From contig CAMBEJ010000005.1 of the NCBI GenBank assembly GCA_945865375.1, positions 16,727 to 80,726 of the forward strand: a stretch of 64,000 nucleotides of DNA, read 5' to 3'. The notes beneath the pieces were generated by a model that saw only the letters and a program-made list of their open reading frames with translations, had not been told where the DNA came from and searched no databases. Shown one piece after another: positions 1 to 64,000 of the stretch. Origin of the DNA: Akkermansia muciniphila (GTDB lineage Bacteria; Verrucomicrobiota; Verrucomicrobiia; Limisphaerales; F1-80-MAGS106). The position numbers and the translations under genes are program-made. The number at the start of each line of letters is the position of its first letter. The first letter of the stretch is position 1.

Positions 1-1
1 T

Positions 2-1510
2 TACGGCAGCAGCTACTCTTTGGGATGGGTCAGCGAACGCGTGGTGAACGATTTGAGAGTCGAAGTTCTTCGCAAGCTCAGCAGCCTTTCGTTGGACTTT
101 TTCAATCGATCGACCATGGGGGATCTCATCACCCATGTGAACGGCGATACCGCGTCCCTGCAGCGCTGTTTGAGCCTCGGGGTCTCCGATCTGATCAAGG
201 AGCCCGTCACAATCTTTGGCATGGTCGTGATGCTTTGCTTGATCGATTGGCAGATGACGCTCGGAGCGCTGGTCTTTTTTCCGGTCTGCGTGGTGCCCAT
301 CATTGTTCTGGGCAAAAAAGTGCGGCGCGCCAGCAAGGCAGGCCTCCATGTGAACATCACACAATCGAGTCTGCTTGTTGAGATGCTTTCTGGAATCCGC
401 GTGGTGAAGGCCTTCGGGCTCGAGGAAACACAGGTTAAGCGGTTCCAAAAACTGTCCTCGGAACTGGTGCATCACGGCATGAAGGGGATTCGCGCCAAAG
501 AACTCATCAATCCCATCATCGAAACTGTCTCGATGGTGGGGTTCGGTTTGTTGATCGTCTACATCGCGGCAAAAGGAAGGGCGGTGGCGGAGATGGTCGC
601 GTTTCTGACAGGCCTGGTGTTTTTCTACACCCCCGTCAAAAAGCTCGCGGGGCTGCATGTGTTGTTCGAACAAACCACCGCGGGCGTCGGGCGCCTGATG
701 AAGATCCTCTCTGAACGTCCCACCGTGGAAGAGAAGGCCGGATCGATGCGCCTCGAAAAGTTTGAGAAGGAAATCCGGCTCGAGGGATTGCGATTTTCGT
801 ATTCAGGTCAACCGGTCCTCCACGGGATCGATCTGGTGATCCCACGGGGAGCTCGTGTGGGCATTGCTGGGGAAAGCGGATCGGGCAAGAGCACCCTGGT
901 GAACTTGTTGTTCCGGTTCTACGATCCCACAGGGGGCGCGATTTTAGTGGATGGGATCAACTTGCGCGACGTGGCCCTCGGGGATCTACGCGGATTAATG
1001 GCCTTGGTAAGCCAGGAAATCGTGTTGTTCGACCTGACCGTGGCGGAAAACATCGCCTGCGGCAAGACGGGTGCCACCCGCGACGCCATCGAGTCCGCTG
1101 CCAAGGCCGCGCAGGCCCACGAGTTTATCATTCAACTGCCATCGGGTTACGAGACACGCATAGGCGAACGTGGCGTCACGCTTTCTGGAGGGCAACGCCA
1201 GCGGCTGGCGATCGCGCGCGCCTTCGTTCGCGATGCTCCGGTCCTCGTTTTGGACGAGGCCACCGCCTCGCTCGATTCCCAATCGGAAGCCGAGGTCCAG
1301 TCAGCCATCGACCGACTTTCCGAAAACCGGACCGTGATCACGGTGGCGCACCGGCTTTCGACGCTGGCGGTCTCGGACTTGATTGTGGTGTTGAACCAAG
1401 GATCGATTGTGGAGCAAGGACGATTCGACGAATTGCTCAAGAAAGAGGGCTGGTTTGCGGCGATGGCCCGCAAACAGGGGATTACTCCGCAAACTTCAGT
1501 GCTTTTTTGA
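2..1510 (+). CDS. ABC transporter, ATP-binding/permease (MsbA/lipid exporter-like), 5' truncated by window start
   Basis: Frame open to the window edge; Walker A GESGSGKST, signature LSGGQRQR, Walker B VLVLDEATASLD, H-loop TVAHRLST; N-terminal transmembrane region. Confidence 0.93.
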   Translation, partial: YGSSYSLGWVSERVVNDLRVEVLRKLSSLSLDFFNRSTMGDLITHVNGDTASLQRCLSLGVSDLIKEPVTIFGMVVMLCLIDWQMTLGALVFFPVCVVPIIVLGKKVRRASKAGLHVNITQSSLLVEMLSGIRVVKAFGLEETQVKRFQKLSSELVHHGMKGIRAKELINPIIETVSMVGFGLLIVYIAAKGRAVAEMVAFLTGLVFFYTPVKKLAGLHVLFEQTTAGVGRLMKILSERPTVEEKAGSMRLEKFEKEIRLEGLRFSYSGQPVLHGIDLVIPRGARVGIAGESGSGKSTLVNLLFRFYDPTGGAILVDGINLRDVALGDLRGLMALVSQEIVLFDLTVAENIACGKTGATRDAIESAAKAAQAHEFIIQLPSGYETRIGERGVTLSGGQRQRLAIARAFVRDAPVLVLDEATASLDSQSEAEVQSAIDRLSENRTVITVAHRLSTLAVSDLIVVLNQGSIVEQGRFDELLKKEGWFAAMARKQGITPQTSVLF

Positions 1511-1520
1511 GCAAAAGGGA

Positions 1521-1540
1521 AAGGGGTCAGTTCCTAACTT
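1521..1540. repeat. Left inverted repeat of RAYT element 1 (aaggggtcagttcctaactt)
   Basis: Exact reverse complement of 2540-2559. Confidence 0.9.
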
Positions 1541-1602
1541 GTTGAATTGTGCGTCTCTTCCTCCACTTTTCGTTGTTCATACAGCCGCCGATTCAAGTGA
1601 GT

Positions 1603-2490
1603 CTACGCACCCATAGCCAACCGTTCGCTGATCCATTTCAGCGTCACAGTCGTCTCCTGGCGGAGCCGCGTGGCCATAACCATTTTCACGGCGTCGCCTT
1701 TGGGCCGCTCGCCCAAATCAGCTTCTGTCCATCTGGCACGAGCCAGTTCCTCCCGCACGATCCTCGCGGCCTCTGCTTCCGCGCTTTCAGCCCGGTCCTC
1801 GCCATAATGGTTTTCGCCCCACTGCCCTCCCATTTGCGCCAGCAATTCCTGCCGGAACGCGTCCCCGCCCAGGCACCAACCCCGCCGCACCGCCTTCCAA
1901 TCCGTTCGAGAGTCCTGGCGTCGCCGGTCTTCCATCTGCAGTTCAAACTGCTTCCGCCCAGCCGCAGTGTCCTGTGAGATGCCCATCTCTCCGAACAATC
2001 GCCACACGTCCAACCATACAGGCCGCTTCTCCGGTGCCAGCAAATACCCGCCGTAACTGCTCCAGGGGTAGGCCAGCAAAGTCGGTTCTTCCGCCAGCAG
2101 GTGCGCCCTTACTGGATTCAGGTGGACGTAATCGCACACCGTGCGCAGGTAGCCGTTACCACTGCCCTCCACCACCAGAGCCTTGTAACGACCGCTGAAC
2201 AAGTGGCCGAAGAGCTTATGCCGGCGGTTGAACCGGCCGGTGTAGGTGCCGAGAAGCCATTTCATCCCCGCCACGAGGTTCGCTTGAGGTGTCTCGACGA
2301 CCGAGTGAAAATGGTTGCCCAAGAGACAATAAGCATGCACCCGTCAACCGGTCTTGGCGCAGACCTCCTCAAGGGTTTCGAGGAAACGGCGGCGGTCGAA
2401 GTCGTCCTTGAAGATGGGTTCACGTCGATCCCCTCGGCTCATGACGTGATAAATGGCGCTTGAGTATTCGATGCGGAGCTTGCGGGCCAT
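1603..2490 (-). pseudogene. REP-associated tyrosine transposase (RAYT, Y1/IS200-like), interrupted by an in-frame TGA
   Basis: MARKLRIEYSSAIYHVMSRGDRREPIFKDDFDRRRFLETLEEVCAKTG*RVHAYCLLGNHFHSVVETP...; HUH-type motif GNHFH; stop at 2344-2346 where relatives usually have Trp. Confidence 0.88.
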
Positions 2491-2539
2491 TCTGGGAGGC
2501 TACAATGGCAAACCGCTTCGTCAAGTGGGAAAGTTTAAG

Positions 2540-2559
2540 AAGTTAGGAACTGACCCCTT
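2540..2559. repeat. Right inverted repeat of RAYT element 1 (aagttaggaactgacccctt)
   Basis: Exact reverse complement of 1521-1540. Confidence 0.9.
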
Positions 2560-2622
2560 GGCCCGGATGGAGAGGGGACACCTCCAAATTTTAGACGTGA
2601 ATCGAGGCCATGAACCGATCAG

Positions 2623-2651
2623 TAACGCTCAACTTTGAATGTTGAGCGTTA
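2623..2651. repeat. Perfect 11-bp stem hairpin (taacgctcaac-tttgaat-gttgagcgtta)
   Basis: Direct reading. Confidence 0.75.
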
Positions 2652-2727
2652 GACGTGGAAAGAGTTGCAATTTGGTTGAAGGGAGCTTTTTTCGAAACCA
2701 TCATGTCAATAAACCTAATTTCAAGAC

Positions 2728-4350
2728 ATGAATCGCCGAGACTTTTTGCAAACCACGGGCCAGGGCGGTGCCCAGATGATCCTCGCTGTGGCTGCCTTGG
2801 GTGGATCATCCGGCGCCGTCCATGCCGCCCCCAGGCCCCTGCGCATCGATTCGTTCGAATACGAAGAAGCTGGGATTCTGCAGCTCCAGTCTGCCATGAG
2901 TTCGGGAAAGGAAACGGCGGTGTCGCTTGCAAAGAAATACCTGCGCCGCATCGAGGAAGTGGACCGGAGCGGACCCAGATTGAACTCGGTCATCGAGGTC
3001 AATCCGGACGCGTTGGCGATGGCCCGCGGGCTGGATCGTGAACGCAAACAAAAGGGCCCCCGGAGCTCCATGCATGGCATTCCCATCCTCATCAAAGACA
3101 ACATCGACACCCACGATCGGATGATGACGACGGCCGGTTCGCTTGCCTTGGTGGGTTCGGTGCCGCCGCGCGATTCGTTTGTGGCACAGAAGCTCCGGGA
3201 AGCGGGCGCGGTCATCCTGGGGAAGACCAACCTGAGCGAGTGGGCGAATTTTCGTGGGGAACGCTCGACCAGCGGTTGGAGCGGCAGGGGAGGACAGACG
3301 AAGAATCCGTATGTGCTGGACCGCAATCCCTCCGGCTCCAGTGCCGGTTCCGGCGCCGCGGTCTCCGCCAATCTCTGCTCCGCTGCCATCGGGACGGAGA
3401 CGAACGGATCCATCGTTTCGCCTTCCTGTTACTGCGGGATCGTTGGCCTCAAACCGACGGTCGGACTCATCAGCCGTTCCGGGATCATTCCTATTTCCCA
3501 CAGCCAGGACACAGCGGGCCCTATGACTCGAAGTGTGACGGACGCGGCGATTTTGTTGAGCGCGCTTGTTGGCGTGGACCCGCGCGACGCGGCGACCCGG
3601 ATCCACGCCGACCGAGTGCCGCCTGACTACATGCGTTTCCTCGATCCAAACGGACTTCGAGGCGCGCGCATCGGGATTGTCAGGAAGTTGTTTCGACGGG
3701 AGAACCGGGCGGCCAAGGTCATGGAAGCAGCCTTCGAAGTTCTGAGGTCCGCGGGAGCCATCCTGGTGGATCCAGCCGATTTGCCTTCGCTGGGAAAGGA
3801 AGGCGATTCCGAGGACCAGATCTTGCATTACGAATTCAAGGCGGATCTGAACGCTTACTTGGCCAGCCTGGGTTCTAAGGCGCCGGTTCGCACGCTGAAG
3901 GACATCATCGAGTTCAACGAACGAAACAAGGAAAAGGAGCTCCAGTTCTTCGGCCAGGAAACATTCATCAAAGCGGAGGCGAAAGGCCCGCTGACGGACA
4001 AGGTCTACCTCGAAGCCTTGGAGAAGGGCCAGCGACTGGCGCGCGAGGAAGGTATTGACGCCGTGATGGCCGAGCACCGGCTCGACGCCATGGTCGGTCC
4101 GAGCGGGGGACCCGCCCACGCCACCGATTATGTGCTTGGAGACCGGGGTTCTGGCGGCAGTTCCTCACCGGCCGCGATCGCCGGTTATCCGAACATCACA
4201 GTTCCGGCGGGCGAAGTGATGGGGTTGCCGGTCGGCCTTTCGTTTTTCGGACGCGCCTGGAGTGAGCCGACCCTGTTGAAGCTGGCCTTCGCTTTCGAGC
4301 AAGCCACCCGCGCGCGGAAAGTGCCACGATTCCTGCCGACACTCGGTTGA
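2728..4350 (+). CDS. Amidase signature family enzyme with Tat-like signal
   Basis: MNRRDFLQTTG N-terminus; GIPILIKDNIDT, GKTNLSEWANF and GSSAGSGAAVSANLCSAAIGTETNGSIVSP motifs. Confidence 0.93.
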   Translation: MNRRDFLQTTGQGGAQMILAVAALGGSSGAVHAAPRPLRIDSFEYEEAGILQLQSAMSSGKETAVSLAKKYLRRIEEVDRSGPRLNSVIEVNPDALAMARGLDRERKQKGPRSSMHGIPILIKDNIDTHDRMMTTAGSLALVGSVPPRDSFVAQKLREAGAVILGKTNLSEWANFRGERSTSGWSGRGGQTKNPYVLDRNPSGSSAGSGAAVSANLCSAAIGTETNGSIVSPSCYCGIVGLKPTVGLISRSGIIPISHSQDTAGPMTRSVTDAAILLSALVGVDPRDAATRIHADRVPPDYMRFLDPNGLRGARIGIVRKLFRRENRAAKVMEAAFEVLRSAGAILVDPADLPSLGKEGDSEDQILHYEFKADLNAYLASLGSKAPVRTLKDIIEFNERNKEKELQFFGQETFIKAEAKGPLTDKVYLEALEKGQRLAREEGIDAVMAEHRLDAMVGPSGGPAHATDYVLGDRGSGGSSSPAAIAGYPNITVPAGEVMGLPVGLSFFGRAWSEPTLLKLAFAFEQATRARKVPRFLPTLG

Positions 4351-4406
4351 TTTCCTTTCCCACTCCTTCTCACGCTCTCACTGCTCACGCTCTCACGTTC
4401 TTGTTT

Positions 4407-4769
4407 TCACTCAGTAAGCACGGTATCGGCGTGTTCGTAAGCGGGCGCGCAGCAGCAGAGGAGCGTGAGAACCGCGTCGCCGGTGTTCCAGAGCTTGTGG
4501 CGAGCTCCCGGCGGGATCGCGATGGCGTCCCCTTGCTTGACTTCCCGAGTTTCGCCGTCGATCCGAATGCGTCCGACTCCTTGGGTGATGAAATAAATCT
4601 CCTCCGACAAGACATGATAATGCTCCTGAGTCGAGCTTCCCACGGCGACCCGGGCTTCGGCGAGGCTTTGGTTCTTGATAGCCGAGTTGCGATGCGCCAG
4701 GAGTTCGCGGATCTCGGATTCGTCCTTGGTCGTGAAGGGGATGGTGTTTTCGATGGCGACAATGTTCAT
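4407..4769 (-). CDS. Cupin-domain protein
   Basis: MNIVAIENTIPF... EHYHVLSEEIYFITQGVGRIRIDGETREVKQGDAIAIPPGARHKLWNTG. Confidence 0.85.
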   Translation of the reverse strand: MNIVAIENTIPFTTKDESEIRELLAHRNSAIKNQSLAEARVAVGSSTQEHYHVLSEEIYFITQGVGRIRIDGETREVKQGDAIAIPPGARHKLWNTGDAVLTLLCCCAPAYEHADTVLTE

Positions 4770-4928
4770 ATCCGGAAAGCATTTTTGAACAGGAGGAAAG
4801 GAAGGAAACGGAGGCTGATGGATAGGACTTTCCTTTCGCAGCGTTTCGAGGATAGATCTTGGAGATGGATTGGAGCAAGAAAGAACGCTGGATAAACGAT
4901 GAGAAACGGAGTTTGACGCCTTGGTAAG

Positions 4929-4962
4929 CCCCTCTGTGGGCCGTCGACGGCCCACAGAGGGG
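4929..4962. repeat. 34-bp perfect palindrome
   Basis: cccctctgtgggccgtc/gacggcccacagagggg is self-complementary. Confidence 0.9.
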
Positions 4963-5220
4963 TTCGATCCTCACATGATCGACGTTGAAAGGTGGATTCA
5001 GAGGGGAATTCCCACCTTTTGCCGTGTTTGCAGACAAAGGGGAGCATCCAGAGGTGTCCGCAACGCTTCACCGATGTTGCTGCGGCCACTGTGGGCTTGC
5101 CGCCCGATCTCAAATTTGAGATTTCAGATCTGAAATTGGGCGCAGGCCCCGATCGGATTCCTCTTTCCACAGCCCGCAATGCTTCAGAATCTTTTCCAGA
5201 CCGCTTTCTGTCTTCCCTCG

Positions 5221-5242
5221 ACCTGCCTGCCGGCAGGCAGGT
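5221..5242. repeat. 22-bp perfect palindrome acctgcctgccggcaggcaggt
   Basis: Direct reading. Confidence 0.9.
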
Positions 5243-5865
5243 GAAGGCGACGATCCACCTTCGGCAAGGCTTCGGCGGGCAGGCCAGTTTATAAAACGGC
5301 GTCTCTTGCGGTTGCCGGGGACGATAAACACCGACCGCCTCCTTGGCCTCACACACCACAACCCACCTCCCTGAGGAGGCAGTTATCCTGGCTCACACAC
5401 AGTGCGAGCTCCAAATAACCGAAGGAGGACGTCGCGTGAATCGACGCGTCAAGTCTCAGAACTCCTGACCAAAGGCGCTGCACGAAGCGCCGCCGCGCCC
5501 GGGCGTGCGCGCGGTGCGGACGATGCTGAGGAATGTGCTGAATCTGGTTGACCGCGTTGGCGGCAATCCCGGATTGCTGTCCGCTTCGCATTGGAACAGG
5601 TGTCCGCTTTCATCGGAATCCGCAATCAACCGCAGCTCGCTCCCCGGTTCTTGCAAAGATTTGCTTTTCTTTTCCGTTTTCCGGAGCGTTCCACCAGACA
5701 CTTTAAATCGTGCATGCGTGGTGGCACCCGAGGTATTCCCCCTGGCGAAACCTCAGCGAGATCCGGCAAATTCCTTCGACCCTGGATGGAGTCGCGGAAA
5801 CGGGGACATTGTTCGACTTGGATATTCGACTTGTTATACGTGTACAGCGATGCCAGATTCCAATC

Positions 5866-6072
5866 ATGCTTGCCATCCGCCTCGACACCGACACTGAGAA
5901 CCGCCTAGACCTCTTGGCCAAAAGGACTGGGCGCACGAAGACTTTTTACGCCCGCGAGGCGATCCTCCAACATCTGGAGGATCTGGAAGACACTTTCCTC
6001 GCCACACAGCGTCTTCGGAACCCGGCCAAAATCTACTCTGCCAAGGATGTAAAGCGTGAACTGGGTTTATAG
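5866..6072 (+). CDS. Ribbon-helix-helix antitoxin (RelB/DUF6290-like)
   Basis: MLAIRLDTDTENRLDLLAKRTGRTKTFYAREAILQHLEDLEDTFLA...; overlaps a downstream RelE-like toxin. Confidence 0.87.
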   Translation: MLAIRLDTDTENRLDLLAKRTGRTKTFYAREAILQHLEDLEDTFLATQRLRNPAKIYSAKDVKRELGL

Positions 6073-6322
6073 GTTCGATGCACGCGCCTTGAAGGAACTC
6101 AAGAAGCTTGACCACCAAGCCCAGCGGGACATCCTCGGCTATCTGGATGAACGTGTGGCGGGCACTGGCGACCCTCGACGCTTTGGTAAGGCTCTGACAG
6201 CAGACTTGGCAAGCTTGTGGCGTTACCGCGTCGAGGATTACCGCATTCTCTGCCAAATTCAGGACCGTGAATTGCTGGTCTTGGTGGTGGCACTCGGCCA
6301 TCGCAAGAACATTTACCAGTAG
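6056..6322 (+). CDS. RelE/ParE-family toxin
   Basis: WVYRFDARALKELKKLDHQAQRDILGYLDERV...LWRYRVEDYRILCQIQDRELLVLVVALGHRKNIY. Confidence 0.9.
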   Translation: MNWVYRFDARALKELKKLDHQAQRDILGYLDERVAGTGDPRRFGKALTADLASLWRYRVEDYRILCQIQDRELLVLVVALGHRKNIYQ

Positions 6323-6488
6323 CACGGCAAGTACCGGCGGCGGTGCAAACGTCCAACGTTCAACCCTCAACGTTCAGGTTCTTCGCTGTTTTGAGTGGAA
6401 TCTAAAGGTTTTGGAGTGGGGATGACACGAGCGGGTTGAAGGAACTTAGCCAGGGGCAAACGAGTCTGCGAGTGCCGCCCCTGTCTTC

Positions 6489-6516
6489 AGGGGTCATATC
6501 TTAACATTCAACAATT
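6489..6516. repeat. Left inverted repeat of RAYT element 2
   Basis: aggggtcatatcttaacattcaacaatt; 25/28 complementary to 7135-7162. Confidence 0.85.
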
Positions 6517-7101
6517 CTGAAGCACTCCTGTTCGACGGGGTCCCAGTCGCGAAGGGCTTCATATCGCTTTACAGCCATCGCCACCCCGGCGTATGCCGCC
6601 AAGCCTGATTCCCGCGCCAGTTCTTTCAACTTTAGTCCGCACATTCTGCGTCCCAGAAAGAGCACCAAGTCCCGCCCACGATCCCCGTGGCGGTCTCGAA
6701 ATGTCTCCCACGGTTCACACTTCACCTTCTGCACAGCCTGAATCACCACCGCCAGACTGGGTCGCGCTAGCGTCAAGCGCCGCGCCCCTCGCTGTTCCAA
6801 TGCTGAGGTCTCAGCGCTGCGATTCGTTCGTCGACTTGCGCGGATTCCGGTGCCGGCGACACTCCGGCGCGGACTCGCTGCTGATCCGATTTGCCCAGTC
6901 CTAACTTTCCCGTGCGCACCAGGTTCAAATGCACGTATCGGCTCAAAGCCAGCGCCCAATCGTCCCGGCTCACTGCCACCGATTTGAAGCGTCCCTGGAA
7001 CAAATGACCACTAGCGCCCGTGCCGGCGGTTGAACCCCATGCTGTAGCTCAGGTTCAGCCACTGGGGCGCCCGCCCGCTCGATGCGCAGGGGTCTGGACA
7101 C
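6501..7101 (-). pseudogene. Degenerate RAYT transposase (internal deletion plus frameshift)
   Basis: VSRPLRIERAG joined to QWLNLSYSMGFNRRHGR, then in another frame HLFQGRFKSVAVSRDDWALALSRYVHLNLVRTGKLG; the HUH catalytic segment is absent. Confidence 0.8.
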
Positions 7102-7134
7102 GAACACGACCGTGATGTGGCCAATTTCAAAATC

Positions 7135-7162
7135 AAGTGTTAAATGTTAAGATGTGACCCCT
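7135..7162. repeat. Right inverted repeat of RAYT element 2
   Basis: aagtgttaaatgttaagatgtgacccct. Confidence 0.85.
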
Positions 7163-7221
7163 TGGACCTCTATCCAGGACGTTGCCCTGGGCTGGTATGT
7201 GCCGCACCGTTGGTGCTGAAA

Positions 7222-7596
7222 TCACTCGCCATAACCCAGCCCGCTCAGGTTTGCTTTGATGGCCTGCTCCAGTTTCGCGGACTCGGCATCCGGGAGTGCA
7301 GGGTTTTGTAGAATCTCAAATTTCGCGGCAATGATGCTGCGGAAGTTTTCCGAGATGGCGTGCCAGTCGATCACGTCAACGCGGATGGGCAGTTCAGATT
7401 CCGCGATCGCTTCGCGCAACGCGGCCAGCCGCCCGATGGGCAGACGAGCCGGGCCGAGCAGGACGATGTCGAGGTCGGAGTAAGGTTTGGCATTTCCCGT
7501 GACGCGGGAACCGAAGGCGCGGACTTCGCAATCCGGCACCTGCGCTGCAAGCAGGCGGCGCACGACGGCCAACTGTTCTGGCGCGAGATCAATCAT
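7222..7596 (-). CDS. MNT-type nucleotidyltransferase with an HsdM-like C-terminal tail
   Basis: VRAFGSRVTGNAKPYSDLDIVLLG (GSx10DxD); C-terminus SAKLEQAIKANLSGLGYGE. Confidence 0.88.
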   Translation of the reverse strand: MIDLAPEQLAVVRRLLAAQVPDCEVRAFGSRVTGNAKPYSDLDIVLLGPARLPIGRLAALREAIAESELPIRVDVIDWHAISENFRSIIAAKFEILQNPALPDAESAKLEQAIKANLSGLGYGE

Positions 7597-8005
7597 TGCG
7601 TGCGCGAAGTGATGCGAGGAGCGACTGAGCGGCGGCCACGAAGTGTTCAGCACTCTCACTCACCTCCTCTGCCGTGTCATTGTCATAGGTATGCGAGGTT
7701 TCGTTGCGTGCCGCATGAAAGGTCATCCAAAGATCCACATCATCAATCAGGCGATTCTCCGCAGCCTGTCGGAATAACTCGCGGCGGGTCACGCCATCGA
7801 CGGATTCAGCACTGATGTTCGTCTCAAGCCAACGCTTCATCATTTTCCAAGACAGCTCATACGCGACCTCGAAGTTCTGGATGATGCCACTGCGGACGGT
7901 CTCCTTAATCTCAGGAGGGAGAGTCGCTTCGAATGTGGTTGCCGCATTGATGGATCGTTCCAGCGAGGCCGCTGCCTTTTCTAGGCTAGTGAGTTCCAGT
8001 TTCAT
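7589..8005 (-). CDS. HI0074-type nucleotidyltransferase partner (HEPN-like)
   Basis: MKLELTSLEKAAASLERSINAA... IIQNFEVAYELSWKMMKRWL ... ARNETSHTYDNDTAEEV; overlaps the MNT gene. Confidence 0.88.
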   Translation of the reverse strand: MKLELTSLEKAAASLERSINAATTFEATLPPEIKETVRSGIIQNFEVAYELSWKMMKRWLETNISAESVDGVTRRELFRQAAENRLIDDVDLWMTFHAARNETSHTYDNDTAEEVSESAEHFVAAAQSLLASLRARND

Positions 8006-8229
8006 GGCATTGGTTTTAGATTTAGGTTTTCCAAGTTGGCTTTGATTTGGTTCTCCAGTTTCGCGGACTCGGCGAACTGGGCGTGCAGTTCGGCGACGAG
8101 GCGTGGCATCTGTTGCTCGAAGGGATCACCGTCATCTGCGACTTCCTCGGCTCCAACGTAGCGGACGGGCGTGAGGACCTGGCCGTGCGGGGTGATTTCG
8201 GCGGTGGTGGCGGATTTGCAGAAGCCGGC

Positions 8230-8256
8230 AAATTGAAATCTGAGATTTGAAATTGG
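8230..8256. repeat. Palindromic repeat embedded in hsdM (aaattgaaatctgagatttgaaattgg)
   Basis: Near-palindrome aaatctgagattt; related sequence near 5109-5145; encodes ISNLRFQF in frame. Confidence 0.65.
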
Positions 8257-8395
8257 CGGGGCGTCGCCACGCCATGCGTGATAGGGGGTGGTGATTTTCT
8301 GTAGGTCGGCGTCGGTCAATTCGTGGTGGACGCGGTCGATGAGGGTGCCGAGTTTGCGGGCGTCGATGAAGAGGGTCTGCTTGCGGCGGTCCCTC

Positions 8396-8459
8396 AAAGT
8401 GGAAGCGGCATCCTGCCGCTTGGCGGAAGCAGAACGCGGCGAGACGCCGCTTCCACTTT
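8396..8459. repeat. BIME-like double-hairpin element embedded in hsdM
   Basis: aaagtggaagcggc...gccgcttccacttt, 14-bp terminal inverted repeat enclosing two hairpins. Confidence 0.85.
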
Positions 8460-8600
8460 TGTTTTTCGCGAGGAACCACAAGCAGACGGGAATCTGCGTG
8501 CTGTAGAAGAGCTGGCCGGGGAGAGCGTAGTCCTTGGGGAGAACGCCTTTGAGGCGGGGGTTGTCGCGCTCGATGGCGGCCATGGCGTCAGGCCAAGTGT

Positions 8601-8661
8601 GAAGTGAGAATGAAGAAGTATGAAGTTGGGGGTGTGGTTCTTCCTTCTGCATTCTGACTTC
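8601..8661. repeat. Imperfect inverted repeat embedded in hsdM
   Basis: gaagtgagaatgaagaag versus reverse complement of 8644-8661 gaagtcagaatgcagaag, 16/18. Confidence 0.7.
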
Positions 8662-8990
8662 TGCCTTCCTTTCGGGCTGCTTGGCCGACGCCTGGAGATG
8701 GGACCACCGGCCCTCCTTGGGCACCCAAAAAACATTCTCGGCTTTATATTCGTCGGGGTCCTCGGGGTTCGCGCCTTCGTAGTCGCCTTTGCCCGCGACG
8801 AGTTTGGCGCGGTGTTCCTCGAAGGTGTCGGAAATATATTTAAGGAAGATGAGGCCGATGACGACGTGCTTGTATTCCGCCGCGTCCATGTTGTTGCGGA
8901 GCTTGTCGGCGGTGAGCCAGAGCTTGGCCTCGAAGCCGATGGTCGCGGAGGACTGGGCGGAGGAGTTTGTTTTAGTGCGAGCCATGGCGA

Positions 8991-9197
8991 TTAAAGTGTT
9001 GTGAAGAAGTTTTGCATCGTTGTTGCCATCGACTCGCAGCGATGTTCGAGGATTCCAACCTCACGGGCCGGGAACTTCCAAAGACGCCCGACCTTGTGCG
9101 CGGGCATACCATTCCGGGTGACCCCTTTGGAGATCGTATCCGGATTAACCCCGAGATGGGCTCCGATCTTGTCCACAAATAACCAGTGTTCGCTCAT
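8991..9197 (-). CDS. Small excisionase/MerR-like HTH protein
   Basis: MSEHWLFVDKIGAHLGVNPDTISKGVTRNGMPAHKVGRLWKFPAREV. Confidence 0.75.
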   Translation of the reverse strand: MSEHWLFVDKIGAHLGVNPDTISKGVTRNGMPAHKVGRLWKFPAREVGILEHRCESMATTMQNFFTTL

Positions 9198-9444
9198 CAG
9201 TTCACCCTCCTGCCCCACATCCCAATTTCGCGGGAAGTGGCTGCTATCGTGAGCAGTTGACATGGAATCGTATTCAACCTGTCCAATTATACCATCGAAA
9301 AGCAACGCCAACCCGGAGCGCGGAGCGCATTCCACCATCAGCATCTGGCAACGGGTCGAACAGGGTGGTGTGGGGATCATGCGGTCGCGTTAAAGGTTTT
9401 CTCGAAATCCGCCGCTGCCGCCATCATTTGCTCGAAGGCTGGAG

Positions 9445-9990
9445 TTAGCGAGGCGGCACGACGAGAGGCCGGAGGAGGTCGGCAATCCAAGCGGGAGCAT
9501 GACGCAAATCCTTGAGTATGGTCGGGCGGTCTGGAGCGGTGATTTGACGGCGGAGCGTGGCGAGAACTTTGTCATCCACTTGTTTCTGGGCGAGATGGCG
9601 CAGGGCTTGGATCAGGGTGCCGCTCTTCCTCCTCCTGCCGCTTGTCTTCCTTACGACGACGCTCCTCCTCTTGGCGCTTCTCTTCCGCCTCACGAGCGGT
9701 GCGTTGGGTCTCCTTGTGTTCCCGCTCCTCCTTCTTTTCGTCCTGGAATTGGCTCCGCGTCCGCGCATAGCCCTCGGCGGTGAAAAAGTCGGCGTTTTCC
9801 GCCATCGCGTAGCTTCGGACGGGGTCTTTTCGCGCTGGTTGAGAATCGAGGCCATTTCCCTGGCGGAGTCGTTTCCCTCAAACAGAATTTGCGCGCGCCG
9901 GGTTTTCGCCTTTTCAGCATCCTGATGAGTCAAGGCATAGGCGAGCGCGATGGAAGGGCAGGATTTGACGGAACCTCCACGGCCTTGCCG
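9445..9990 (-). pseudogene. Frameshifted gene of unknown family with a charged coiled-coil segment
   Basis: IALAYALTHQDAEKAKTRRAQILFEGNDSAREMASILNQREKTPSEA continues in another frame as MAENADFFTAEGYARTRSQFQDEKKEEREHKETQRTAREAEEKRQEEERRR and returns as GTLIQALRHLAQKQVDDKVLATLRRQI. Confidence 0.45.
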
Positions 9991-10098
9991 TTGTCAAGAA
10001 GCACGCGGATTTGGACCGAGTTGATATTGGTTGGAAGAGCGCACCACGGGGCTCCATCACCGTAAGCAAAAACAAAATAACCATGAAAAGTTAAATTG

Positions 10099-12684
10099 TT
10101 ATAGTTTGATCCCTTGAATCGATCCAACGGGTCCGATCCTGCACAGCCTGAGCACCGGCGCTGCTTTTTGCTTTGAGGCCTCCAGGTCTGCTTCGATCTC
10201 AACGACCCAGTCGTTCTTGCTTTCGGGATCAACCAGCACTTGTTCAACTCGCCAGAAGCCCGGCTTTTGATTTGGAGATGGATTTACGTAGGTGTGCCGC
10301 CTGTTTCTCGCCTCCGGATCGAGGCACAGCCGCCGGTGCGAGCCATAGTACTCCTCGAAAGAACGGCGCAGGGAATCCGGACTGAAGCAATCGGCTTCCC
10401 GTTGCCCCCCCGTAACAAATTCCGAAAGCGCCAGTTCATAATCGCGGTTCTGGAGGTTCCGGAGGAATGAAAACAGGACGACGCGGATCTGGCCGACAAA
10501 TTCTTTATGATCCCGAGTGATGTCCTTCAGGGCGGCATCTGCGCCGGGAGGGCGCGCCTCAGACTTGTCGGAGGGTGCCCTGTAATCCGGGTTCCGCATG
10601 CGTTCCCATTCCTCGATGAGGCTGGAATCGACCTGCCGGATCATCGCGGCGAGGTACGCCTCCATTTCGCGCACCGTCTCGTTCTTGGCGGCTTCGGGGA
10701 TGGTCTGGAGCATCACCTTATGCACGCTGGACAGGTGGCGCAATAGCACTCCTTCCGCGCGCTGCAGCTCGTAATCCTTGATATAGTCGGAGAATGATCG
10801 GAATTCTTCGAACATTTCGCGGACGATGGATTTGGGACGAATGTTCTCCTGTCCCACCCATGGATGTTTATCCGCAAAGGCATTAAAGGTGGCGTAGACA
10901 AACTCCCGTTTCGGTTTGGGATGCTCCAGCTTTTCCAACTCATCGATCCTTTGTTGGTACTCCATCCCCTGCTGTTTCAATTCCGCCATTTTCTCGGTCT
11001 TCAGACGATCCAGTTGTTTTCGGAGGACGATTTCGGGATTTTCAAGAATCGATTCCACGAGCGTCACCAAATCCAGGGGATAATCGGGAGCGGACGGATC
11101 GAGAAGATGAATGGTATCCAGCAAGTACAGTGACAGGGTTTGGTCCAGCGAGAAATCGTCTTGAAGCGCGGCGTTCACGCGCAACGAGCCAGACGGTTCT
11201 CCGGCTGGCGGAAACTCGATGATTTTTCGATCTAGGAGGGATCGGAACAGAACCCAGGCGCGTTTGACGTGATTTTTCTTTGCCTTCGGTGTTTCGTGAG
11301 AACGAGAGATAATTCGACGCATGGCCGCGCAACCGTCACCTGTGCGGCTGAGCACATTCATGAGCATGGAATGCGTGACAGTGAAGCGGGAACCCAAGGG
11401 TTCAGGAGGGGCCCCCATGAGTCGTGCAAAGGTATTCCTGTCCCAGGCAACGAAGTTTTTTTCCGGAGGCTTTCTTTTCACGACCTTCTTCCCGTCGCGC
11501 GCGGCCTTTTCGTCGAGCTTCAAGTTCTCGACGACATGTTCAGGAGCTTGCGCGATTACCCAACCGAGATCATCGAAGCCCTTGCGGCCCGCGCGGCCTG
11601 CGATCTGGTGAAAATCACGGGCGCTTAGAATTCCGGTCTTTTGACCGTCGAACTTGCAAAGGCGCGTGAATAGGACGGTGCGGATGGGAACGTTGATGCC
11701 CATGCCCAGGGTGTCGGTTCCACAAATCACCTTGAGGAGGCCTTTCTGGGCGAGCTGTTCGACGAGAACACGATATTTTGGCAACAGGCCTGCATGGTGC
11801 AACCCAATGCCGTGTCGCAACCAGCGTTTTATATCCGGTCCGTACGGGCTGTTAAACTTGAAGCCTTCCAGAGCGGACGCGAGGGCGGCCTTCTCCTCTT
11901 TGGAGCAAACGTTGATGCTGGTGAAGTTCTGGGCGCTTTCGGCGGCGTCGTTCTGGGTAAAGTGGACCACATAAACCGGGATCTTATTCTCGCCGACGAG
12001 AGTTTCGAGTGTTTGGGCAAGAGGTGTTTCCGCGTAGGAATAATCGAGAGGCACCGGGCGAGTTTTGGAGGAGACCACGGCGGTTTCCCGACCATTCAAC
12101 CGGGTCAGCTCCTGTTCGAAAAAGGTCGTATCGCCCAGCGTGGCGGACATCAGCAGGAACCGGGTCTGGGGGAGTGTGATCAAGGGCACCTGCCAGGCCA
12201 CGCCGCGGTCCCGGTCGGAGTAGTAGTGAAACTCATCCATCACCACATCGGACACGGTTGACGAAGGGCCTTCCCGGAGCGCCATGTTTGCGAGGATTTC
12301 GGCCGTGCAGCAAAGGATGGGGGCGTTGCGGTTTACGGACGCGTCACCGGTGCTCAGGCCGACGTTCTCGGGGCCGAACTCGCGGCACAACGCCATCCAT
12401 TTCTCGTTCACAAGGGCCTTGATGGGGCAGGTGTAGACGGAGCGACGGCCCTGGGCGAGCGCCATGAAATGGAGGGCGCTGGCGACGAGGGACTTGCCGG
12501 AACCGGTAGGGGTGTTGAGGATCACGTTTTTCTCCTCGAACAATTCCAGGATTGCGTTCTCTTGAGCAGGGTAGAGCTGCATCTGCTTGTGTTGAACGGA
12601 GTCAAGGAAACGGCCAAGAAGAACGTCATTCGAGGGCGTTTGGTCGCCCGGCTTTGGAAGCAGATCGTAGAGAGTGAAGGCCAC
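10099..12684 (-). CDS. DEAD/DEAH-box Ski2-like helicase (DUF3516-type)
   Basis: [69 protein letters not shown]. Confidence 0.9.
10103..10120. repeat. Solo repeat end resembling the RAYT-flanking motif
   Basis: Reverse complement gattcaagggatcaaact; near-identical to attcaaggggtcaaact at 61103-61119. Confidence 0.55.
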
Positions 12685-12797
12685 AGGGAAGCGAGGGTAA
12701 CGGCCAGATTCGGGGTTGAGAAGCGAGAACGACTGACCAGTTCAGAAAAATCTCCTTCTTGACCCTGCGAAAAGCAATGGCTAGTTTTGGAGCCAGC

Positions 12798-12881
12798 ATG
12801 TCCAAAATGAAACGACAAGTTTATCCGGTAAGAATTGCGGTCGTCGTAGGCGACGACGCCGGGGATCTTTGTCGCTACTGA
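12798..12881 (+). promoter_or_regulatory. Candidate ilvB leader peptide [27 protein letters not shown]
   Basis: ATG with upstream GGAG; codons GTA AGA ATT GCG GTC GTC GTA; ends just before a terminator-like hairpin. Confidence 0.6.
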
Positions 12882-12895
12882 TCGCGCTTTCGACA

Positions 12896-12929
12896 AAAAC
12901 CCACGGCTGGCAACGGTCGTGGGTTTTTT
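12896..12929 (+). terminator. Intrinsic-terminator-like hairpin upstream of ilvB (candidate attenuator)
   Basis: aaaacccacg - gctggcaacggt - cgtgggtttt followed by a T run. Confidence 0.75.
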
Positions 12930-12966
12930 GTTAGCCCCACCGGCCTGCCGAAAACACCAAACAAAA

Positions 12967-14841
12967 ATGAGCCAGAGCACAAGAAAAGCGGATGCCAAAC
13001 CCAGAGCCAAGAGCCGAGATGTCGAGGCGGCCTCGCCCATGCTGGGCAGCGACATCCTCGTGGTGAGCCTCGAACGCGAGGGGGTCGATACGATCTTTGC
13101 CTATCCGGGGGGGGCAAGCATGGAGATACACCAAGCGCTGACGAGGTCGAAGAAGATCCGGACGGTGTTGCCGCGGCACGAGCAAGGCGGAGCCTTCGCG
13201 GCCGAGGGGTATGCGCGCGCCTCGGGCAAGGCCGGTGTCTGCATGGCCACAAGCGGTCCTGGGGCTACCAATCTGGTCACGGGAATTGCCGACGCGTACA
13301 TGGATTCAATTCCCTTGGTGGCCATCACAGGACAAGTGCCGCAGGCGATGATTGGCCGGGGTGCGTTTCAGGAAACAGATTTTTTCGGGCTTACATTGCC
13401 GATCGTCAAACACAGTTATTTGATCACGAACATCAACGATATCCCCCGGATCGTGAAGGAGGCGTTTCATGTCGCCACCACAGGGCGCCCTGGGCCTGTC
13501 GTCATCGATCTCCCGAAGAATATTCAGCAACAGCGAAGCGTGCCTGTGTTTACGGATGAACTCAACATTCGAGGCTATCCGGACGATCCCAAGGCGGATG
13601 ACAGCAGCTTGGAGCTGATCCTGGATCTGATTGAAAAGTCGGAGCGACCCGTATTGTATGTCGGAGGGGGTGTCATCAGCGCCAATGCTTCTGATGAACT
13701 GCGGCGCTTTGTGGAGGCCACGAAAATTCCAGTCACGACGACGATCATGGGGTGTGGCGCCTTTCCGGAAACGCATCCGCTCTCGCTCCGCTGGCTGGGA
13801 ATGCACGGAACCGCGTACGCCAACTGGGCGGTCAGCGGGGAGCAGCGCAAGGAAACGGAGGGCGGCGAAACCCGCGCCGTCATGGTGGCCCCGGGAGCGG
13901 ATCTGCTCCTGGCATTCGGGGTCCGGTTTGACGACCGCGTGACGGGCAAGGTCGAAAAGTTCTGCGAACATGGAACGATCGTCCACATCGACATCGACCA
14001 GTCGGAGCTCAACAAGAACAGAATCGTCCAGCATCCCATAGTCTCAGAAATCAAGCACGCCCTCCGGCGGCTCAACAGCTTGGTGAAGTCGAGGCCGATC
14101 AAGAAAACATTCACCGCGTGGCACGAGAAAATAGGAGAGTGGAAAAAGCGCGCGCCCTTGCGATATCAGGTGAACGACGAGGTGATTCGCTCGCAACACA
14201 TGCGGGATCATCTTTCGGGGCTGGAGAGTGAAGTGATTCTTCCCCAAATGGCGATCGAGATGCTTTATGAACTGACAAAGGGAGATGCGATTATCACGAC
14301 CGGAGTGGGACAACATCAGATGTGGGCCGGGCAATACTACAAGTTTCGGTTCCCTCGGCAGTTCTTGACGAGCGCTGGCTTGGGTGCCATGGGATACGGT
14401 TATCCTGCTGCGCTGGGTGCCAAGGTGGCGTGTCCAGACAAACAGGTTGTGGATATCGACGGCGACGGATCTTTTTTGATGAACATCCAGGAACTGGCAA
14501 CGGCGCACATCGAGCAGATAGCGGCGAAGGCGATTGTCCTAAACAATCAGCATCTGGGCATGGTGGTTCAATGGGAAGACACGTTCTTCGCGGGAAACCG
14601 CGGGCACACTTATCTGGGCGACCCAAAGAATATGAAGCAAATTTATCCGGATTACATCACGATGGCGAAGAGCTTCAATGTTCCTTGTGAGAGGGTGATA
14701 TTCAAGCGCGATCTCCGCGCCGCGATGCAGCGCATGTTGGATTCCGATCAACCGTATGTGCTGGACGTCATTGTGCCTTACACAGAACACGTGTTGCCCT
14801 TTATTCCAGCCAACAAAACGGTTGCGGAGATGATTTATTGA
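12967..14841 (+). CDS. ilvB: Acetolactate synthase large subunit
   Basis: [55 protein letters not shown] motif [15 protein letters not shown]; start at ATGAGCCAG. Confidence 0.95.
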
Positions 14842-14849
14842 CGTCTGGA

Positions 14850-16403
14850 TCAGGGCTCGACCGAGCCTCGCCCTACCCGCGCTTGGCGCAATTCCTGGTG
14901 GCCCAGCCTTTTCTGTCTGCGCTGCATCCACCAGGCCACGGCGTACCCGATAGCCAACGTTCCGCCGAGGATCAGGAAAGAAACCCAGCGACTGTGATCC
15001 CAATAGGCCTTGAATCCTAGAAGCAGAAAAGCCACAGCAGCGATCGCTGTGAGGGATCGTAGGGGCCAATCGGCGCGAAAATCCCGCGGCATGAATCGGT
15101 GCTCGACCCAAAGGTTCGAGGCGCAAACAATTCCGCAGGCAAGGACACCGGTAAAAAGATTGGCGGGTGTGAGTAGGGCCACTAGGCCGGGGGGATTCTG
15201 CGCGCCGCCAAACGTTGCGATGAGTAGCGACCACGCAAGAATCGCCAAACCACCCAAGCCGCACCATCCGACAGCTAGGCGACGCAGTCGATTCGTTTTG
15301 GAAGGATCGCTTTTGAAACCCAGCGCGAGCGCCATCTCTCGAAGGATTGCGGGGGCGACCTCGATGGTTCCGTAGAGTGTTCCAAACATCGTGAGAAACG
15401 CCCCAACAAAATACAGAGGCTTCAACCAGGGGTAAGAGTCACCGACAAACTGGGCTTGCAGGGCAAGCAGGTTGGCACCTGCGGGAATCTGATGCGCGGG
15501 ACGGAGCAGCATGGAGCCGCAAACGACAAACACGCCACTAAAAACCAGCACGATGATGAAACTCAAGGTGCAGTCCACCAGTGGCGCCCGAAGCCATCGG
15601 CGCAAAAGAAGACGCCTCGAATCATCCTCACGGAGGTGGTGAATCGTGTCCACACCATCGGCGGCACCCCATTGTTTTTCACGCAAATAGGCCCCATAGG
15701 CAAGATAGTCATACCCCGAGCCACCGATGACGCCGACATAAGTCATGACCTCGACCCAGACAGGGCGATCGGAGAATTCCTTAAGACTGACAATCCAATC
15801 TGGATAAGCGAGAGGCCGGGGGATCAGGAGTCCCACGACGATGTCCCACCAGTCTGGTTTGAGGAGGAATAGCGAAACAACCACGGAGAAGAGCATGCAG
15901 ATGACAATGGCCAATTGGAGTTTCTCCAAACGTTCATAGCCGCCCTTGGAAATGAGCCATAAGACGAGAATCAATAAGCCACTACCCCAGGCGTAATGAG
16001 CGGCTCCGTTGAACGCCCCCGAGGTGCCGGTGATTCCAGCGAGCAGCGTGCCGGCTGTGCCTGCGTGGAAGGCAACCCAGATAGGGAAGGACACGATCGC
16101 GAGAATGAGGAACACCACGCAAAACCAGCCGTGGGGGCCGGGAATCGACATCCAACGTTGGAAAGGGTGTTGTCCAGTCAGGATGATTTGCCGGGCTACA
16201 CCGTAAACCAGCACCCACTTACAAAGCAGCACGAGCACAAAGTACCAAAGCAGTCGGAGGCCAAAAATAGATCCACCACGGGAGGAGAAGATCAGCTCGC
16301 CGGCACCGATGGTGAGCGAGGCGATGACAGCGCCGGGCCCGAAAAGGCCTAGCCATGTGATAGGATTTCTGGAGCACAACGCTTTGGGCAACTGAGTATT
16401 CAT
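14850..16403 (-). CDS. Nramp-family divalent metal transporter-like membrane protein
   Basis: GPGAVIASLTIGAGELIFSSRGGSIFGLRLLW plus multiple TM segments. Confidence 0.8.
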   Translation of the reverse strand: MNTQLPKALCSRNPITWLGLFGPGAVIASLTIGAGELIFSSRGGSIFGLRLLWYFVLVLLCKWVLVYGVARQIILTGQHPFQRWMSIPGPHGWFCVVFLILAIVSFPIWVAFHAGTAGTLLAGITGTSGAFNGAAHYAWGSGLLILVLWLISKGGYERLEKLQLAIVICMLFSVVVSLFLLKPDWWDIVVGLLIPRPLAYPDWIVSLKEFSDRPVWVEVMTYVGVIGGSGYDYLAYGAYLREKQWGAADGVDTIHHLREDDSRRLLLRRWLRAPLVDCTLSFIIVLVFSGVFVVCGSMLLRPAHQIPAGANLLALQAQFVGDSYPWLKPLYFVGAFLTMFGTLYGTIEVAPAILREMALALGFKSDPSKTNRLRRLAVGWCGLGGLAILAWSLLIATFGGAQNPPGLVALLTPANLFTGVLACGIVCASNLWVEHRFMPRDFRADWPLRSLTAIAAVAFLLLGFKAYWDHSRWVSFLILGGTLAIGYAVAWWMQRRQKRLGHQELRQARVGRGSVEP

Positions 16404-16547
16404 GCGGGAACCGTCAAAAACCTACTCGCTTGGGATTCGCGGCACAATCGACAAACACGCCGGCCCGGCCCCCTGATGGGTACGGAGGCATTTGCGAGGT
16501 GTCGATGCAAGTAAACCAGGAGTGGTAAACCATGTGGCGAATGAGCG

Positions 16548-16619
16548 CGGCCATCGGGGATGGCCGCCCACAGGACCGCGACGCGTTCCGCTCTTGTGGG
16601 CGGCCGTCCCCGACGGCCG
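16548..16619. repeat. Large inverted repeat with 25-bp arms
   Basis: cggccatcggggatggccgcccaca versus reverse complement of 16595-16619, 23/25; each arm is itself a hairpin. Confidence 0.85.
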
Positions 16620-16766
16620 CGGAGAAGGTTCCGTCGCCACCGACAACTTCGGGACGCTCCACGGCGGATGCTCGGAACCGGTGTTGTGTTGTCGCGGTGT
16701 TGTGCTTGACGGTTTGTGTGGAATCGCCGAGGGTGCGCGTCTCGCGCCCGAAAATCGGGCGCTTCG

Positions 16767-17480
16767 ATGAAACAATTGAAAACAATGATCTCCTCCATCA
16801 TGCCCTCAATAGCCGCCGTGGGACTCCTCATGGCTGTGACTGTGAACGCCCAGGAAAAGCTGGATCTCAAGGATCCAAAGCAGCGTTCTAGCTACGCTAT
16901 TGGCACGGATATCGGCGCGAATTTCAAACGCCAGGAGATCGAAGTCGATCCCAAAGCGCTGGCTGCAGGGTTGGCCGATGCGTTAAGCGGAAAGACGGCG
17001 ATGACCGAGGCCGAGATCAAGCAAACCTTGAGCGATCTCACCGTGGAGCTGAGGAGCAAGGGAGAGATCAAGCAGAAAGCCGCCGGCGAGAAGAACGTCA
17101 AGGATGGCGAGGCGTTCGTTGTGGCGAACTCCAAGAAAGAAGGGGTCAAGGCCACGGCGAGCGGCCTCCAGTACAAAATCCTGAAGACGGGCACAGGGAA
17201 GTCCCCAAAAGCAACCGACAAAGTGAAAGTACACTACCACGGAACCTTGATCGATGGCAGCGTTTTCGACAGCTCGGTCGAGCGGAGTGAGCCTGCCACA
17301 TTTGGCGTGAACCAGGTGATACCCGGTTGGACGGAAGCCTTGCAGTTGATGAAGGAAGGCGACAAATGGCAGATCGTGCTGCCTTCGAAGATCGCTTATG
17401 GCGAGCAAGGCGCGGGCGGCAAGATCGGCCCGAACAGCACGCTCATCTTCGAAGTGGAACTGCTCTCGATCGAAAAGTGA
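16767..17480 (+). CDS. FKBP-type peptidyl-prolyl isomerase, exported
   Basis: Signal peptide; ATASGLQYKILKTGTGKSP...VHYHGTLIDGSVFDSSVERSEPATFGVNQVIPGWTEALQLMKEGDKW. Confidence 0.95.
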   Translation: MKQLKTMISSIMPSIAAVGLLMAVTVNAQEKLDLKDPKQRSSYAIGTDIGANFKRQEIEVDPKALAAGLADALSGKTAMTEAEIKQTLSDLTVELRSKGEIKQKAAGEKNVKDGEAFVVANSKKEGVKATASGLQYKILKTGTGKSPKATDKVKVHYHGTLIDGSVFDSSVERSEPATFGVNQVIPGWTEALQLMKEGDKWQIVLPSKIAYGEQGAGGKIGPNSTLIFEVELLSIEK

Positions 17481-17569
17481 CGAGCGGTTCGAGCCTCCCT
17501 CGAACCGTCGCATTGATCCAGGGTCGCAACGCGCGCCGGAAAGCGGGTTGCGACCTCATTCCAACCGCA

Positions 17570-19522
17570 TCAGGAAGGAATAGCCATCGAGAGCAGGAAC
17601 TCGATGTTGTGCCGGGTTTTCTTGAGTTTGTTCAGAAGGAGCTCCATGGCCTCGACCGGAGGCACTCCGGTAAGGGCTCGGCGGAGCATCACCACTCGGG
17701 TGTATTCGTCGGGATGGTACAGAAGCTCCTCTTTTCGCGTGCCCGACAGCTCGATGTTGATGGATGGGAAGATTCGTCGGTCGACAAGATGCCGGTCCAG
17801 GCTCACTTCCATGTTGCCGGTGCCTTTGAATTCTTCGAAGATGACTTCGTCCATGCGTGATCCCGTGTCGACCAGCGCCGTGGCAATGATGGTCAGCGAC
17901 CCGCCTTCCTCGATATTGCGAGCCGCACCAAAAAACCGTTTAGGTTTGTGCAGGGCGTTGGCGTCCACACCGCCCGAGAGAATTTTGCCCGAATGCGGTT
18001 GGATGGTGTTGTAGGCCCGGGCTAGGCGCGTGATCGAGTCAAGCAGGATCATCACATCCTTTTTGTGCTCCACCATGCGCCGCGCCTTTTCTATCACCAT
18101 TTCGGCCACCTGCACATGCCGCTCCGGCGGCTCGTCGAATGTGGACGCAATAACCTCTGCGGGTTTGCATGAGCGCTCCATGTCAGTCACTTCCTCTGGA
18201 CGTTCGTCTATGAGGAGGATGAACAAGTAGGTTTCGGGATTGTTTTTGAGAACCGCATTCGCGAGCTTCTGCATCAGCACGGTCTTGCCAGTCCTAGGCG
18301 GCGCGACGATCAGTCCTCGGCTCCCTTTCCCGATGGGGCAAACCAGATCCAACACGCGAGTGGACAACTCGTCCTGTGCGGTTTCCAGAATGAAACGTTT
18401 GTTCGGAAACAGAGGTGTTAGGTTGTCAAAGTGGACCTTGTCCTTCGCTTTCTCCGGATCCTCCTTGTCCACTGCCTCCACCTTGAGGAGGGCAAAGAAG
18501 CGTTCTTTTTCCTTGGGCGGCCGAATTTGTCCCGCCACAAGATCGCCTGTCTGAAGATCGAACCGGCGGATCTGTGAAGGGGAAACGTAGACGTCCTCAG
18601 GACAGGGCAGGTAGTTAAAACTTTGCGAGCGCAGGAAGCCGAAGCCCTCGGGAAGGATTTCGAGGACACCTTCCGCGAACATGATGCCGTTGCGCTCGGA
18701 GTTTTTTTGAAGCACCTGAAAGATCACCTCTTGCTTCTTCATGGTACCGACATTCTCAATCCCCATCTCACGCGCCTTCGTGTTCAGTTGGCTCATCGAC
18801 ATCGCCTGGAGCTCGCTGATCTTGATGGCTGGGGGCTGGGGGCCGGAAGCGACCGTGGGAGACGGAATATAGACCTCCTCGGCAAGCTCCGGTAGGGGCG
18901 GCCTGTTGGGCTTGCCATGCCTCGGGCGCAGGGGGTCATTTTTTGGGCGCGACGGGCCAGAGTTCTGGGGGGGGCGATTACGCAGGGAACTCCCTGGCTT
19001 TTGGTGATGCCCATGCTGCGGGCGATGCGGCGGATTGTGTTGTGGCTTCTTTCCGCTGTTCCCCTGAGTGGGTCTGGAACCCCCGGAAGAAGGCGTTGCT
19101 TCCCGACCTGCAGGAGCCAGAGCACCTGCCGGAGGCATCGCCGTGGGCGAAGGCCCGGGTGTATTTTCAGCCTCGGATGACACTCGTTCTGACCTCGGGG
19201 GAAGCGCGGGCTCGACTCCAGATGTCACGGGTGCCACGGTTTCCGCATGGGCCTCTACAATCGGGGACGCGGGGGTGGCGGCCCTCCCGCGTGGAGACGC
19301 TTGGGTCCCGGCACGTGCCTCGCGGGCGGAGGATGGGCCGTTGGCAATTTCCTCAACCCTTGGCTCCGGGGATGAGAGCACCTCCTTGGCGGGCTGCTCA
19401 CGCGCCGGTGCTTCTAAACTTGCGGAGGTATCAAACAGTTCCGGTGATGCGGCATCCGGGCCTTTTGATTTGGAACGAATCGCCCTCGGTTTCGAGGCTG
19501 GTTTTTTTACAGGTGTAGGCAT
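17570..19522 (-). CDS. rho: Transcription termination factor Rho with about 230-residue low-complexity N-terminal extension
   Basis: [40 protein letters not shown]-terminus rich in Pro/Ala/Ser/His/Asn. Confidence 0.95.
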
Positions 19523-19664
19523 AACAAAATCAAAACCAATAGGTCGCCGGAGGAGAGTGGCAGTCCCTGTAGGGAACCTCTTCTTAAAAGTCAAGAAGGT
19601 TAGCGAACAATCATAGGTTCTCGAGTCAGCGCTGCCAGTGCAACGCCCCTGTGCGGAAAGTTTT

Positions 19665-21830
19665 TCAGTAGGGCAAGGGGAACTTCGCGGTCAACTCCCT
19701 GACACGGTGGCGCACATGGTGCGCTGCGTCAACATTTTTGATGTCCATCAACACTTCACTGATCATATCCGCGATCGCGGCCATCTCCTGTTCCTTCATG
19801 CCGCGCGTCGTGACTGCGGGGGTGCCGAGTCGGATGCCGCTCGCCTGAAATGGGGACCGAGTTTCGAACGGGATGGTATTCTTGTTCACAGTGATTCCTG
19901 CCTCATCGAGGGCAAGTTGACACTCTTTGCCGGTCACGCCACGCGCGCCCACGTCGACGAGCATCAGGTGGTTCGCGGTGCCGCCGCTCACAAGCCGGTA
20001 CCCATTTTGCTGGAGTCCTCCCGCCAACGCCAGGGCATTCTTGACGATTTGTTCCTGATAATCCTTGAAAGACGGCAACAGAGCTTCCGCGAGGCAGACC
20101 GCTTTAGCGGCAATGACATGCATCAAGGGACCTCCTTGAATCCCAGGAAAAATCTGCGAATCGATCTCTTTCGCATACTTTGCCTTGCACAGGACAAGCC
20201 CTCCCCTGGGGCCCCTCAGCGTTTTGTGGGTGGTGGTGGTGACGAAATCCGCGTGAGCCACTGGGCTCGGATGGATCCCCGCCGCCACCAAGCCAGCGAT
20301 GTGGGCGATGTCCGCAAGCAAATAGGCCCCAGTTTCACGCGCGATTTCTCCGAGCTTCGAAAAATCGATGACCTGGGAGTAGGCGCTGGCACCCACCGTG
20401 ATCATCCGTGGGCGGTGCTGCCGCGCAAGATCAGCAATGATATCGTAATCAAGTTTTTCGTCGTCCTTGCGAACTCCATAGTGAACGACGTCAAAGAATT
20501 TTCCGGAAAAGTTCGCTTTGTTGCCATGAGTCAAGTGGCCGCCGTGCGTGAGATCCATCGTCAAGATCTTGTCCCCAGGCTTCAGGAAGGCGAAATAAAC
20601 CGCCATGTTAGCGGAACTCCCAGAGTGCGGCTGAACATTTGCGTGCTCCGCTCCGAACAACCGCCGCGCGCGGTCAATGGCCACCTGTTCCACTCCGTCC
20701 ACAAACTCGCAGCCACCATACCATCGTTTGCCCGGATAGCCCTCAGCATATTTGTTCGTGAGAACAGACCCTTGCGCCGCCATCACTGCGGGGCTCGTGA
20801 AATTCTCGCTCGCGATTAACTCCACATTGTCCTGCTGCCGCTGCTTCTCCTTCTGGATCGCCGCCGCAATCTCAGGATCCACCACCTCCAGGAGCAGCGC
20901 TGGGTTCGCAAAACCTTGCTCGAGCTTTGAGACACGTCTTTGATGCCGGTCCTCCAAAGGCACCGCTGCCCCAAATGCATCCACCATCTCCATCGCCTTT
21001 TCCGTAACGGTGAAACGGGCACCCAGGCAAAGGATGTTAGCATGGTTGTGTTCGCGGGCGAGTTTCGCAATTTCAACCTCGAAAGCGACTGCGGCGCGAA
21101 CGCCCAGAACTTTGTTGGCCGCGATGGCCATCCCGGTTCCAGTCCCACACACCAGAACACCCCACGCGGCCGCGCCGTCGGAAACTTTTCTCCCGACAGC
21201 GTGCGCGAACTCGGGGTAGTCGGCAGGATCCTTCGATGACACACCCAGGTCCTCGACGCGGAACCCCTTGGATTCAAGGTGATTCTTAAGGGCGTTCTTA
21301 AGTTCGAAACCGGCGTGGTCTGAGGCAATGGCAATCATGGCTTTATGGCTTACAGTGTTCGGAAACGCGCTCTCGTTCAATTCGATGAACTCCAGCATGG
21401 TTCGCACACCCCGCTCGATGCGGTCACGGCAGTGGACATAAATCGAATAGGAGCTCCCAATCGGGTCAGGAACCTCACGCTCGTAATCCTTCAAATTCCG
21501 CTCGAAATCGCCCAGCAGATAGGTTTTTTCGGCCGCTTCAGGAAACATCATATAGATAGCTTCCACATGGCTTTCGGTCATCCCCAGAATATAGTCCGCC
21601 TGCCGAACGAGGTCTGCGGTGACCATCTGACTGCGCTGGTGGGAGATGTCGATTCCGATCTCTTTCATCGCCCGTGTGGAGTGGGACGTGGCGGGCAGGC
21701 CGTCGATCGCCCCGACTCCTGCCGACATCACACGGTATTTGCCAAGACGCGAAGTGGCTTCGCGGCATAGTCCCTCTGCCATGGGGCTTCTGCATAGATT
21801 GCCTGTGCAAACGAACAACAACGTCTTCAT
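19665..21830 (-). CDS. Fusion protein: LMW protein-tyrosine phosphatase - RpiB - serine hydroxymethyltransferase
   Basis: [43 protein letters not shown]...[30 protein letters not shown]...[14 protein letters not shown], in one open frame. Confidence 0.93.
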
Positions 21831-22176
21831 GACTCTATAATCAGCATGCCACACCTCTCCCGAGACCACGATGCGAATCAGAGGCGTCAGAGACTTGCCT
21901 CTCCTAGAGGGCACCAGCGGGCGACAAACGCGGGCTCAAATTGCAGTTGCATGCGCAAATCGTCAACCGTGAAAATGCAGCGGCCGGAGCTTCAATGAAC
22001 CCGAATCCGGTAAGGCGGCGGCGCTACGCAGCCTTCAATTTCTAGGTGCGAGCCTCACACGCGGCGAACTAAATGGGCCGATCCACCATGCCGCCGGGAT
22101 CGGGAATAAGGAGTGCTCCGGTCAAGTTTCAGAGCTCATCCAATGAAGTTCACCAACGGCACAATCCCCCACGGGA

Positions 22177-23274
22177 TCAGTCCGGCCGACTGATTTGCCC
22201 CCGTAGAATCGCGATGCCTTGCAGCACATCCAAGGCACGGGCAAGAGTTGGGTCGCGCAGCTCAGGTGCCTTCAGTTTTTCGATGGATGCCGTGCGCTCG
22301 CCACCCGGATCTCCGTCGACTGAATTCGCCTGCTCCTCCCGTTGGCGCTTTACCAGAGTCGCTTCGTTGAGTTTTGGGACGGGTGTCACGGCTGCCTTGG
22401 AGGAGACGCTCTTATGGGGCGCTGCGGGGCCGGGTTCGGAAGCGGGTTTCGAGTAAGGATCCTCCCACAACCTTCGCTCATCGAGTGCGTTGACGGCCAC
22501 CTGAATATCTGGCCGGATCTGGACCCCGGCAACACTGTTGCCCCCGGCTGTCTTGATGTCCCCGGTGAGGAGCCTCAACCGATCTCCGTTGCTGAGAGTA
22601 AATTCCTGATAAACGCCGGCCGAGCCCGCAGTTTCAGACCCCAAGACAACGCTGGCGCGCTCCTGGCGCAAGATGGCCGTCAACGCCTCGGCGGCACCTC
22701 GTGTCTGCCCGTTGACGAGGATCACGAGCGGGATCTCAAAGAAGGGCTTGAGTGCTTTTGGATTCACCGCTGTGAGCGGCTTTCCCCCCAGGGTGAGCAA
22801 GGGCTGTTCGCCAGGGACAAACACGCGGGCCGCGCGCACCGACGCTTCGTAATCCGACCCGTCCGCGTACCGCAGGTCCAGGACCATGCCCTTGAGTTTG
22901 TTCGAGTTGTTCACGCCCGACCACTCGGATTGAATGGTTTCCGGCAGGGATTGGTCCACGCGGGTGATGCGCACGTAGCCAAAGCCCGAATCGAAAACCC
23001 GCCCCGTTGCCGTGGGTCCCTCGTACGCACCAGAAGGAGCCAAACTGGCCGAGTTGGTCTCCCAATGGATGCGGTTGGGGTGTTTCGCAAGGAGTTGTTC
23101 CACCGCAGCCTGGTTGAGCTCTGATTCCGTCGAAAGACGGAGGTTCGAACGGATCAGTTCGTAGACCTCCTTCCACGGCTTCTGAGGGACGGAGATGTCG
23201 GCCCATGAAAAGCCAGGGACGAGCCCCAGGACCACCAAAGCTGTGTTCCGAAAACGGACTGCCAGATGCCTCAT
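22177..23274 (-). CDS. Peptidase S41-like (tail-specific protease-like) protein
   Basis: FGYVRITRVDQSLPETIQ..., LKGMVLDLRYADG, PLVILVNGQTRGAAEALTAILRQ, VLGSETAGSAG. Confidence 0.75.
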   Translation of the reverse strand: MRHLAVRFRNTALVVLGLVPGFSWADISVPQKPWKEVYELIRSNLRLSTESELNQAAVEQLLAKHPNRIHWETNSASLAPSGAYEGPTATGRVFDSGFGYVRITRVDQSLPETIQSEWSGVNNSNKLKGMVLDLRYADGSDYEASVRAARVFVPGEQPLLTLGGKPLTAVNPKALKPFFEIPLVILVNGQTRGAAEALTAILRQERASVVLGSETAGSAGVYQEFTLSNGDRLRLLTGDIKTAGGNSVAGVQIRPDIQVAVNALDERRLWEDPYSKPASEPGPAAPHKSVSSKAAVTPVPKLNEATLVKRQREEQANSVDGDPGGERTASIEKLKAPELRDPTLARALDVLQGIAILRGQISRPD

Positions 23275-23310
23275 AGTTCGAGAGTGTTGAGCCAATACAA
23301 ACCCTTGATA

Positions 23311-24630
23311 TCACTCCTTCGACTGTTTTTCACGGAGAATGTTCAAGCCTTTTGAACCAATATCCCGTCGGTAGTGCATGCCGTCAAACTGGATTCTCTG
23401 GATTGCTGAGTACGCCTGATCTCGAGCCTTCCCCAGATCCGAACCCCAAGCGGTCACACCCAGCACGCGCCCGCCGTGTGTCACCACTCTGCCATCTTCC
23501 GATCTCGTGCCCGCGTGGAACACTTTCACATTGTCCATTTTGCCCACCTCGGTCAAGCCATCGATGGGTTTGCCCTTGGAATAGGCCCCAGGGTAACCCC
23601 CGGATGCTAACACGACGCAAACGGAAACGTGCGGAGCCCAGCTCAGAACGCTATCGCTCAGGGTGCCATCCAGACAGGCCTCGACTAGGTCGACCAAGTC
23701 GTTGTCGAGCCTCGTGAGGTAGACCTGGGTCTCGGGATCGCCAAAACGTGCATTGTACTCGAGCACCTTCGGCCCCTCCTTTGTCAGCATGATTCCGGGA
23801 TACAAAATCCCGCGGTAATCGATCCCCTCGGCAGCACAGCCAGAAACCCACGGTTCCAGGATGGTTCTCTGAATCGAACGAATTTCTTCCTCCGAAACAA
23901 AAGGCGTGGGTGAGTAAGCGCCCATACCCCCAGTGTTGGGGCCCTTATCCCGATCGAACGCCTGCTTATGATCCTGCGACGTCGGGAAAAGCAATGCGGT
24001 CCTGCCGTCGCAAAGAGCGTGCAGAGAGACCTCGACGCCCTCCAAAAACTCCTGAATCACAAGGCGTCGGCCCGCTTCGCCAAAAGCCTTTTTGACCATG
24101 ATCTCCTTGATCGCTCCGACCGCTTCACGCTCATTCGAGCACAGGACCACTCCTTTCCCGAGAGCCAGTCCATCCGCCTTGACAGCACACCGTCCACCCA
24201 TCGAAAGGATGAACGCGACCGCGGAATCGGGGTCCTCGAATGCGCCGGAGCGAGCGGTCGGAATTCCGTGACGGCTCATAAACTCCAGTGAGAAAACTTT
24301 CGACGCCTCAAACTGAGCCGCCTTTTGGTTGGGGCCCCATATTCTGAGCCCCCGGTTTTGAAAAAGGTCGACCACACCGAGCGCCAGTGGGCTGTCAGGG
24401 CCCACCACTGTGAGGTCGACCCTTTCGCGGAGTGCAAATTCGAGGAGTCCGTGGATGTCGTCCGCGCTGGTTGGAACCAACACAACAGGGTTGCCTGAGC
24501 GGGCCACGACTTCGCCGGAGATTCCAGCGTTCCCGGGGGCGCAAAAAATCTCTTCAACGCGGCTCGACTGGGCAAGTTTCCACACCAGCGCGTGCTCTCT
24601 TCCACCTGAACCAATGACGAGTAACTTCAT
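23311..24630 (-). CDS. purD: Phosphoribosylamine-glycine ligase
   Basis: MKLLVIGSGGREHALVWKLAQS, GMGAYSPTPFVSEEE, EYNARFGDPETQ. Confidence 0.96.
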   Translation of the reverse strand: MKLLVIGSGGREHALVWKLAQSSRVEEIFCAPGNAGISGEVVARSGNPVVLVPTSADDIHGLLEFALRERVDLTVVGPDSPLALGVVDLFQNRGLRIWGPNQKAAQFEASKVFSLEFMSRHGIPTARSGAFEDPDSAVAFILSMGGRCAVKADGLALGKGVVLCSNEREAVGAIKEIMVKKAFGEAGRRLVIQEFLEGVEVSLHALCDGRTALLFPTSQDHKQAFDRDKGPNTGGMGAYSPTPFVSEEEIRSIQRTILEPWVSGCAAEGIDYRGILYPGIMLTKEGPKVLEYNARFGDPETQVYLTRLDNDLVDLVEACLDGTLSDSVLSWAPHVSVCVVLASGGYPGAYSKGKPIDGLTEVGKMDNVKVFHAGTRSEDGRVVTHGGRVLGVTAWGSDLGKARDQAYSAIQRIQFDGMHYRRDIGSKGLNILREKQSKE

Positions 24631-24707
24631 GTTGGCGGCTATCCAACCAGGGACGTGGCAAGGTGGAAAGAACGGGAACGGCGGCCCTGCCCTGGAATGG
24701 ATGCCAA

Positions 24708-26165
24708 TTAGACGAGGAGCTCCTTAACCACCCGGGCTTCTTCATCGACGCCGGTGAGCTTGTTGTCGAGACCCTGATATTTGAAAGTGAACTTGTCGTG
24801 TTTGATGCCCATGAGGTGGAGGAGGGTGGCGTGGAAATCGCGGACATGCACCGGGTTTTCGACGATGTTATAACTGAACTCGTCTGTCTGACCGTAGATC
24901 ACTCCCCCTTTGATACCGCCTCCGGCCATCCACATCGTAAAGCAGCGAGGGTGATGGTCGCGCCCATAGTTTTCCTTCGTGAGTCCGCCCTGGCTGTAGA
25001 TGGTGCGGCCAAACTCTCCCCCCCAGATGATGAGGGTGTCTTCAAACATGCCCCGCGCCTTCAAATCCTGGATCAACCCGTGAGTGGGTTGGTCCACATC
25101 CCGGCACTGCGAAGGCATGCGACCCGAAACGTTCGCGTGATGGTCCCAGTTGTTGTGGTATATCTGGACAAAACGCACGCCGCGCTCGGCCAACCGGCGG
25201 GCGAGCAACGCGGTGTAAGCGAAGGTGCCGGGCTTGCGAGCTTCCTCGCCGTACAGTTTGTAGGTGGACTCCGGCTCATTTTTGACTTCGGTGAGTTCCG
25301 GAACGCTTGACTGCATCTTGAAAGCCATCTCGAACTGTTGAATCCGAGTGTGGGTTTCGGGGTCGCCCACGGCTTTGTAATTGATTTCGTTCAACCGTTT
25401 TAGCCCGTCCAACTGCATCCGGCGCAACCCAGGGCTGACTCCGGGAGGATTGTTGATGAAAAGAATGGGATCACCCTGCGAACGGAAGGAAACTCCGGCA
25501 TGTTCTCCGGAGATATAGCCGCTCGACCACAAGCGTCCGCTGATGGCCTGAAGTTGCTCCTTGTTTGTGGGTTCAGCGACCAGAACCACAAAGGTGGGCA
25601 GGTTTTCGTTGAGGGAACCCAGGCCGTAGCTGACCCAGGATCCAATGCACGGACGGCCTTGTGTCTGGTTGCCGGTTTGAATATGGCAGATGGCTGGCTC
25701 ATGGTTGATGGCTTCCGTGTACATGGATCGAACAAACGCCATGTCATCCACACATTTGGCGGTCCAAGGAAGCACTTCGCTGACCCACATGCCGCTCTTG
25801 CCGTGCCTCGCAAACTGGTACTTTGATGGAGCGATAGGGAACCGCTTTTGACCGCTGGTCATGGTCGTGAGGCGCTGCCCCATCCGGATGGATTCGGGAA
25901 GATCCTTATCATACCATTCCCCCATCACCGGTTTGTAGTCGTAGAGATCCATTTGGGACGGCCCCCCCACCATGTGCAGATAAATCACCCGCTTCGCTTT
26001 GGGCGGGAAATGAGGCAGACCCAAGTCCTGCGGCGTGCCTTCCGCCCAAAGTTTCAGGTTGTTCCCTGCCAACGATGTGAGCGCGGCATAACCCAGTGCG
26101 TTCTTGCCCCGGGCAAAAAACTGCCGGCGAGTCTCAAGCTTGGCGTATTCGTTAAAAACATTCAT
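24708..26165 (-). CDS. DUF1501 family protein
   Basis: RVIYLHMVGGPSQMDLYDYKP, WGGEFGRTIYSQGG, GRDHHPRCFTMWMAGGGIKGGVIYGQTDEF. Confidence 0.93.
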   Translation of the reverse strand: MNVFNEYAKLETRRQFFARGKNALGYAALTSLAGNNLKLWAEGTPQDLGLPHFPPKAKRVIYLHMVGGPSQMDLYDYKPVMGEWYDKDLPESIRMGQRLTTMTSGQKRFPIAPSKYQFARHGKSGMWVSEVLPWTAKCVDDMAFVRSMYTEAINHEPAICHIQTGNQTQGRPCIGSWVSYGLGSLNENLPTFVVLVAEPTNKEQLQAISGRLWSSGYISGEHAGVSFRSQGDPILFINNPPGVSPGLRRMQLDGLKRLNEINYKAVGDPETHTRIQQFEMAFKMQSSVPELTEVKNEPESTYKLYGEEARKPGTFAYTALLARRLAERGVRFVQIYHNNWDHHANVSGRMPSQCRDVDQPTHGLIQDLKARGMFEDTLIIWGGEFGRTIYSQGGLTKENYGRDHHPRCFTMWMAGGGIKGGVIYGQTDEFSYNIVENPVHVRDFHATLLHLMGIKHDKFTFKYQGLDNKLTGVDEEARVVKELLV

Positions 26166-26195
26166 GCGTCGATCCTTGCGTTACTGGCACAGTGG

Positions 26196-26247
26196 AAAGT
26201 GGCAGAGGCGTCCCGCCTCTGTTCCGTCGATCTCAGCGGCGCCACTC
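26196..26247. repeat. Degenerate BIME-like element
   Basis: aaagtggcagaggcgtcccgcctctgttcc...; same architecture as 34761-34819 with an eroded right half. Confidence 0.65.
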
Positions 26248-26283
26248 CCTACTTTCCACTCTCCACTTTCCACTTTGTTGAGC

Positions 26284-29200
26284 CTACTTGGTAAGGGCTT
26301 CATCGAGGTTCAAGATTTGATTCGCCATCATGGTCAAGGCGGCGAGTTGTGGCGTTCGAATCGTTGAGCTAGACGGCGACTCACCAATCTTGACGAGCTT
26401 CCCGGCTTCCTCTGGATGGGCCTCATAAAACGCAACAAGCCGCGAGAGCGTACCATTCAGGATCGCAAATTCGTCGGAACGCAGATCGCGGGCCAGAACC
26501 CTCCTGGCCATGAAAGCCACGGCTTTCTTGTTATCACCCCTGCCTTGTGCCAACGCTGTCTCGGCCAATTTTCGGGCGGCCTCGACAAACTGCGGATCAT
26601 TCATCGTCGCCAACGCTTGCAAAGGTGTGTTCGTTCGCTCCCGCCTCACGGTGCACGTCTCCCGGCTGGGCGCGTTAAAAATATCCATCAGCGCCGGGGG
26701 GGCAGCCCGTTTCCAGAAGGTGTAGAGACTCCGCCGATAAAGCGATTCCCCTGAATCCTGCTGATAACGTCGAGTGTTGCTCTCGGGCATTGCCACGGCC
26801 TCCCAAACGCCCTCGGGTTGGTAAGGTCTGACACTGGGTCCGCCGATCCTGGAGACGAGAAGACCGCCGGTGGCCATGGCATAGTCACGAATCACTTCGG
26901 CATCCATGCGGAACCTGGGGCCTCGGCTTAGAAATCTGTTGGCGGGGTCCTTCTCCAGCTTTTCAGGAGTCGTGTTGGCGCTCTGCCGGTAGGCGGCGGA
27001 AGACACCATGAGGGTGAACAGTTTCTTCACATCCCACCCGCTTTCAAGGAATTCGACGGCAAGCCAGTCGAGCAGCGCCTGGTTGGATGGGTGCTCCCCT
27101 GTGGCACCAAAATCTTCGACGGTCTTAACCAAGCCCGTCCCAAACACTTCCTGCCAAAATCGGTTGACCGTCACCCGCGCCGTCAGGGGGTTCTCAGGGG
27201 CTGTGAGCCACTTCGCCAACCCCAGCCTGTTGCGCGGTTCCCCGCTAGGAAGCTTGTGCAGCACCGCCACGACCTCCGCTCCCACCTTGTCCCTCGGCTT
27301 GTCATACTGTCCTCGGAACAACACAGCAGCCACCGGTTCGGAATTCTGCTTCTCCGTTTGCACATGCGTCACTGGATACTTCATGCGGATCCCTTGTTTC
27401 TCTTGGTCCAGCGAAGCCAGGAGCTTTTGCGAGTCCCGAAAAGGTTGGAACCGCGTCGAGAGAAAATAATTCAACAACTGCTGCTTCGCGTCGGGTTTCC
27501 ACTCCTCCAGAGGCCTGCCCAAAAACTCGGTGAGAACGGCGGCATTTGCCAGAGCGGCGACCTCGGAACCACTCAAGAAGCGTGAGTAAATGCGCACATC
27601 CTGCAAAGCCACACCGTCGAAATGAGCCCCGTTGCTGCGCTGCGCGAGCTTAAAGGGGACCCCGGTCCGAATCGTGCCCGTGACTCCAGCGCCGTTCTCG
27701 GTTTCGAGAGCCGCAGCCACACCATCGACGTAGATCTTCAATCCCTCGGCTTTTCCCGAACCATCGTAGGTGGCCATGACGTGCTGCCATTGCCCCTTTT
27801 TCGCGAGGTGTTTGGTTGTTCGAACCTTGATCGCGTTGTCCGGCCATTTGTGGGCAATGTGCGACGCGAATTGACTCTTCTCAATCCAAAGATCCCAGCC
27901 GCGATAGTCGTTCCCTTCATCCATGCGCGAAAGAATGGCGGCGACGCCGCTGTAGTTTTCCGGTACATACACCCAGGAGCCAAATGAGAATGCCTCTTGA
28001 CGATCGTAGTCGCCGACGTCGGCAAAGGCGGCCGTGGCGTCTTTGCCGAATCGTGGAGCAGGCCCGGTTTTGCCATCGTCCTTGATTTTCAACTCGCCCT
28101 TGGGTGCCACCTTCCCCTCAGCGCTCCCGGCACGAAACAGAATTTGGTCCGTTTTCCCGTCGTTGAGGGGCGCGTGAAAAGCCAGCTTCTCACCGCTCAG
28201 TTCACGGTCCAGGTCCTCTTTGCGCAGACCGCCAACCCACTTGGCAAACTCTGGCTCCGCGTCATGCTTGGATTTTTCAACCCCTCGCTTGGCCGCTTCG
28301 ATCTCGCCCGGAAGCGCTTTCCACCGCCTCTGATCCATCGCGTCCGTCACCACGGTGATGCTGGGGTTGGAATCCTTCACGTTGCCGTCAAGGCCGGTCT
28401 GGGTTGTGTTCCGGAAAAAAGCGGCCATCGAGTAAAAATCGCGCGCCGAAACAGGGTCGAACTTATGATCATGACACGCCGCGCAGTTCAACGTCAGCCC
28501 CAGGAAAACCCAACCGGTCGTGGTCACACGGTCGTTGGCGTAATTCACCAGATTTTCTTCCTCGATAGTCCCCCCCTCGTTGGTGGTCATGTTGCACCGG
28601 TGAAACCCCGTGGCCACGATCTGGTCCTGGGTGGGCTCAGGCAGGAGATCCCCAGCTATCTGCTCGATGATGAAGCGATCGAAGGATTCATTTGAGTTAA
28701 AGGCCCGGATCACCCAATCGCGGTAAGGCCACATCTCGCGGTAGTTATCGAAATGCATTCCATGAGTGTCCGCATAGCGAGCAGCATCCAGCCAATAGCG
28801 GGCGCGATGCTCACCCCAACTCTCGGAGTCTGTCAGCTTCTTGACAAATTTTTCGTAATAATTCGCCGAACGATCGGCAACAAAAGCCTCGAGTTCCTCC
28901 GGGTTTGGTGGCAGACCAGTCAAATCAAGCGCCAACCGCCTGCCGAGCATCCGTCGGTCCGCCTCCGGTGCCGGCGACAGCCCTTGCTCCCCAAGTTTTG
29001 ACAACACAAAGGCGTCGATAGAATTGCGAACCCACCGGGGATTTTTAACCTTAGGCAGCGGAGCACGCTCAGGCTTGATGAACGACCAGTGCGACTGCCA
29101 CGCCGCCCCATCGGCGATCCAGAGTTTCAAAGTCTCCCTCTGCTCCGGCGTCAGGCGCTTGTGAGAGTCTGGCGGCGGCATCATCTCGTCTTTATCCGTG

Positions 29201-29493
29201 CTCGTGACTCTTTTCCAGAGCGCGCTCCTGTCTAGAGCTGCGGGCGTGATGACGAGCCCTTCCTCTTTCGTCTTTCCGTAAAGCCCTTCCTTGGTGTCAA
29301 GGCGCAAACTCGCCTTCCTCTTCGCTGAATCAGGCCCGTGGCAGGCGAGGCAGTTATCCAGCAAGATGGGGCGAATGTCCCGGTTGAATTGAATCTTGCC
29401 GGACGCAGCCTGGGTCCGTGCGGACAGAAGACAAACGACAGCGGCCAGACAAATAGCGGCGTGCTGCCTGAACCGATGGCAATTTCCATTCAT
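26284..29493 (-). CDS. PSD1-type protein: cytochrome c-like, DUF1549, LamG-like and DUF1553 domains
   Basis: CLACHGPDSAKRKASLRLD; DAFVLSKLGEQGLSPAPEADRRMLGRRLALDLTGLPP; CAACHDHKFDP; PLTARVTVNRFWQEVFGTGLVKT. Confidence 0.94.
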   Translation of the reverse strand: MNGNCHRFRQHAAICLAAVVCLLSARTQAASGKIQFNRDIRPILLDNCLACHGPDSAKRKASLRLDTKEGLYGKTKEEGLVITPAALDRSALWKRVTSTDKDEMMPPPDSHKRLTPEQRETLKLWIADGAAWQSHWSFIKPERAPLPKVKNPRWVRNSIDAFVLSKLGEQGLSPAPEADRRMLGRRLALDLTGLPPNPEELEAFVADRSANYYEKFVKKLTDSESWGEHRARYWLDAARYADTHGMHFDNYREMWPYRDWVIRAFNSNESFDRFIIEQIAGDLLPEPTQDQIVATGFHRCNMTTNEGGTIEEENLVNYANDRVTTTGWVFLGLTLNCAACHDHKFDPVSARDFYSMAAFFRNTTQTGLDGNVKDSNPSITVVTDAMDQRRWKALPGEIEAAKRGVEKSKHDAEPEFAKWVGGLRKEDLDRELSGEKLAFHAPLNDGKTDQILFRAGSAEGKVAPKGELKIKDDGKTGPAPRFGKDATAAFADVGDYDRQEAFSFGSWVYVPENYSGVAAILSRMDEGNDYRGWDLWIEKSQFASHIAHKWPDNAIKVRTTKHLAKKGQWQHVMATYDGSGKAEGLKIYVDGVAAALETENGAGVTGTIRTGVPFKLAQRSNGAHFDGVALQDVRIYSRFLSGSEVAALANAAVLTEFLGRPLEEWKPDAKQQLLNYFLSTRFQPFRDSQKLLASLDQEKQGIRMKYPVTHVQTEKQNSEPVAAVLFRGQYDKPRDKVGAEVVAVLHKLPSGEPRNRLGLAKWLTAPENPLTARVTVNRFWQEVFGTGLVKTVEDFGATGEHPSNQALLDWLAVEFLESGWDVKKLFTLMVSSAAYRQSANTTPEKLEKDPANRFLSRGPRFRMDAEVIRDYAMATGGLLVSRIGGPSVRPYQPEGVWEAVAMPESNTRRYQQDSGESLYRRSLYTFWKRAAPPALMDIFNAPSRETCTVRRERTNTPLQALATMNDPQFVEAARKLAETALAQGRGDNKKAVAFMARRVLARDLRSDEFAILNGTLSRLVAFYEAHPEEAGKLVKIGESPSSSTIRTPQLAALTMMANQILNLDEALTK

Positions 29494-29800
29494 AATCATT
29501 AACGACGGCTGAACATACATCGGATCCCGGTTCTGGGTAGTCAAAAAGTGAGCCATTTATTGCTGTGGCCACGCATTCGATGAGTTATCCTGTTCAGCTC
29601 TTTTCGTGCCCCTCCCTTCGCTTCTCACAGGCATCGGGACGATGATCGCAGACCCCAGTAAAAGCGGTTGGATCAGACTCAACGGGCTCGTTTTACTGAG
29701 CTCATCCCACCTTCGCCATCAACGCGCACGCGACCGCACTGGGACGACGCAGGAATTCACACCCATTCAGCCGGCGCACACCTAAAAAAAGCAGTTGAGA

Positions 29801-29938
29801 AACCACTAATTATCGCTAATCCTCACTAATACAAAGAGATGCGAAAGAACCAATCCGGGGAACGTTCCACCGCGAGGGTGAGATCCTCTATCAACGTAAC
29901 TGGTTCACCATTAGCGTCGATTAGCGAAATTAGTGGTT
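29801..29938. repeat. Intergenic inverted repeat with about 20-bp arms
   Basis: aaccactaattatcgctaatc (29801-29821) versus gattagcgaaattagtggtt (29919-29938), one indel. Confidence 0.7.
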
Positions 29939-30312
29939 CAACCTCCATTTTTAGGTTCAACTGCATCACCCGAAATTGAAGTCGCAACACCCCCAAGTCG
30001 CGAAAACCAACCCCAGAAACGTCTGGCTCCGAACAGGCTGAGCTGTGCAAAATTCTAAAACATTCTTCTGAAGGGTTCACTCATTCAGCGAGCAATCTGG
30101 CAAACCCTGTCAACTCTTTTTGAGTTCTGTCCGGGTTTTAAGATTTTCTGAGGATTTATTACGACGCCGACAAACTCGAAACTCACCTCTCCCGCCTTGC
30201 TCCCGAGGCCATCGAACGGGATTACGTTATTTCCGCGCTTGAAAAAAACCGGGCTGCTCCTATCGATCTACGAGTACGCTTTCTTCTCGATGACTGGGAA
30301 AACTGTTCGGAT

Positions 30313-31071
30313 TTGCACAACAGAATTGACATTCTCAGAGGCTTGGTCGAGGAACGCGGAGCGCCTGAGGATTGGGTGTGGCTCGTGTTTAGTTTATATG
30401 AACAACAAGACTTCGCAGCAATCGTGGAGCACGTTGGGCAGGCGATAAACTCTACTGTCATTATGATCCCCAAGCCTGTGCTCTTTGGTGTCAGGGCCGC
30501 TGCATTGTTGGAGCTTGGACGCAGCGAAGAAGCCATTGCGGATTATTCGACAGTCTGCGAAATGAGCTCGACGCCCAAGTTTGCGAAGGCTGATGCGCTA
30601 TCTGATTGGGCGCTGATTTTGCTTCAACAGGGCGAATGGAATCACGCAATAGACAAGCTCGAAAACGCCTTGGATCTGAGTTCGGAACTTGAACAAACCT
30701 GTCCAAACTGCGCTCACGATTACATTGATGCCATCGCACGGGCATCCACTCGCGAGGAAGCGTGGAAACCCGTCGTTGACCAACTTCTTGCGGTTTATGC
30801 CAAACAAAACGTTCTCAGTCTTTTGGGAGAAGGGCTCGTCCGCAGCCTTGGCAGTTTACGCCGGGCATTGTTCAACGAGCAGGGGCTGCGAGCATGGCAT
30901 CGCACCTGGGTGACCGCCGGCAAACCTTTCGAACAACTGAAGATCCCTCTTCGCATCTTTTCCGTGGGAATTGAGTTCCTGATAAAATCAGACGCCAACG
31001 TCCTTCTGGATCTCGCCAAGGAAGAACGCCAGATTCTCCGGGACGTGCTCGGACTTGACGTTCAAAAATAG
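30313..31071 (+). CDS. TPR-like helical repeat protein (possibly 5' truncated)
   Basis: ALLELGRSEEAIADYSTVCEM, DWALILLQQGEWNHAIDKLENALDLSSE; frame open back to about 30142 without a clear ATG. Confidence 0.6.
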   Translation: MHNRIDILRGLVEERGAPEDWVWLVFSLYEQQDFAAIVEHVGQAINSTVIMIPKPVLFGVRAAALLELGRSEEAIADYSTVCEMSSTPKFAKADALSDWALILLQQGEWNHAIDKLENALDLSSELEQTCPNCAHDYIDAIARASTREEAWKPVVDQLLAVYAKQNVLSLLGEGLVRSLGSLRRALFNEQGLRAWHRTWVTAGKPFEQLKIPLRIFSVGIEFLIKSDANVLLDLAKEERQILRDVLGLDVQK

Positions 31072-32682
31072 CTAGGCGAAATCCCTCAACCTTCTCACCT
31101 TTCTGGTCCACGCCTGACGGTTGACCAGTTGAGCCAGCAGAACGTCACGGGTTGCCTCACTGATCAGGTTGCAGTTCGCGAGATGGTGCGCAAGGGCGTC
31201 CGTGCTGACGTGGAGGCGTTTTGCAAGAACTAACAAACCCTCAAATTCGAGGTCGTCATCACTGTGCAATCCTTTCTTGAGCAATTCCGGTGGCATCAGC
31301 AGTGCCGCGGCAAAGGCATTGGCCCGCTTCTCAAGGTCTCGCGGCGCCCAAGGGCCGGAGATCATTGCAAGGTTGCGCCCGTGAGCGCGGTCATGCAGAA
31401 GATGGCAAAGCTCATGAGCGAGGATAAACCGCTTGCCTGATGGAAATTCACAACACGGATTTCGCCGGTTCACGAAAATATGCGGCGCGCCTTGTTCCGG
31501 CTGGACAGCCAGACCTGCAGTCGTGGCCTCGTCTAACTCAATATCCTCAAAAGTCACACCGAGGCTTTCGAGATGCTCCTCAACATCCACGGCCCCGTCG
31601 CGTTTGTGCCGCATACCCGCCTTGGCTCTCCACTCCTGCGCCAGTCGATAGCCATCCGTCCAAGGCGATTCACCGGCTTGGAGCGGTTGCGGCTCGTTCG
31701 CCAACGCCGTCCACTTTGTGGGAGGCTTCTTGCCCGATGACCTCACCAAGCGGGTTGCAATCAACAGAACATCGCTCTCGGTAAGTGTGGGAGATGCTGA
31801 GCCGAACATGACCGCCGCTTCGCAACTGCCCGCGACACACAACCTGTTGCCTTCCTCCGGCTCAAACCACCGTTTGATTGATTCCTTGTAACCGGAGCAT
31901 TCAGTCTCAAGTTTATTGCGAAGTTTTTGCCAGCGATTTAGCCAATTCCCGGGAGTCGCTCCAAGGCCGGCCAGGACGGCAGTTCGGCTGATTTGGCGGT
32001 CGGCGCTGGCGATGCCTGCAACTTGCTGGCGCAGGGCCAGCAGACGGTTTGATTGCGGCTGCTGCTCAACCAGCGCCTCGACTGCCTGGCGCAGAACATC
32101 GAAAAGCGGACCCGCCACAGCGTCGGGTGTCACGCGAGTCGTTCCTGAACCGTGCAGGAAGCGAAATCCATCGGGTGCGCCAACCTGCGGGGCTTCCCCC
32201 CAGGAGAATTCCACTTCATCCCGCAAACGTCGAACCACCACGTCGGGGAACAGGCCGCCAAACCGGCTCGCACGCAGGCAATGACGGGAGGTCCACAAGG
32301 TGTGCGCCTCGTCCGCAGCCGTATCCCAGTTGCCGGCCCGCTCGAATCGTTTAGGACGATTCGTCTCCGACAGAGACTGCCAGGCAGACTCGCCGGCATT
32401 CGACACGGGCGGTCGTTGTTCATGGAGCAGCAAGTCCCAGGACTCCGTCAGCCACTCCATCACGGGCAGGAGATACCACTCCACTGCCTTCCTCACTTCG
32501 CTGCGATCCACGTGTTCGCAGAGATTCCGACCCGCAACCCAGATTTGCATCCGACCCCAGGAAAGATCTTCCTCTGGCGTGGCGAATCCAGAATCCAGAT
32601 TCGGAACAAATTCCATCCGGACCGCGAATTGATTCGGGTCGCCCGACTCCAGCGCCGGGCGTTGATGGAGCTTCAGACTCAC
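31072..32682 (-). CDS. Large ImmA/IrrE-family metallopeptidase with uncharacterised N-terminal domain
   Basis: RFILAHELCHLLHDRAHGRN (HExxH-like HELCH), RANAFAAALLMPPELL; GTG start overlaps the stop of the upstream gene. Confidence 0.82.
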   Translation of the reverse strand: MSLKLHQRPALESGDPNQFAVRMEFVPNLDSGFATPEEDLSWGRMQIWVAGRNLCEHVDRSEVRKAVEWYLLPVMEWLTESWDLLLHEQRPPVSNAGESAWQSLSETNRPKRFERAGNWDTAADEAHTLWTSRHCLRASRFGGLFPDVVVRRLRDEVEFSWGEAPQVGAPDGFRFLHGSGTTRVTPDAVAGPLFDVLRQAVEALVEQQPQSNRLLALRQQVAGIASADRQISRTAVLAGLGATPGNWLNRWQKLRNKLETECSGYKESIKRWFEPEEGNRLCVAGSCEAAVMFGSASPTLTESDVLLIATRLVRSSGKKPPTKWTALANEPQPLQAGESPWTDGYRLAQEWRAKAGMRHKRDGAVDVEEHLESLGVTFEDIELDEATTAGLAVQPEQGAPHIFVNRRNPCCEFPSGKRFILAHELCHLLHDRAHGRNLAMISGPWAPRDLEKRANAFAAALLMPPELLKKGLHSDDDLEFEGLLVLAKRLHVSTDALAHHLANCNLISEATRDVLLAQLVNRQAWTRKVRRLRDFA

Positions 32683-33008
32683 TGCGCTCCCTCCCAATAC
32701 CGCTTGATTTCGCGGGCCGCCACCGCGCCAGTTTTCAACAACTGCGTGCGAACCGAGAGCGGCACTTCCTTCCATGCCACCGGATACCCGTGCCACCGGT
32801 TCTTTGCCGTGTCGTGGATGCGAGCGCAGAAGGCCCGGCCTTTGTCGGCGGCAAACCGCATCTTCCCCTCTTCGACGCTCGACTGGAGAAGCTCCCACGC
32901 ACGCTCGATGCTGACATCCGCTGGGCAAAGCGATCCCTTGCGCCCCGGCTGCCAGGGCGCCTTGTGTTTCGGATTGCCTTCGTAAACAGGGTTCATATCC
33001 ACTCGCAT
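32679..33008 (-). CDS. Small uncharacterised protein coupled to the ImmA/IrrE gene
   Basis: MNPVYEGNPKHKAPWQPGRKGSLCP...RWHGYPVAWKEVPLSVRTQLLKTGAVAAREIKRYWEGAQ; overlapping stop/start. Confidence 0.7.
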   Translation of the reverse strand: MRVDMNPVYEGNPKHKAPWQPGRKGSLCPADVSIERAWELLQSSVEEGKMRFAADKGRAFCARIHDTAKNRWHGYPVAWKEVPLSVRTQLLKTGAVAAREIKRYWEGAQ

Positions 33009-33110
33009 AATAGCAAAACCGCCGCCATTTCAAACAGACAAATCATTTTGTGGTCCGAGGAAACCAAAGCATGGATCGGGGGCGGGGACGGCCAGGTCCT
33101 GGGAGGCCAA

Positions 33111-33131
33111 GTGGGGACGAGCCGTCCCCAC
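33111..33131. repeat. Perfect 8-bp stem hairpin gtggggac-gagcc-gtccccac
   Basis: Direct reading. Confidence 0.8.
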
Positions 33132-33218
33132 CCCGACTCATGGGAACTAAAGAGGACTCTCACCCAATTCGCGGTGCCCGCAACTCGGGCCTGCGGCTGG
33201 AAGCCACGGCTTTTTGTT

Positions 33219-34080
33219 TCACAAGCGGAAGTTGCGTTGTTTGAGCCAAGTAAGGGCCAGTTCCAAATGGTCGGCGACGTTTTCGAAAATGACTGGGAGG
33301 GGTTGTTTGACTGTCCGTCGCAGCAGCGCTTGAAGTCCGGTTCGGATGAGGGCCAGGGCGCACGCCGCGTTGGGGTTGCGGATCAAGCATTTGTCTTCGC
33401 GCCACTGGACGTCGCGTTCCCAGTGGCGGGTTTCGCAGCTCCAATGGGAGCGAATGATCGCCGCCAGGCGCTTCGGGCCCGCTTCGGATTCTCCCAATCT
33501 GCTGACGATCGTTAACAACGACGCTGAGTTGCCGAAGATCCAGGCGTCCGTGGCCGCTTTCGGGTGAAGAAAAAAAGGGGGAGCCTCTGCCAATTGATTC
33601 CTACATATAGGGCAGTCGCAGTCGACGACGCTGGTCCTGGGAAAGTTTCTGAGCGGAGCGAACGAGGGTGCTCAAGTGAACGGCGCCCCGCAGCAACCCC
33701 AAGGCCACCAGCGTCAGCACGGCACCGATGGGGAAGGCCCGAGCACAGCGGGAGCGGGGGTCAGGCACTTTCTGAAAGGCCTCGAAGAGCGAACTCAGTT
33801 GAGGGGCTTTGAGGGCCGAACGTTCCGCCACTTGGGCTGCCAGACCTGCCCGATAGGCCTCGGGCAGTGGATCCGAACAGAGCAGCCTTGGCCTGGGGAT
33901 GCAGGGCTTTGAGATGCCAGATGGCACCGGTCCAGAGCACCAGTCCGACCCACTCCTCGCCCCGACAGACCACCTGATAGAGCGAGCGGCCCTTGGTTTC
34001 CGACAAAGGGGCCGGGACGGGTCTGGGCCCGCCACCAAAATGTCCAAACTCCAGCGCGGGCCGCAGGGCGGCCCGCCCAC
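33219..34080 (-). pseudogene. ISAs1/IS4-like transposase remnant (both termini kept, middle missing)
   Basis: FQKVPDPRSRCARAFPIGAVLTLVALGLLRGA (N-terminal), then SHWSCETRHWERDVQWREDKCLIRNPNAACALALIRTGLQALL (C-terminal). Confidence 0.82.
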
Positions 34081-34089
34081 ACACCACGC

Positions 34090-34551
34090 TCACGTGAGAT
34101 CTGTTGACTGTCCACCGGCCCCGGTCTCCAAGTCTCCGTGTCCCGCAGTCTCACGGTCTCCTGGTCCCAGAGCCACAGGGTCGTTCCGCAACACGGCGAG
34201 CTTAGGCGCGAGCACTTCGCCGAATTCGGTGAGCGAGACGGTGAGTTCGGGCGGCAGCGGTTGCGTGGAGTCGAGGCCGTGGATGAGTTCGGGCTGCCAG
34301 GCGAGAAACTCCGTGAATAGCCGCGGGAGATTGTTGATGCCGGGCTGGGTGTCGGCGGTGTCGCTCTCGGCAACAGGCAAATCGGAGACATATTCGAGGA
34401 ATCGACGCTGGAGATCACCGAGTTGGGCGCGGTCAATGATGGCCTGTGCATCCACCAACGCGGGGGCGGAGACCACGAGACCCTCAGGCTGGACGTAACC
34501 CAGCCAAGCGAGGTGGTCGGCGAGCGCGGGGTCTTTGGTTGGGGTGGGCAT
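34090..34551 (-). pseudogene. N-terminal fragment resembling a large restriction-type DNA methylase
   Basis: MPTPTKDPALADHLAWLGYVQPEGLVVSAPALVDAQAIIDRAQLGDLQRRFLEYV; ends at the IS remnant. Confidence 0.45.
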
Positions 34552-34585
34552 TTTTACGCGCGACTTTGAGGCGATGGGACTAATC

Positions 34586-34729
34586 ATGAATAAGAATCTG
34601 CGTTCCTGTTCCTATTCCTCGGCACATTCTCGGTGCCATTCGGGGTTCACCCTGATCGAACTCCTGGTCGTCAGTGCGATCATTGCCATTTTGGCGGGAA
34701 TGCTGTTGCCCGCGCTTTCAAAGGCGTAG
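34586..34729 (+). pseudogene. Truncated type IV pseudopilin-like N-terminus
   Basis: HSGFTLIELLVVSAIIAILAGMLLPALSKA then stop. Confidence 0.8.
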
Positions 34730-34760
34730 ACGATCCCCCTTGCATCCCAAAATTGCCGGT

Positions 34761-34819
34761 AAGGTGGCAGAGCCGTCTCGGCTCTGCCCGGAACAGCGAC
34801 GGGACGCCGCTGCCACTTT
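34761..34819. repeat. BIME-like double-hairpin element
   Basis: aaggtggca[gagccgtctcggctc]tgcccggaaca[gcgacgggacgccgc]tgccacttt. Confidence 0.85.
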
Positions 34820-34841
34820 AGGAGCGTCACAACGGGTTGAT

Positions 34842-36032
34842 TCAGGTCCTGCTTCGCAACCGATTACCTTGAGAGGCATCGGACAACCTTGCCCGCGCTT
34901 CGACCACCCGATGGACTGCCTCGGATGCTGTGGATCCCGTGGCGGTCAGGTGCCCCATTTTTCGCCCCGATCGGGCCTCCCGCTTGCCATACAGATGCAG
35001 TTTGACAGCAGGATTCTCAAGTGCTGCTACCCAGTCCGGCTCCCCGTTTTCCCACAGATCTCCGAGAAGGTTGCTCATGGCTGCTGGTCGAAGCAAGGTG
35101 GTCGAGCCAAGAGGGAGTCCACAAACCGCTCGCACCTGCTGCTCAAACTGGCTGGTGATGCAGGCATCGAGGGTCAGATGGCCGGAGTTATGGACCCTTG
35201 GCGCCAGTTCGTTAATCAGAATACGATTGTCCGAGGTGAGGAACATTTCAACAGTCAACACGCCCACGACTCCGAGAGCATCCAGGATCTGCTCGGCTAA
35301 GTGGCGCGCGTCACGTTCCACGGTTGCATCCACCCGCGCCGGAGCTACGGAGATGTCCAAAATGTGGCGAGTGTGTGTGTTTTCGAAAACCGGAAATGCT
35401 TCGAAATGACCGTCTGCCGTGCGTGCTCCGATTACGGAAATTTCCTTAGCGAAGGGCACAAACCGTTCGTAAATGGCTGGGGCTCCCGAGATGGAATCCC
35501 ACGCCGGTTCGAGCTCCGCCTCGTTCAAAAGCTTGAACTGTCCCTTCCCGTCGTAGCCGAAGTTCGCGGTTTTCATCACGCATGGAAGCCCCAGATCCGC
35601 CGCCGCCCGCTTGAGATCGTCAAGGCAGTGAACCGGACGAAAAGGCGTGACTGGAAAGCCCCGGCTTTGGAGAAAACCTTTCTCTCGAAGCCGGTTCTGA
35701 GTGATGCTGAGCACGCTGCCGCTGGGCCGGACGGGAACGTGCTGCGCGGCGGTCGAGGTGGCTTCCGAAGAAATATTTTCAAACTCAAATGTCACCACAT
35801 CAACGCCGCGCGCGAATGATCGGATCGCTTCCAAATCCTGGTAAGAAGCCACGAATTCTTTGTCAGAAACCGAGGCGGCGGGCGCGTCGGCTTCTGGAGA
35901 AAAGACATGGACACGATACCCTAACGAACGGGCTGCAAGCGCCAGCATGCGACCGAGTTGTCCGCTTCCAAGGATGCCTATGGTGGAGCCGGGTAGGATG
36001 GCAGGCTCGCGTGCGGGGACTAGAGAAGACAT
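34842..36032 (-). CDS. purK: 5-(carboxyamino)imidazole ribonucleotide synthase
   Basis: TIGILGSGQLGRMLALAARSLGY, EFENIS, INELAPRVHNSGHLTLDAC. Confidence 0.95.
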   Translation of the reverse strand: MSSLVPAREPAILPGSTIGILGSGQLGRMLALAARSLGYRVHVFSPEADAPAASVSDKEFVASYQDLEAIRSFARGVDVVTFEFENISSEATSTAAQHVPVRPSGSVLSITQNRLREKGFLQSRGFPVTPFRPVHCLDDLKRAAADLGLPCVMKTANFGYDGKGQFKLLNEAELEPAWDSISGAPAIYERFVPFAKEISVIGARTADGHFEAFPVFENTHTRHILDISVAPARVDATVERDARHLAEQILDALGVVGVLTVEMFLTSDNRILINELAPRVHNSGHLTLDACITSQFEQQVRAVCGLPLGSTTLLRPAAMSNLLGDLWENGEPDWVAALENPAVKLHLYGKREARSGRKMGHLTATGSTASEAVHRVVEARARLSDASQGNRLRSRT

Positions 36033-36045
36033 TGCTGGATGTTCC

Positions 36046-36546
36046 TTATTGGCCTGGAGACGGGATCGAGAGCACCCTGTCTGTCTGAGCGTTTCGGAAC
36101 GTTCCGTAAGCTTTCCGGTATTCAGGATATTTGCTCCCCAGCATCGCGGTCGCCAGAAGCGCGGCATTGATGGCACCGGCTTTGCCAATCGCCATGGCAC
36201 CGACGGGAACGCCTCCTGGCATCTGCACGATCGATAGCAAAGAATCCATCCCGTGAAGCGCCTTGGATTCCACAGGCACTCCGAGGACCGGCAAAATGGT
36301 TTTTGCAGCGGTCATTCCTGGGAGATGCGCGGCCCCTCCGGCACCGGCGATGATGATCTCCAAGCCGCGAGAGCAGGCCGTCGCCGCGTATTCAAACAGC
36401 AGATCCGGAGTGCGATGGGCGGAGACGACTCGGGTTTCGAACGGCACCCCCAATTCCCGAAGTTGCGCCGCCGCGTGCTGCATGGTTTCCCAGTCCGATT
36501 GGCTTCCCATGATAATTCCCACCAGCGGATTGGCTTCGTTTCCCAT
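36046..36546 (-). CDS. purE: 5-(carboxyamino)imidazole ribonucleotide mutase
   Basis: [50 protein letters not shown]. Confidence 0.96.
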
Positions 36547-36562
36547 ATTTTCAGACTCTTTT

Positions 36563-36925
36563 TTACGGCCCTGTGGGGTGGACGTCCAGCTTTGCGTTCA
36601 ACCCCTTTCGTTGGTCAAGAGATTCTGAGGACCTGAAATGCGGCTTCCGAGGATGCCGCCGCATGATCCCATAGGCTGCGAGGTGGAAAAGCGCCGAGAA
36701 CAGAGCTGTGGGAGCCATGATGATCGCCAGCGACCGTGGGAGCAAAAGCCCATGGCTTGCTGCCAGCAAGAAGTAGAGTGCGCACAATCCTGCCGCGATA
36801 GGAGGGAGGCTCCGCACAACGACCAAGTCCAGACCTCTCCTGATCTCATCCGCCGTCACGGTTCTCTCCGCGCGCGGCTCTTCCAGCAGCGCAGTGGGGG
36901 GTTCGATGTCCTCGGTATCGGGCAT
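36563..36925 (-). CDS. Small membrane protein of unknown function
   Basis: Two hydrophobic segments ([42 protein letters not shown]); follows purE. Confidence 0.5.
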
Positions 36926-37093
36926 GGCGTCGCCAATAGTTCGTTGAAGCTTGTTCGGAATGACTAGCAAAAGCGACCCTGATTTGGTGGCACCAGGGCC
37001 ACGGCCGCGCGGTTCTCCCGCGAGTTCTCATTGTCACTCATGCTATGATATGGGGTGTTGAGCCCGACGACCGAGTGTGTAACATGAATCGCA

Positions 37094-38488
37094 ATGGAAG
37101 CAAATAAATCAACGCACACCCGCCGTGTTGCCGCGTTCTCCGGGGCGGACGGGTATGGCGATCGCGCCTCCGTGGATGCCCTCGTGAAGACGGCCCTCAA
37201 AGCTCTGGCCCTTCCCGAAGGGTATATCAGACCGGGAGATCGCGTGGTGTTGAAGCCTAACTGGGTCAAGGAACATGACGAGCGCAACCCCGGAAGCCAG
37301 AACTGGGAGCATGTCGTCACCCACCCTTCGGTGATCGAAAGTGTCGCGCGGTGGGTTGCCCCATTCCTGCAGGGTTCTGGATCCATCACCGTGTGCGATG
37401 CCCCTCAAACCGATTCTTCTTTCGGCCTGATACGGTCCTATTGCCAGTTGGACGCCATGATCGCCCGTCTGCGGCAAGAGTTCGATGGAGTTCGCTTCGA
37501 ACTGCTTGACCTGCGCCCGGAAGAATGGCACGCGGTTGACGGGGTAACGGTCTCCAAACGCTCCCTTCCCGGCGATCCTCTGGGCAGCACTTTGGTCTGT
37601 TTGAACGATGCGAGCGAATTCGTTGGATTTTCGGGGTTGGGCCGCCTGTATGGAGCTTCTTTCGACATGGCTGAAACCAACACGCGACACGAGGGGCTAC
37701 ACCATGAATACATGCTCTGCCGCACACCCATGGAGGCGGATGTGTTCATCAACCTGCCCAAACTGAAAACTCATAAGAAAGTGGGTATCACGTGCGCCCT
37801 CAAGAATTTGGTGGGTATCAATGCCAATAAAAATTGGCTGCCGCACCACACCGAAGGAACGCCCGAAGCGGGCGGTGACCAGTTCCCCGTCGCCACGGTC
37901 AAGTCGCGTTTGGAACATTCCTGGATGGGCGTCGCAAAGCGCTGGCTGAAGCATAGGCCATCCCTCTCAAGGGTGTTTGTTCCAGTCAAGAAATTAGCTC
38001 GCCTCTACTTCGGCGACACACAGTCCGTTGTGCGCTCAGGCAACTGGCATGGAAACGATACCTGTTGGCGCATGGTTTTGGACCTCAACAAATGCCTTTT
38101 CTCCTTCGGTGGCGACGGTTTGCCCCGAACGACTCCCGTTCGCTATTTGGCCGTGGTGGACGGAATCGTGGGCGGCGAGGGCAATGGCCCCATGTCACCG
38201 GACCCCGTCGCGTCCGGCATCATCATTGCCGGGGTGGATCCGGCGTCCGTCGATTGTGTGGCCGCCGAAGTCATGGGGTTCGATTGGCGCAAGGTCCGCC
38301 TTCTCAAAGGGGCTTTCGAGATCCAACACTTGAACTTCGCGCGCTTTCCTCCCGATGAAATTCGTGTCATCTCGAATAATCCCTCTTGGGACGGACCTCT
38401 GGGAAAGATGTCGAACACGTTTCATTTCAAGCCCCATTTTGGGTGGACAGGCGCTATCGAAAAGCAAACCAGGAGTTTTGTCGCGTGA
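37094..38488 (+). CDS. DUF362 domain protein
   Basis: VVLKPNWV, VFINLPKLKTHKKVGITCALKNLVGINANKNWLPHH. Confidence 0.88.
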   Translation: MEANKSTHTRRVAAFSGADGYGDRASVDALVKTALKALALPEGYIRPGDRVVLKPNWVKEHDERNPGSQNWEHVVTHPSVIESVARWVAPFLQGSGSITVCDAPQTDSSFGLIRSYCQLDAMIARLRQEFDGVRFELLDLRPEEWHAVDGVTVSKRSLPGDPLGSTLVCLNDASEFVGFSGLGRLYGASFDMAETNTRHEGLHHEYMLCRTPMEADVFINLPKLKTHKKVGITCALKNLVGINANKNWLPHHTEGTPEAGGDQFPVATVKSRLEHSWMGVAKRWLKHRPSLSRVFVPVKKLARLYFGDTQSVVRSGNWHGNDTCWRMVLDLNKCLFSFGGDGLPRTTPVRYLAVVDGIVGGEGNGPMSPDPVASGIIIAGVDPASVDCVAAEVMGFDWRKVRLLKGAFEIQHLNFARFPPDEIRVISNNPSWDGPLGKMSNTFHFKPHFGWTGAIEKQTRSFVA

Positions 38489-39882
38489 GCTTGGAGGACT
38501 CACTTTATCCGCTTCTCGGTGTTTACGAGAAGCTCCCACTGCCGTTGAAGCGCGGCGCGGGCAGGCTCTACAGGATGCTCCCGCAGGGATTTCGATTGGG
38601 ACGCCATTACGCCGATTTTGTCGCGCTCACCGAATCCGGGAATTGCGGGACCCCCGAGGAGCTCTGGGATCACCAACTGATCGAGTTGCGCCGGGTTCTA
38701 CAACACGCCGGCCTGTCCTGCCCTTTCTACAAGAAACGGTTCGAGACCTCTGGATTTGATCCCAAGCGCCTGGATTCACCCGAGGACCTGCGCCGATGTC
38801 CCTTGCTGGAAAAGCAGGATCTTGTCGGTTTTCGGGAGGACCTCGTTTCCACCCGCATCCCAACGTCGCAACGGTTGTACATGACGACAGGAGGATCGAC
38901 GGGCGTCCCCGTGGGATTCTATCTGCACCACGGCATCAGCCGACCCAAGGAGCAGGCCTTTCTCGAGGCCCTGTGGGGGCGGGCGGGATATACCCCAGGG
39001 GCGCGTTTGGTGGTCATCCGAGGGCACGTCGTCAATCCCCGGTCGCAGGGGCGCATCGCTTCCTACGACGCCACACGGGATTGGTTGATGTTGTCCTCCT
39101 ACCACCTTACTGAAAACCGGCTTCCCGAGTATCTGGATGAAATCGAGCGGTTCCGACCCGATTTCCTGCACGCCTACCCTTCAGCCGCGCTGCAATTGGC
39201 AGAATACTTGGAGCGGTCGGGCCAATGTTGGAGAACCCCAATCAAAGCGATTCTCTGCGGGTCGGAGCGTTTGACGATTCCTCAGAAACGCCTCCTCGAA
39301 AGGGTGTTTCGCTGCCGAATCTATCGCTGGTACGGTCACTCGGAGCGCGTCGTCCTGGCCGGGGAAGGAAGAATAAGCGAATCGTTTTATTTCTGGCCCC
39401 AATATGGGTATGTGGAGTTTGGTCCGCCCGACAAGGAAGGGCTGCGGGAGGTGATCGGAACTTCATTCCATAACCTGGCGATGCCTCTCATCCGTTACCG
39501 TACGGGCGACTACGTGCGGGTTGCCGATCCCGGGCTTGATGGACCCGCCGAGTTTCCATGGCCTGCGGCTACCGAAATTGCCGGACGCGAGCAGGAATTT
39601 CTGGTCAGTGCCGCTGGTAGAAAAATCTCTTTGACCGCGTTCAACATGCACGACGCCATCTTTGACCATCTTTATGCCGTTCAATTTTTTCAGGAGCAAC
39701 CCGGCGTTGCGGAGTTTCGTTATGTGCCCAGCCCCGCTTTCCACAAATCGCGATTGGTTTCCATAGAGGCGGGCATCCGCCGAAAGCTGGGGGATGATTT
39801 TAAGATAGCTTTGCGCGAAGTCGGAGAGACCGAAAAAACCGCACGGGGCAAACACCGATGGCTTGTCAGTCGGTTGGGCTAG
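38485..39882 (+). CDS. CapK/PaaK-like adenylate-forming enzyme
   Basis: TTGGSTGVPVGFYL, PSAALQLAEYLE, ILCGSERLTIPQKRLLERVF; GTG start overlaps upstream TGA. Confidence 0.82.
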   Translation: MSLEDSLYPLLGVYEKLPLPLKRGAGRLYRMLPQGFRLGRHYADFVALTESGNCGTPEELWDHQLIELRRVLQHAGLSCPFYKKRFETSGFDPKRLDSPEDLRRCPLLEKQDLVGFREDLVSTRIPTSQRLYMTTGGSTGVPVGFYLHHGISRPKEQAFLEALWGRAGYTPGARLVVIRGHVVNPRSQGRIASYDATRDWLMLSSYHLTENRLPEYLDEIERFRPDFLHAYPSAALQLAEYLERSGQCWRTPIKAILCGSERLTIPQKRLLERVFRCRIYRWYGHSERVVLAGEGRISESFYFWPQYGYVEFGPPDKEGLREVIGTSFHNLAMPLIRYRTGDYVRVADPGLDGPAEFPWPAATEIAGREQEFLVSAAGRKISLTAFNMHDAIFDHLYAVQFFQEQPGVAEFRYVPSPAFHKSRLVSIEAGIRRKLGDDFKIALREVGETEKTARGKHRWLVSRLG

Positions 39883-40145
39883 CACCTTTACTGAGGGCTG
39901 AAGTTCCTCAGAGCCCCTCGGGTCCATCCCCAATCCGAAACTTTTGGATTCCACTCAAAACAGAGAGTAACCCGAACGGTTCGCCCCAGCAGTTCTCATG
40001 ACGTCAATCGGCCTACAAAATGGTCGTTTTCCGGGAGTGGAGGCAGGGCCTTCACTCGGCTGGCGTCGCAGGAACCACAATAAGAATTGCTCTTCCATCT
40101 TGGCGACGACTTGACCCGCTGCCTTTATTACCGAATACTGCCCTC

Positions 40146-41354
40146 ATGATCACCAAGTCACTGACTATCCTGACATCGTTCGCTCTCATCCTGTCCGCCT
40201 CCGCCGAAGACGCGGTCAAATTCAAGAAAATCAAGCTCACCGACCAGTTCCTCAGCGAAGGCGCGCACGCCGGTGATTTCAACAAAGACGGCAAGATGGA
40301 CATCGTCGCGGGCTGGCAATGGTTTGCCGGGCCCGACTTCAAGCAGGCCCACGAGTTCACCCCGCCGCCCGCGAAACCTTACGACGGCGCAAAAAGTTAC
40401 TCCGACTACTTCCTCACCTTCGTTCACGACTTCAACGGCGATAAATGGGATGACATCCTGGTGTTCAGTTGGCCCGGGAAGGAGGCTGCATGGTACGAAA
40501 ACCCTCAGAAGCCCAGCGGCCATTGGTCCAAGCACGTGCTTCTCGACGAGGCCGACAACGAATCGCCGCAGCTCGGCGACATGAACGGCGACGGCAAGCC
40601 CGAGTTAATCTGCCACACAGGGGGCCGTTTCGGTTTCGGGGAAATCGATTGGAAGAACCCCACGTCGCCCGCGAAATTCTGGCCTGTTTCCCCTGAGGAC
40701 AAGAAGAACATCTTCCGCTACACCCACGGGTACGGCTACGGCGACATCAACGGCGACGGCAAGCCCGACATTCTCGAAAAGAACGGCTGGTGGGAGCAGC
40801 CAGGGAACTATCGCGCGGGCGGTGAGTGGAGGTTCCACAAAACGCCGTTCGCGCCCGCAGGCCTGCGCGGCGGCGCGCAGATGCTTGTGATGGACGTGAA
40901 TGGCGACGGACGGAGGGATGTGATCACGAGCTGGGACGCTCACGGCTATGGCATCGCCTGGTATGAGCAGCAAATCGATGGCGAATTCAAAGAACACATT
41001 CTCGTGAACACCAAGCCCGGCGACAATCAATACGGTGTGCAGTTCACCCAACCTCATGCCATGGTCCTTGCCGACATCAACGGCGACGGGCTGATGGATT
41101 TTGTGACGGGCAAACGCTTCTGGGCGCACGGGCCTGCGGCGGACGCCGAACCGGGCGCACCCGCCGTGCTCTACTGGTTCGAGTTGAAACGCGGTCCCAA
41201 CAAGACTGCTGAGTATATCCCCCACAAAATCGACGACGACTCCGGCGTCGGAACTCAGATTACTGCCGCAGACCTCAATGGCGATGGCAAACTCGACATT
41301 ATTTCGGCAAACAAGAAGGGCCTCTCCTTTTTCATACAAGAACACACGAAATAG
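40146..41354 (+). CDS. Exported FG-GAP/VCBS repeat protein
   Basis: Signal peptide; repeats GDFNKDGKMDIVAGW, DFNGDKWDDILVF, DMNGDGKPELICH, DINGDGKPDILEK, DVNGDGRRDVITS. Confidence 0.9.
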   Translation: MITKSLTILTSFALILSASAEDAVKFKKIKLTDQFLSEGAHAGDFNKDGKMDIVAGWQWFAGPDFKQAHEFTPPPAKPYDGAKSYSDYFLTFVHDFNGDKWDDILVFSWPGKEAAWYENPQKPSGHWSKHVLLDEADNESPQLGDMNGDGKPELICHTGGRFGFGEIDWKNPTSPAKFWPVSPEDKKNIFRYTHGYGYGDINGDGKPDILEKNGWWEQPGNYRAGGEWRFHKTPFAPAGLRGGAQMLVMDVNGDGRRDVITSWDAHGYGIAWYEQQIDGEFKEHILVNTKPGDNQYGVQFTQPHAMVLADINGDGLMDFVTGKRFWAHGPAADAEPGAPAVLYWFELKRGPNKTAEYIPHKIDDDSGVGTQITAADLNGDGKLDIISANKKGLSFFIQEHTK

Positions 41355-41392
41355 CCGGTCACGCTCTCTCACAACCTCACGTCATCGATCGT

Positions 41393-44300
41393 ATGAATCC
41401 TCCTCCTCTTTCTATCGCCTCCGTTTTCTTCGCGCTCTCCCTCTGCTTCAGTGTTGGAGGCTTGCTGGCCCAGAATGCGGACGCCTTCGATTTGCGGGAC
41501 GGAGACCGCGTGGTCTTCCTGGGAGATACGCTGATAGAAAGAGAGCGGACCGAAGGCTACATCGAGTACGTCGCCACCACGAGTTTTCCTGATCGCCAGG
41601 TCACCTTTCGCAACCTTGGTTGGAGCGCCGACACGCCACAAGGGCAGTCCCGCGTGGGGTTCGACCACGCCAAATCTCCCGATGTCTGGCTCGAGCAACT
41701 GACTAATTCGATAGCTTTGGTCAAGCCAACGGTGGTGTTTCTGGGTTACGGCATGGCCAATTCGTTCCAGGGCGAAGCGGCGTTGCCAAAATTCATCGCG
41801 CAGCTCGGGACGCTCATGGACGCTGTGCAGCATCACTCGGCTGCAGCCATTCGTTGGGTCATTCTGAGTCCCATTGCCCACGAGAAATTGCCCGCGCCGC
41901 TTCCCGATCCAACAGCTCATAATCTTCAACTCTCCGCCTATGTCAAAGCCTTGAAGGAATTTGCTGCCAGGCGAAACACGCACTTCGTGAATCTCTTCGA
42001 AACCCTGGCTCCAGACTCCTCGACTCCTGCATCACCCTCGTTAACCGATGATGGCTTGCACCTGACCGCCTACGGCTATCGTCGCGCTGCCGGAGCCATC
42101 CGCTCGAGCCTCCAGTGGCCTTCGCCCTCTGGGGATGTCGACATCCTCCCTAAGAAGGGACCGCAGGCTGATCAGGCGGAAGACCTTCGCCAGGTCATTC
42201 TAAAGAAAAACGAGCTCTTCTTTCACCGATGGCGCCCCCAAAACAACACGTACCTCTTCCTCTTTCGAAAAAATGAGCAAGGCCAGAACGCGAGAGAAAT
42301 TCCACAGTTCGATCCGCTCATCGAAGAACAGGAGAAAAAAATCGCTGCACTGCGCAAACCGCGGCCGCACACCGTCGAGATCGAGGCCGGTTCGTTGGAG
42401 GCGAAGCCTGCCGCAAAGCGATCGAAGAAGGAGTCCATTCTCGCCCCAATCCAACCGCTGCCTCCTCCTCAGTTCGATCTCGATCCCAATCTCGAGATCA
42501 CCCTCTACGCCGAGAACCCCCTGCTCGCGAAACCGATTCACATGAACTTCGACGCCCAAGGACGCCTGTGGGTGGCCAGCAGCGAAGTCTATCCCCAGAT
42601 CAAACCAGGCCAGGAAGCCGCGGACAAAATCATCATTCTCGAAGACACCGACGGCGACGGCAAGGCTGAGAAGTCCACGGTCTTTGCGGAAGGCCTGCTG
42701 ATTCCCACTGGCGTCCTTCCGGGTGATGGCGGCGTCTATGTCGGCGCGAGCACTGAGCTGCTGCACTTGAAGGACACCGATGGTGACGGCAAAGCCGATC
42801 AACGCCGCGTCGTGCTCAGCAGCTTCGGCACGGAAGATACACACCACATCCTGCACACGCTGCGATGGGGTCACGACGGCCAGCTCTACATGAACCAGAG
42901 CATTTACATCCATACCCATGCCGAAACCCCACACGGTGTCATCCGCCTGAACAGCGGCGGCATCTTGAATCTACGAGTTCCCACAATGGAGGTCGGCATT
43001 CACATGAAGGGGCTGGTGAATTCCTGGGGCCACGCCATCGACAACTTCGGCCAAAGCTTCGCCACCGACGGCGCGAGCAGCGCGGACATCGGACAAGGGG
43101 GTCTCTTTCACGTGATTCCCCAGGCAATGTATCTCACCTACGCCGGTGCCCGGCGCATCCACACCAGTGCCAGCCCTGGGTCCTATCCCAAATTCGCCGG
43201 GCTCGAGTATGTCCGCAGCCCGCACTTCCCTGATGACTGGCAGGGCAACTTCGTCACTTGCGACTTTCGGGCCCATCGCGTGGTTCGCTTCGCCATGGAG
43301 GAAAAAGACTCCTCTTTCGTCACCCGTGAAATGCCCGACCTTGTCCGCACGAAGGACGTCGCGTTCCGGCCCATCGACATCAAGATCGGTCCCGACGGGG
43401 CGCTCTACATTGCCGATTGGTCGAACCCGATCATCCAGCACGGAGAAGTCGATTTCCGCGATCCACGCCGCGACCACGAGCACGGACGCATCTGGCGGCT
43501 GAGTTACAAAGGCCGCAAACCGGCCCCGAAGCAGGACCTCACGAAAGCCAGCACCGCGGAGCTCTTCGCCAATCTTCTGAGTTCAAATCTATTCTCCAAA
43601 GAACACAGCCGCAGGCTCCTGACCGAGCGCGGCTGGGCCCTCGAAAAAGAACTCGCCGCCTGGGCCAAAGCCCAAGCCTCCGAACAGGGCCGCCTCGAAG
43701 CGCTTTGGATGTATCAGGCCATCGACATCGTCGAATCCAAGCTCCTCGAACAACTCCTGGGAGCCCAAGACGGCCGTGTCCGAGCGGCCGCCGTGCGGGT
43801 GCTCGCTTTCTGGCAGCAACGCCTCCCGGCCGACCCAGTGCGTGTCGCCTCCGCCGGTCAAGGGTGGTCCCCTGCCCCTCTCCCGCTGGCTCGTGCTGAA
43901 CTGCCCTCAACCAAAGCCCTCGAACTCCTCTCAGCCCGCGTGACGGATCAGAACCCGCTCGTCCGCCTGGAAGCTTTGCGCGCTCTCGCTCGCATCCCCA
44001 CGGCACGCGCCGCGGAACTCGCTCTCAGTGTCCTGGATCAACCGATGGACAAGTCCCTTGATTACGCTCTCTGGCTCACCCTCAACGACCTATCTGAACC
44101 GTGGCTTGCCGCTCTCAAGTCCGGGGCCTGGAATATCGACGGACGGTCGAAGCAACTTGAGTACGGCCTCAAAGCCATCGAACCCACCCAAGCCAGCGCG
44201 GTTCTTGGTCGGCTCATCGGGGACAAGCCGTTTCCGAAGGACGGGTCCGGTCCATGGATCGAGCTCATCGGTCAAGCCGGCACCGCGAAGGAACTTCGGC

Positions 44301-45856
44301 GACTCTTCGATCAAGTGCTGGCGGCGGGCTTCGACGAGCCGGCGACTGCTCGCGCCCTCTCCTCTCTCAATCAAGCGGTCCGGCTCCGTAATGTAAAACC
44401 CACGGGAAGCACCCTCGAGCTCGGTGCCCTGTTCACTCACGCCAACGAGTCGGTCCGCGTCGAATCTGTGCGCCTCGCAGGCGGATGGAGGAACCTCGGC
44501 AAATACTTCGCTGAACTCGGCGTCATCGCCCGCAACAAAGACTCCGCACCGGCGCTTCGAGACGCCGCTTTTGGCGCTCTCCGCGATATCGGCGGCCAGG
44601 GGGCGATCGATATGCTGACACCGCTGACCGCCGGAACGACCGACCAAAACATTCGCCGCGCCGCCGTCCTTGCTCTCGCCGCGCTGAATCTCGACAAAGC
44701 CGTTCCCGCCGCCGTCGAGATCCTGGCGAGCACGGCTACCGAAGCGGATGCGCTCGCTTTGTGGCGTGCTCTCCTGAGCATCAAAGGAGCGGCGCCCGCG
44801 CTCGCCAGAGCCTTGCCCAAAGCTGGCATCTCCGTAGCCGTTGCCAAGGCTGGCCTGCGCGCCGCTCGCGAAGGAGGTCGCAGCGAGCCTAATCTCGTCC
44901 TCGCCATCACACGGGGCAGCAGCCTGGATGAAGGCGATGTGATCCTGAGCGAAACGGAATTGAAGCAACTTGCCATCGATGTCATCGCCAACGGGGATCC
45001 CGTCCGTGGCGAGTTCGTGTATCACCGCAAGGATCTCTCCTGCGTCGCCTGTCACGCCATTGGTGGCGCCGGTGGAAAGGTGGGACCCGACATGACCAGC
45101 ATCGGGGCCAGCGCGCCGTTGGATTATCTTCTTGAATCCGTCTGGTTCCCCAACAGGAAAATCAAGGAAGGCTACCATGCCGTCACCGTGGAGACGAAGG
45201 ACGGCCAGGAGTTCTCCGGCATCCTCGTGCGTGAGAACACGGAGCAAATCATCCTGCGGGATGCCACGGGCAAGGAGCTCGCCATCGCGAAAACCAACGT
45301 GTCCGAGCGCCGAATCGGCTCTCTCTCACTCATGCCGGCAGGATTGATCGACAGCCTCACCCAGCAGGAGAGGATAGACCTCTTCCGTTTCGTGAGTGAG
45401 CTCGGAAAACCCGGGCCCTTTGACGCCACCAAAGGCCACATCGCCCGCGTCTGGAAAGTGCGTCCTGGAATCCATACCCTCGAACAATTCGGCGAGGAGG
45501 GGTTCGTGACGAGCGACCTCAACAGCAGGGATTGGACCCCCCTCTACACGAACGTGGACGGACACCTCCCAGCCAACCGCATCACCGAAGGCGCCGTGCC
45601 AGGCAAGTATTTGGGCTTGATCGGCCTCTACGCCGCCGCTCAGCTCCAAATCGCCAACTCCGGCCCCGTGACCCTCAGGTTCACCGGGGCAGCGGGGGCC
45701 ACAATCTGGATCGATGGCAAGCCTCAAGAATCGCGCGCTGAGCTGAGAGTAGAGCTCGCCAGCGGCATACACCCCATCGTCGTGCGTCTCGATCCGAAGA
45801 AGCTTCCAAGCTCACTCCGGCTCGATTCCAGTGAGGGGACTTTCATCACAAACTAG
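41393..45856 (+). CDS. 1487-aa PVC-type protein: SGNH-like hydrolase, membrane-bound dehydrogenase/HEAT, haem-binding domain, C-terminal PA14-like segment
   Basis: VVFLGDTLIERERTEGYIEY; GRLWVASSEVYPQ; CVACHAIGGAGGKVGPDMTSIGA; NRKIKEGYHAVTVETKDGQEFSGILV. Confidence 0.88.
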   Translation: MNPPPLSIASVFFALSLCFSVGGLLAQNADAFDLRDGDRVVFLGDTLIERERTEGYIEYVATTSFPDRQVTFRNLGWSADTPQGQSRVGFDHAKSPDVWLEQLTNSIALVKPTVVFLGYGMANSFQGEAALPKFIAQLGTLMDAVQHHSAAAIRWVILSPIAHEKLPAPLPDPTAHNLQLSAYVKALKEFAARRNTHFVNLFETLAPDSSTPASPSLTDDGLHLTAYGYRRAAGAIRSSLQWPSPSGDVDILPKKGPQADQAEDLRQVILKKNELFFHRWRPQNNTYLFLFRKNEQGQNAREIPQFDPLIEEQEKKIAALRKPRPHTVEIEAGSLEAKPAAKRSKKESILAPIQPLPPPQFDLDPNLEITLYAENPLLAKPIHMNFDAQGRLWVASSEVYPQIKPGQEAADKIIILEDTDGDGKAEKSTVFAEGLLIPTGVLPGDGGVYVGASTELLHLKDTDGDGKADQRRVVLSSFGTEDTHHILHTLRWGHDGQLYMNQSIYIHTHAETPHGVIRLNSGGILNLRVPTMEVGIHMKGLVNSWGHAIDNFGQSFATDGASSADIGQGGLFHVIPQAMYLTYAGARRIHTSASPGSYPKFAGLEYVRSPHFPDDWQGNFVTCDFRAHRVVRFAMEEKDSSFVTREMPDLVRTKDVAFRPIDIKIGPDGALYIADWSNPIIQHGEVDFRDPRRDHEHGRIWRLSYKGRKPAPKQDLTKASTAELFANLLSSNLFSKEHSRRLLTERGWALEKELAAWAKAQASEQGRLEALWMYQAIDIVESKLLEQLLGAQDGRVRAAAVRVLAFWQQRLPADPVRVASAGQGWSPAPLPLARAELPSTKALELLSARVTDQNPLVRLEALRALARIPTARAAELALSVLDQPMDKSLDYALWLTLNDLSEPWLAALKSGAWNIDGRSKQLEYGLKAIEPTQASAVLGRLIGDKPFPKDGSGPWIELIGQAGTAKELRRLFDQVLAAGFDEPATARALSSLNQAVRLRNVKPTGSTLELGALFTHANESVRVESVRLAGGWRNLGKYFAELGVIARNKDSAPALRDAAFGALRDIGGQGAIDMLTPLTAGTTDQNIRRAAVLALAALNLDKAVPAAVEILASTATEADALALWRALLSIKGAAPALARALPKAGISVAVAKAGLRAAREGGRSEPNLVLAITRGSSLDEGDVILSETELKQLAIDVIANGDPVRGEFVYHRKDLSCVACHAIGGAGGKVGPDMTSIGASAPLDYLLESVWFPNRKIKEGYHAVTVETKDGQEFSGILVRENTEQIILRDATGKELAIAKTNVSERRIGSLSLMPAGLIDSLTQQERIDLFRFVSELGKPGPFDATKGHIARVWKVRPGIHTLEQFGEEGFVTSDLNSRDWTPLYTNVDGHLPANRITEGAVPGKYLGLIGLYAAAQLQIANSGPVTLRFTGAAGATIWIDGKPQESRAELRVELASGIHPIVVRLDPKKLPSSLRLDSSEGTFITN

Positions 45857-45885
45857 AAGCCAGTGTTCAGATCATTCTATTCCTT

Positions 45886-46746
45886 ATGAAATTTGTTCTC
45901 CTCGCAGTTTGGGCCATGGCCGCCAGTGCTCTCGCGGTTGATTTATCAGGGGATTTCAAAGGACCCCTTGGAATTCAGCTCTACAGCCTGCGTGAATCCT
46001 TCAAGCGGGATGTCGCAGGCACTCTCGATCGGGTCAAGGGGTTAGGCTTCGCGGAAATCGAAGGCGGGGGCGATTACGGCCTTGGTATCGAAAAATACAA
46101 GGCCCTGCTCAAAGAGCGTGGGATCAAATTGGTGAGCGCCGGATTCGGATACAAGAATTTGCAAGAGAACCTCGCCGGGTCGGTGGAGCGGGCGCGGGAC
46201 CTCGGGGTGAAATTCGCGATGTGCGCGTGGATCAACCACGATTCCAAGGCAGGTTTCACGGAGGCCGACGTGAGGCGGGCCGCATCGGATTTCAACAAGT
46301 GGGGCGAGGCGTTCAAGCAGGCGGGTATCACCTTCGCGTACCACCCGCATGGCTATGAATTCCGCCCGCTCAAAGAGAAGAGCGATCGAACACACTTCGA
46401 TCTGCTCGTTGAGCTGACAACGCCGGAATTCGTCAGTTTCGAGATGGATGTTTTTTGGGTCACGCATCCAGGTCAGGATCCCGCAAAACTGCTCGCGAAA
46501 TATCCCAACCGCTGGGCGCTGATGCACATCAAGGATCTTCGCAAGGGCGCTCCCACGGGGATCCACACTGGCCAGGCCCCGCCAACCGACGATGTGCCGA
46601 TCGGCACGGGGCAGGTCGACTGGCCTGCCGTGTTGAAGCAGGCCGCTGCCGTCGGAGTAAAACACTACTTCATCGAGGACGAGTCCCTGACCGTGCTGGA
46701 AGCCCTGCCATTGAGTGTGAAATACCTTCAAACCGTGAAGTTTTGA
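45886..46746 (+). CDS. Sugar phosphate isomerase/epimerase-like TIM barrel, exported
   Basis: LGIQLYSLRESFKRDVAGTLDRVKGLGFAEIEG; FAYHPHGYEF; MDVFWVTHPGQDPAKLL. Confidence 0.88.
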   Translation: MKFVLLAVWAMAASALAVDLSGDFKGPLGIQLYSLRESFKRDVAGTLDRVKGLGFAEIEGGGDYGLGIEKYKALLKERGIKLVSAGFGYKNLQENLAGSVERARDLGVKFAMCAWINHDSKAGFTEADVRRAASDFNKWGEAFKQAGITFAYHPHGYEFRPLKEKSDRTHFDLLVELTTPEFVSFEMDVFWVTHPGQDPAKLLAKYPNRWALMHIKDLRKGAPTGIHTGQAPPTDDVPIGTGQVDWPAVLKQAAAVGVKHYFIEDESLTVLEALPLSVKYLQTVKF

Positions 46747-46835
46747 GGTTCCGAGATCGCGCGCAAGGAACGCCACGTTGTTGCCGGTTCATCGGGTTGG
46801 ATCGTTAGGTTAGGGACAGCGAGCCCGGCGATCCG

Positions 46836-47528
46836 CTACCCCGTAGCGTTGGGCAAACGCAAGTTCGCCAGCCGCGTTTTCAGCATCGGATCCGCCACGC
46901 GGTATTCCCGCTCCGCCCGTTCCAAAGCGGGGCGAATAATGCGCGCGCGCACGTCGATGTCCCGGCCCCAAAGTGTCTGCCAAAGAATCCTGGTGTTCAT
47001 CATCATGTCGCCACGCGCGGATTCTTCGTCGAACTTCGGGCGGTAGAGATCGACGGCGAGTTGCAGGTGCCGCGCGAACTCGTCCTCGGTGGGATGCCCG
47101 GTTTTTCCGACGACCAGGCGGAACGCGTTCAAATCCTTTTCCTCCAGCCGCTGCAGTTTGCTCACGAGCACGTCCCACGGATGCACGAAGACCAATAAAT
47201 GCCCATGACGCTCGACTTCAATGGCGCGGCCGCGCCAGTCGATGGTGCTCTTGAATGCTAGCGGGTCGCAAACTTGGATGTAGAGATCTGTTTCACCTTT
47301 GTTCCACTTGTTCTCGGCCACGAATTGTTCCAGAAATGCAGTGGTCGCTTCACTTCCAAAAAGATCTATGTCTTCGCTGATGAATGACGGCTCTATGAAC
47401 AATTGGAGCGGAGCTGAACCGAAGACGGTCATCTCCAGCTGCGGCGGCGATGGCAGACATCGCGCGAATTCATCAAGCCTTTGCCCGGATTTTCCGATCC
47501 AATCGAGATTTTCGGCCGAGAATTCCAT
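46836..47528 (-). CDS. AbiEii-like nucleotidyltransferase
   Basis: VFGSAPLQLFIEPSFISEDIDLFGSE; LVFVHPWDVLVSKLQRLEEKD. Confidence 0.65.
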   Translation of the reverse strand: MEFSAENLDWIGKSGQRLDEFARCLPSPPQLEMTVFGSAPLQLFIEPSFISEDIDLFGSEATTAFLEQFVAENKWNKGETDLYIQVCDPLAFKSTIDWRGRAIEVERHGHLLVFVHPWDVLVSKLQRLEEKDLNAFRLVVGKTGHPTEDEFARHLQLAVDLYRPKFDEESARGDMMMNTRILWQTLWGRDIDVRARIIRPALERAEREYRVADPMLKTRLANLRLPNATG

Positions 47529-47700
47529 AGATTGCTTGATCTATTAGCCGCACCGTCACGCCGTTGTCGTGCGCGAGCATGTGCCCGATGCGCACGTCGC
47601 GCGCGGTGAGGCGTCCGTTTTCCTCACGTAACAAAATGCGCGCGGCGATGCGGGCTTTCCGCCAGCACCGGTCGAGTCGTTCGCGTGAATCGGTCACCAT
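47473..47700 (-). CDS. Small protein overlapping the nucleotidyltransferase gene
   Basis: VTDSRERLDRCWRKARIAARILLREENGRLTARDVRIGHMLAHDNGVTVRLIDQAIYGILG; out-of-frame overlap. Confidence 0.45.
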   Translation of the reverse strand: MVTDSRERLDRCWRKARIAARILLREENGRLTARDVRIGHMLAHDNGVTVRLIDQAIYGILGRKSRLDRKIRAKA

Positions 47701-47806
47701 GCCCTGTTTATATCATCAACCACCCTGAAGTCAAAGAGAGGATCTGAATCACAAATTGAGCTTCTCATTGTCGGAATAGGCTCGTACGCTTTACCCTAAA
47801 TCCACC

Positions 47807-50800
47807 ATGCGACTGCCCTGCAACATCCGAAGCCGCCTAATCCGGCTCATCTCCTTGGTTGGCTTCCTGGCGCTGGGGACGACGGGGCTGACGGGGGCGG
47901 TGGGAGCGACTGATCCCAGCACGGTTCCGATTGTCATCCAGAAATTGGATCCAACCGACGCGACAACCAGCAGCCATTGGGCGTTCCAAAAGCCGGTGTT
48001 GCCACCGATCCCGAGCGTCAAGGACAAGAGCTGGATCCAAACACCCATCGATGCGTTTGTCCTCGCCAGATTGGAAGGGAAAGGACTGGGGCCATCGTCC
48101 AGGATCAACCGGCGCGCGTTCATTCGCCGAGCCACATTCGATCTCACGGGGCTGCCGCCCACAAAACAGGAAGTCGAGTCCTTCATCGCCGACCCTTCGC
48201 CAGACTCCTGGGGGAGGCTTATCGATCGTTTGCTGACGTCGCCGCGTTACGGCGAGCGCTGGGGCCGCATCTGGCTCGATGTCGCCCGGTATGCGGATAC
48301 GAAGGGCTACGTCTATTCGGATCGGGAGGAAGGGCGGTTCGTGCATGCCCACGTTTATCGCGACTGGGTGATCAAGGCTTTTAACGACGGACTGCCTTAT
48401 GATCAGTTTTTGCAAAGCCAGCTTGCGGCCGATCAACTCGAAGTTGCACCCGAGGATCCTTCGTTGGCGGCGCTCGGGTTTCTCACACTTGGACGGCGTT
48501 TCCTTGGGGTGGTACATGATATCATCGATGACCGCATCGATGTGGTGATGCGAGGAACACTGGGCCTGACTGTGGGGTGTGCACGTTGCCACGACCACAA
48601 ATTCGATCCGATTCCGACGAAGGATTACTATTCTTTGTACGGCGTTTTCAACGGTGCCTTTGAAAAGCTGGTGCCGCTTCGTCCGCCGGGTTCGGCTGCG
48701 GACAAATTGTCCGGCACCCTGGAGTTCGAAGTCGGATTGCAGGAACGACAAGCGAAGTTGGAAACCACTTTCGGAAGAAGGCGCGATGCACTGCAAGAGC
48801 GATTGCGCTCCAAGACGACTGATTATCTCATCGCCGCGCTGGCTGCTGACAAGCTGCCTAACGAGGAATTCTACGCGTTTGTCGGGCCTGAGGATCTCAA
48901 CCCCACATTCGTCAGGCAATGGGCGGCGTACCTCTTCAACGCGGCCAAGGGGTTCCATCCTGTGTGGGCACCCTGGCACGCTGTCGCGGAGTTGAACACA
49001 AATCAATTCGCTGCCAGCGCGCCGGGGATTTTGGACCGGCTGCTGAGGGAATCCGGCAAGGGATTGAACCCTGCTGTGGCCGAAGCATTGCGTCTCAATC
49101 GGCCGGCCTCAATGCGCGATTTGGCGAGTGTTTACGGAGGATTATTGACCGGAGTCCATCACAAGTGGAGCCTCCGATTCTCGACCAACCAAGCGGTGGT
49201 GGCATCCGCGCCAGAACTGACGCCGTCCGAGGAGCCGTTGAAGCAAGTGCTCTACGGCCCCGATTCGCCCGCCAACATCCCACCGGGTGCCCTGGTCGAT
49301 CTCGAATGGTTTTTTGACGAGAGCACGCGTGTCGAACTCGGCAAGTTGCAATCAGAGATCGATAGGTGGATCATCCAGTCGCCTTCCGCCGCGCCTTACT
49401 CAGTGATTCTCGAGGATCGGCCTAAGCAGATAAACGGTCGCGTGTTCAAACGTGGCAATCCCGCAAGCAAAGGAGAAGAAGCGCCGCGCCAATTCCTGCA
49501 AGTCCTGGCGGGTCCGAATCGGAAGCCATTTGAACATGGCAGCGGACGCTTGGATCTCGCCCGCGCCATCGGCAGCCATGACAATCCCCTCACAGCCCGC
49601 GTGTTTGTGAATCGCGTGTGGCAAAACCATTTCGGATTTGGTCTTGTGCGGACGCCGAGTGATTTTGGAATCCGCTCCGATCCTCCCACCCATCCCGAGT
49701 TGTTAGATTGGCTTGCAGTTCGATTCATGGAGGAGGGTTGGTCGATCAAGCAGCTTCATCGCATGATCATGTTGTCCAGCGTGTATCAGCAAGAGAGCGC
49801 CGTCGAAGGTTCCGGACGGACTGTCGGCTCGCGGAGGGCAGAGCGCCCATGGTCCCTATCGCAATCCACGTCCGAAACGATCGATCCTCAGAACAGGCTC
49901 TTGTGGAGGATGAACGACCGACGTCTCGACTTTGAAGCTTTGAGAGATTCGATGCTTTTTGTGTCGGGAGAGCTGAACCTTCGCATCGGCGGGAAATCTG
50001 AGGACCTGTTTAAGCCGCCCTCCAGCAGGCGGAGAACGATCTACGGCGCGATTGACCGGCAGTTTCTACCGGGCGTGTATCGCGTGTTTGATTTCGCCAA
50101 CCCCGACATGCACAGCCCGCAGCGGTCCGACACCACGGTCCCGCAGCAGGCGCTCTTCTTCATGAACAGTCCGTTCGTCGTGGATCAGGCCAAGGCGCTG
50201 GTGGCCCGTCGCGAAATCGTGGGGATCAGGGATCCACGGGAGCGGATTCGGCTCCTGAGCAATCTCGTTTTTCAGCGCCACGCGACGGCGCGTGAAATCG
50301 ATGTGGCGCTGCACTCCATCCGTGGATGGGAGCGGGAGCCCGCGACGGTGCCGCCCAAACCCTCGGCGTCGGTGTGGCGCTACGGTTATGGCGAGTATGA
50401 CGTGGACGCAAAGCGGGTTAAGTCGTTTGAGAACCTCTCGCACTTCACGGATGCGGCCTGGCAGGGAGGGGAACAATGGCCCGATGCGAAGCTCGGCTGG
50501 GTGCGATTGACAGCGGATGGCGGCCATGCAGGCAACGATCTCCAACACGCGGCCATCCGCCGATGGGTGGCGCCTGTCGATGCGACCGTAAGCCTCAGCG
50601 GTGCGATTCAGCACAAGGAAAAATCGGGGGACGGCATCCGAGCATTTGTGGTCTCGAGCCGCGGCGGCGAACTGGGCCGATGGACGCTTCACAATCGCAA
50701 GGAGGAGATCAAACTGGAGGCGGTGGAGATCAGGAGAGGAGAGACGCTCGATTTTATTGTCGATTTCAATGCGAGCCTGAACAGCGATGACTTTTTATGG

Positions 50801-50974
50801 GCACCTCTCATCAAAGCGGTCGCGACGCCGTCTGCGGCGAGTGATTTGCCCGAGGACTGGAGCGCGAAACGGGAGTTCGCTGGGAATCCTCCTCTCCCTC
50901 CGCTCCCTCTAAACGCCTGGGAACGTTATGCGCAGGTGCTGCTGCTGGCCAATGAGTTTGTGTTTGTGGATTGA
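47807..50974 (+). CDS. DUF1549/DUF1553 (PSD1-type) protein without the N-terminal cytochrome c motif
   Basis: DAFVLARLEGKGLGPSSRINRRAFIRRATFDLTGLPP; CARCHDHKFDPI; PLTARVFVNRVWQNHFGFGLVRT. Confidence 0.93.
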   Translation: MRLPCNIRSRLIRLISLVGFLALGTTGLTGAVGATDPSTVPIVIQKLDPTDATTSSHWAFQKPVLPPIPSVKDKSWIQTPIDAFVLARLEGKGLGPSSRINRRAFIRRATFDLTGLPPTKQEVESFIADPSPDSWGRLIDRLLTSPRYGERWGRIWLDVARYADTKGYVYSDREEGRFVHAHVYRDWVIKAFNDGLPYDQFLQSQLAADQLEVAPEDPSLAALGFLTLGRRFLGVVHDIIDDRIDVVMRGTLGLTVGCARCHDHKFDPIPTKDYYSLYGVFNGAFEKLVPLRPPGSAADKLSGTLEFEVGLQERQAKLETTFGRRRDALQERLRSKTTDYLIAALAADKLPNEEFYAFVGPEDLNPTFVRQWAAYLFNAAKGFHPVWAPWHAVAELNTNQFAASAPGILDRLLRESGKGLNPAVAEALRLNRPASMRDLASVYGGLLTGVHHKWSLRFSTNQAVVASAPELTPSEEPLKQVLYGPDSPANIPPGALVDLEWFFDESTRVELGKLQSEIDRWIIQSPSAAPYSVILEDRPKQINGRVFKRGNPASKGEEAPRQFLQVLAGPNRKPFEHGSGRLDLARAIGSHDNPLTARVFVNRVWQNHFGFGLVRTPSDFGIRSDPPTHPELLDWLAVRFMEEGWSIKQLHRMIMLSSVYQQESAVEGSGRTVGSRRAERPWSLSQSTSETIDPQNRLLWRMNDRRLDFEALRDSMLFVSGELNLRIGGKSEDLFKPPSSRRRTIYGAIDRQFLPGVYRVFDFANPDMHSPQRSDTTVPQQALFFMNSPFVVDQAKALVARREIVGIRDPRERIRLLSNLVFQRHATAREIDVALHSIRGWEREPATVPPKPSASVWRYGYGEYDVDAKRVKSFENLSHFTDAAWQGGEQWPDAKLGWVRLTADGGHAGNDLQHAAIRRWVAPVDATVSLSGAIQHKEKSGDGIRAFVVSSRGGELGRWTLHNRKEEIKLEAVEIRRGETLDFIVDFNASLNSDDFLWAPLIKAVATPSAASDLPEDWSAKREFAGNPPLPPLPLNAWERYAQVLLLANEFVFVD

Positions 50975-50986
50975 TTCTGTTAAGGA

Positions 50987-52423
50987 ATGGAAATGTCACA
51001 CCACGCGCCAAGTCCCGCTGATGCCTTCCTGACAAAGCGCGATTTTTTGCACCGATGCGGGATGGGCATGGGCGGCATAGGGCTGGCCGGTTTGATGAGC
51101 GAGACTGGACTCCTCGCGGCTGGCGACTCCATTCAGCCCCTGGCCCCGAAACAGCCGCCCCTGCCTGGCAAGGCCAAGCGCGTCATTCATTTCTTCCTTA
51201 ATGGGGGTCCGTCGCATGTCGACACCTTCGATCCCAAGCCCGCTCTCGCCCGTTACGCTGGGAAATCGCTCCCGATCGACTACATCAAGACCGAGCGCAA
51301 GACGGGCACGGCGCTCCCGTCGCAATGGGCTTTTCGAAAATACGGACGGAGCGGAATCGAGGTCAGCGATTTGTTCCCCATGATTGGGCAATGCGCGGAT
51401 GATCTGGCAGTCATTCGGTCCATGCAAGCCGAGCTGCCAAATCATGAGCCGTCGTTGATGCTCATGAATTGTGGCGACGCCGTGCAAAGCCGTCCCAGCA
51501 TGGGGTCGTGGGTCACTTATGGGTTGGGCACGGAAAACCAGAATCTGCCTGGTTTTGTCGCGATGTGTCCGGGCGGATACCCGATCAAGGAGGCGGAGAA
51601 CTGGCAGAGCGGTTTTCTGCCTGGTGTTTTCCAAGGAACATTCATCGATTCGCAGCACACGCGCGTGGAGAAATTGATCGAGCACATTCGCAACGATTAC
51701 ACCTCGCCGAAAACACAGCGACAGCAGCTTGACCTCCTGCGGCAAATGAATGTCCAGCATCAGAAGCGTCGCCAGCAGGACGCCCGGCTGGAAGCCCGCA
51801 TCCAATCCTTTGAACTGGCCTATCGCATGCAGATGGACGCCGCCGATGCGTTCGATGTGACCAGGGAGCCGGTCGCGATCCGCGAGATGTATGGAACGAG
51901 TGTGCATGGGCGGCAGACGTTGATCGCGCGGCGTTTACTGGAGCGCGGCGTGCGTTTTGTCCAGCTCTGGCACGGGGCCAGCCAGCCCTGGGATCACCAC
52001 GCCAACATCGCTGACCACGCCAAACTGGCGAAGGACCTCGATCAGCCCGTCGCGGCCTTGATCAAGGATCTGAAGCAACGCGGGATGTTCGAGGACACTT
52101 TGATCATTTTTGGCGGCGAGTTTGGACGAACCCCGACAGTCGAGTTGAACGATTCAGGCAAAGAAACCAAGGGGCGCGATCACAATCCTTTCGGTTTTTC
52201 GATGTGGCTAGCGGGCGGCGGGGTGAAGGGCGGAACGGTTCACGGCGCCACCGACGAGTTCGGGTTCAAGGCCGTGGAGAACAAGGTCCACGTCCACGAC
52301 CTGCACGCCACCGTGTTGCATCTGCTCGGCTTCAATCACGAAACATTTACCTATCGCTATGCGGGCCGGGATTTTCGGCTCACCGATGTTTACGGCAATG
52401 TGGTCAGAGAGATTCTGGCCTGA
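50987..52423 (+). CDS. DUF1501 family protein
   Basis: RVIHFFLNGGPSHVDTFDPKP; FGGEFGRTPTVELND; GRDHNPFGFSMWLAGGGVKGGTVHGATDEFG. Confidence 0.94.
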   Translation: MEMSHHAPSPADAFLTKRDFLHRCGMGMGGIGLAGLMSETGLLAAGDSIQPLAPKQPPLPGKAKRVIHFFLNGGPSHVDTFDPKPALARYAGKSLPIDYIKTERKTGTALPSQWAFRKYGRSGIEVSDLFPMIGQCADDLAVIRSMQAELPNHEPSLMLMNCGDAVQSRPSMGSWVTYGLGTENQNLPGFVAMCPGGYPIKEAENWQSGFLPGVFQGTFIDSQHTRVEKLIEHIRNDYTSPKTQRQQLDLLRQMNVQHQKRRQQDARLEARIQSFELAYRMQMDAADAFDVTREPVAIREMYGTSVHGRQTLIARRLLERGVRFVQLWHGASQPWDHHANIADHAKLAKDLDQPVAALIKDLKQRGMFEDTLIIFGGEFGRTPTVELNDSGKETKGRDHNPFGFSMWLAGGGVKGGTVHGATDEFGFKAVENKVHVHDLHATVLHLLGFNHETFTYRYAGRDFRLTDVYGNVVREILA

Positions 52424-52560
52424 AAGGGACCCTTCATTGGCAACGCTCCCGTTGGCTTTCGCTCCGCTACCTTTCGGCACCACGGCATTTGTTTTGACCG
52501 CATACCGTTCCGGTGCTTCCCTTCTGATGTGCGGCACTTGCATTCTGGAGCTGGAAAAGA

Positions 52561-53274
52561 ATGACTGAACCTCGCCCATCCAGGTATTGGCCATCTTGTC
52601 TCGCCGGGTTTATCTCCTGGCCTTGTGCCCTGTGGTTCACCGGATGCTCCTGTTTGTTCTTTCTCATCGCTGCCGACGTCCGTTATCATGGTTCTATAGC
52701 CCGGTGGGACCAACAGTTCACCACTTACCTCCACAGCCTCGAAACCCACAAAATCCTCTTCTTCAGTTGGGTCACAGAGTTCGGGACGGGCGGCGCTCAG
52801 AAGCTCCTCTGGGCCTTGACGCTGCCGCTTGCCTTCTCCAAATGTTGGTATCAAGTCCCCGGCCTCTTCCTCGCGGTCTTCTTGGGCGGAGATATCAACT
52901 CCAAAATGCAACACTTTTTCGGAAGACACCGCCCCACATTCGATGACCTTCCTCTTCTCACCCATCCAGGGTTCCCCAGCGGCCACACGGCCAATGCCTG
53001 TCTCTTCTTTGGCTACGCCGCCCTGATCCTCTGGGTCGAATTCGGCTCCACAAAACTCTTCAAAGCCAGCGTGGCAGTGATTAGCTCGGCCGTCATTCTC
53101 TCGGTCGCAGCCAGTCGTGCAGCCTTGTTGGTTCATTACACGAGTGATGTCATCGGTTCACTCCTCTGGTGTACGGCTTGGATCATCGTCTGTTACAGCG
53201 TCAACCGGGCTGCCCTCCAAGCCTCCGCCCAGCGAATGAACATTTGGCTCAAAGGAGGGTGCAACTCAACGTAG
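52561..53274 (+). CDS. PAP2 superfamily phosphatase, membrane-bound
   Basis: GRHRPTFDDLPLLTHPGFPSGHTANACLF ... SRAALLVHYTSDVIGSLLW. Confidence 0.85.
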   Translation: MTEPRPSRYWPSCLAGFISWPCALWFTGCSCLFFLIAADVRYHGSIARWDQQFTTYLHSLETHKILFFSWVTEFGTGGAQKLLWALTLPLAFSKCWYQVPGLFLAVFLGGDINSKMQHFFGRHRPTFDDLPLLTHPGFPSGHTANACLFFGYAALILWVEFGSTKLFKASVAVISSAVILSVAASRAALLVHYTSDVIGSLLWCTAWIIVCYSVNRAALQASAQRMNIWLKGGCNST

Positions 53275-53401
53275 CCGCTGGAAAGGGCGGATAAACTGTC
53301 CATCCCCAGGAATTCCTGACAATTGATCTGCCCCACCTGAAGCAACCGTGAGTTCAGACCCCCAGCTTTCATGACGTCATCAACCCTGGAACGATCGTTG
53401 A

Positions 53402-53614
53402 TGCTCGATCAACTCCAATGAGGACAGTGCCTACATCGGCCACTGTCCCGATCTCTTCCCGTTCGGAGGCGTTTGTCATGGGGCCACGCCGGTCGAGGCC
53501 TTCACCAAACTTTGTGAGATTGTCGAGGACACGGTTCTCACTGCGAATCAACAGGGCATCCCTTTGCCATCTGCGAACACGCGTCCCATGCGCGAGCTTG
53601 AATCAGTGGCGTGA
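53402..53614 (+). pseudogene. HicB-like antitoxin fragment lacking N-terminus
   Basis: NEDSAYIGHCPDLFPFGGVCHGATPVEAFTKLCEIVEDTVLTANQQGIPLPS; in-frame stop immediately upstream, no start. Confidence 0.65.
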
Positions 53615-53740
53615 TCCAAGCGGTCAGCCGTGGCCCCCATTGGGTCTAACAATCGACAAGGGGTGAATCCTCATCCTATCCGGAGCGACTTGTGATGTAG
53701 CCCGTCTCCCCTTGTTTTGCCCAGCAGATGCGACACGTAG

Positions 53741-53863
53741 CTGGCGCTGCCTATCCCGAACCTGTTCTTCGTCGGCGGCTCGGTGAACCCCGGCGGCGGC
53801 ATGCCGAGGGTCGTGCTCTGCGGCCAGAACGTCGCCAACAAAGTCGTCGCCTGGGACAAGTGA
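53741..53863 (+). pseudogene. C-terminal fragment of a phytoene desaturase/FAD oxidoreductase-like protein
   Basis: [38 protein letters not shown]; upstream frame closed. Confidence 0.6.
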
Positions 53864-53946
53864 TCAACTCTCCGTCTGCCGGGCGATTTGCCGGATGAGC
53901 CGCTGAAGGTCAGGTGGTAAAGTGGATCAAGATTTCGGCGCGCAGT

Positions 53947-54846
53947 TCAATCCTTCATCATTACGCGTGCCTGGCTGGTGATCAGCGCCACGGCGGGATG
54001 CGCGATGCGGCGCTCGGCGGTGATGGCGTGGAACTGCACGCGGCATTTCTCGGTCCGGCCGATGGCCTGAAAACCGTAGTGCCCCAACGCGTCGTTCACC
54101 GCCACGCTGGGCAGGGCGATGAACCCGCGCCCTTCGGCGGCCATCACTTTCATGAGCGCGAGGTCTTCAAACTCCGCCACGATCCGTGGCCGGAGGTGTT
54201 GCTCGCGAAACCACGTTTGCAAGGCGCGGCGTAGGCTCGTGTTCTCCGTCGGCAACAGTGCGGGCGCGTCGTTAAGTGACTGGGGAAAATTACGCTTCAG
54301 TTTCTCGGCGAGTGTTTTCTCGGTGCAGAACGTCGTGCCGGTTTCGCCGAGCGAATGGTTGTAGGTCTTGAAGTTGGTGCTGCTGGACGCGGGTTCGTCG
54401 GCAAGGACGATGTCGAGCCGGTGCGCGGCGAGTTGCGCGAGCATGTCCTCCATCTTGCCCTCGCGGCAGATGACGTGCGCGGTCTGCGACATGGCGAAGA
54501 CAGGTTTCAGAATTTCGTTCGTCACGAGCTTGGGGAAGGAATCCGCCACGCCCACACAAAACCGCAATACCTTCGCGCCGGGACGCTGCTTGACGGCGTT
54601 CATCAGCTCGCGACCGAGCGCGAAGATTTCCTCGGCTTAGCCGAAGACGACGCGCCCGGCGGCGGTGAGTTTGTTGTTGCGGCCGTCGCGCTGGAAAAGC
54701 TTTTCACCGAACGCAGATTCCAGTTCGCGAATCTGTTCCGAGATCGAGGGCTGGGAGACGTGAAGCTTCTCGGCGGCGCGGGCAAGGCTGCCTTCCTTCG
54801 CCACGGTCCAGAAGTAACGCAGGTGGTGATAATTAAGGTATTCTAT
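53947..54846 (-). pseudogene. LysR-family regulator (NhaR-like) with in-frame stop and no clear start codon
   Basis: (I)EYLNYHHLRYFWTVAKEGSLARAAEKLHVSQPSISEQIRELESAFGEKLFQRDGRNNKLTAAGRVVFG*AEEIFALGRELMNAVKQRPG...; TAA at 54637-54639. Confidence 0.85.
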
Positions 54847-55002
54847 CGTCGCTCAAGGATGCTTCGGATTAACCTAATTGTCCATTCGGAAACGCGTATT
54901 AGTCGCCTGCCACCGCCGCGCCTATCGTTCACCGTTTGCGACCGGGCAGGCGCTGGCTCACGTGAGCAGCCTGGCGGCGGACGAGAAAACGAAAGGCAAA
55001 TT

Positions 55003-55158
55003 ATGATACGGATTTTGTTCATCGGCACGATGGCGCTCTCGCTTTGGGCGATGTGGCGGGTCAAGTCGGTTTACAAACGCTACAGCCAGGGCGTGGTCCG
55101 CTCCGGCCTGACCGCCGCACCAAGCTCATTCCGATCAGCTCCGGAGAGGCCATTGTGA
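55003..55158 (+). CDS. Short ORF resembling the N-terminus of a zinc metallopeptidase (YugP-like), probably a remnant
   Basis: MIRILFIGTMALSLWAMWRVKSVYKRYSQ. Confidence 0.3.
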   Translation: MIRILFIGTMALSLWAMWRVKSVYKRYSQGVVRSGLTAAPSSFRSAPERPL

Positions 55159-55324
55159 ATGTGATCCCCGAAAGCGTGGACGTGGAGCGAGTGCACTACG
55201 AACTCAAGGACCGCCCTCTGCATGTCACGCAGGCTAAAACGCACGGTCATGGCATCGCCGAATACTGCCGGGGCGTGGACGCGGTTCACCGCTGCACAAT
55301 TGAATTCGGAAACACCCTCACCTC

Positions 55325-56263
55325 ATGAATCCCACCGAAAAAGAATCCATCCTCACCGTGGCCCTGATGGCGGGCTTCGCCGACGGCGTGAAAAATGACG
55401 CTGAACGCGCGGAATTGAAGCGCATCACGCAAAGCCTCCCGCAGGACGGCGTGCAGCCCGCCGCGCTTTATCAACGTGTGTTGCTCAAACAGGTCACGCT
55501 GACGCAGGCCGCCGCGTCGCTGCAGGCACCGGAACTCCGTCAACTCGCCTACGAGATGGCCGTGTGCGTGTGCGATGCCGATGGCGCGAAGACGGACGCC
55601 GAGAAAAGTTTTCTGACCGACCTGCGCCGGGAGCTGCAACTCGATCCGGCGGCGACGGCTTTCTTTGAACGTTCCGCCGACGCACTGGCCGTCGAGCCGC
55701 TGGCCTCGGGCAGTGTTCGGGCGACCAGCGCCCCGCCCACCGACGCCGATGCCGAGGTGGACCGGATGATTTTGAACTATGCCATTCTCAACGGCGCGCT
55801 GGAATTGATGCCGGAATCACTCGCCACCATGGCCATCATTCCGCTGCAAATGAAGATGGTCTATCGCATCGGTAAACAACAGGGCCATGAACTCGACCGC
55901 GGCCACATCAAAGAACTCGCCGCCACCGCAGGTTTGGGCCTGACCTCACAGGTCGTCGAAGGTTACGCGCGCAAACTGCTCGGCGGGCTGTTGGGAGAAG
56001 TCGGTGGCGGCATGGGCAAGTCTGTTGGCAAACAAGTCGCGAGTTCCGCCATGTCCTTTGCCAGCACTTGGGCGCTTGGTAAAATGGCCGGGCAATACTA
56101 CTCGGGCGGTCGGAAACTCTCCGCCATCGAGATGCGTCAACTTTTCACCTCGCTCACGGATCAGGCGCGCGACTTGCATGCCAACTACGCGAGCGCCATC
56201 CACGATAAGGCCGGCTCCCTAAATCTTACCCAGCTTTTGCCAATCATTCGGGGGCAACAATGA
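55325..56263 (+). CDS. TerB-like / DUF697-like protein
   Basis: ESILTVALMAGFADGVKNDAERAELKRI; MAVCVCDADGAKTDAEKSFLTDLRREL; IIPLQMKMVYRIGKQQGHELDRGHIKELAATAGLG. Confidence 0.75.
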   Translation: MNPTEKESILTVALMAGFADGVKNDAERAELKRITQSLPQDGVQPAALYQRVLLKQVTLTQAAASLQAPELRQLAYEMAVCVCDADGAKTDAEKSFLTDLRRELQLDPAATAFFERSADALAVEPLASGSVRATSAPPTDADAEVDRMILNYAILNGALELMPESLATMAIIPLQMKMVYRIGKQQGHELDRGHIKELAATAGLGLTSQVVEGYARKLLGGLLGEVGGGMGKSVGKQVASSAMSFASTWALGKMAGQYYSGGRKLSAIEMRQLFTSLTDQARDLHANYASAIHDKAGSLNLTQLLPIIRGQQ

Positions 56264-56502
56264 GCGTTGGGCGAACCGCCAAGCCTCTTGCTGCTGAAGT
56301 GACGGAGCAACCGAACGCAGCCCTCAGCAACAATTTGGCGAGGGCTCACCGGGCCGAGTCGCCCACGCCCGCTTTTCGTGCCGGTCGGATCGCCGGCGAA
56401 CCGGCTCTCTGAAAACACTTCGGATTAAACTAACGGACGCTTCTAAACTACCGATTCGTCATCCGGCGCCCGGCTGCTAACTTGAGCGCGATTAACGAAT
56501 CT

Positions 56503-57477
56503 ATGACTGAATCAATCTGGCTTTGGGTCGGTTTCAATGTGTTCGTCCTCGCGATGCTCGCGCTGGACCTCGGCGTGTTTCATCGCAAGGCGCACGTCGT
56601 GTCGCTCAAGGAATCCCTCACCTGGACTTTCGTCTGGATCGGGCTGGCGCTGGTCTTCAACGGGGGCGTATGGCACTACGCCGGCTCGACAAAGGCGCTG
56701 GAGTTCTTCACCGGCTATCTCATCGAGAAATCGTTGAGCGTGGACAACGTGTTCGTCTTCGCGCTGTTGTTCTCGTATTTCGCCGTGCGACCGCTGTTTC
56801 AACACAAGGTGCTGTTCTGGGGCATCCTCGGCGCACTGATCATGCGGGCCATCATGATCGTCTTGGGCGCGGCGCTCATCGCCAAGTTCTCGTGGATCAT
56901 CTACGCGTTCGGCGGCTTCCTGATCCTCACCGGCATCAAGATGATCGTGAAGCGCGAGGAGGAGATTCATCCCGAGCGCAACCCGGTGGTCAAATGGTTC
57001 AAGCGGCTCATGCCCGTCACACCGGATTATCGCGGGGACAAATTCTTCGTGCGCGAAAACGGCATCCGCATGGCCACGCCGCTGTTCGTGGTGCTGTTGC
57101 TGGTGGAAATCTCGGACGTGATCTTCGCCGTGGACTCGATCCCGGCGATCTTCGCGGTTACGAAAGACCCGTTCATCGTCTATACCTCGAACGTGTTCGC
57201 GATCCTCGGGCTGCGCTCGCTCTACTTTGCGCTCGCCGGCGTGATGGACAAGTTCCATTACCTCAAGATCGGCCTGGGCGTGGTGCTGACGTTCGTGGGC
57301 GTAAAGATGATCCTCGCGCACACGGCGTGGAAGATTGACACGCTTGTGTCGCTCGGCGTGATCGTGCTGATCCTCGCGACATCCGTGGTTATGTCGCTGC
57401 TCCGGCCAAAGAAGGCAAAGCATGTCGTTCCCAGCCCCGGTCCGGGCGTGTTGAAAGTCGAACCTCGCGATCCATGA
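56503..57477 (+). CDS. TerC-family membrane protein
   Basis: TGYLIEKSLSVDNVFVFALLFSYF; VLLLVEISDVIFAVDSIPAIFAVTKDPFIVYTSNVFAILGLRSLYFAL. Confidence 0.95.
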   Translation: MTESIWLWVGFNVFVLAMLALDLGVFHRKAHVVSLKESLTWTFVWIGLALVFNGGVWHYAGSTKALEFFTGYLIEKSLSVDNVFVFALLFSYFAVRPLFQHKVLFWGILGALIMRAIMIVLGAALIAKFSWIIYAFGGFLILTGIKMIVKREEEIHPERNPVVKWFKRLMPVTPDYRGDKFFVRENGIRMATPLFVVLLLVEISDVIFAVDSIPAIFAVTKDPFIVYTSNVFAILGLRSLYFALAGVMDKFHYLKIGLGVVLTFVGVKMILAHTAWKIDTLVSLGVIVLILATSVVMSLLRPKKAKHVVPSPGPGVLKVEPRDP

Positions 57478-58331
57478 GCGCGTTGATCAGACAAATCGTC
57501 GGGGCGAAACTGTTCCACCACTCCATCGTGGCGGTGATTTTACTCGCCGGGGTGGTGGCCGGCCTAGAGACCAGTCCGGCCATGCTGGAGCGGCACGGTA
57601 CGTTCCTGTTCGGGCTGGACAAGTTCATCCTCGGCGTGTTCATCGTCGAAGCGTTGCTCAAGATGGCCGCGCAGGGGCGTCAGCCCTGGCGCTACTTTGC
57701 CGACGGCTGGAACGTGTTCGACTTCCTGATCATCGTGATTTGTTTGTTTCCCGTGGGCGGGCCGTTCGCGGCGGTCCTGCGACTGGCGCGGGCGTTGCGC
57801 TTGCTGCGGCTCGTGAGCGCGTTGCCCAAACTGCAATTGCTGGTCGGTGCGCTGCTCAAAAGTTTGTCCGCGATGGGCTACGTGAGCCTGCTGCTCGCGT
57901 TGTTGTTCTATATTTACGCGGTGGTGGGCATTCAGTTCTTCGGGAAGACCGACCCGGCTCATTTCGGCTCGTTCGGCACCACATTCCTCACGCTGTTCCG
58001 GCTCGTGACCCTCGACAACTGGGCGGATATTCTCAATTTGCAGCTGGCGCAGTCCCCGGCGATCAAGGTCGCGATTTATTTTGTCTCCTTCATCGTGTTC
58101 GGCACGATGATCATCCTGAACCTGTTCATCGGTATCATTATGAACAGCATGGCCGAGGCGCACGCGGAGCAGGCGAACCAGACTGCTGAGAAAAACGCCG
58201 CGGGCTCCGACGCGTTCGCCCGCCTCGAGCAGGTCTCCAAAAGCCTGGCCGAACTTCAGTCCGCGCTGGCCGGCTTGCGGCACCAACTCGAAACCGACCG
58301 CCGCCCCTCAGCTCCCGAAAGCAAACCATGA
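57474..58331 (+). CDS. Single-domain voltage-gated ion channel (NaChBac family) with C-terminal coiled coil
   Basis: S4 AAVLRLARALRLLRLVSALPKLQ; filter region FLTLFRLVTLDNWADI; IILNLFIGIIMNSMAE; ATGA overlap with terC. Confidence 0.9.
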   Translation: MSALIRQIVGAKLFHHSIVAVILLAGVVAGLETSPAMLERHGTFLFGLDKFILGVFIVEALLKMAAQGRQPWRYFADGWNVFDFLIIVICLFPVGGPFAAVLRLARALRLLRLVSALPKLQLLVGALLKSLSAMGYVSLLLALLFYIYAVVGIQFFGKTDPAHFGSFGTTFLTLFRLVTLDNWADILNLQLAQSPAIKVAIYFVSFIVFGTMIILNLFIGIIMNSMAEAHAEQANQTAEKNAAGSDAFARLEQVSKSLAELQSALAGLRHQLETDRRPSAPESKP

Positions 58332-58999
58332 TGCCCCTCGAACCCGCCATCGCACCCAACCTCGCCACCGGCCTCGTTGACCTCCGCCCGCCGGTGATGA
58401 AGCGCACCCTCTCGAGCCAGCTTGCCCGGCTGGCCGCCGGCTTTGCGGACCGCCCGGTTCGGCTGGGGGAACTGATTGATGTGCTCCAACTCCGCGGCTA
58501 CGACGCGTTGTTGATCTTCCTCGCGTTCCCGTTCATCACGCCGGTGCCGCTGCCGGGCTTCTCCTCACTTTTCGGAACGATCATCGCCCTGTTGGGATTG
58601 CGCATGGCGCTGGCACAAAGGCCTTGGGTGCCGGAACGCATCAAGGCCCACGTCCTCCCCGCGCGTTTTCTGCCGAAGCTGCTGCTCGTCACGAGCCGGA
58701 TGTTTGGTCGCTTGGAAAAGCTGCTGAAGCCCCGCCTGTTCTATCCCGAATATCCGGCCACCTTTCAGCGCACGAGTGGGGTCATCATCTTTCTCTGCGG
58801 ATTGCTGCTCCTGCTGCCGCTGCCCGTGCCGTTCAGCAACGCCTTTCCGGCCCTCACCATCATCCTGCTCGCCGCCGCCGGTTTGGAACGCGACGGCGCG
58901 GTATTTATCGCCGGCTGCGTCCAGTTCGTGCTGTGCCTCGGCTTTTTCATCCTGTTGGGCTTGGGCGGTTCCGAAGTGTGGCAACGGTTCTTCAACTAG
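58328..58999 (+). CDS. ExoD-family exopolysaccharide synthesis protein
   Basis: DVLQLRGYDALLIFLAFPFITPVPLPGFSSLFGTIIALLGLRMAL; ATGA overlap with channel gene. Confidence 0.87.
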   Translation: MMPLEPAIAPNLATGLVDLRPPVMKRTLSSQLARLAAGFADRPVRLGELIDVLQLRGYDALLIFLAFPFITPVPLPGFSSLFGTIIALLGLRMALAQRPWVPERIKAHVLPARFLPKLLLVTSRMFGRLEKLLKPRLFYPEYPATFQRTSGVIIFLCGLLLLLPLPVPFSNAFPALTIILLAAAGLERDGAVFIAGCVQFVLCLGFFILLGLGGSEVWQRFFN

Positions 59000-59009
59000 A
59001 GGATTCTCC

Positions 59010-59255
59010 ATGAAAAAAACAATCCCCCTCACCCTCCTCGTGTTCGTTGTTTATGCGTTGCACCAGGATTTCTGGAACTGGAAGCAAGCCGAGCCACTGC
59101 TCTCCGGCTTCATGCCCATCGGTCTGGCGTATCACGCCGGCTATTCCGGCGTGGCCGCCCTGGTCATGGTCGTCTTCGTGAAGTTCGCCTGGCCCGCGCA
59201 TTTGGAAAATGTTGAACCGTATCGCGCGGACAACAAGACGGAGGCCAAACGATGA
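59010..59255 (+). CDS. DUF3311-like small membrane protein
   Basis: LHQDFWNWKQAEPLLSGFMPIGLAYHAGYSGVAALVMVVFVKFAWP; ATGA overlap with symporter. Confidence 0.8.
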   Translation: MKKTIPLTLLVFVVYALHQDFWNWKQAEPLLSGFMPIGLAYHAGYSGVAALVMVVFVKFAWPAHLENVEPYRADNKTEAKR

Positions 59256-60901
59256 TCCCGGCCCTCGTGGTCTTTGCCTACCTCGCCGTCATTCTCTACA
59301 TCGGCATCTTTGCCTTCCGCAAGGGCAAGGCCACGAGCGAAGATTACTTCGTCGCCAGCCGCTCGCTCGGGCCTTACGTCTTCCTGCTCTCGCTCTTTGG
59401 CACCAACATGACGGCCTTCGCCATTCTCGGCAGCTCGGGCCTCGCCTACCAACGCGGCATTGGTGTTTACGGACTGATGGCCTCGGCGTCGGGACTCGTC
59501 ATTCCGCTGAGCATCTTTTTCATCGGCACGCGGCTGTGGGCCTTGGGCAAACGCTTCGGGCACATGACGCAAGTGCAGTTCTTTCGTGATCGTTGGGAAT
59601 GTTCTTTCATCGGCACCGTCCTCTTTGCGCTGACGGCTGTGATGCTCGTGCCCTACATCATCATCGGGATGATGGGCGGGGGCCATACGCTCGAAACCCT
59701 GACGACGGTGAATGATGCCGCAAGCAACTCCGTGATGATCGAGGTGCTGCGGAACGGACAGACGATCCTCGAACCCAAGCATTGGATCAGCTACGAGCTG
59801 GGCAGCGCCATCGTGGCCGTGGTGGTGATGAGTTACGTCTTCTTCGGCGGCATGCGCGGCACGGCCTGGGTGAATGCATTTCAAACCGTGATGTTCCTCA
59901 CTTTCGGCACGCTCGCCTTTGTGCTCATCGCAAAAAATCTCGGCGGGTTCGACCACATCGTCGAACGGCTCGCGGCCAATCCGAAGACCGAGGGCCTGCT
60001 CACGCGCGCCCGCATTTCGCAGCAGGAATTCTTCAGTTACACCTTCATCCCGCTCTCGGCCATCATGTTTCCGCACATCGCCATCATGTGCATGACGGCG
60101 GAGAAAGTGACCGCGTTCAAGAAGACCGTCATTTTTTACCCGCTCTGTATCGCCGCCATCTGGCTGCCGAGCGTCTTCCTCGGACTCGTGGCGGCGGATC
60201 AATTCCCCGGTCTCAAACCCGGCGAGTCGGATGATGTGATCCTCCGCCTGCTCACCGCGAACACCGGTGTCGTGGTGGCGGGCTTCCTTGGCGCGGCCAT
60301 CATGGCGTGCGTGATGGCGACCGACTCCCAAATCCTCGCCCTCGGCACGATGTTCACCAAGGACATCGTGTCCTATTACGCCGGCGCGGAACGCTTCAGC
60401 GAAGCGACGGTGGTGTGGACCGGACGCGCCTTCGTCGTGACCATCACGGTCGTCGCCTACTTCATCGCGCTGGCGCTGGAGGACAAGGCAGGCATCTTCG
60501 AACTCGCCATCCGCTTCGCCTTCTCGGGCTTCGCGGCGCTGGCGCCCGTCATGTTGGCGGCGCTCTTCTGGAAACGCAGCACCAAGTGGGGCGCGCTGGC
60601 GGCCGCGCTGTGGGTCGCCGGGACGATGGCCGGGTCGTGGTATCTCTATGAAATGTCCGCTGGCCTCGCGCCGAAACCCGGCCAGTCGTTCGTGCAAATC
60701 TTCCCGGTCCTGGGCGACCTGTTCCTGCGCAGCCCCGGCAACGTCCTGGTCTATGGTTTCCTGCCGGTGATGCCGATGGTGCTCGGCTCGGCGTTCTTCA
60801 TGGGCATCGTTTCGCTCCTAACCAAAGCCCCGAGTCGGGCGACGTTGGAGAAATATTTTCCGGCAAACGCCGACTCCCCGACCGCCCGGCAAACCAAATA
60901 A
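59252..60901 (+). CDS. Sodium:solute symporter family protein
   Basis: GKATSEDYFVASRSLGPYVFLLSLFGTNMTAFAILGSSG; 12-13 TM pattern. Confidence 0.92.
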   Translation: MIPALVVFAYLAVILYIGIFAFRKGKATSEDYFVASRSLGPYVFLLSLFGTNMTAFAILGSSGLAYQRGIGVYGLMASASGLVIPLSIFFIGTRLWALGKRFGHMTQVQFFRDRWECSFIGTVLFALTAVMLVPYIIIGMMGGGHTLETLTTVNDAASNSVMIEVLRNGQTILEPKHWISYELGSAIVAVVVMSYVFFGGMRGTAWVNAFQTVMFLTFGTLAFVLIAKNLGGFDHIVERLAANPKTEGLLTRARISQQEFFSYTFIPLSAIMFPHIAIMCMTAEKVTAFKKTVIFYPLCIAAIWLPSVFLGLVAADQFPGLKPGESDDVILRLLTANTGVVVAGFLGAAIMACVMATDSQILALGTMFTKDIVSYYAGAERFSEATVVWTGRAFVVTITVVAYFIALALEDKAGIFELAIRFAFSGFAALAPVMLAALFWKRSTKWGALAAALWVAGTMAGSWYLYEMSAGLAPKPGQSFVQIFPVLGDLFLRSPGNVLVYGFLPVMPMVLGSAFFMGIVSLLTKAPSRATLEKYFPANADSPTARQTK

Positions 60902-61119
60902 ACTGCGCCGGCCCCGCCTACACAGAGGGCAGGTTTGCTCATGCGAGCGCGGTCTATTTCGGGCACGGGGTTGCGGTCGTGGCCGGGTGAAAGTGACCAA
61001 CGTCCCGGTTCGTGATAAAACAGTCAATGCTTGAATACCCCATAGAATCAGGCATATGTGAACTGCATCGGCGGGGAAATCTGGCCGATTCCGACCCGCT
61101 AAATTCAAGGGGTCAAACT

Positions 61120-61260
61120 CAGGGTTGATTCAAGAAAACGGAGCGCCGGCTTCCAGCCGGCTTTGCTTCACGGATCCGCCGGTCGCGCTCCCAAGCCGAT
61201 TGGAAATCGGCGCTCCGTCCCGTCCGGCTGGGCGGCAGCTGTTTTCTTGAATCAGCCCTG
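61120..61260. repeat. MITE-like nested inverted repeat
   Basis: Arms agggttgattcaagaaaac and gttttcttgaatcagccct (18/19); inner ggagcgccggcttccagccgg / ccgattggaaatcggcgctcc. Confidence 0.8.
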
Positions 61261-61317
61261 GGTCAAACTAGAGTCCAGCCTTGACCGCTTGCCGTATTCC
61301 CATATCCTCACCCATAC

Positions 61318-61577
61318 ATGAAGACCACCCTTGAATTGCCGGACAACCTGCTCCTCGAGGCCAAGGCGGTGGCGGCCCGCCGTCGCACCACGTTCAAAGC
61401 AATGATCGAGCACGCGTTGCGCCGGGAGATCGCGCCCGCCCCCCTTCCCAACTGAAGGCTGGCGACCTGCACGAGGCGGGACCGCTTGGCATCCTTTCCC
61501 TGAAGCGCCGGGGTGCCAAGGTCACATCCGAGTCGATTTACCGACGGCTGGAGGAGGAGGATTTGGAGCGGCCCTGA
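61318..61577 (+). pseudogene. VapB-like antitoxin, frameshifted
   Basis: MKTTLELPDNLLLEAKAVAARRRTTFKAMIEHALRREIAPAPLPN* then in another frame LHEAGPLGILSLKRRGAKVTSESIYRRLEEEDLERP*. Confidence 0.78.
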
Positions 61578-61583
61578 TCCGCC

Positions 61584-61778
61584 ATGTTTCTGATCGACGC
61601 CCACATCCTCATTGCCCTCGGCGACGCCGACCATGTCCACCATGGCCGAGCCTTGCGCTTTTTTGAGAAGCATGCCGTCACCTTAGGCTGAGCCACCTGT
61701 CCGCTCACCGAAAATGCGTTCCTGCGCCTTCAGCAAAGTTGGACAGTCGCCCGGCGGTCTGTCATCCTCCAGCCATGA
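61584..61778 (+). pseudogene. VapC-like PIN toxin fragment with in-frame TGA
   Basis: MFLIDAHILIALGDADHVHHGRALRFFEKHAVTLG*ATCPLTENAFLRL; TGA at 61689-61691; C-terminal half absent. Confidence 0.8.
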
Positions 61779-62107
61779 GCGTCGCTGAACTGCCCCTCTG
61801 CCTTGACCGCGAGCGGATCGCCGAATTCTGCTGCCGCTGGGGGATCGCCCGGCTCGAAATCTTTGGCTCAGCTCTCCGTGACGATTTCGGCCCCGACAGC
61901 GACCTGGATTTCATGTTCACACCCGGTCCCGGATTCCAGCGCGCCAAGACGCGCGGCCCCTGGCTTCGCGCTCCCATGGCGGAGGAACTGGCCGAACTTC
62001 TCGGTCGCTCTGTCGATCTGCTGGAGCGCTCCCGTATCGAGCGGATGCAAAACTGGATCAAGCGCCGTCACATCCTGCAAACCGCCCGGCCCGTCTATGT
62101 GGACTGA
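61775..62107 (+). CDS. MNT-type nucleotidyltransferase
   Basis: ARLEIFGSALRDDFGPDSDLDFMFT (GSx10DxD); RSVDLLERSRIERMQNWIKRRHIL. Confidence 0.9.
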   Translation: MSVAELPLCLDRERIAEFCCRWGIARLEIFGSALRDDFGPDSDLDFMFTPGPGFQRAKTRGPWLRAPMAEELAELLGRSVDLLERSRIERMQNWIKRRHILQTARPVYVD

Positions 62108-62279
62108 CAACGGAAGCGCCCTGGACATCCTCAATGCCGCGCTTCGCATCCGCGAGTTCGTCGTCGGCCTGACCCGCGCACAATTCGATACCGACCTCCG
62201 CACGCAGTCGGCTGTCCTCCACCACATCATCATCCTTGGTGAAGCGGTGAAACGCCTTGCTATCCCGTCAATGTTTTGA
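62097..62279 (+). pseudogene. Truncated HEPN (DUF86-like) partner
   Basis: MWTDNGSALDILNAALRIREFVVGLTRAQFDTDLRTQSAVLHHIIILGEAVKRLAIPSMF*; ends before the HEPN RxxxxH region. Confidence 0.8.
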
Positions 62280-62823
62280 GGCTGCCTTGAGCAACGCGTC
62301 GGCCCATTCCGCGTGTTCCGCCGTGAGTGGAGGAGATGGCGGTTGGGCATCATCGATGTCATCATAACGGCCGTTGCGGTAGCATTGGTCCACCAACGCC
62401 TGCAGATCAAGCGGGATGGGACGGTCCGTCTCACGTAACGGAACCGGTATGGCGGGAAGCCTGTCGCGCAGTGGCAAAGCGTAAAGCTTCTCGGGTGCGC
62501 TCAGACCAGGCGCAACGGACGCATACAAGGTAATCGCCGCGATACTGCGGCGGGATGCGGTGTTCGGGGAAAGCGATCACCTGTTGTCCCGAACGCAGGA
62601 AGTCGATCTCCACCAAGTTAGTGTTCGATTGCAGAATTTCGCGCTGTTTCCGAAGGTACTGCTTGGGGCCTTCGCCGCCGGCTTTGTTGGCCGGGCTGAG
62701 AAACTCAATGCCGGTAATGACCCTGCCGCCACCGTGTTCGCGAATTTCGATGTAGTTTTCCGTCACGGCCTCAGTAGTGATCGGCAGGGTATGTGCTTGG
62801 GCTCTACGCGGGAAGGGTATCAC
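62268..62823 (-). pseudogene. DUF4058 family protein C-terminal part, frameshifted
   Basis: TEAVTENYIEIREHGGGRVITGIEFLSPANK...NLVEIDFLRSG...YLVCVR, then second frame SAPEKLYALPLRDRLPAIPVPLRETDRPIPLDLQALVDQCYRNGRYDDID. Confidence 0.78.
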
Positions 62824-62932
62824 TCCTTTCGAGAGGATCGCACGTCAAGAATTGAGGCCGCCATCAGAATGTGACGCCTCTGTCACACAATTGTAACTTG
62901 TACAAATTCGGTAGCTGTGGCCAACTCAGGGT

Positions 62933-64000
62933 ATGGCAGACGTCGCCATCCCGATCAAAAACAAACTCAGCGAAGGCCAGCTCAGAAACTGGAAACTGTT
63001 GAATGAGTTTCAACGTCGCCTTGAGTCTCACCTGGCCGATCGAAAGAAGTCCACCACCGAGCTGGATCCTCGTCGTCAGCTCCAAGCTGGCCAGTATCTG
63101 TCCTTAGTGCTGCTGGGCATGCTTAATCCGGCCATCCAGACTGCCCGTGCACTCTGTGGAGCCAGCCATTTTGAACGTGTGCAAGAGGAAACGGGGGGCC
63201 CGCCCGTCAGCCAGGCCAGCTTCTCAGAGATGCAGAGGGTGGTGGATCCCGAGCTGGTGGCGGGACTGTTGCGCGAAGTGGTGGCCGAGGCGCAGCCGAT
63301 CTACGGCGACGCGCAGCTCCGTGAGCATATCGTCGATCTCATCGCCAACGATGGCACGCTGTTGCCCGCGCTGCCCCGCATGGCCTGGGCGTTGTGGCAA
63401 AATCCGCAAAACCGCGCCGGCAAACTCCACCTGGAATTCTCCGTCTGGCGGCAGGTGCCGGTCGAATTCACCATCACCGACGCCAACACTTCCGAGCGGG
63501 CGATATGGAAAGCCAATCTGCGTCCAGGAGCGTTCTACGTCAACGACCGGAACTACAGCCACGATTACGGGCTGATCGGGGAAGTGCAAAAGGCGGGGGC
63601 CTCCTTTGTCCTGCGGCTGCACAATAACGCCGTGGTGACAGGGCTGGAACCGGCCCGCGCGCTCACCGAGGCCGACCGGCGGGCAGGCGTGGTGGAAGAC
63701 GTGCAGGTAGCGACTGGGCAGCGAACCGGACGGACCGGTGGGACGGCTCGTGCGAGTGGAGGCCGAGGGACACACCTTTTTGTTGTTCACCGACCGGCTG
63801 GACCTGGCGGCTGATCTGGTGGCCCTGATCTACCATTACCGCTGGCAGATCGAACTGTTTTTCAAGTGGATCAAGTGCATCCTGAAGTGTCGGCACTGGT
63901 TTGCTGAATCTCCCGAAGGCCTGACGATCCAAGTCTATTGCGCCTTGATCGCATCGGTGCTGCTGGTCTTGTGGACTGGCCGCAAGCCCACCAAGCGTCA
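62933..64000 (+). mobile_element. IS4-family transposase, frameshifted near 63710 and cut by window end
   Basis: Frame 1 ...IVDLIANDGTLLPALPRMAWALW...FYVNDRNYSHDYGLI; continues in another frame VRVEAEGHTFLLFTDRLDLAADLVALIYHYRWQIELFFKWIKCILKCRHWFAESPEGLTIQVYCALIASVLL. Confidence 0.85.

Follow-up and report, generated by a model that had tools for sequence, protein, structure and literature searches.

A co-inherited gene pair of Verrucomicrobiota in which an ImmA/IrrE-type protease may control a small toxin-type protein

The module described here consists of two minus-strand genes, a small gene followed by a large gene, in the window, i.e. the whole stretch of 64,000 nucleotides that was analysed. 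The small gene (32679..33008) has an ATG start and encodes 109 aa followed by a stop codon; the large gene (31072..32682) has a GTG start, encodes 536 aa followed by a stop codon and shares a 4-nt overlap, GTGA, with the small gene. An earlier note on this DNA had described the two-ORF layout, the GTG start, the overlap and a HELCH motif in the large protein, and all of these were found on the minus strand at the positions given here. Judging from where the homologues align, the true start of the small gene may be the second ATG (32996). Directly 5' of the small gene, ~57 nt (33009..33065, minus strand) form a candidate promoter or 5' end of the cassette in the alignment with a sister genome (locus L005); this stretch is kept in the sister genome and partly in G658, and beyond it the similarity ends.

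The earlier note had placed the module between repeats and an IS remnant, with a restriction-methylase fragment nearby. The IS remnant (33219-34080) is real but degraded, with DDE_Tnp matches that are weak and under the Pfam cut-off. The repeats turned out to be short, imperfect and mostly two-copy matches, i.e. of a kind that chance can give, and the methylase fragment, HsdM, is not a neighbour because ~22 kb, including rho and pur genes, separate it from the module. This fragment (8002-8985, minus strand) comprises the N-terminal domain and part of the methylase domain and represents a remnant of a type I restriction-modification system; a gene for a DUF3516 DEAD-box helicase is found at 10099-12684. 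Downstream of the module, a plus-strand ORF with TPR repeats (30313-31071), which is without an obvious ATG and is possibly 5'-truncated, lies tail-to-tail and flush with the stop codon of the large gene. After codon 523, the large gene diverges from its counterpart in the sister genome, leaving the final ~13 codons (31072-31110) unrelated, and therefore a rearrangement breakpoint is probably located there. In the sister genome, a full and a truncated DUF4058 gene are present directly upstream of the module (L005:4372-5690); a DUF4058 fragment is also present in the window at 62431-62823.

The large protein contains a Peptidase_M78 (ImmA/IrrE) domain (residues 372-501; 31180..31569, minus strand; Pfam E 3e-13) with the HELCH zinc-protease motif (residues 423-427; 31402..31416, minus strand) and, downstream of it, the motif EKRANAFAAALLMP (residues 451-464; 31291..31332, minus strand), the Glu of which we take to be the expected third zinc ligand. 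With a profile match across the domain and both motifs in place, the protein belongs to the Peptidase_M78/ImmA-IrrE family; moreover, the HExxH and the downstream Glu motif are intact in nine proteins. The domain matched 3dte, 8slm and 7t5t in the PDB. In PADLOC, the protease part matched CapP best (E 4.8e-17), followed by the RosmerTA antitoxin RmrA (best E 9.5e-15), and in NCBIfam it was again the protease part only that matched, weakly, a 'repressor/antitoxin' family.

Residues 1-340 of the large protein, its N-terminal region (31663..32682, minus strand), are a candidate toxin-binding or sensing part. The earlier note had been unable to assign this region to a family, and this still holds, but the unassigned part is ~340-370 residues long and not 270. 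The first ~340 residues had no family match in Pfam or the PDB, and thus no match to a known housekeeping family, the alternative considered in the earlier note. Similarly, we found no HTH in this region and no resemblance to known immunity proteins. AF2 models of the two proteins, built with two sequences per alignment, had a mean pLDDT of 47.7 and 32.5 and were discarded.

The small protein is composed of an N-terminal motif region (residues 9-29; 32922..32984, minus strand; Y-E-G-N-P-K-H ... C-P), as defined by the family alignment, and a core that aligns with CdiA-CT and NsnC (residues 36-96; 32721..32903, minus strand). The motif region is kept across the family, R51 and H73 are invariant (8/8 homologues), and the homologues are standalone proteins of 109-148 aa. 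While Pfam, NCBIfam and PHROGs gave nothing credible for the small protein, a single family was matched in PADLOC, i.e. NsnC of the Menshen system, and it was matched by all eight small proteins (best E 6.4e-7). The match covers the C-terminal ~65-90 of ~263 positions, and a shorter stretch in the case of Agrobacterium. Judged by these profile alignments, the small protein is homologous to the C-terminal part of NsnC. Run over Verrucomicrobiota, the NsnC profiles matched only the small-protein family and no true Menshen NsnC.

Against the PDB, the profile of the small protein aligned with 5t87_E, a CdiA toxin in a CDI complex, with E-values of 0.5 and 0.24 that are sub-significant alone; the alignment preserves the motif order LL..S, R, D..G..F, HG, W, L...G.V. 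5t87 represents the CdiA-CT toxin of C. taiwanensis, CDD cd20695 (PMC9111745). The CdiA fragment scored 14.0 bits and thereby exceeded all 20,000 of its own shuffles (best 11.2), a comparison that is favoured by the fragment having been cut at the aligned region. Low-scoring matches of the same profile to a mitochondrial/ribosomal protein and to TOM70 were rejected as biologically implausible. A search for the CdiA domain in 59 Verrucomicrobiota genomes gave no match and was uninformative.

An unannotated ORF of Nonomuraea gerenzanensis (L051:~4950-5261) ends in a CdiA-CT-like domain (YEANPKH...WHGYVVTW) and bridges the two groups of proteins. It matched CdiA-CT in tblastn (E 6e-4), shares with the small protein YEANPKH at the N-terminus and WHGY at the C-terminus, and keeps the motif of residues 9-29 in part. 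Against the small-protein profile it scored 24.0 bits, whereas shuffles reached at most 13.7 and unrelated decoy ORFs at most 11.1; some selection bias attaches to this score, the ORF having been chosen from among tblastn matches, where it stood at E 9. In total, the small protein is likely homologous to the CDI toxin domain, a relationship that is moderately supported through this one bridging ORF.

According to the earlier note, the small partner could be a substrate regulator. An HTH was found neither in the small protein nor in its homologues; because of this, and because of the domain shared with NsnC and, more weakly, with the CDI toxin, we read the small protein as most likely an effector instead of a regulator.

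Among the relatives found, a Verrucomicrobiales MAG (SYMW01000029) is the closest. Both genes are present in the sister genome, with protein identities of 90% and 93%, and both are under purifying selection, the dN/dS relative to the sister genome being 0.18 for the small gene and 0.17 for the large gene. A search of 388 Verrucomicrobiota genomes detected the full large protein in three, and an independent search for the small protein recovered exactly those three; two further searches added G427, G658 and G897, with G427 taken as the same genome as that containing L005. Full pairs were identified in six Verrucomicrobiota genomes and on two proteobacterial plasmids (n=8). In all eight, the small gene comes first and the large gene second, with an overlap or almost no gap between them. 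The pairs on the plasmids, from Candidatus Thiodictyon and Agrobacterium, are diverged and have the identical order and a 4-nt overlap. Over the eight pairs, which are kin sequences and not independent points, the identities of the small and the large gene correlate with r = 0.96. For the N-terminal region of the large protein, homology extends to Thiodictyon (18.1 bits vs 9.4 for the best of 5,000 shuffles) but was not detected in the proteins of Agrobacterium or Azospirillum. The reading in the earlier note hinged on the two genes being conserved together, and they were found together in the same genomes. We conclude that the two genes are co-inherited as a pair.

The same PSD1/DUF1501 gene pair is found downstream of the module in two species of the genus; otherwise the flanks differ. 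The shared neighbours, together with the stop of similarity ~57 nt upstream of the small gene, suggest that the module is a compact cassette that is inherited vertically and has not been recently mobile. Four scans of viral contigs detected no relatives, and among phage records neither the small proteins nor the CdiA fragment had a meaningful match. Three groups of matches were set aside. A match in Novosphingobium (H48) was, by inspection, a different protein and a chance match, and a match in G461 (L045) was a piece of an unrelated ORF of ~506 aa. Finally, ImmA matches on plasmids of Rhizobium, Methylocystis and Streptomyces were ordinary HTH + ImmA pairs and not this module; some of these pairs adjoin CBASS or ubiquitin-like operons.

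MazEF is encoded near the Thiodictyon copy of the module and Phd/VapC near the Agrobacterium copy; in G139, genes for a caspase-domain protein (Peptidase_C14) and for an excisionase-like HTH_17 protein lie just upstream (L046:6281-7255, minus strand, and 7942-8322, plus strand). These neighbourhoods mildly support a function in toxin-antitoxin (TA) activity or defence. The earlier note had suggested an undescribed TA, defence or mobile-element switch: the first two are partly supported, but the last is not, as genes for an integrase, a repressor or conjugation are absent from the vicinity and the module precedes the same gene pair in two species.

Of the known systems, RosmerTA is the one that the module works most like. 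In both, two genes are present, the toxin-type gene comes first and the partner has an ImmA/IrrE protease domain. ImmA-domain antitoxins of RosmerTA are a hub that is paired with many unrelated toxins, with the toxin gene first in 58% of the hub pairs, and RmrA antitoxins often bear an N-terminal HTH (PMC10440598). By contrast, the large protein described here is matched by RmrA profiles in the protease part only and has a new N-terminus of ~340 residues without an HTH, and the small proteins match no RmrT model in PADLOC. Menshen resembles the module in that all eight small proteins are similar to the C-terminal ~85 residues of NsnC; however, the domain is standalone here (109-148 aa vs ~263 aa for NsnC), the partner is a protease, and the match is confined to the C-terminal third of the NsnC profile. 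Moreover, neither protein of the pair matched the NsnA or NsnB models in PADLOC, and inspection of the flanking genes gave no ATPase of the Menshen kind. CdiA-CT toxins (5t87, cd20695) have a similar motif order and are connected to the small protein by the Nonomuraea ORF, but the match is weak (E 0.24-0.5), the small protein does not form part of a secreted CdiA or Rhs protein, and it is not paired with an immunity protein of CdiI size. Finally, CapH/CapP and PprI(IrrE)/DdrO have in common with the module the M78 domain, the HExxH and the downstream Glu motif, whereas here the protease is located at the C-terminus, behind a large novel region, and there is no accompanying gene for an HTH repressor substrate. 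Because there is no HTH or RmrT match, only the tail of NsnC and no repressor, we did not file the module as RosmerTA, Menshen or CapH/CapP.

We propose, with about an even chance of being right, that the pair is a toxin-antitoxin-type module in which the small protein is the toxin, the large protein the neutralising controller and the protease the release switch. The roles are assigned in this way because ImmA-domain proteins are established antitoxins of RosmerTA with diverse toxins. The small gene would encode a likely standalone toxin-type domain of the CdiA-CT (5t87)/NsnC-C-terminal kind, which would be toxic and probably act intracellularly; we can only guess at an RNase-like activity. 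The large protein, the probable antitoxin or controller, would be translationally coupled to the toxin, and would bind and silence it via the novel N-terminal region. Upon sensing of a signal, the ImmA/IrrE peptidase domain would act as the release switch, with the controller itself or a partner as the putative substrate, and cleavage would free the toxin. For CapP and PprI, ssDNA is the activating signal and a partner repressor the substrate (PMC10904395, PMC13373217); by analogy, the trigger here may be ssDNA.

The two proteins could also work the other way around, i.e. the large protein could be a sensor protease that cuts an inactive small protein, e.g. at the K-H...C-P segment, upon infection or DNA damage and thereby activates it. 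The protease motif that is intact in every homologue, the strict pairing of the two genes and the conserved segment that precedes the toxin-like core at the N-terminus of the small protein would all fit such an arrangement. We nevertheless consider it unlikely: the ImmA/IrrE proteases studied to date cut HTH repressors (PMC10904395, PMC13373217), the protease protein of RosmerTA is the antitoxin (PMC10440598), and no cleavage site is recognisable. Moreover, the Nonomuraea ORF has the K-H segment as well, and among the ORFs seen, none adjacent to it encodes an M78 protein. Similarly improbable in our view is that the small protein is an adaptor or sensor of the NsnC-tail type and not a toxin, making the pair a stress-signalling unit. 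The bridging ORF and the shuffle and decoy controls favour kinship with the toxin domain, and the operon layout and the antitoxin-like protease partner suit a toxin, whereas the restriction of the NsnC match to the C-terminal part and the weakness of the CdiA match by itself would suit an adaptor. A switch like CapH/CapP or ImmR/ImmA, in which the small protein is a repressor and the large protein an anti-repressor protease that derepresses a mobile element or defence operon, is very unlikely. Although the peptidase domain matches CapP better than any other PADLOC model (E 4.8e-17), an HTH is found in neither the small protein nor the N-terminus of the large protein, the genes next to the module include no defence operon, integrase or conjugation gene, and CapP is ~242-291 aa long and without this N-terminal region.

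If the pair is a toxin-antitoxin-type module, it is possible, although we hold this only tentatively, that a standalone intracellular toxin from the domain shared by CDI toxins and NsnC, under a signal-activated ImmA/IrrE controller with a new neutralising or sensing N-terminus, constitutes an undescribed two-gene abortive-infection system of Verrucomicrobiota and proteobacterial plasmids that would function in phage defence. We know of no previous case of such a toxin type under an ImmA/IrrE-type guard. If true, one domain would join CDI toxins, NsnC of Menshen and ImmA/IrrE-guarded TA defence, which, to our knowledge and as far as checked, have not been joined before through one domain. Moreover, the pair is small and self-contained and could reveal the role of the C-terminus of NsnC.

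On a plasmid of Azospirillum ramasamyi (L029:4513-6705), the gene for a relative of the large protein has a different gene in front of it, the 262-aa product of which has motifs resembling those of GNAT acetyltransferases by eye and no Pfam or PDB match. The relative is 45% identical to the Thiodictyon protein over the protease part, and its similarity to the large protein of Agrobacterium begins well ahead of the protease domain. These observations hint at possible partner swapping in Azospirillum, which, if true, would fit the picture of ImmA-domain proteins as a hub of TA systems.
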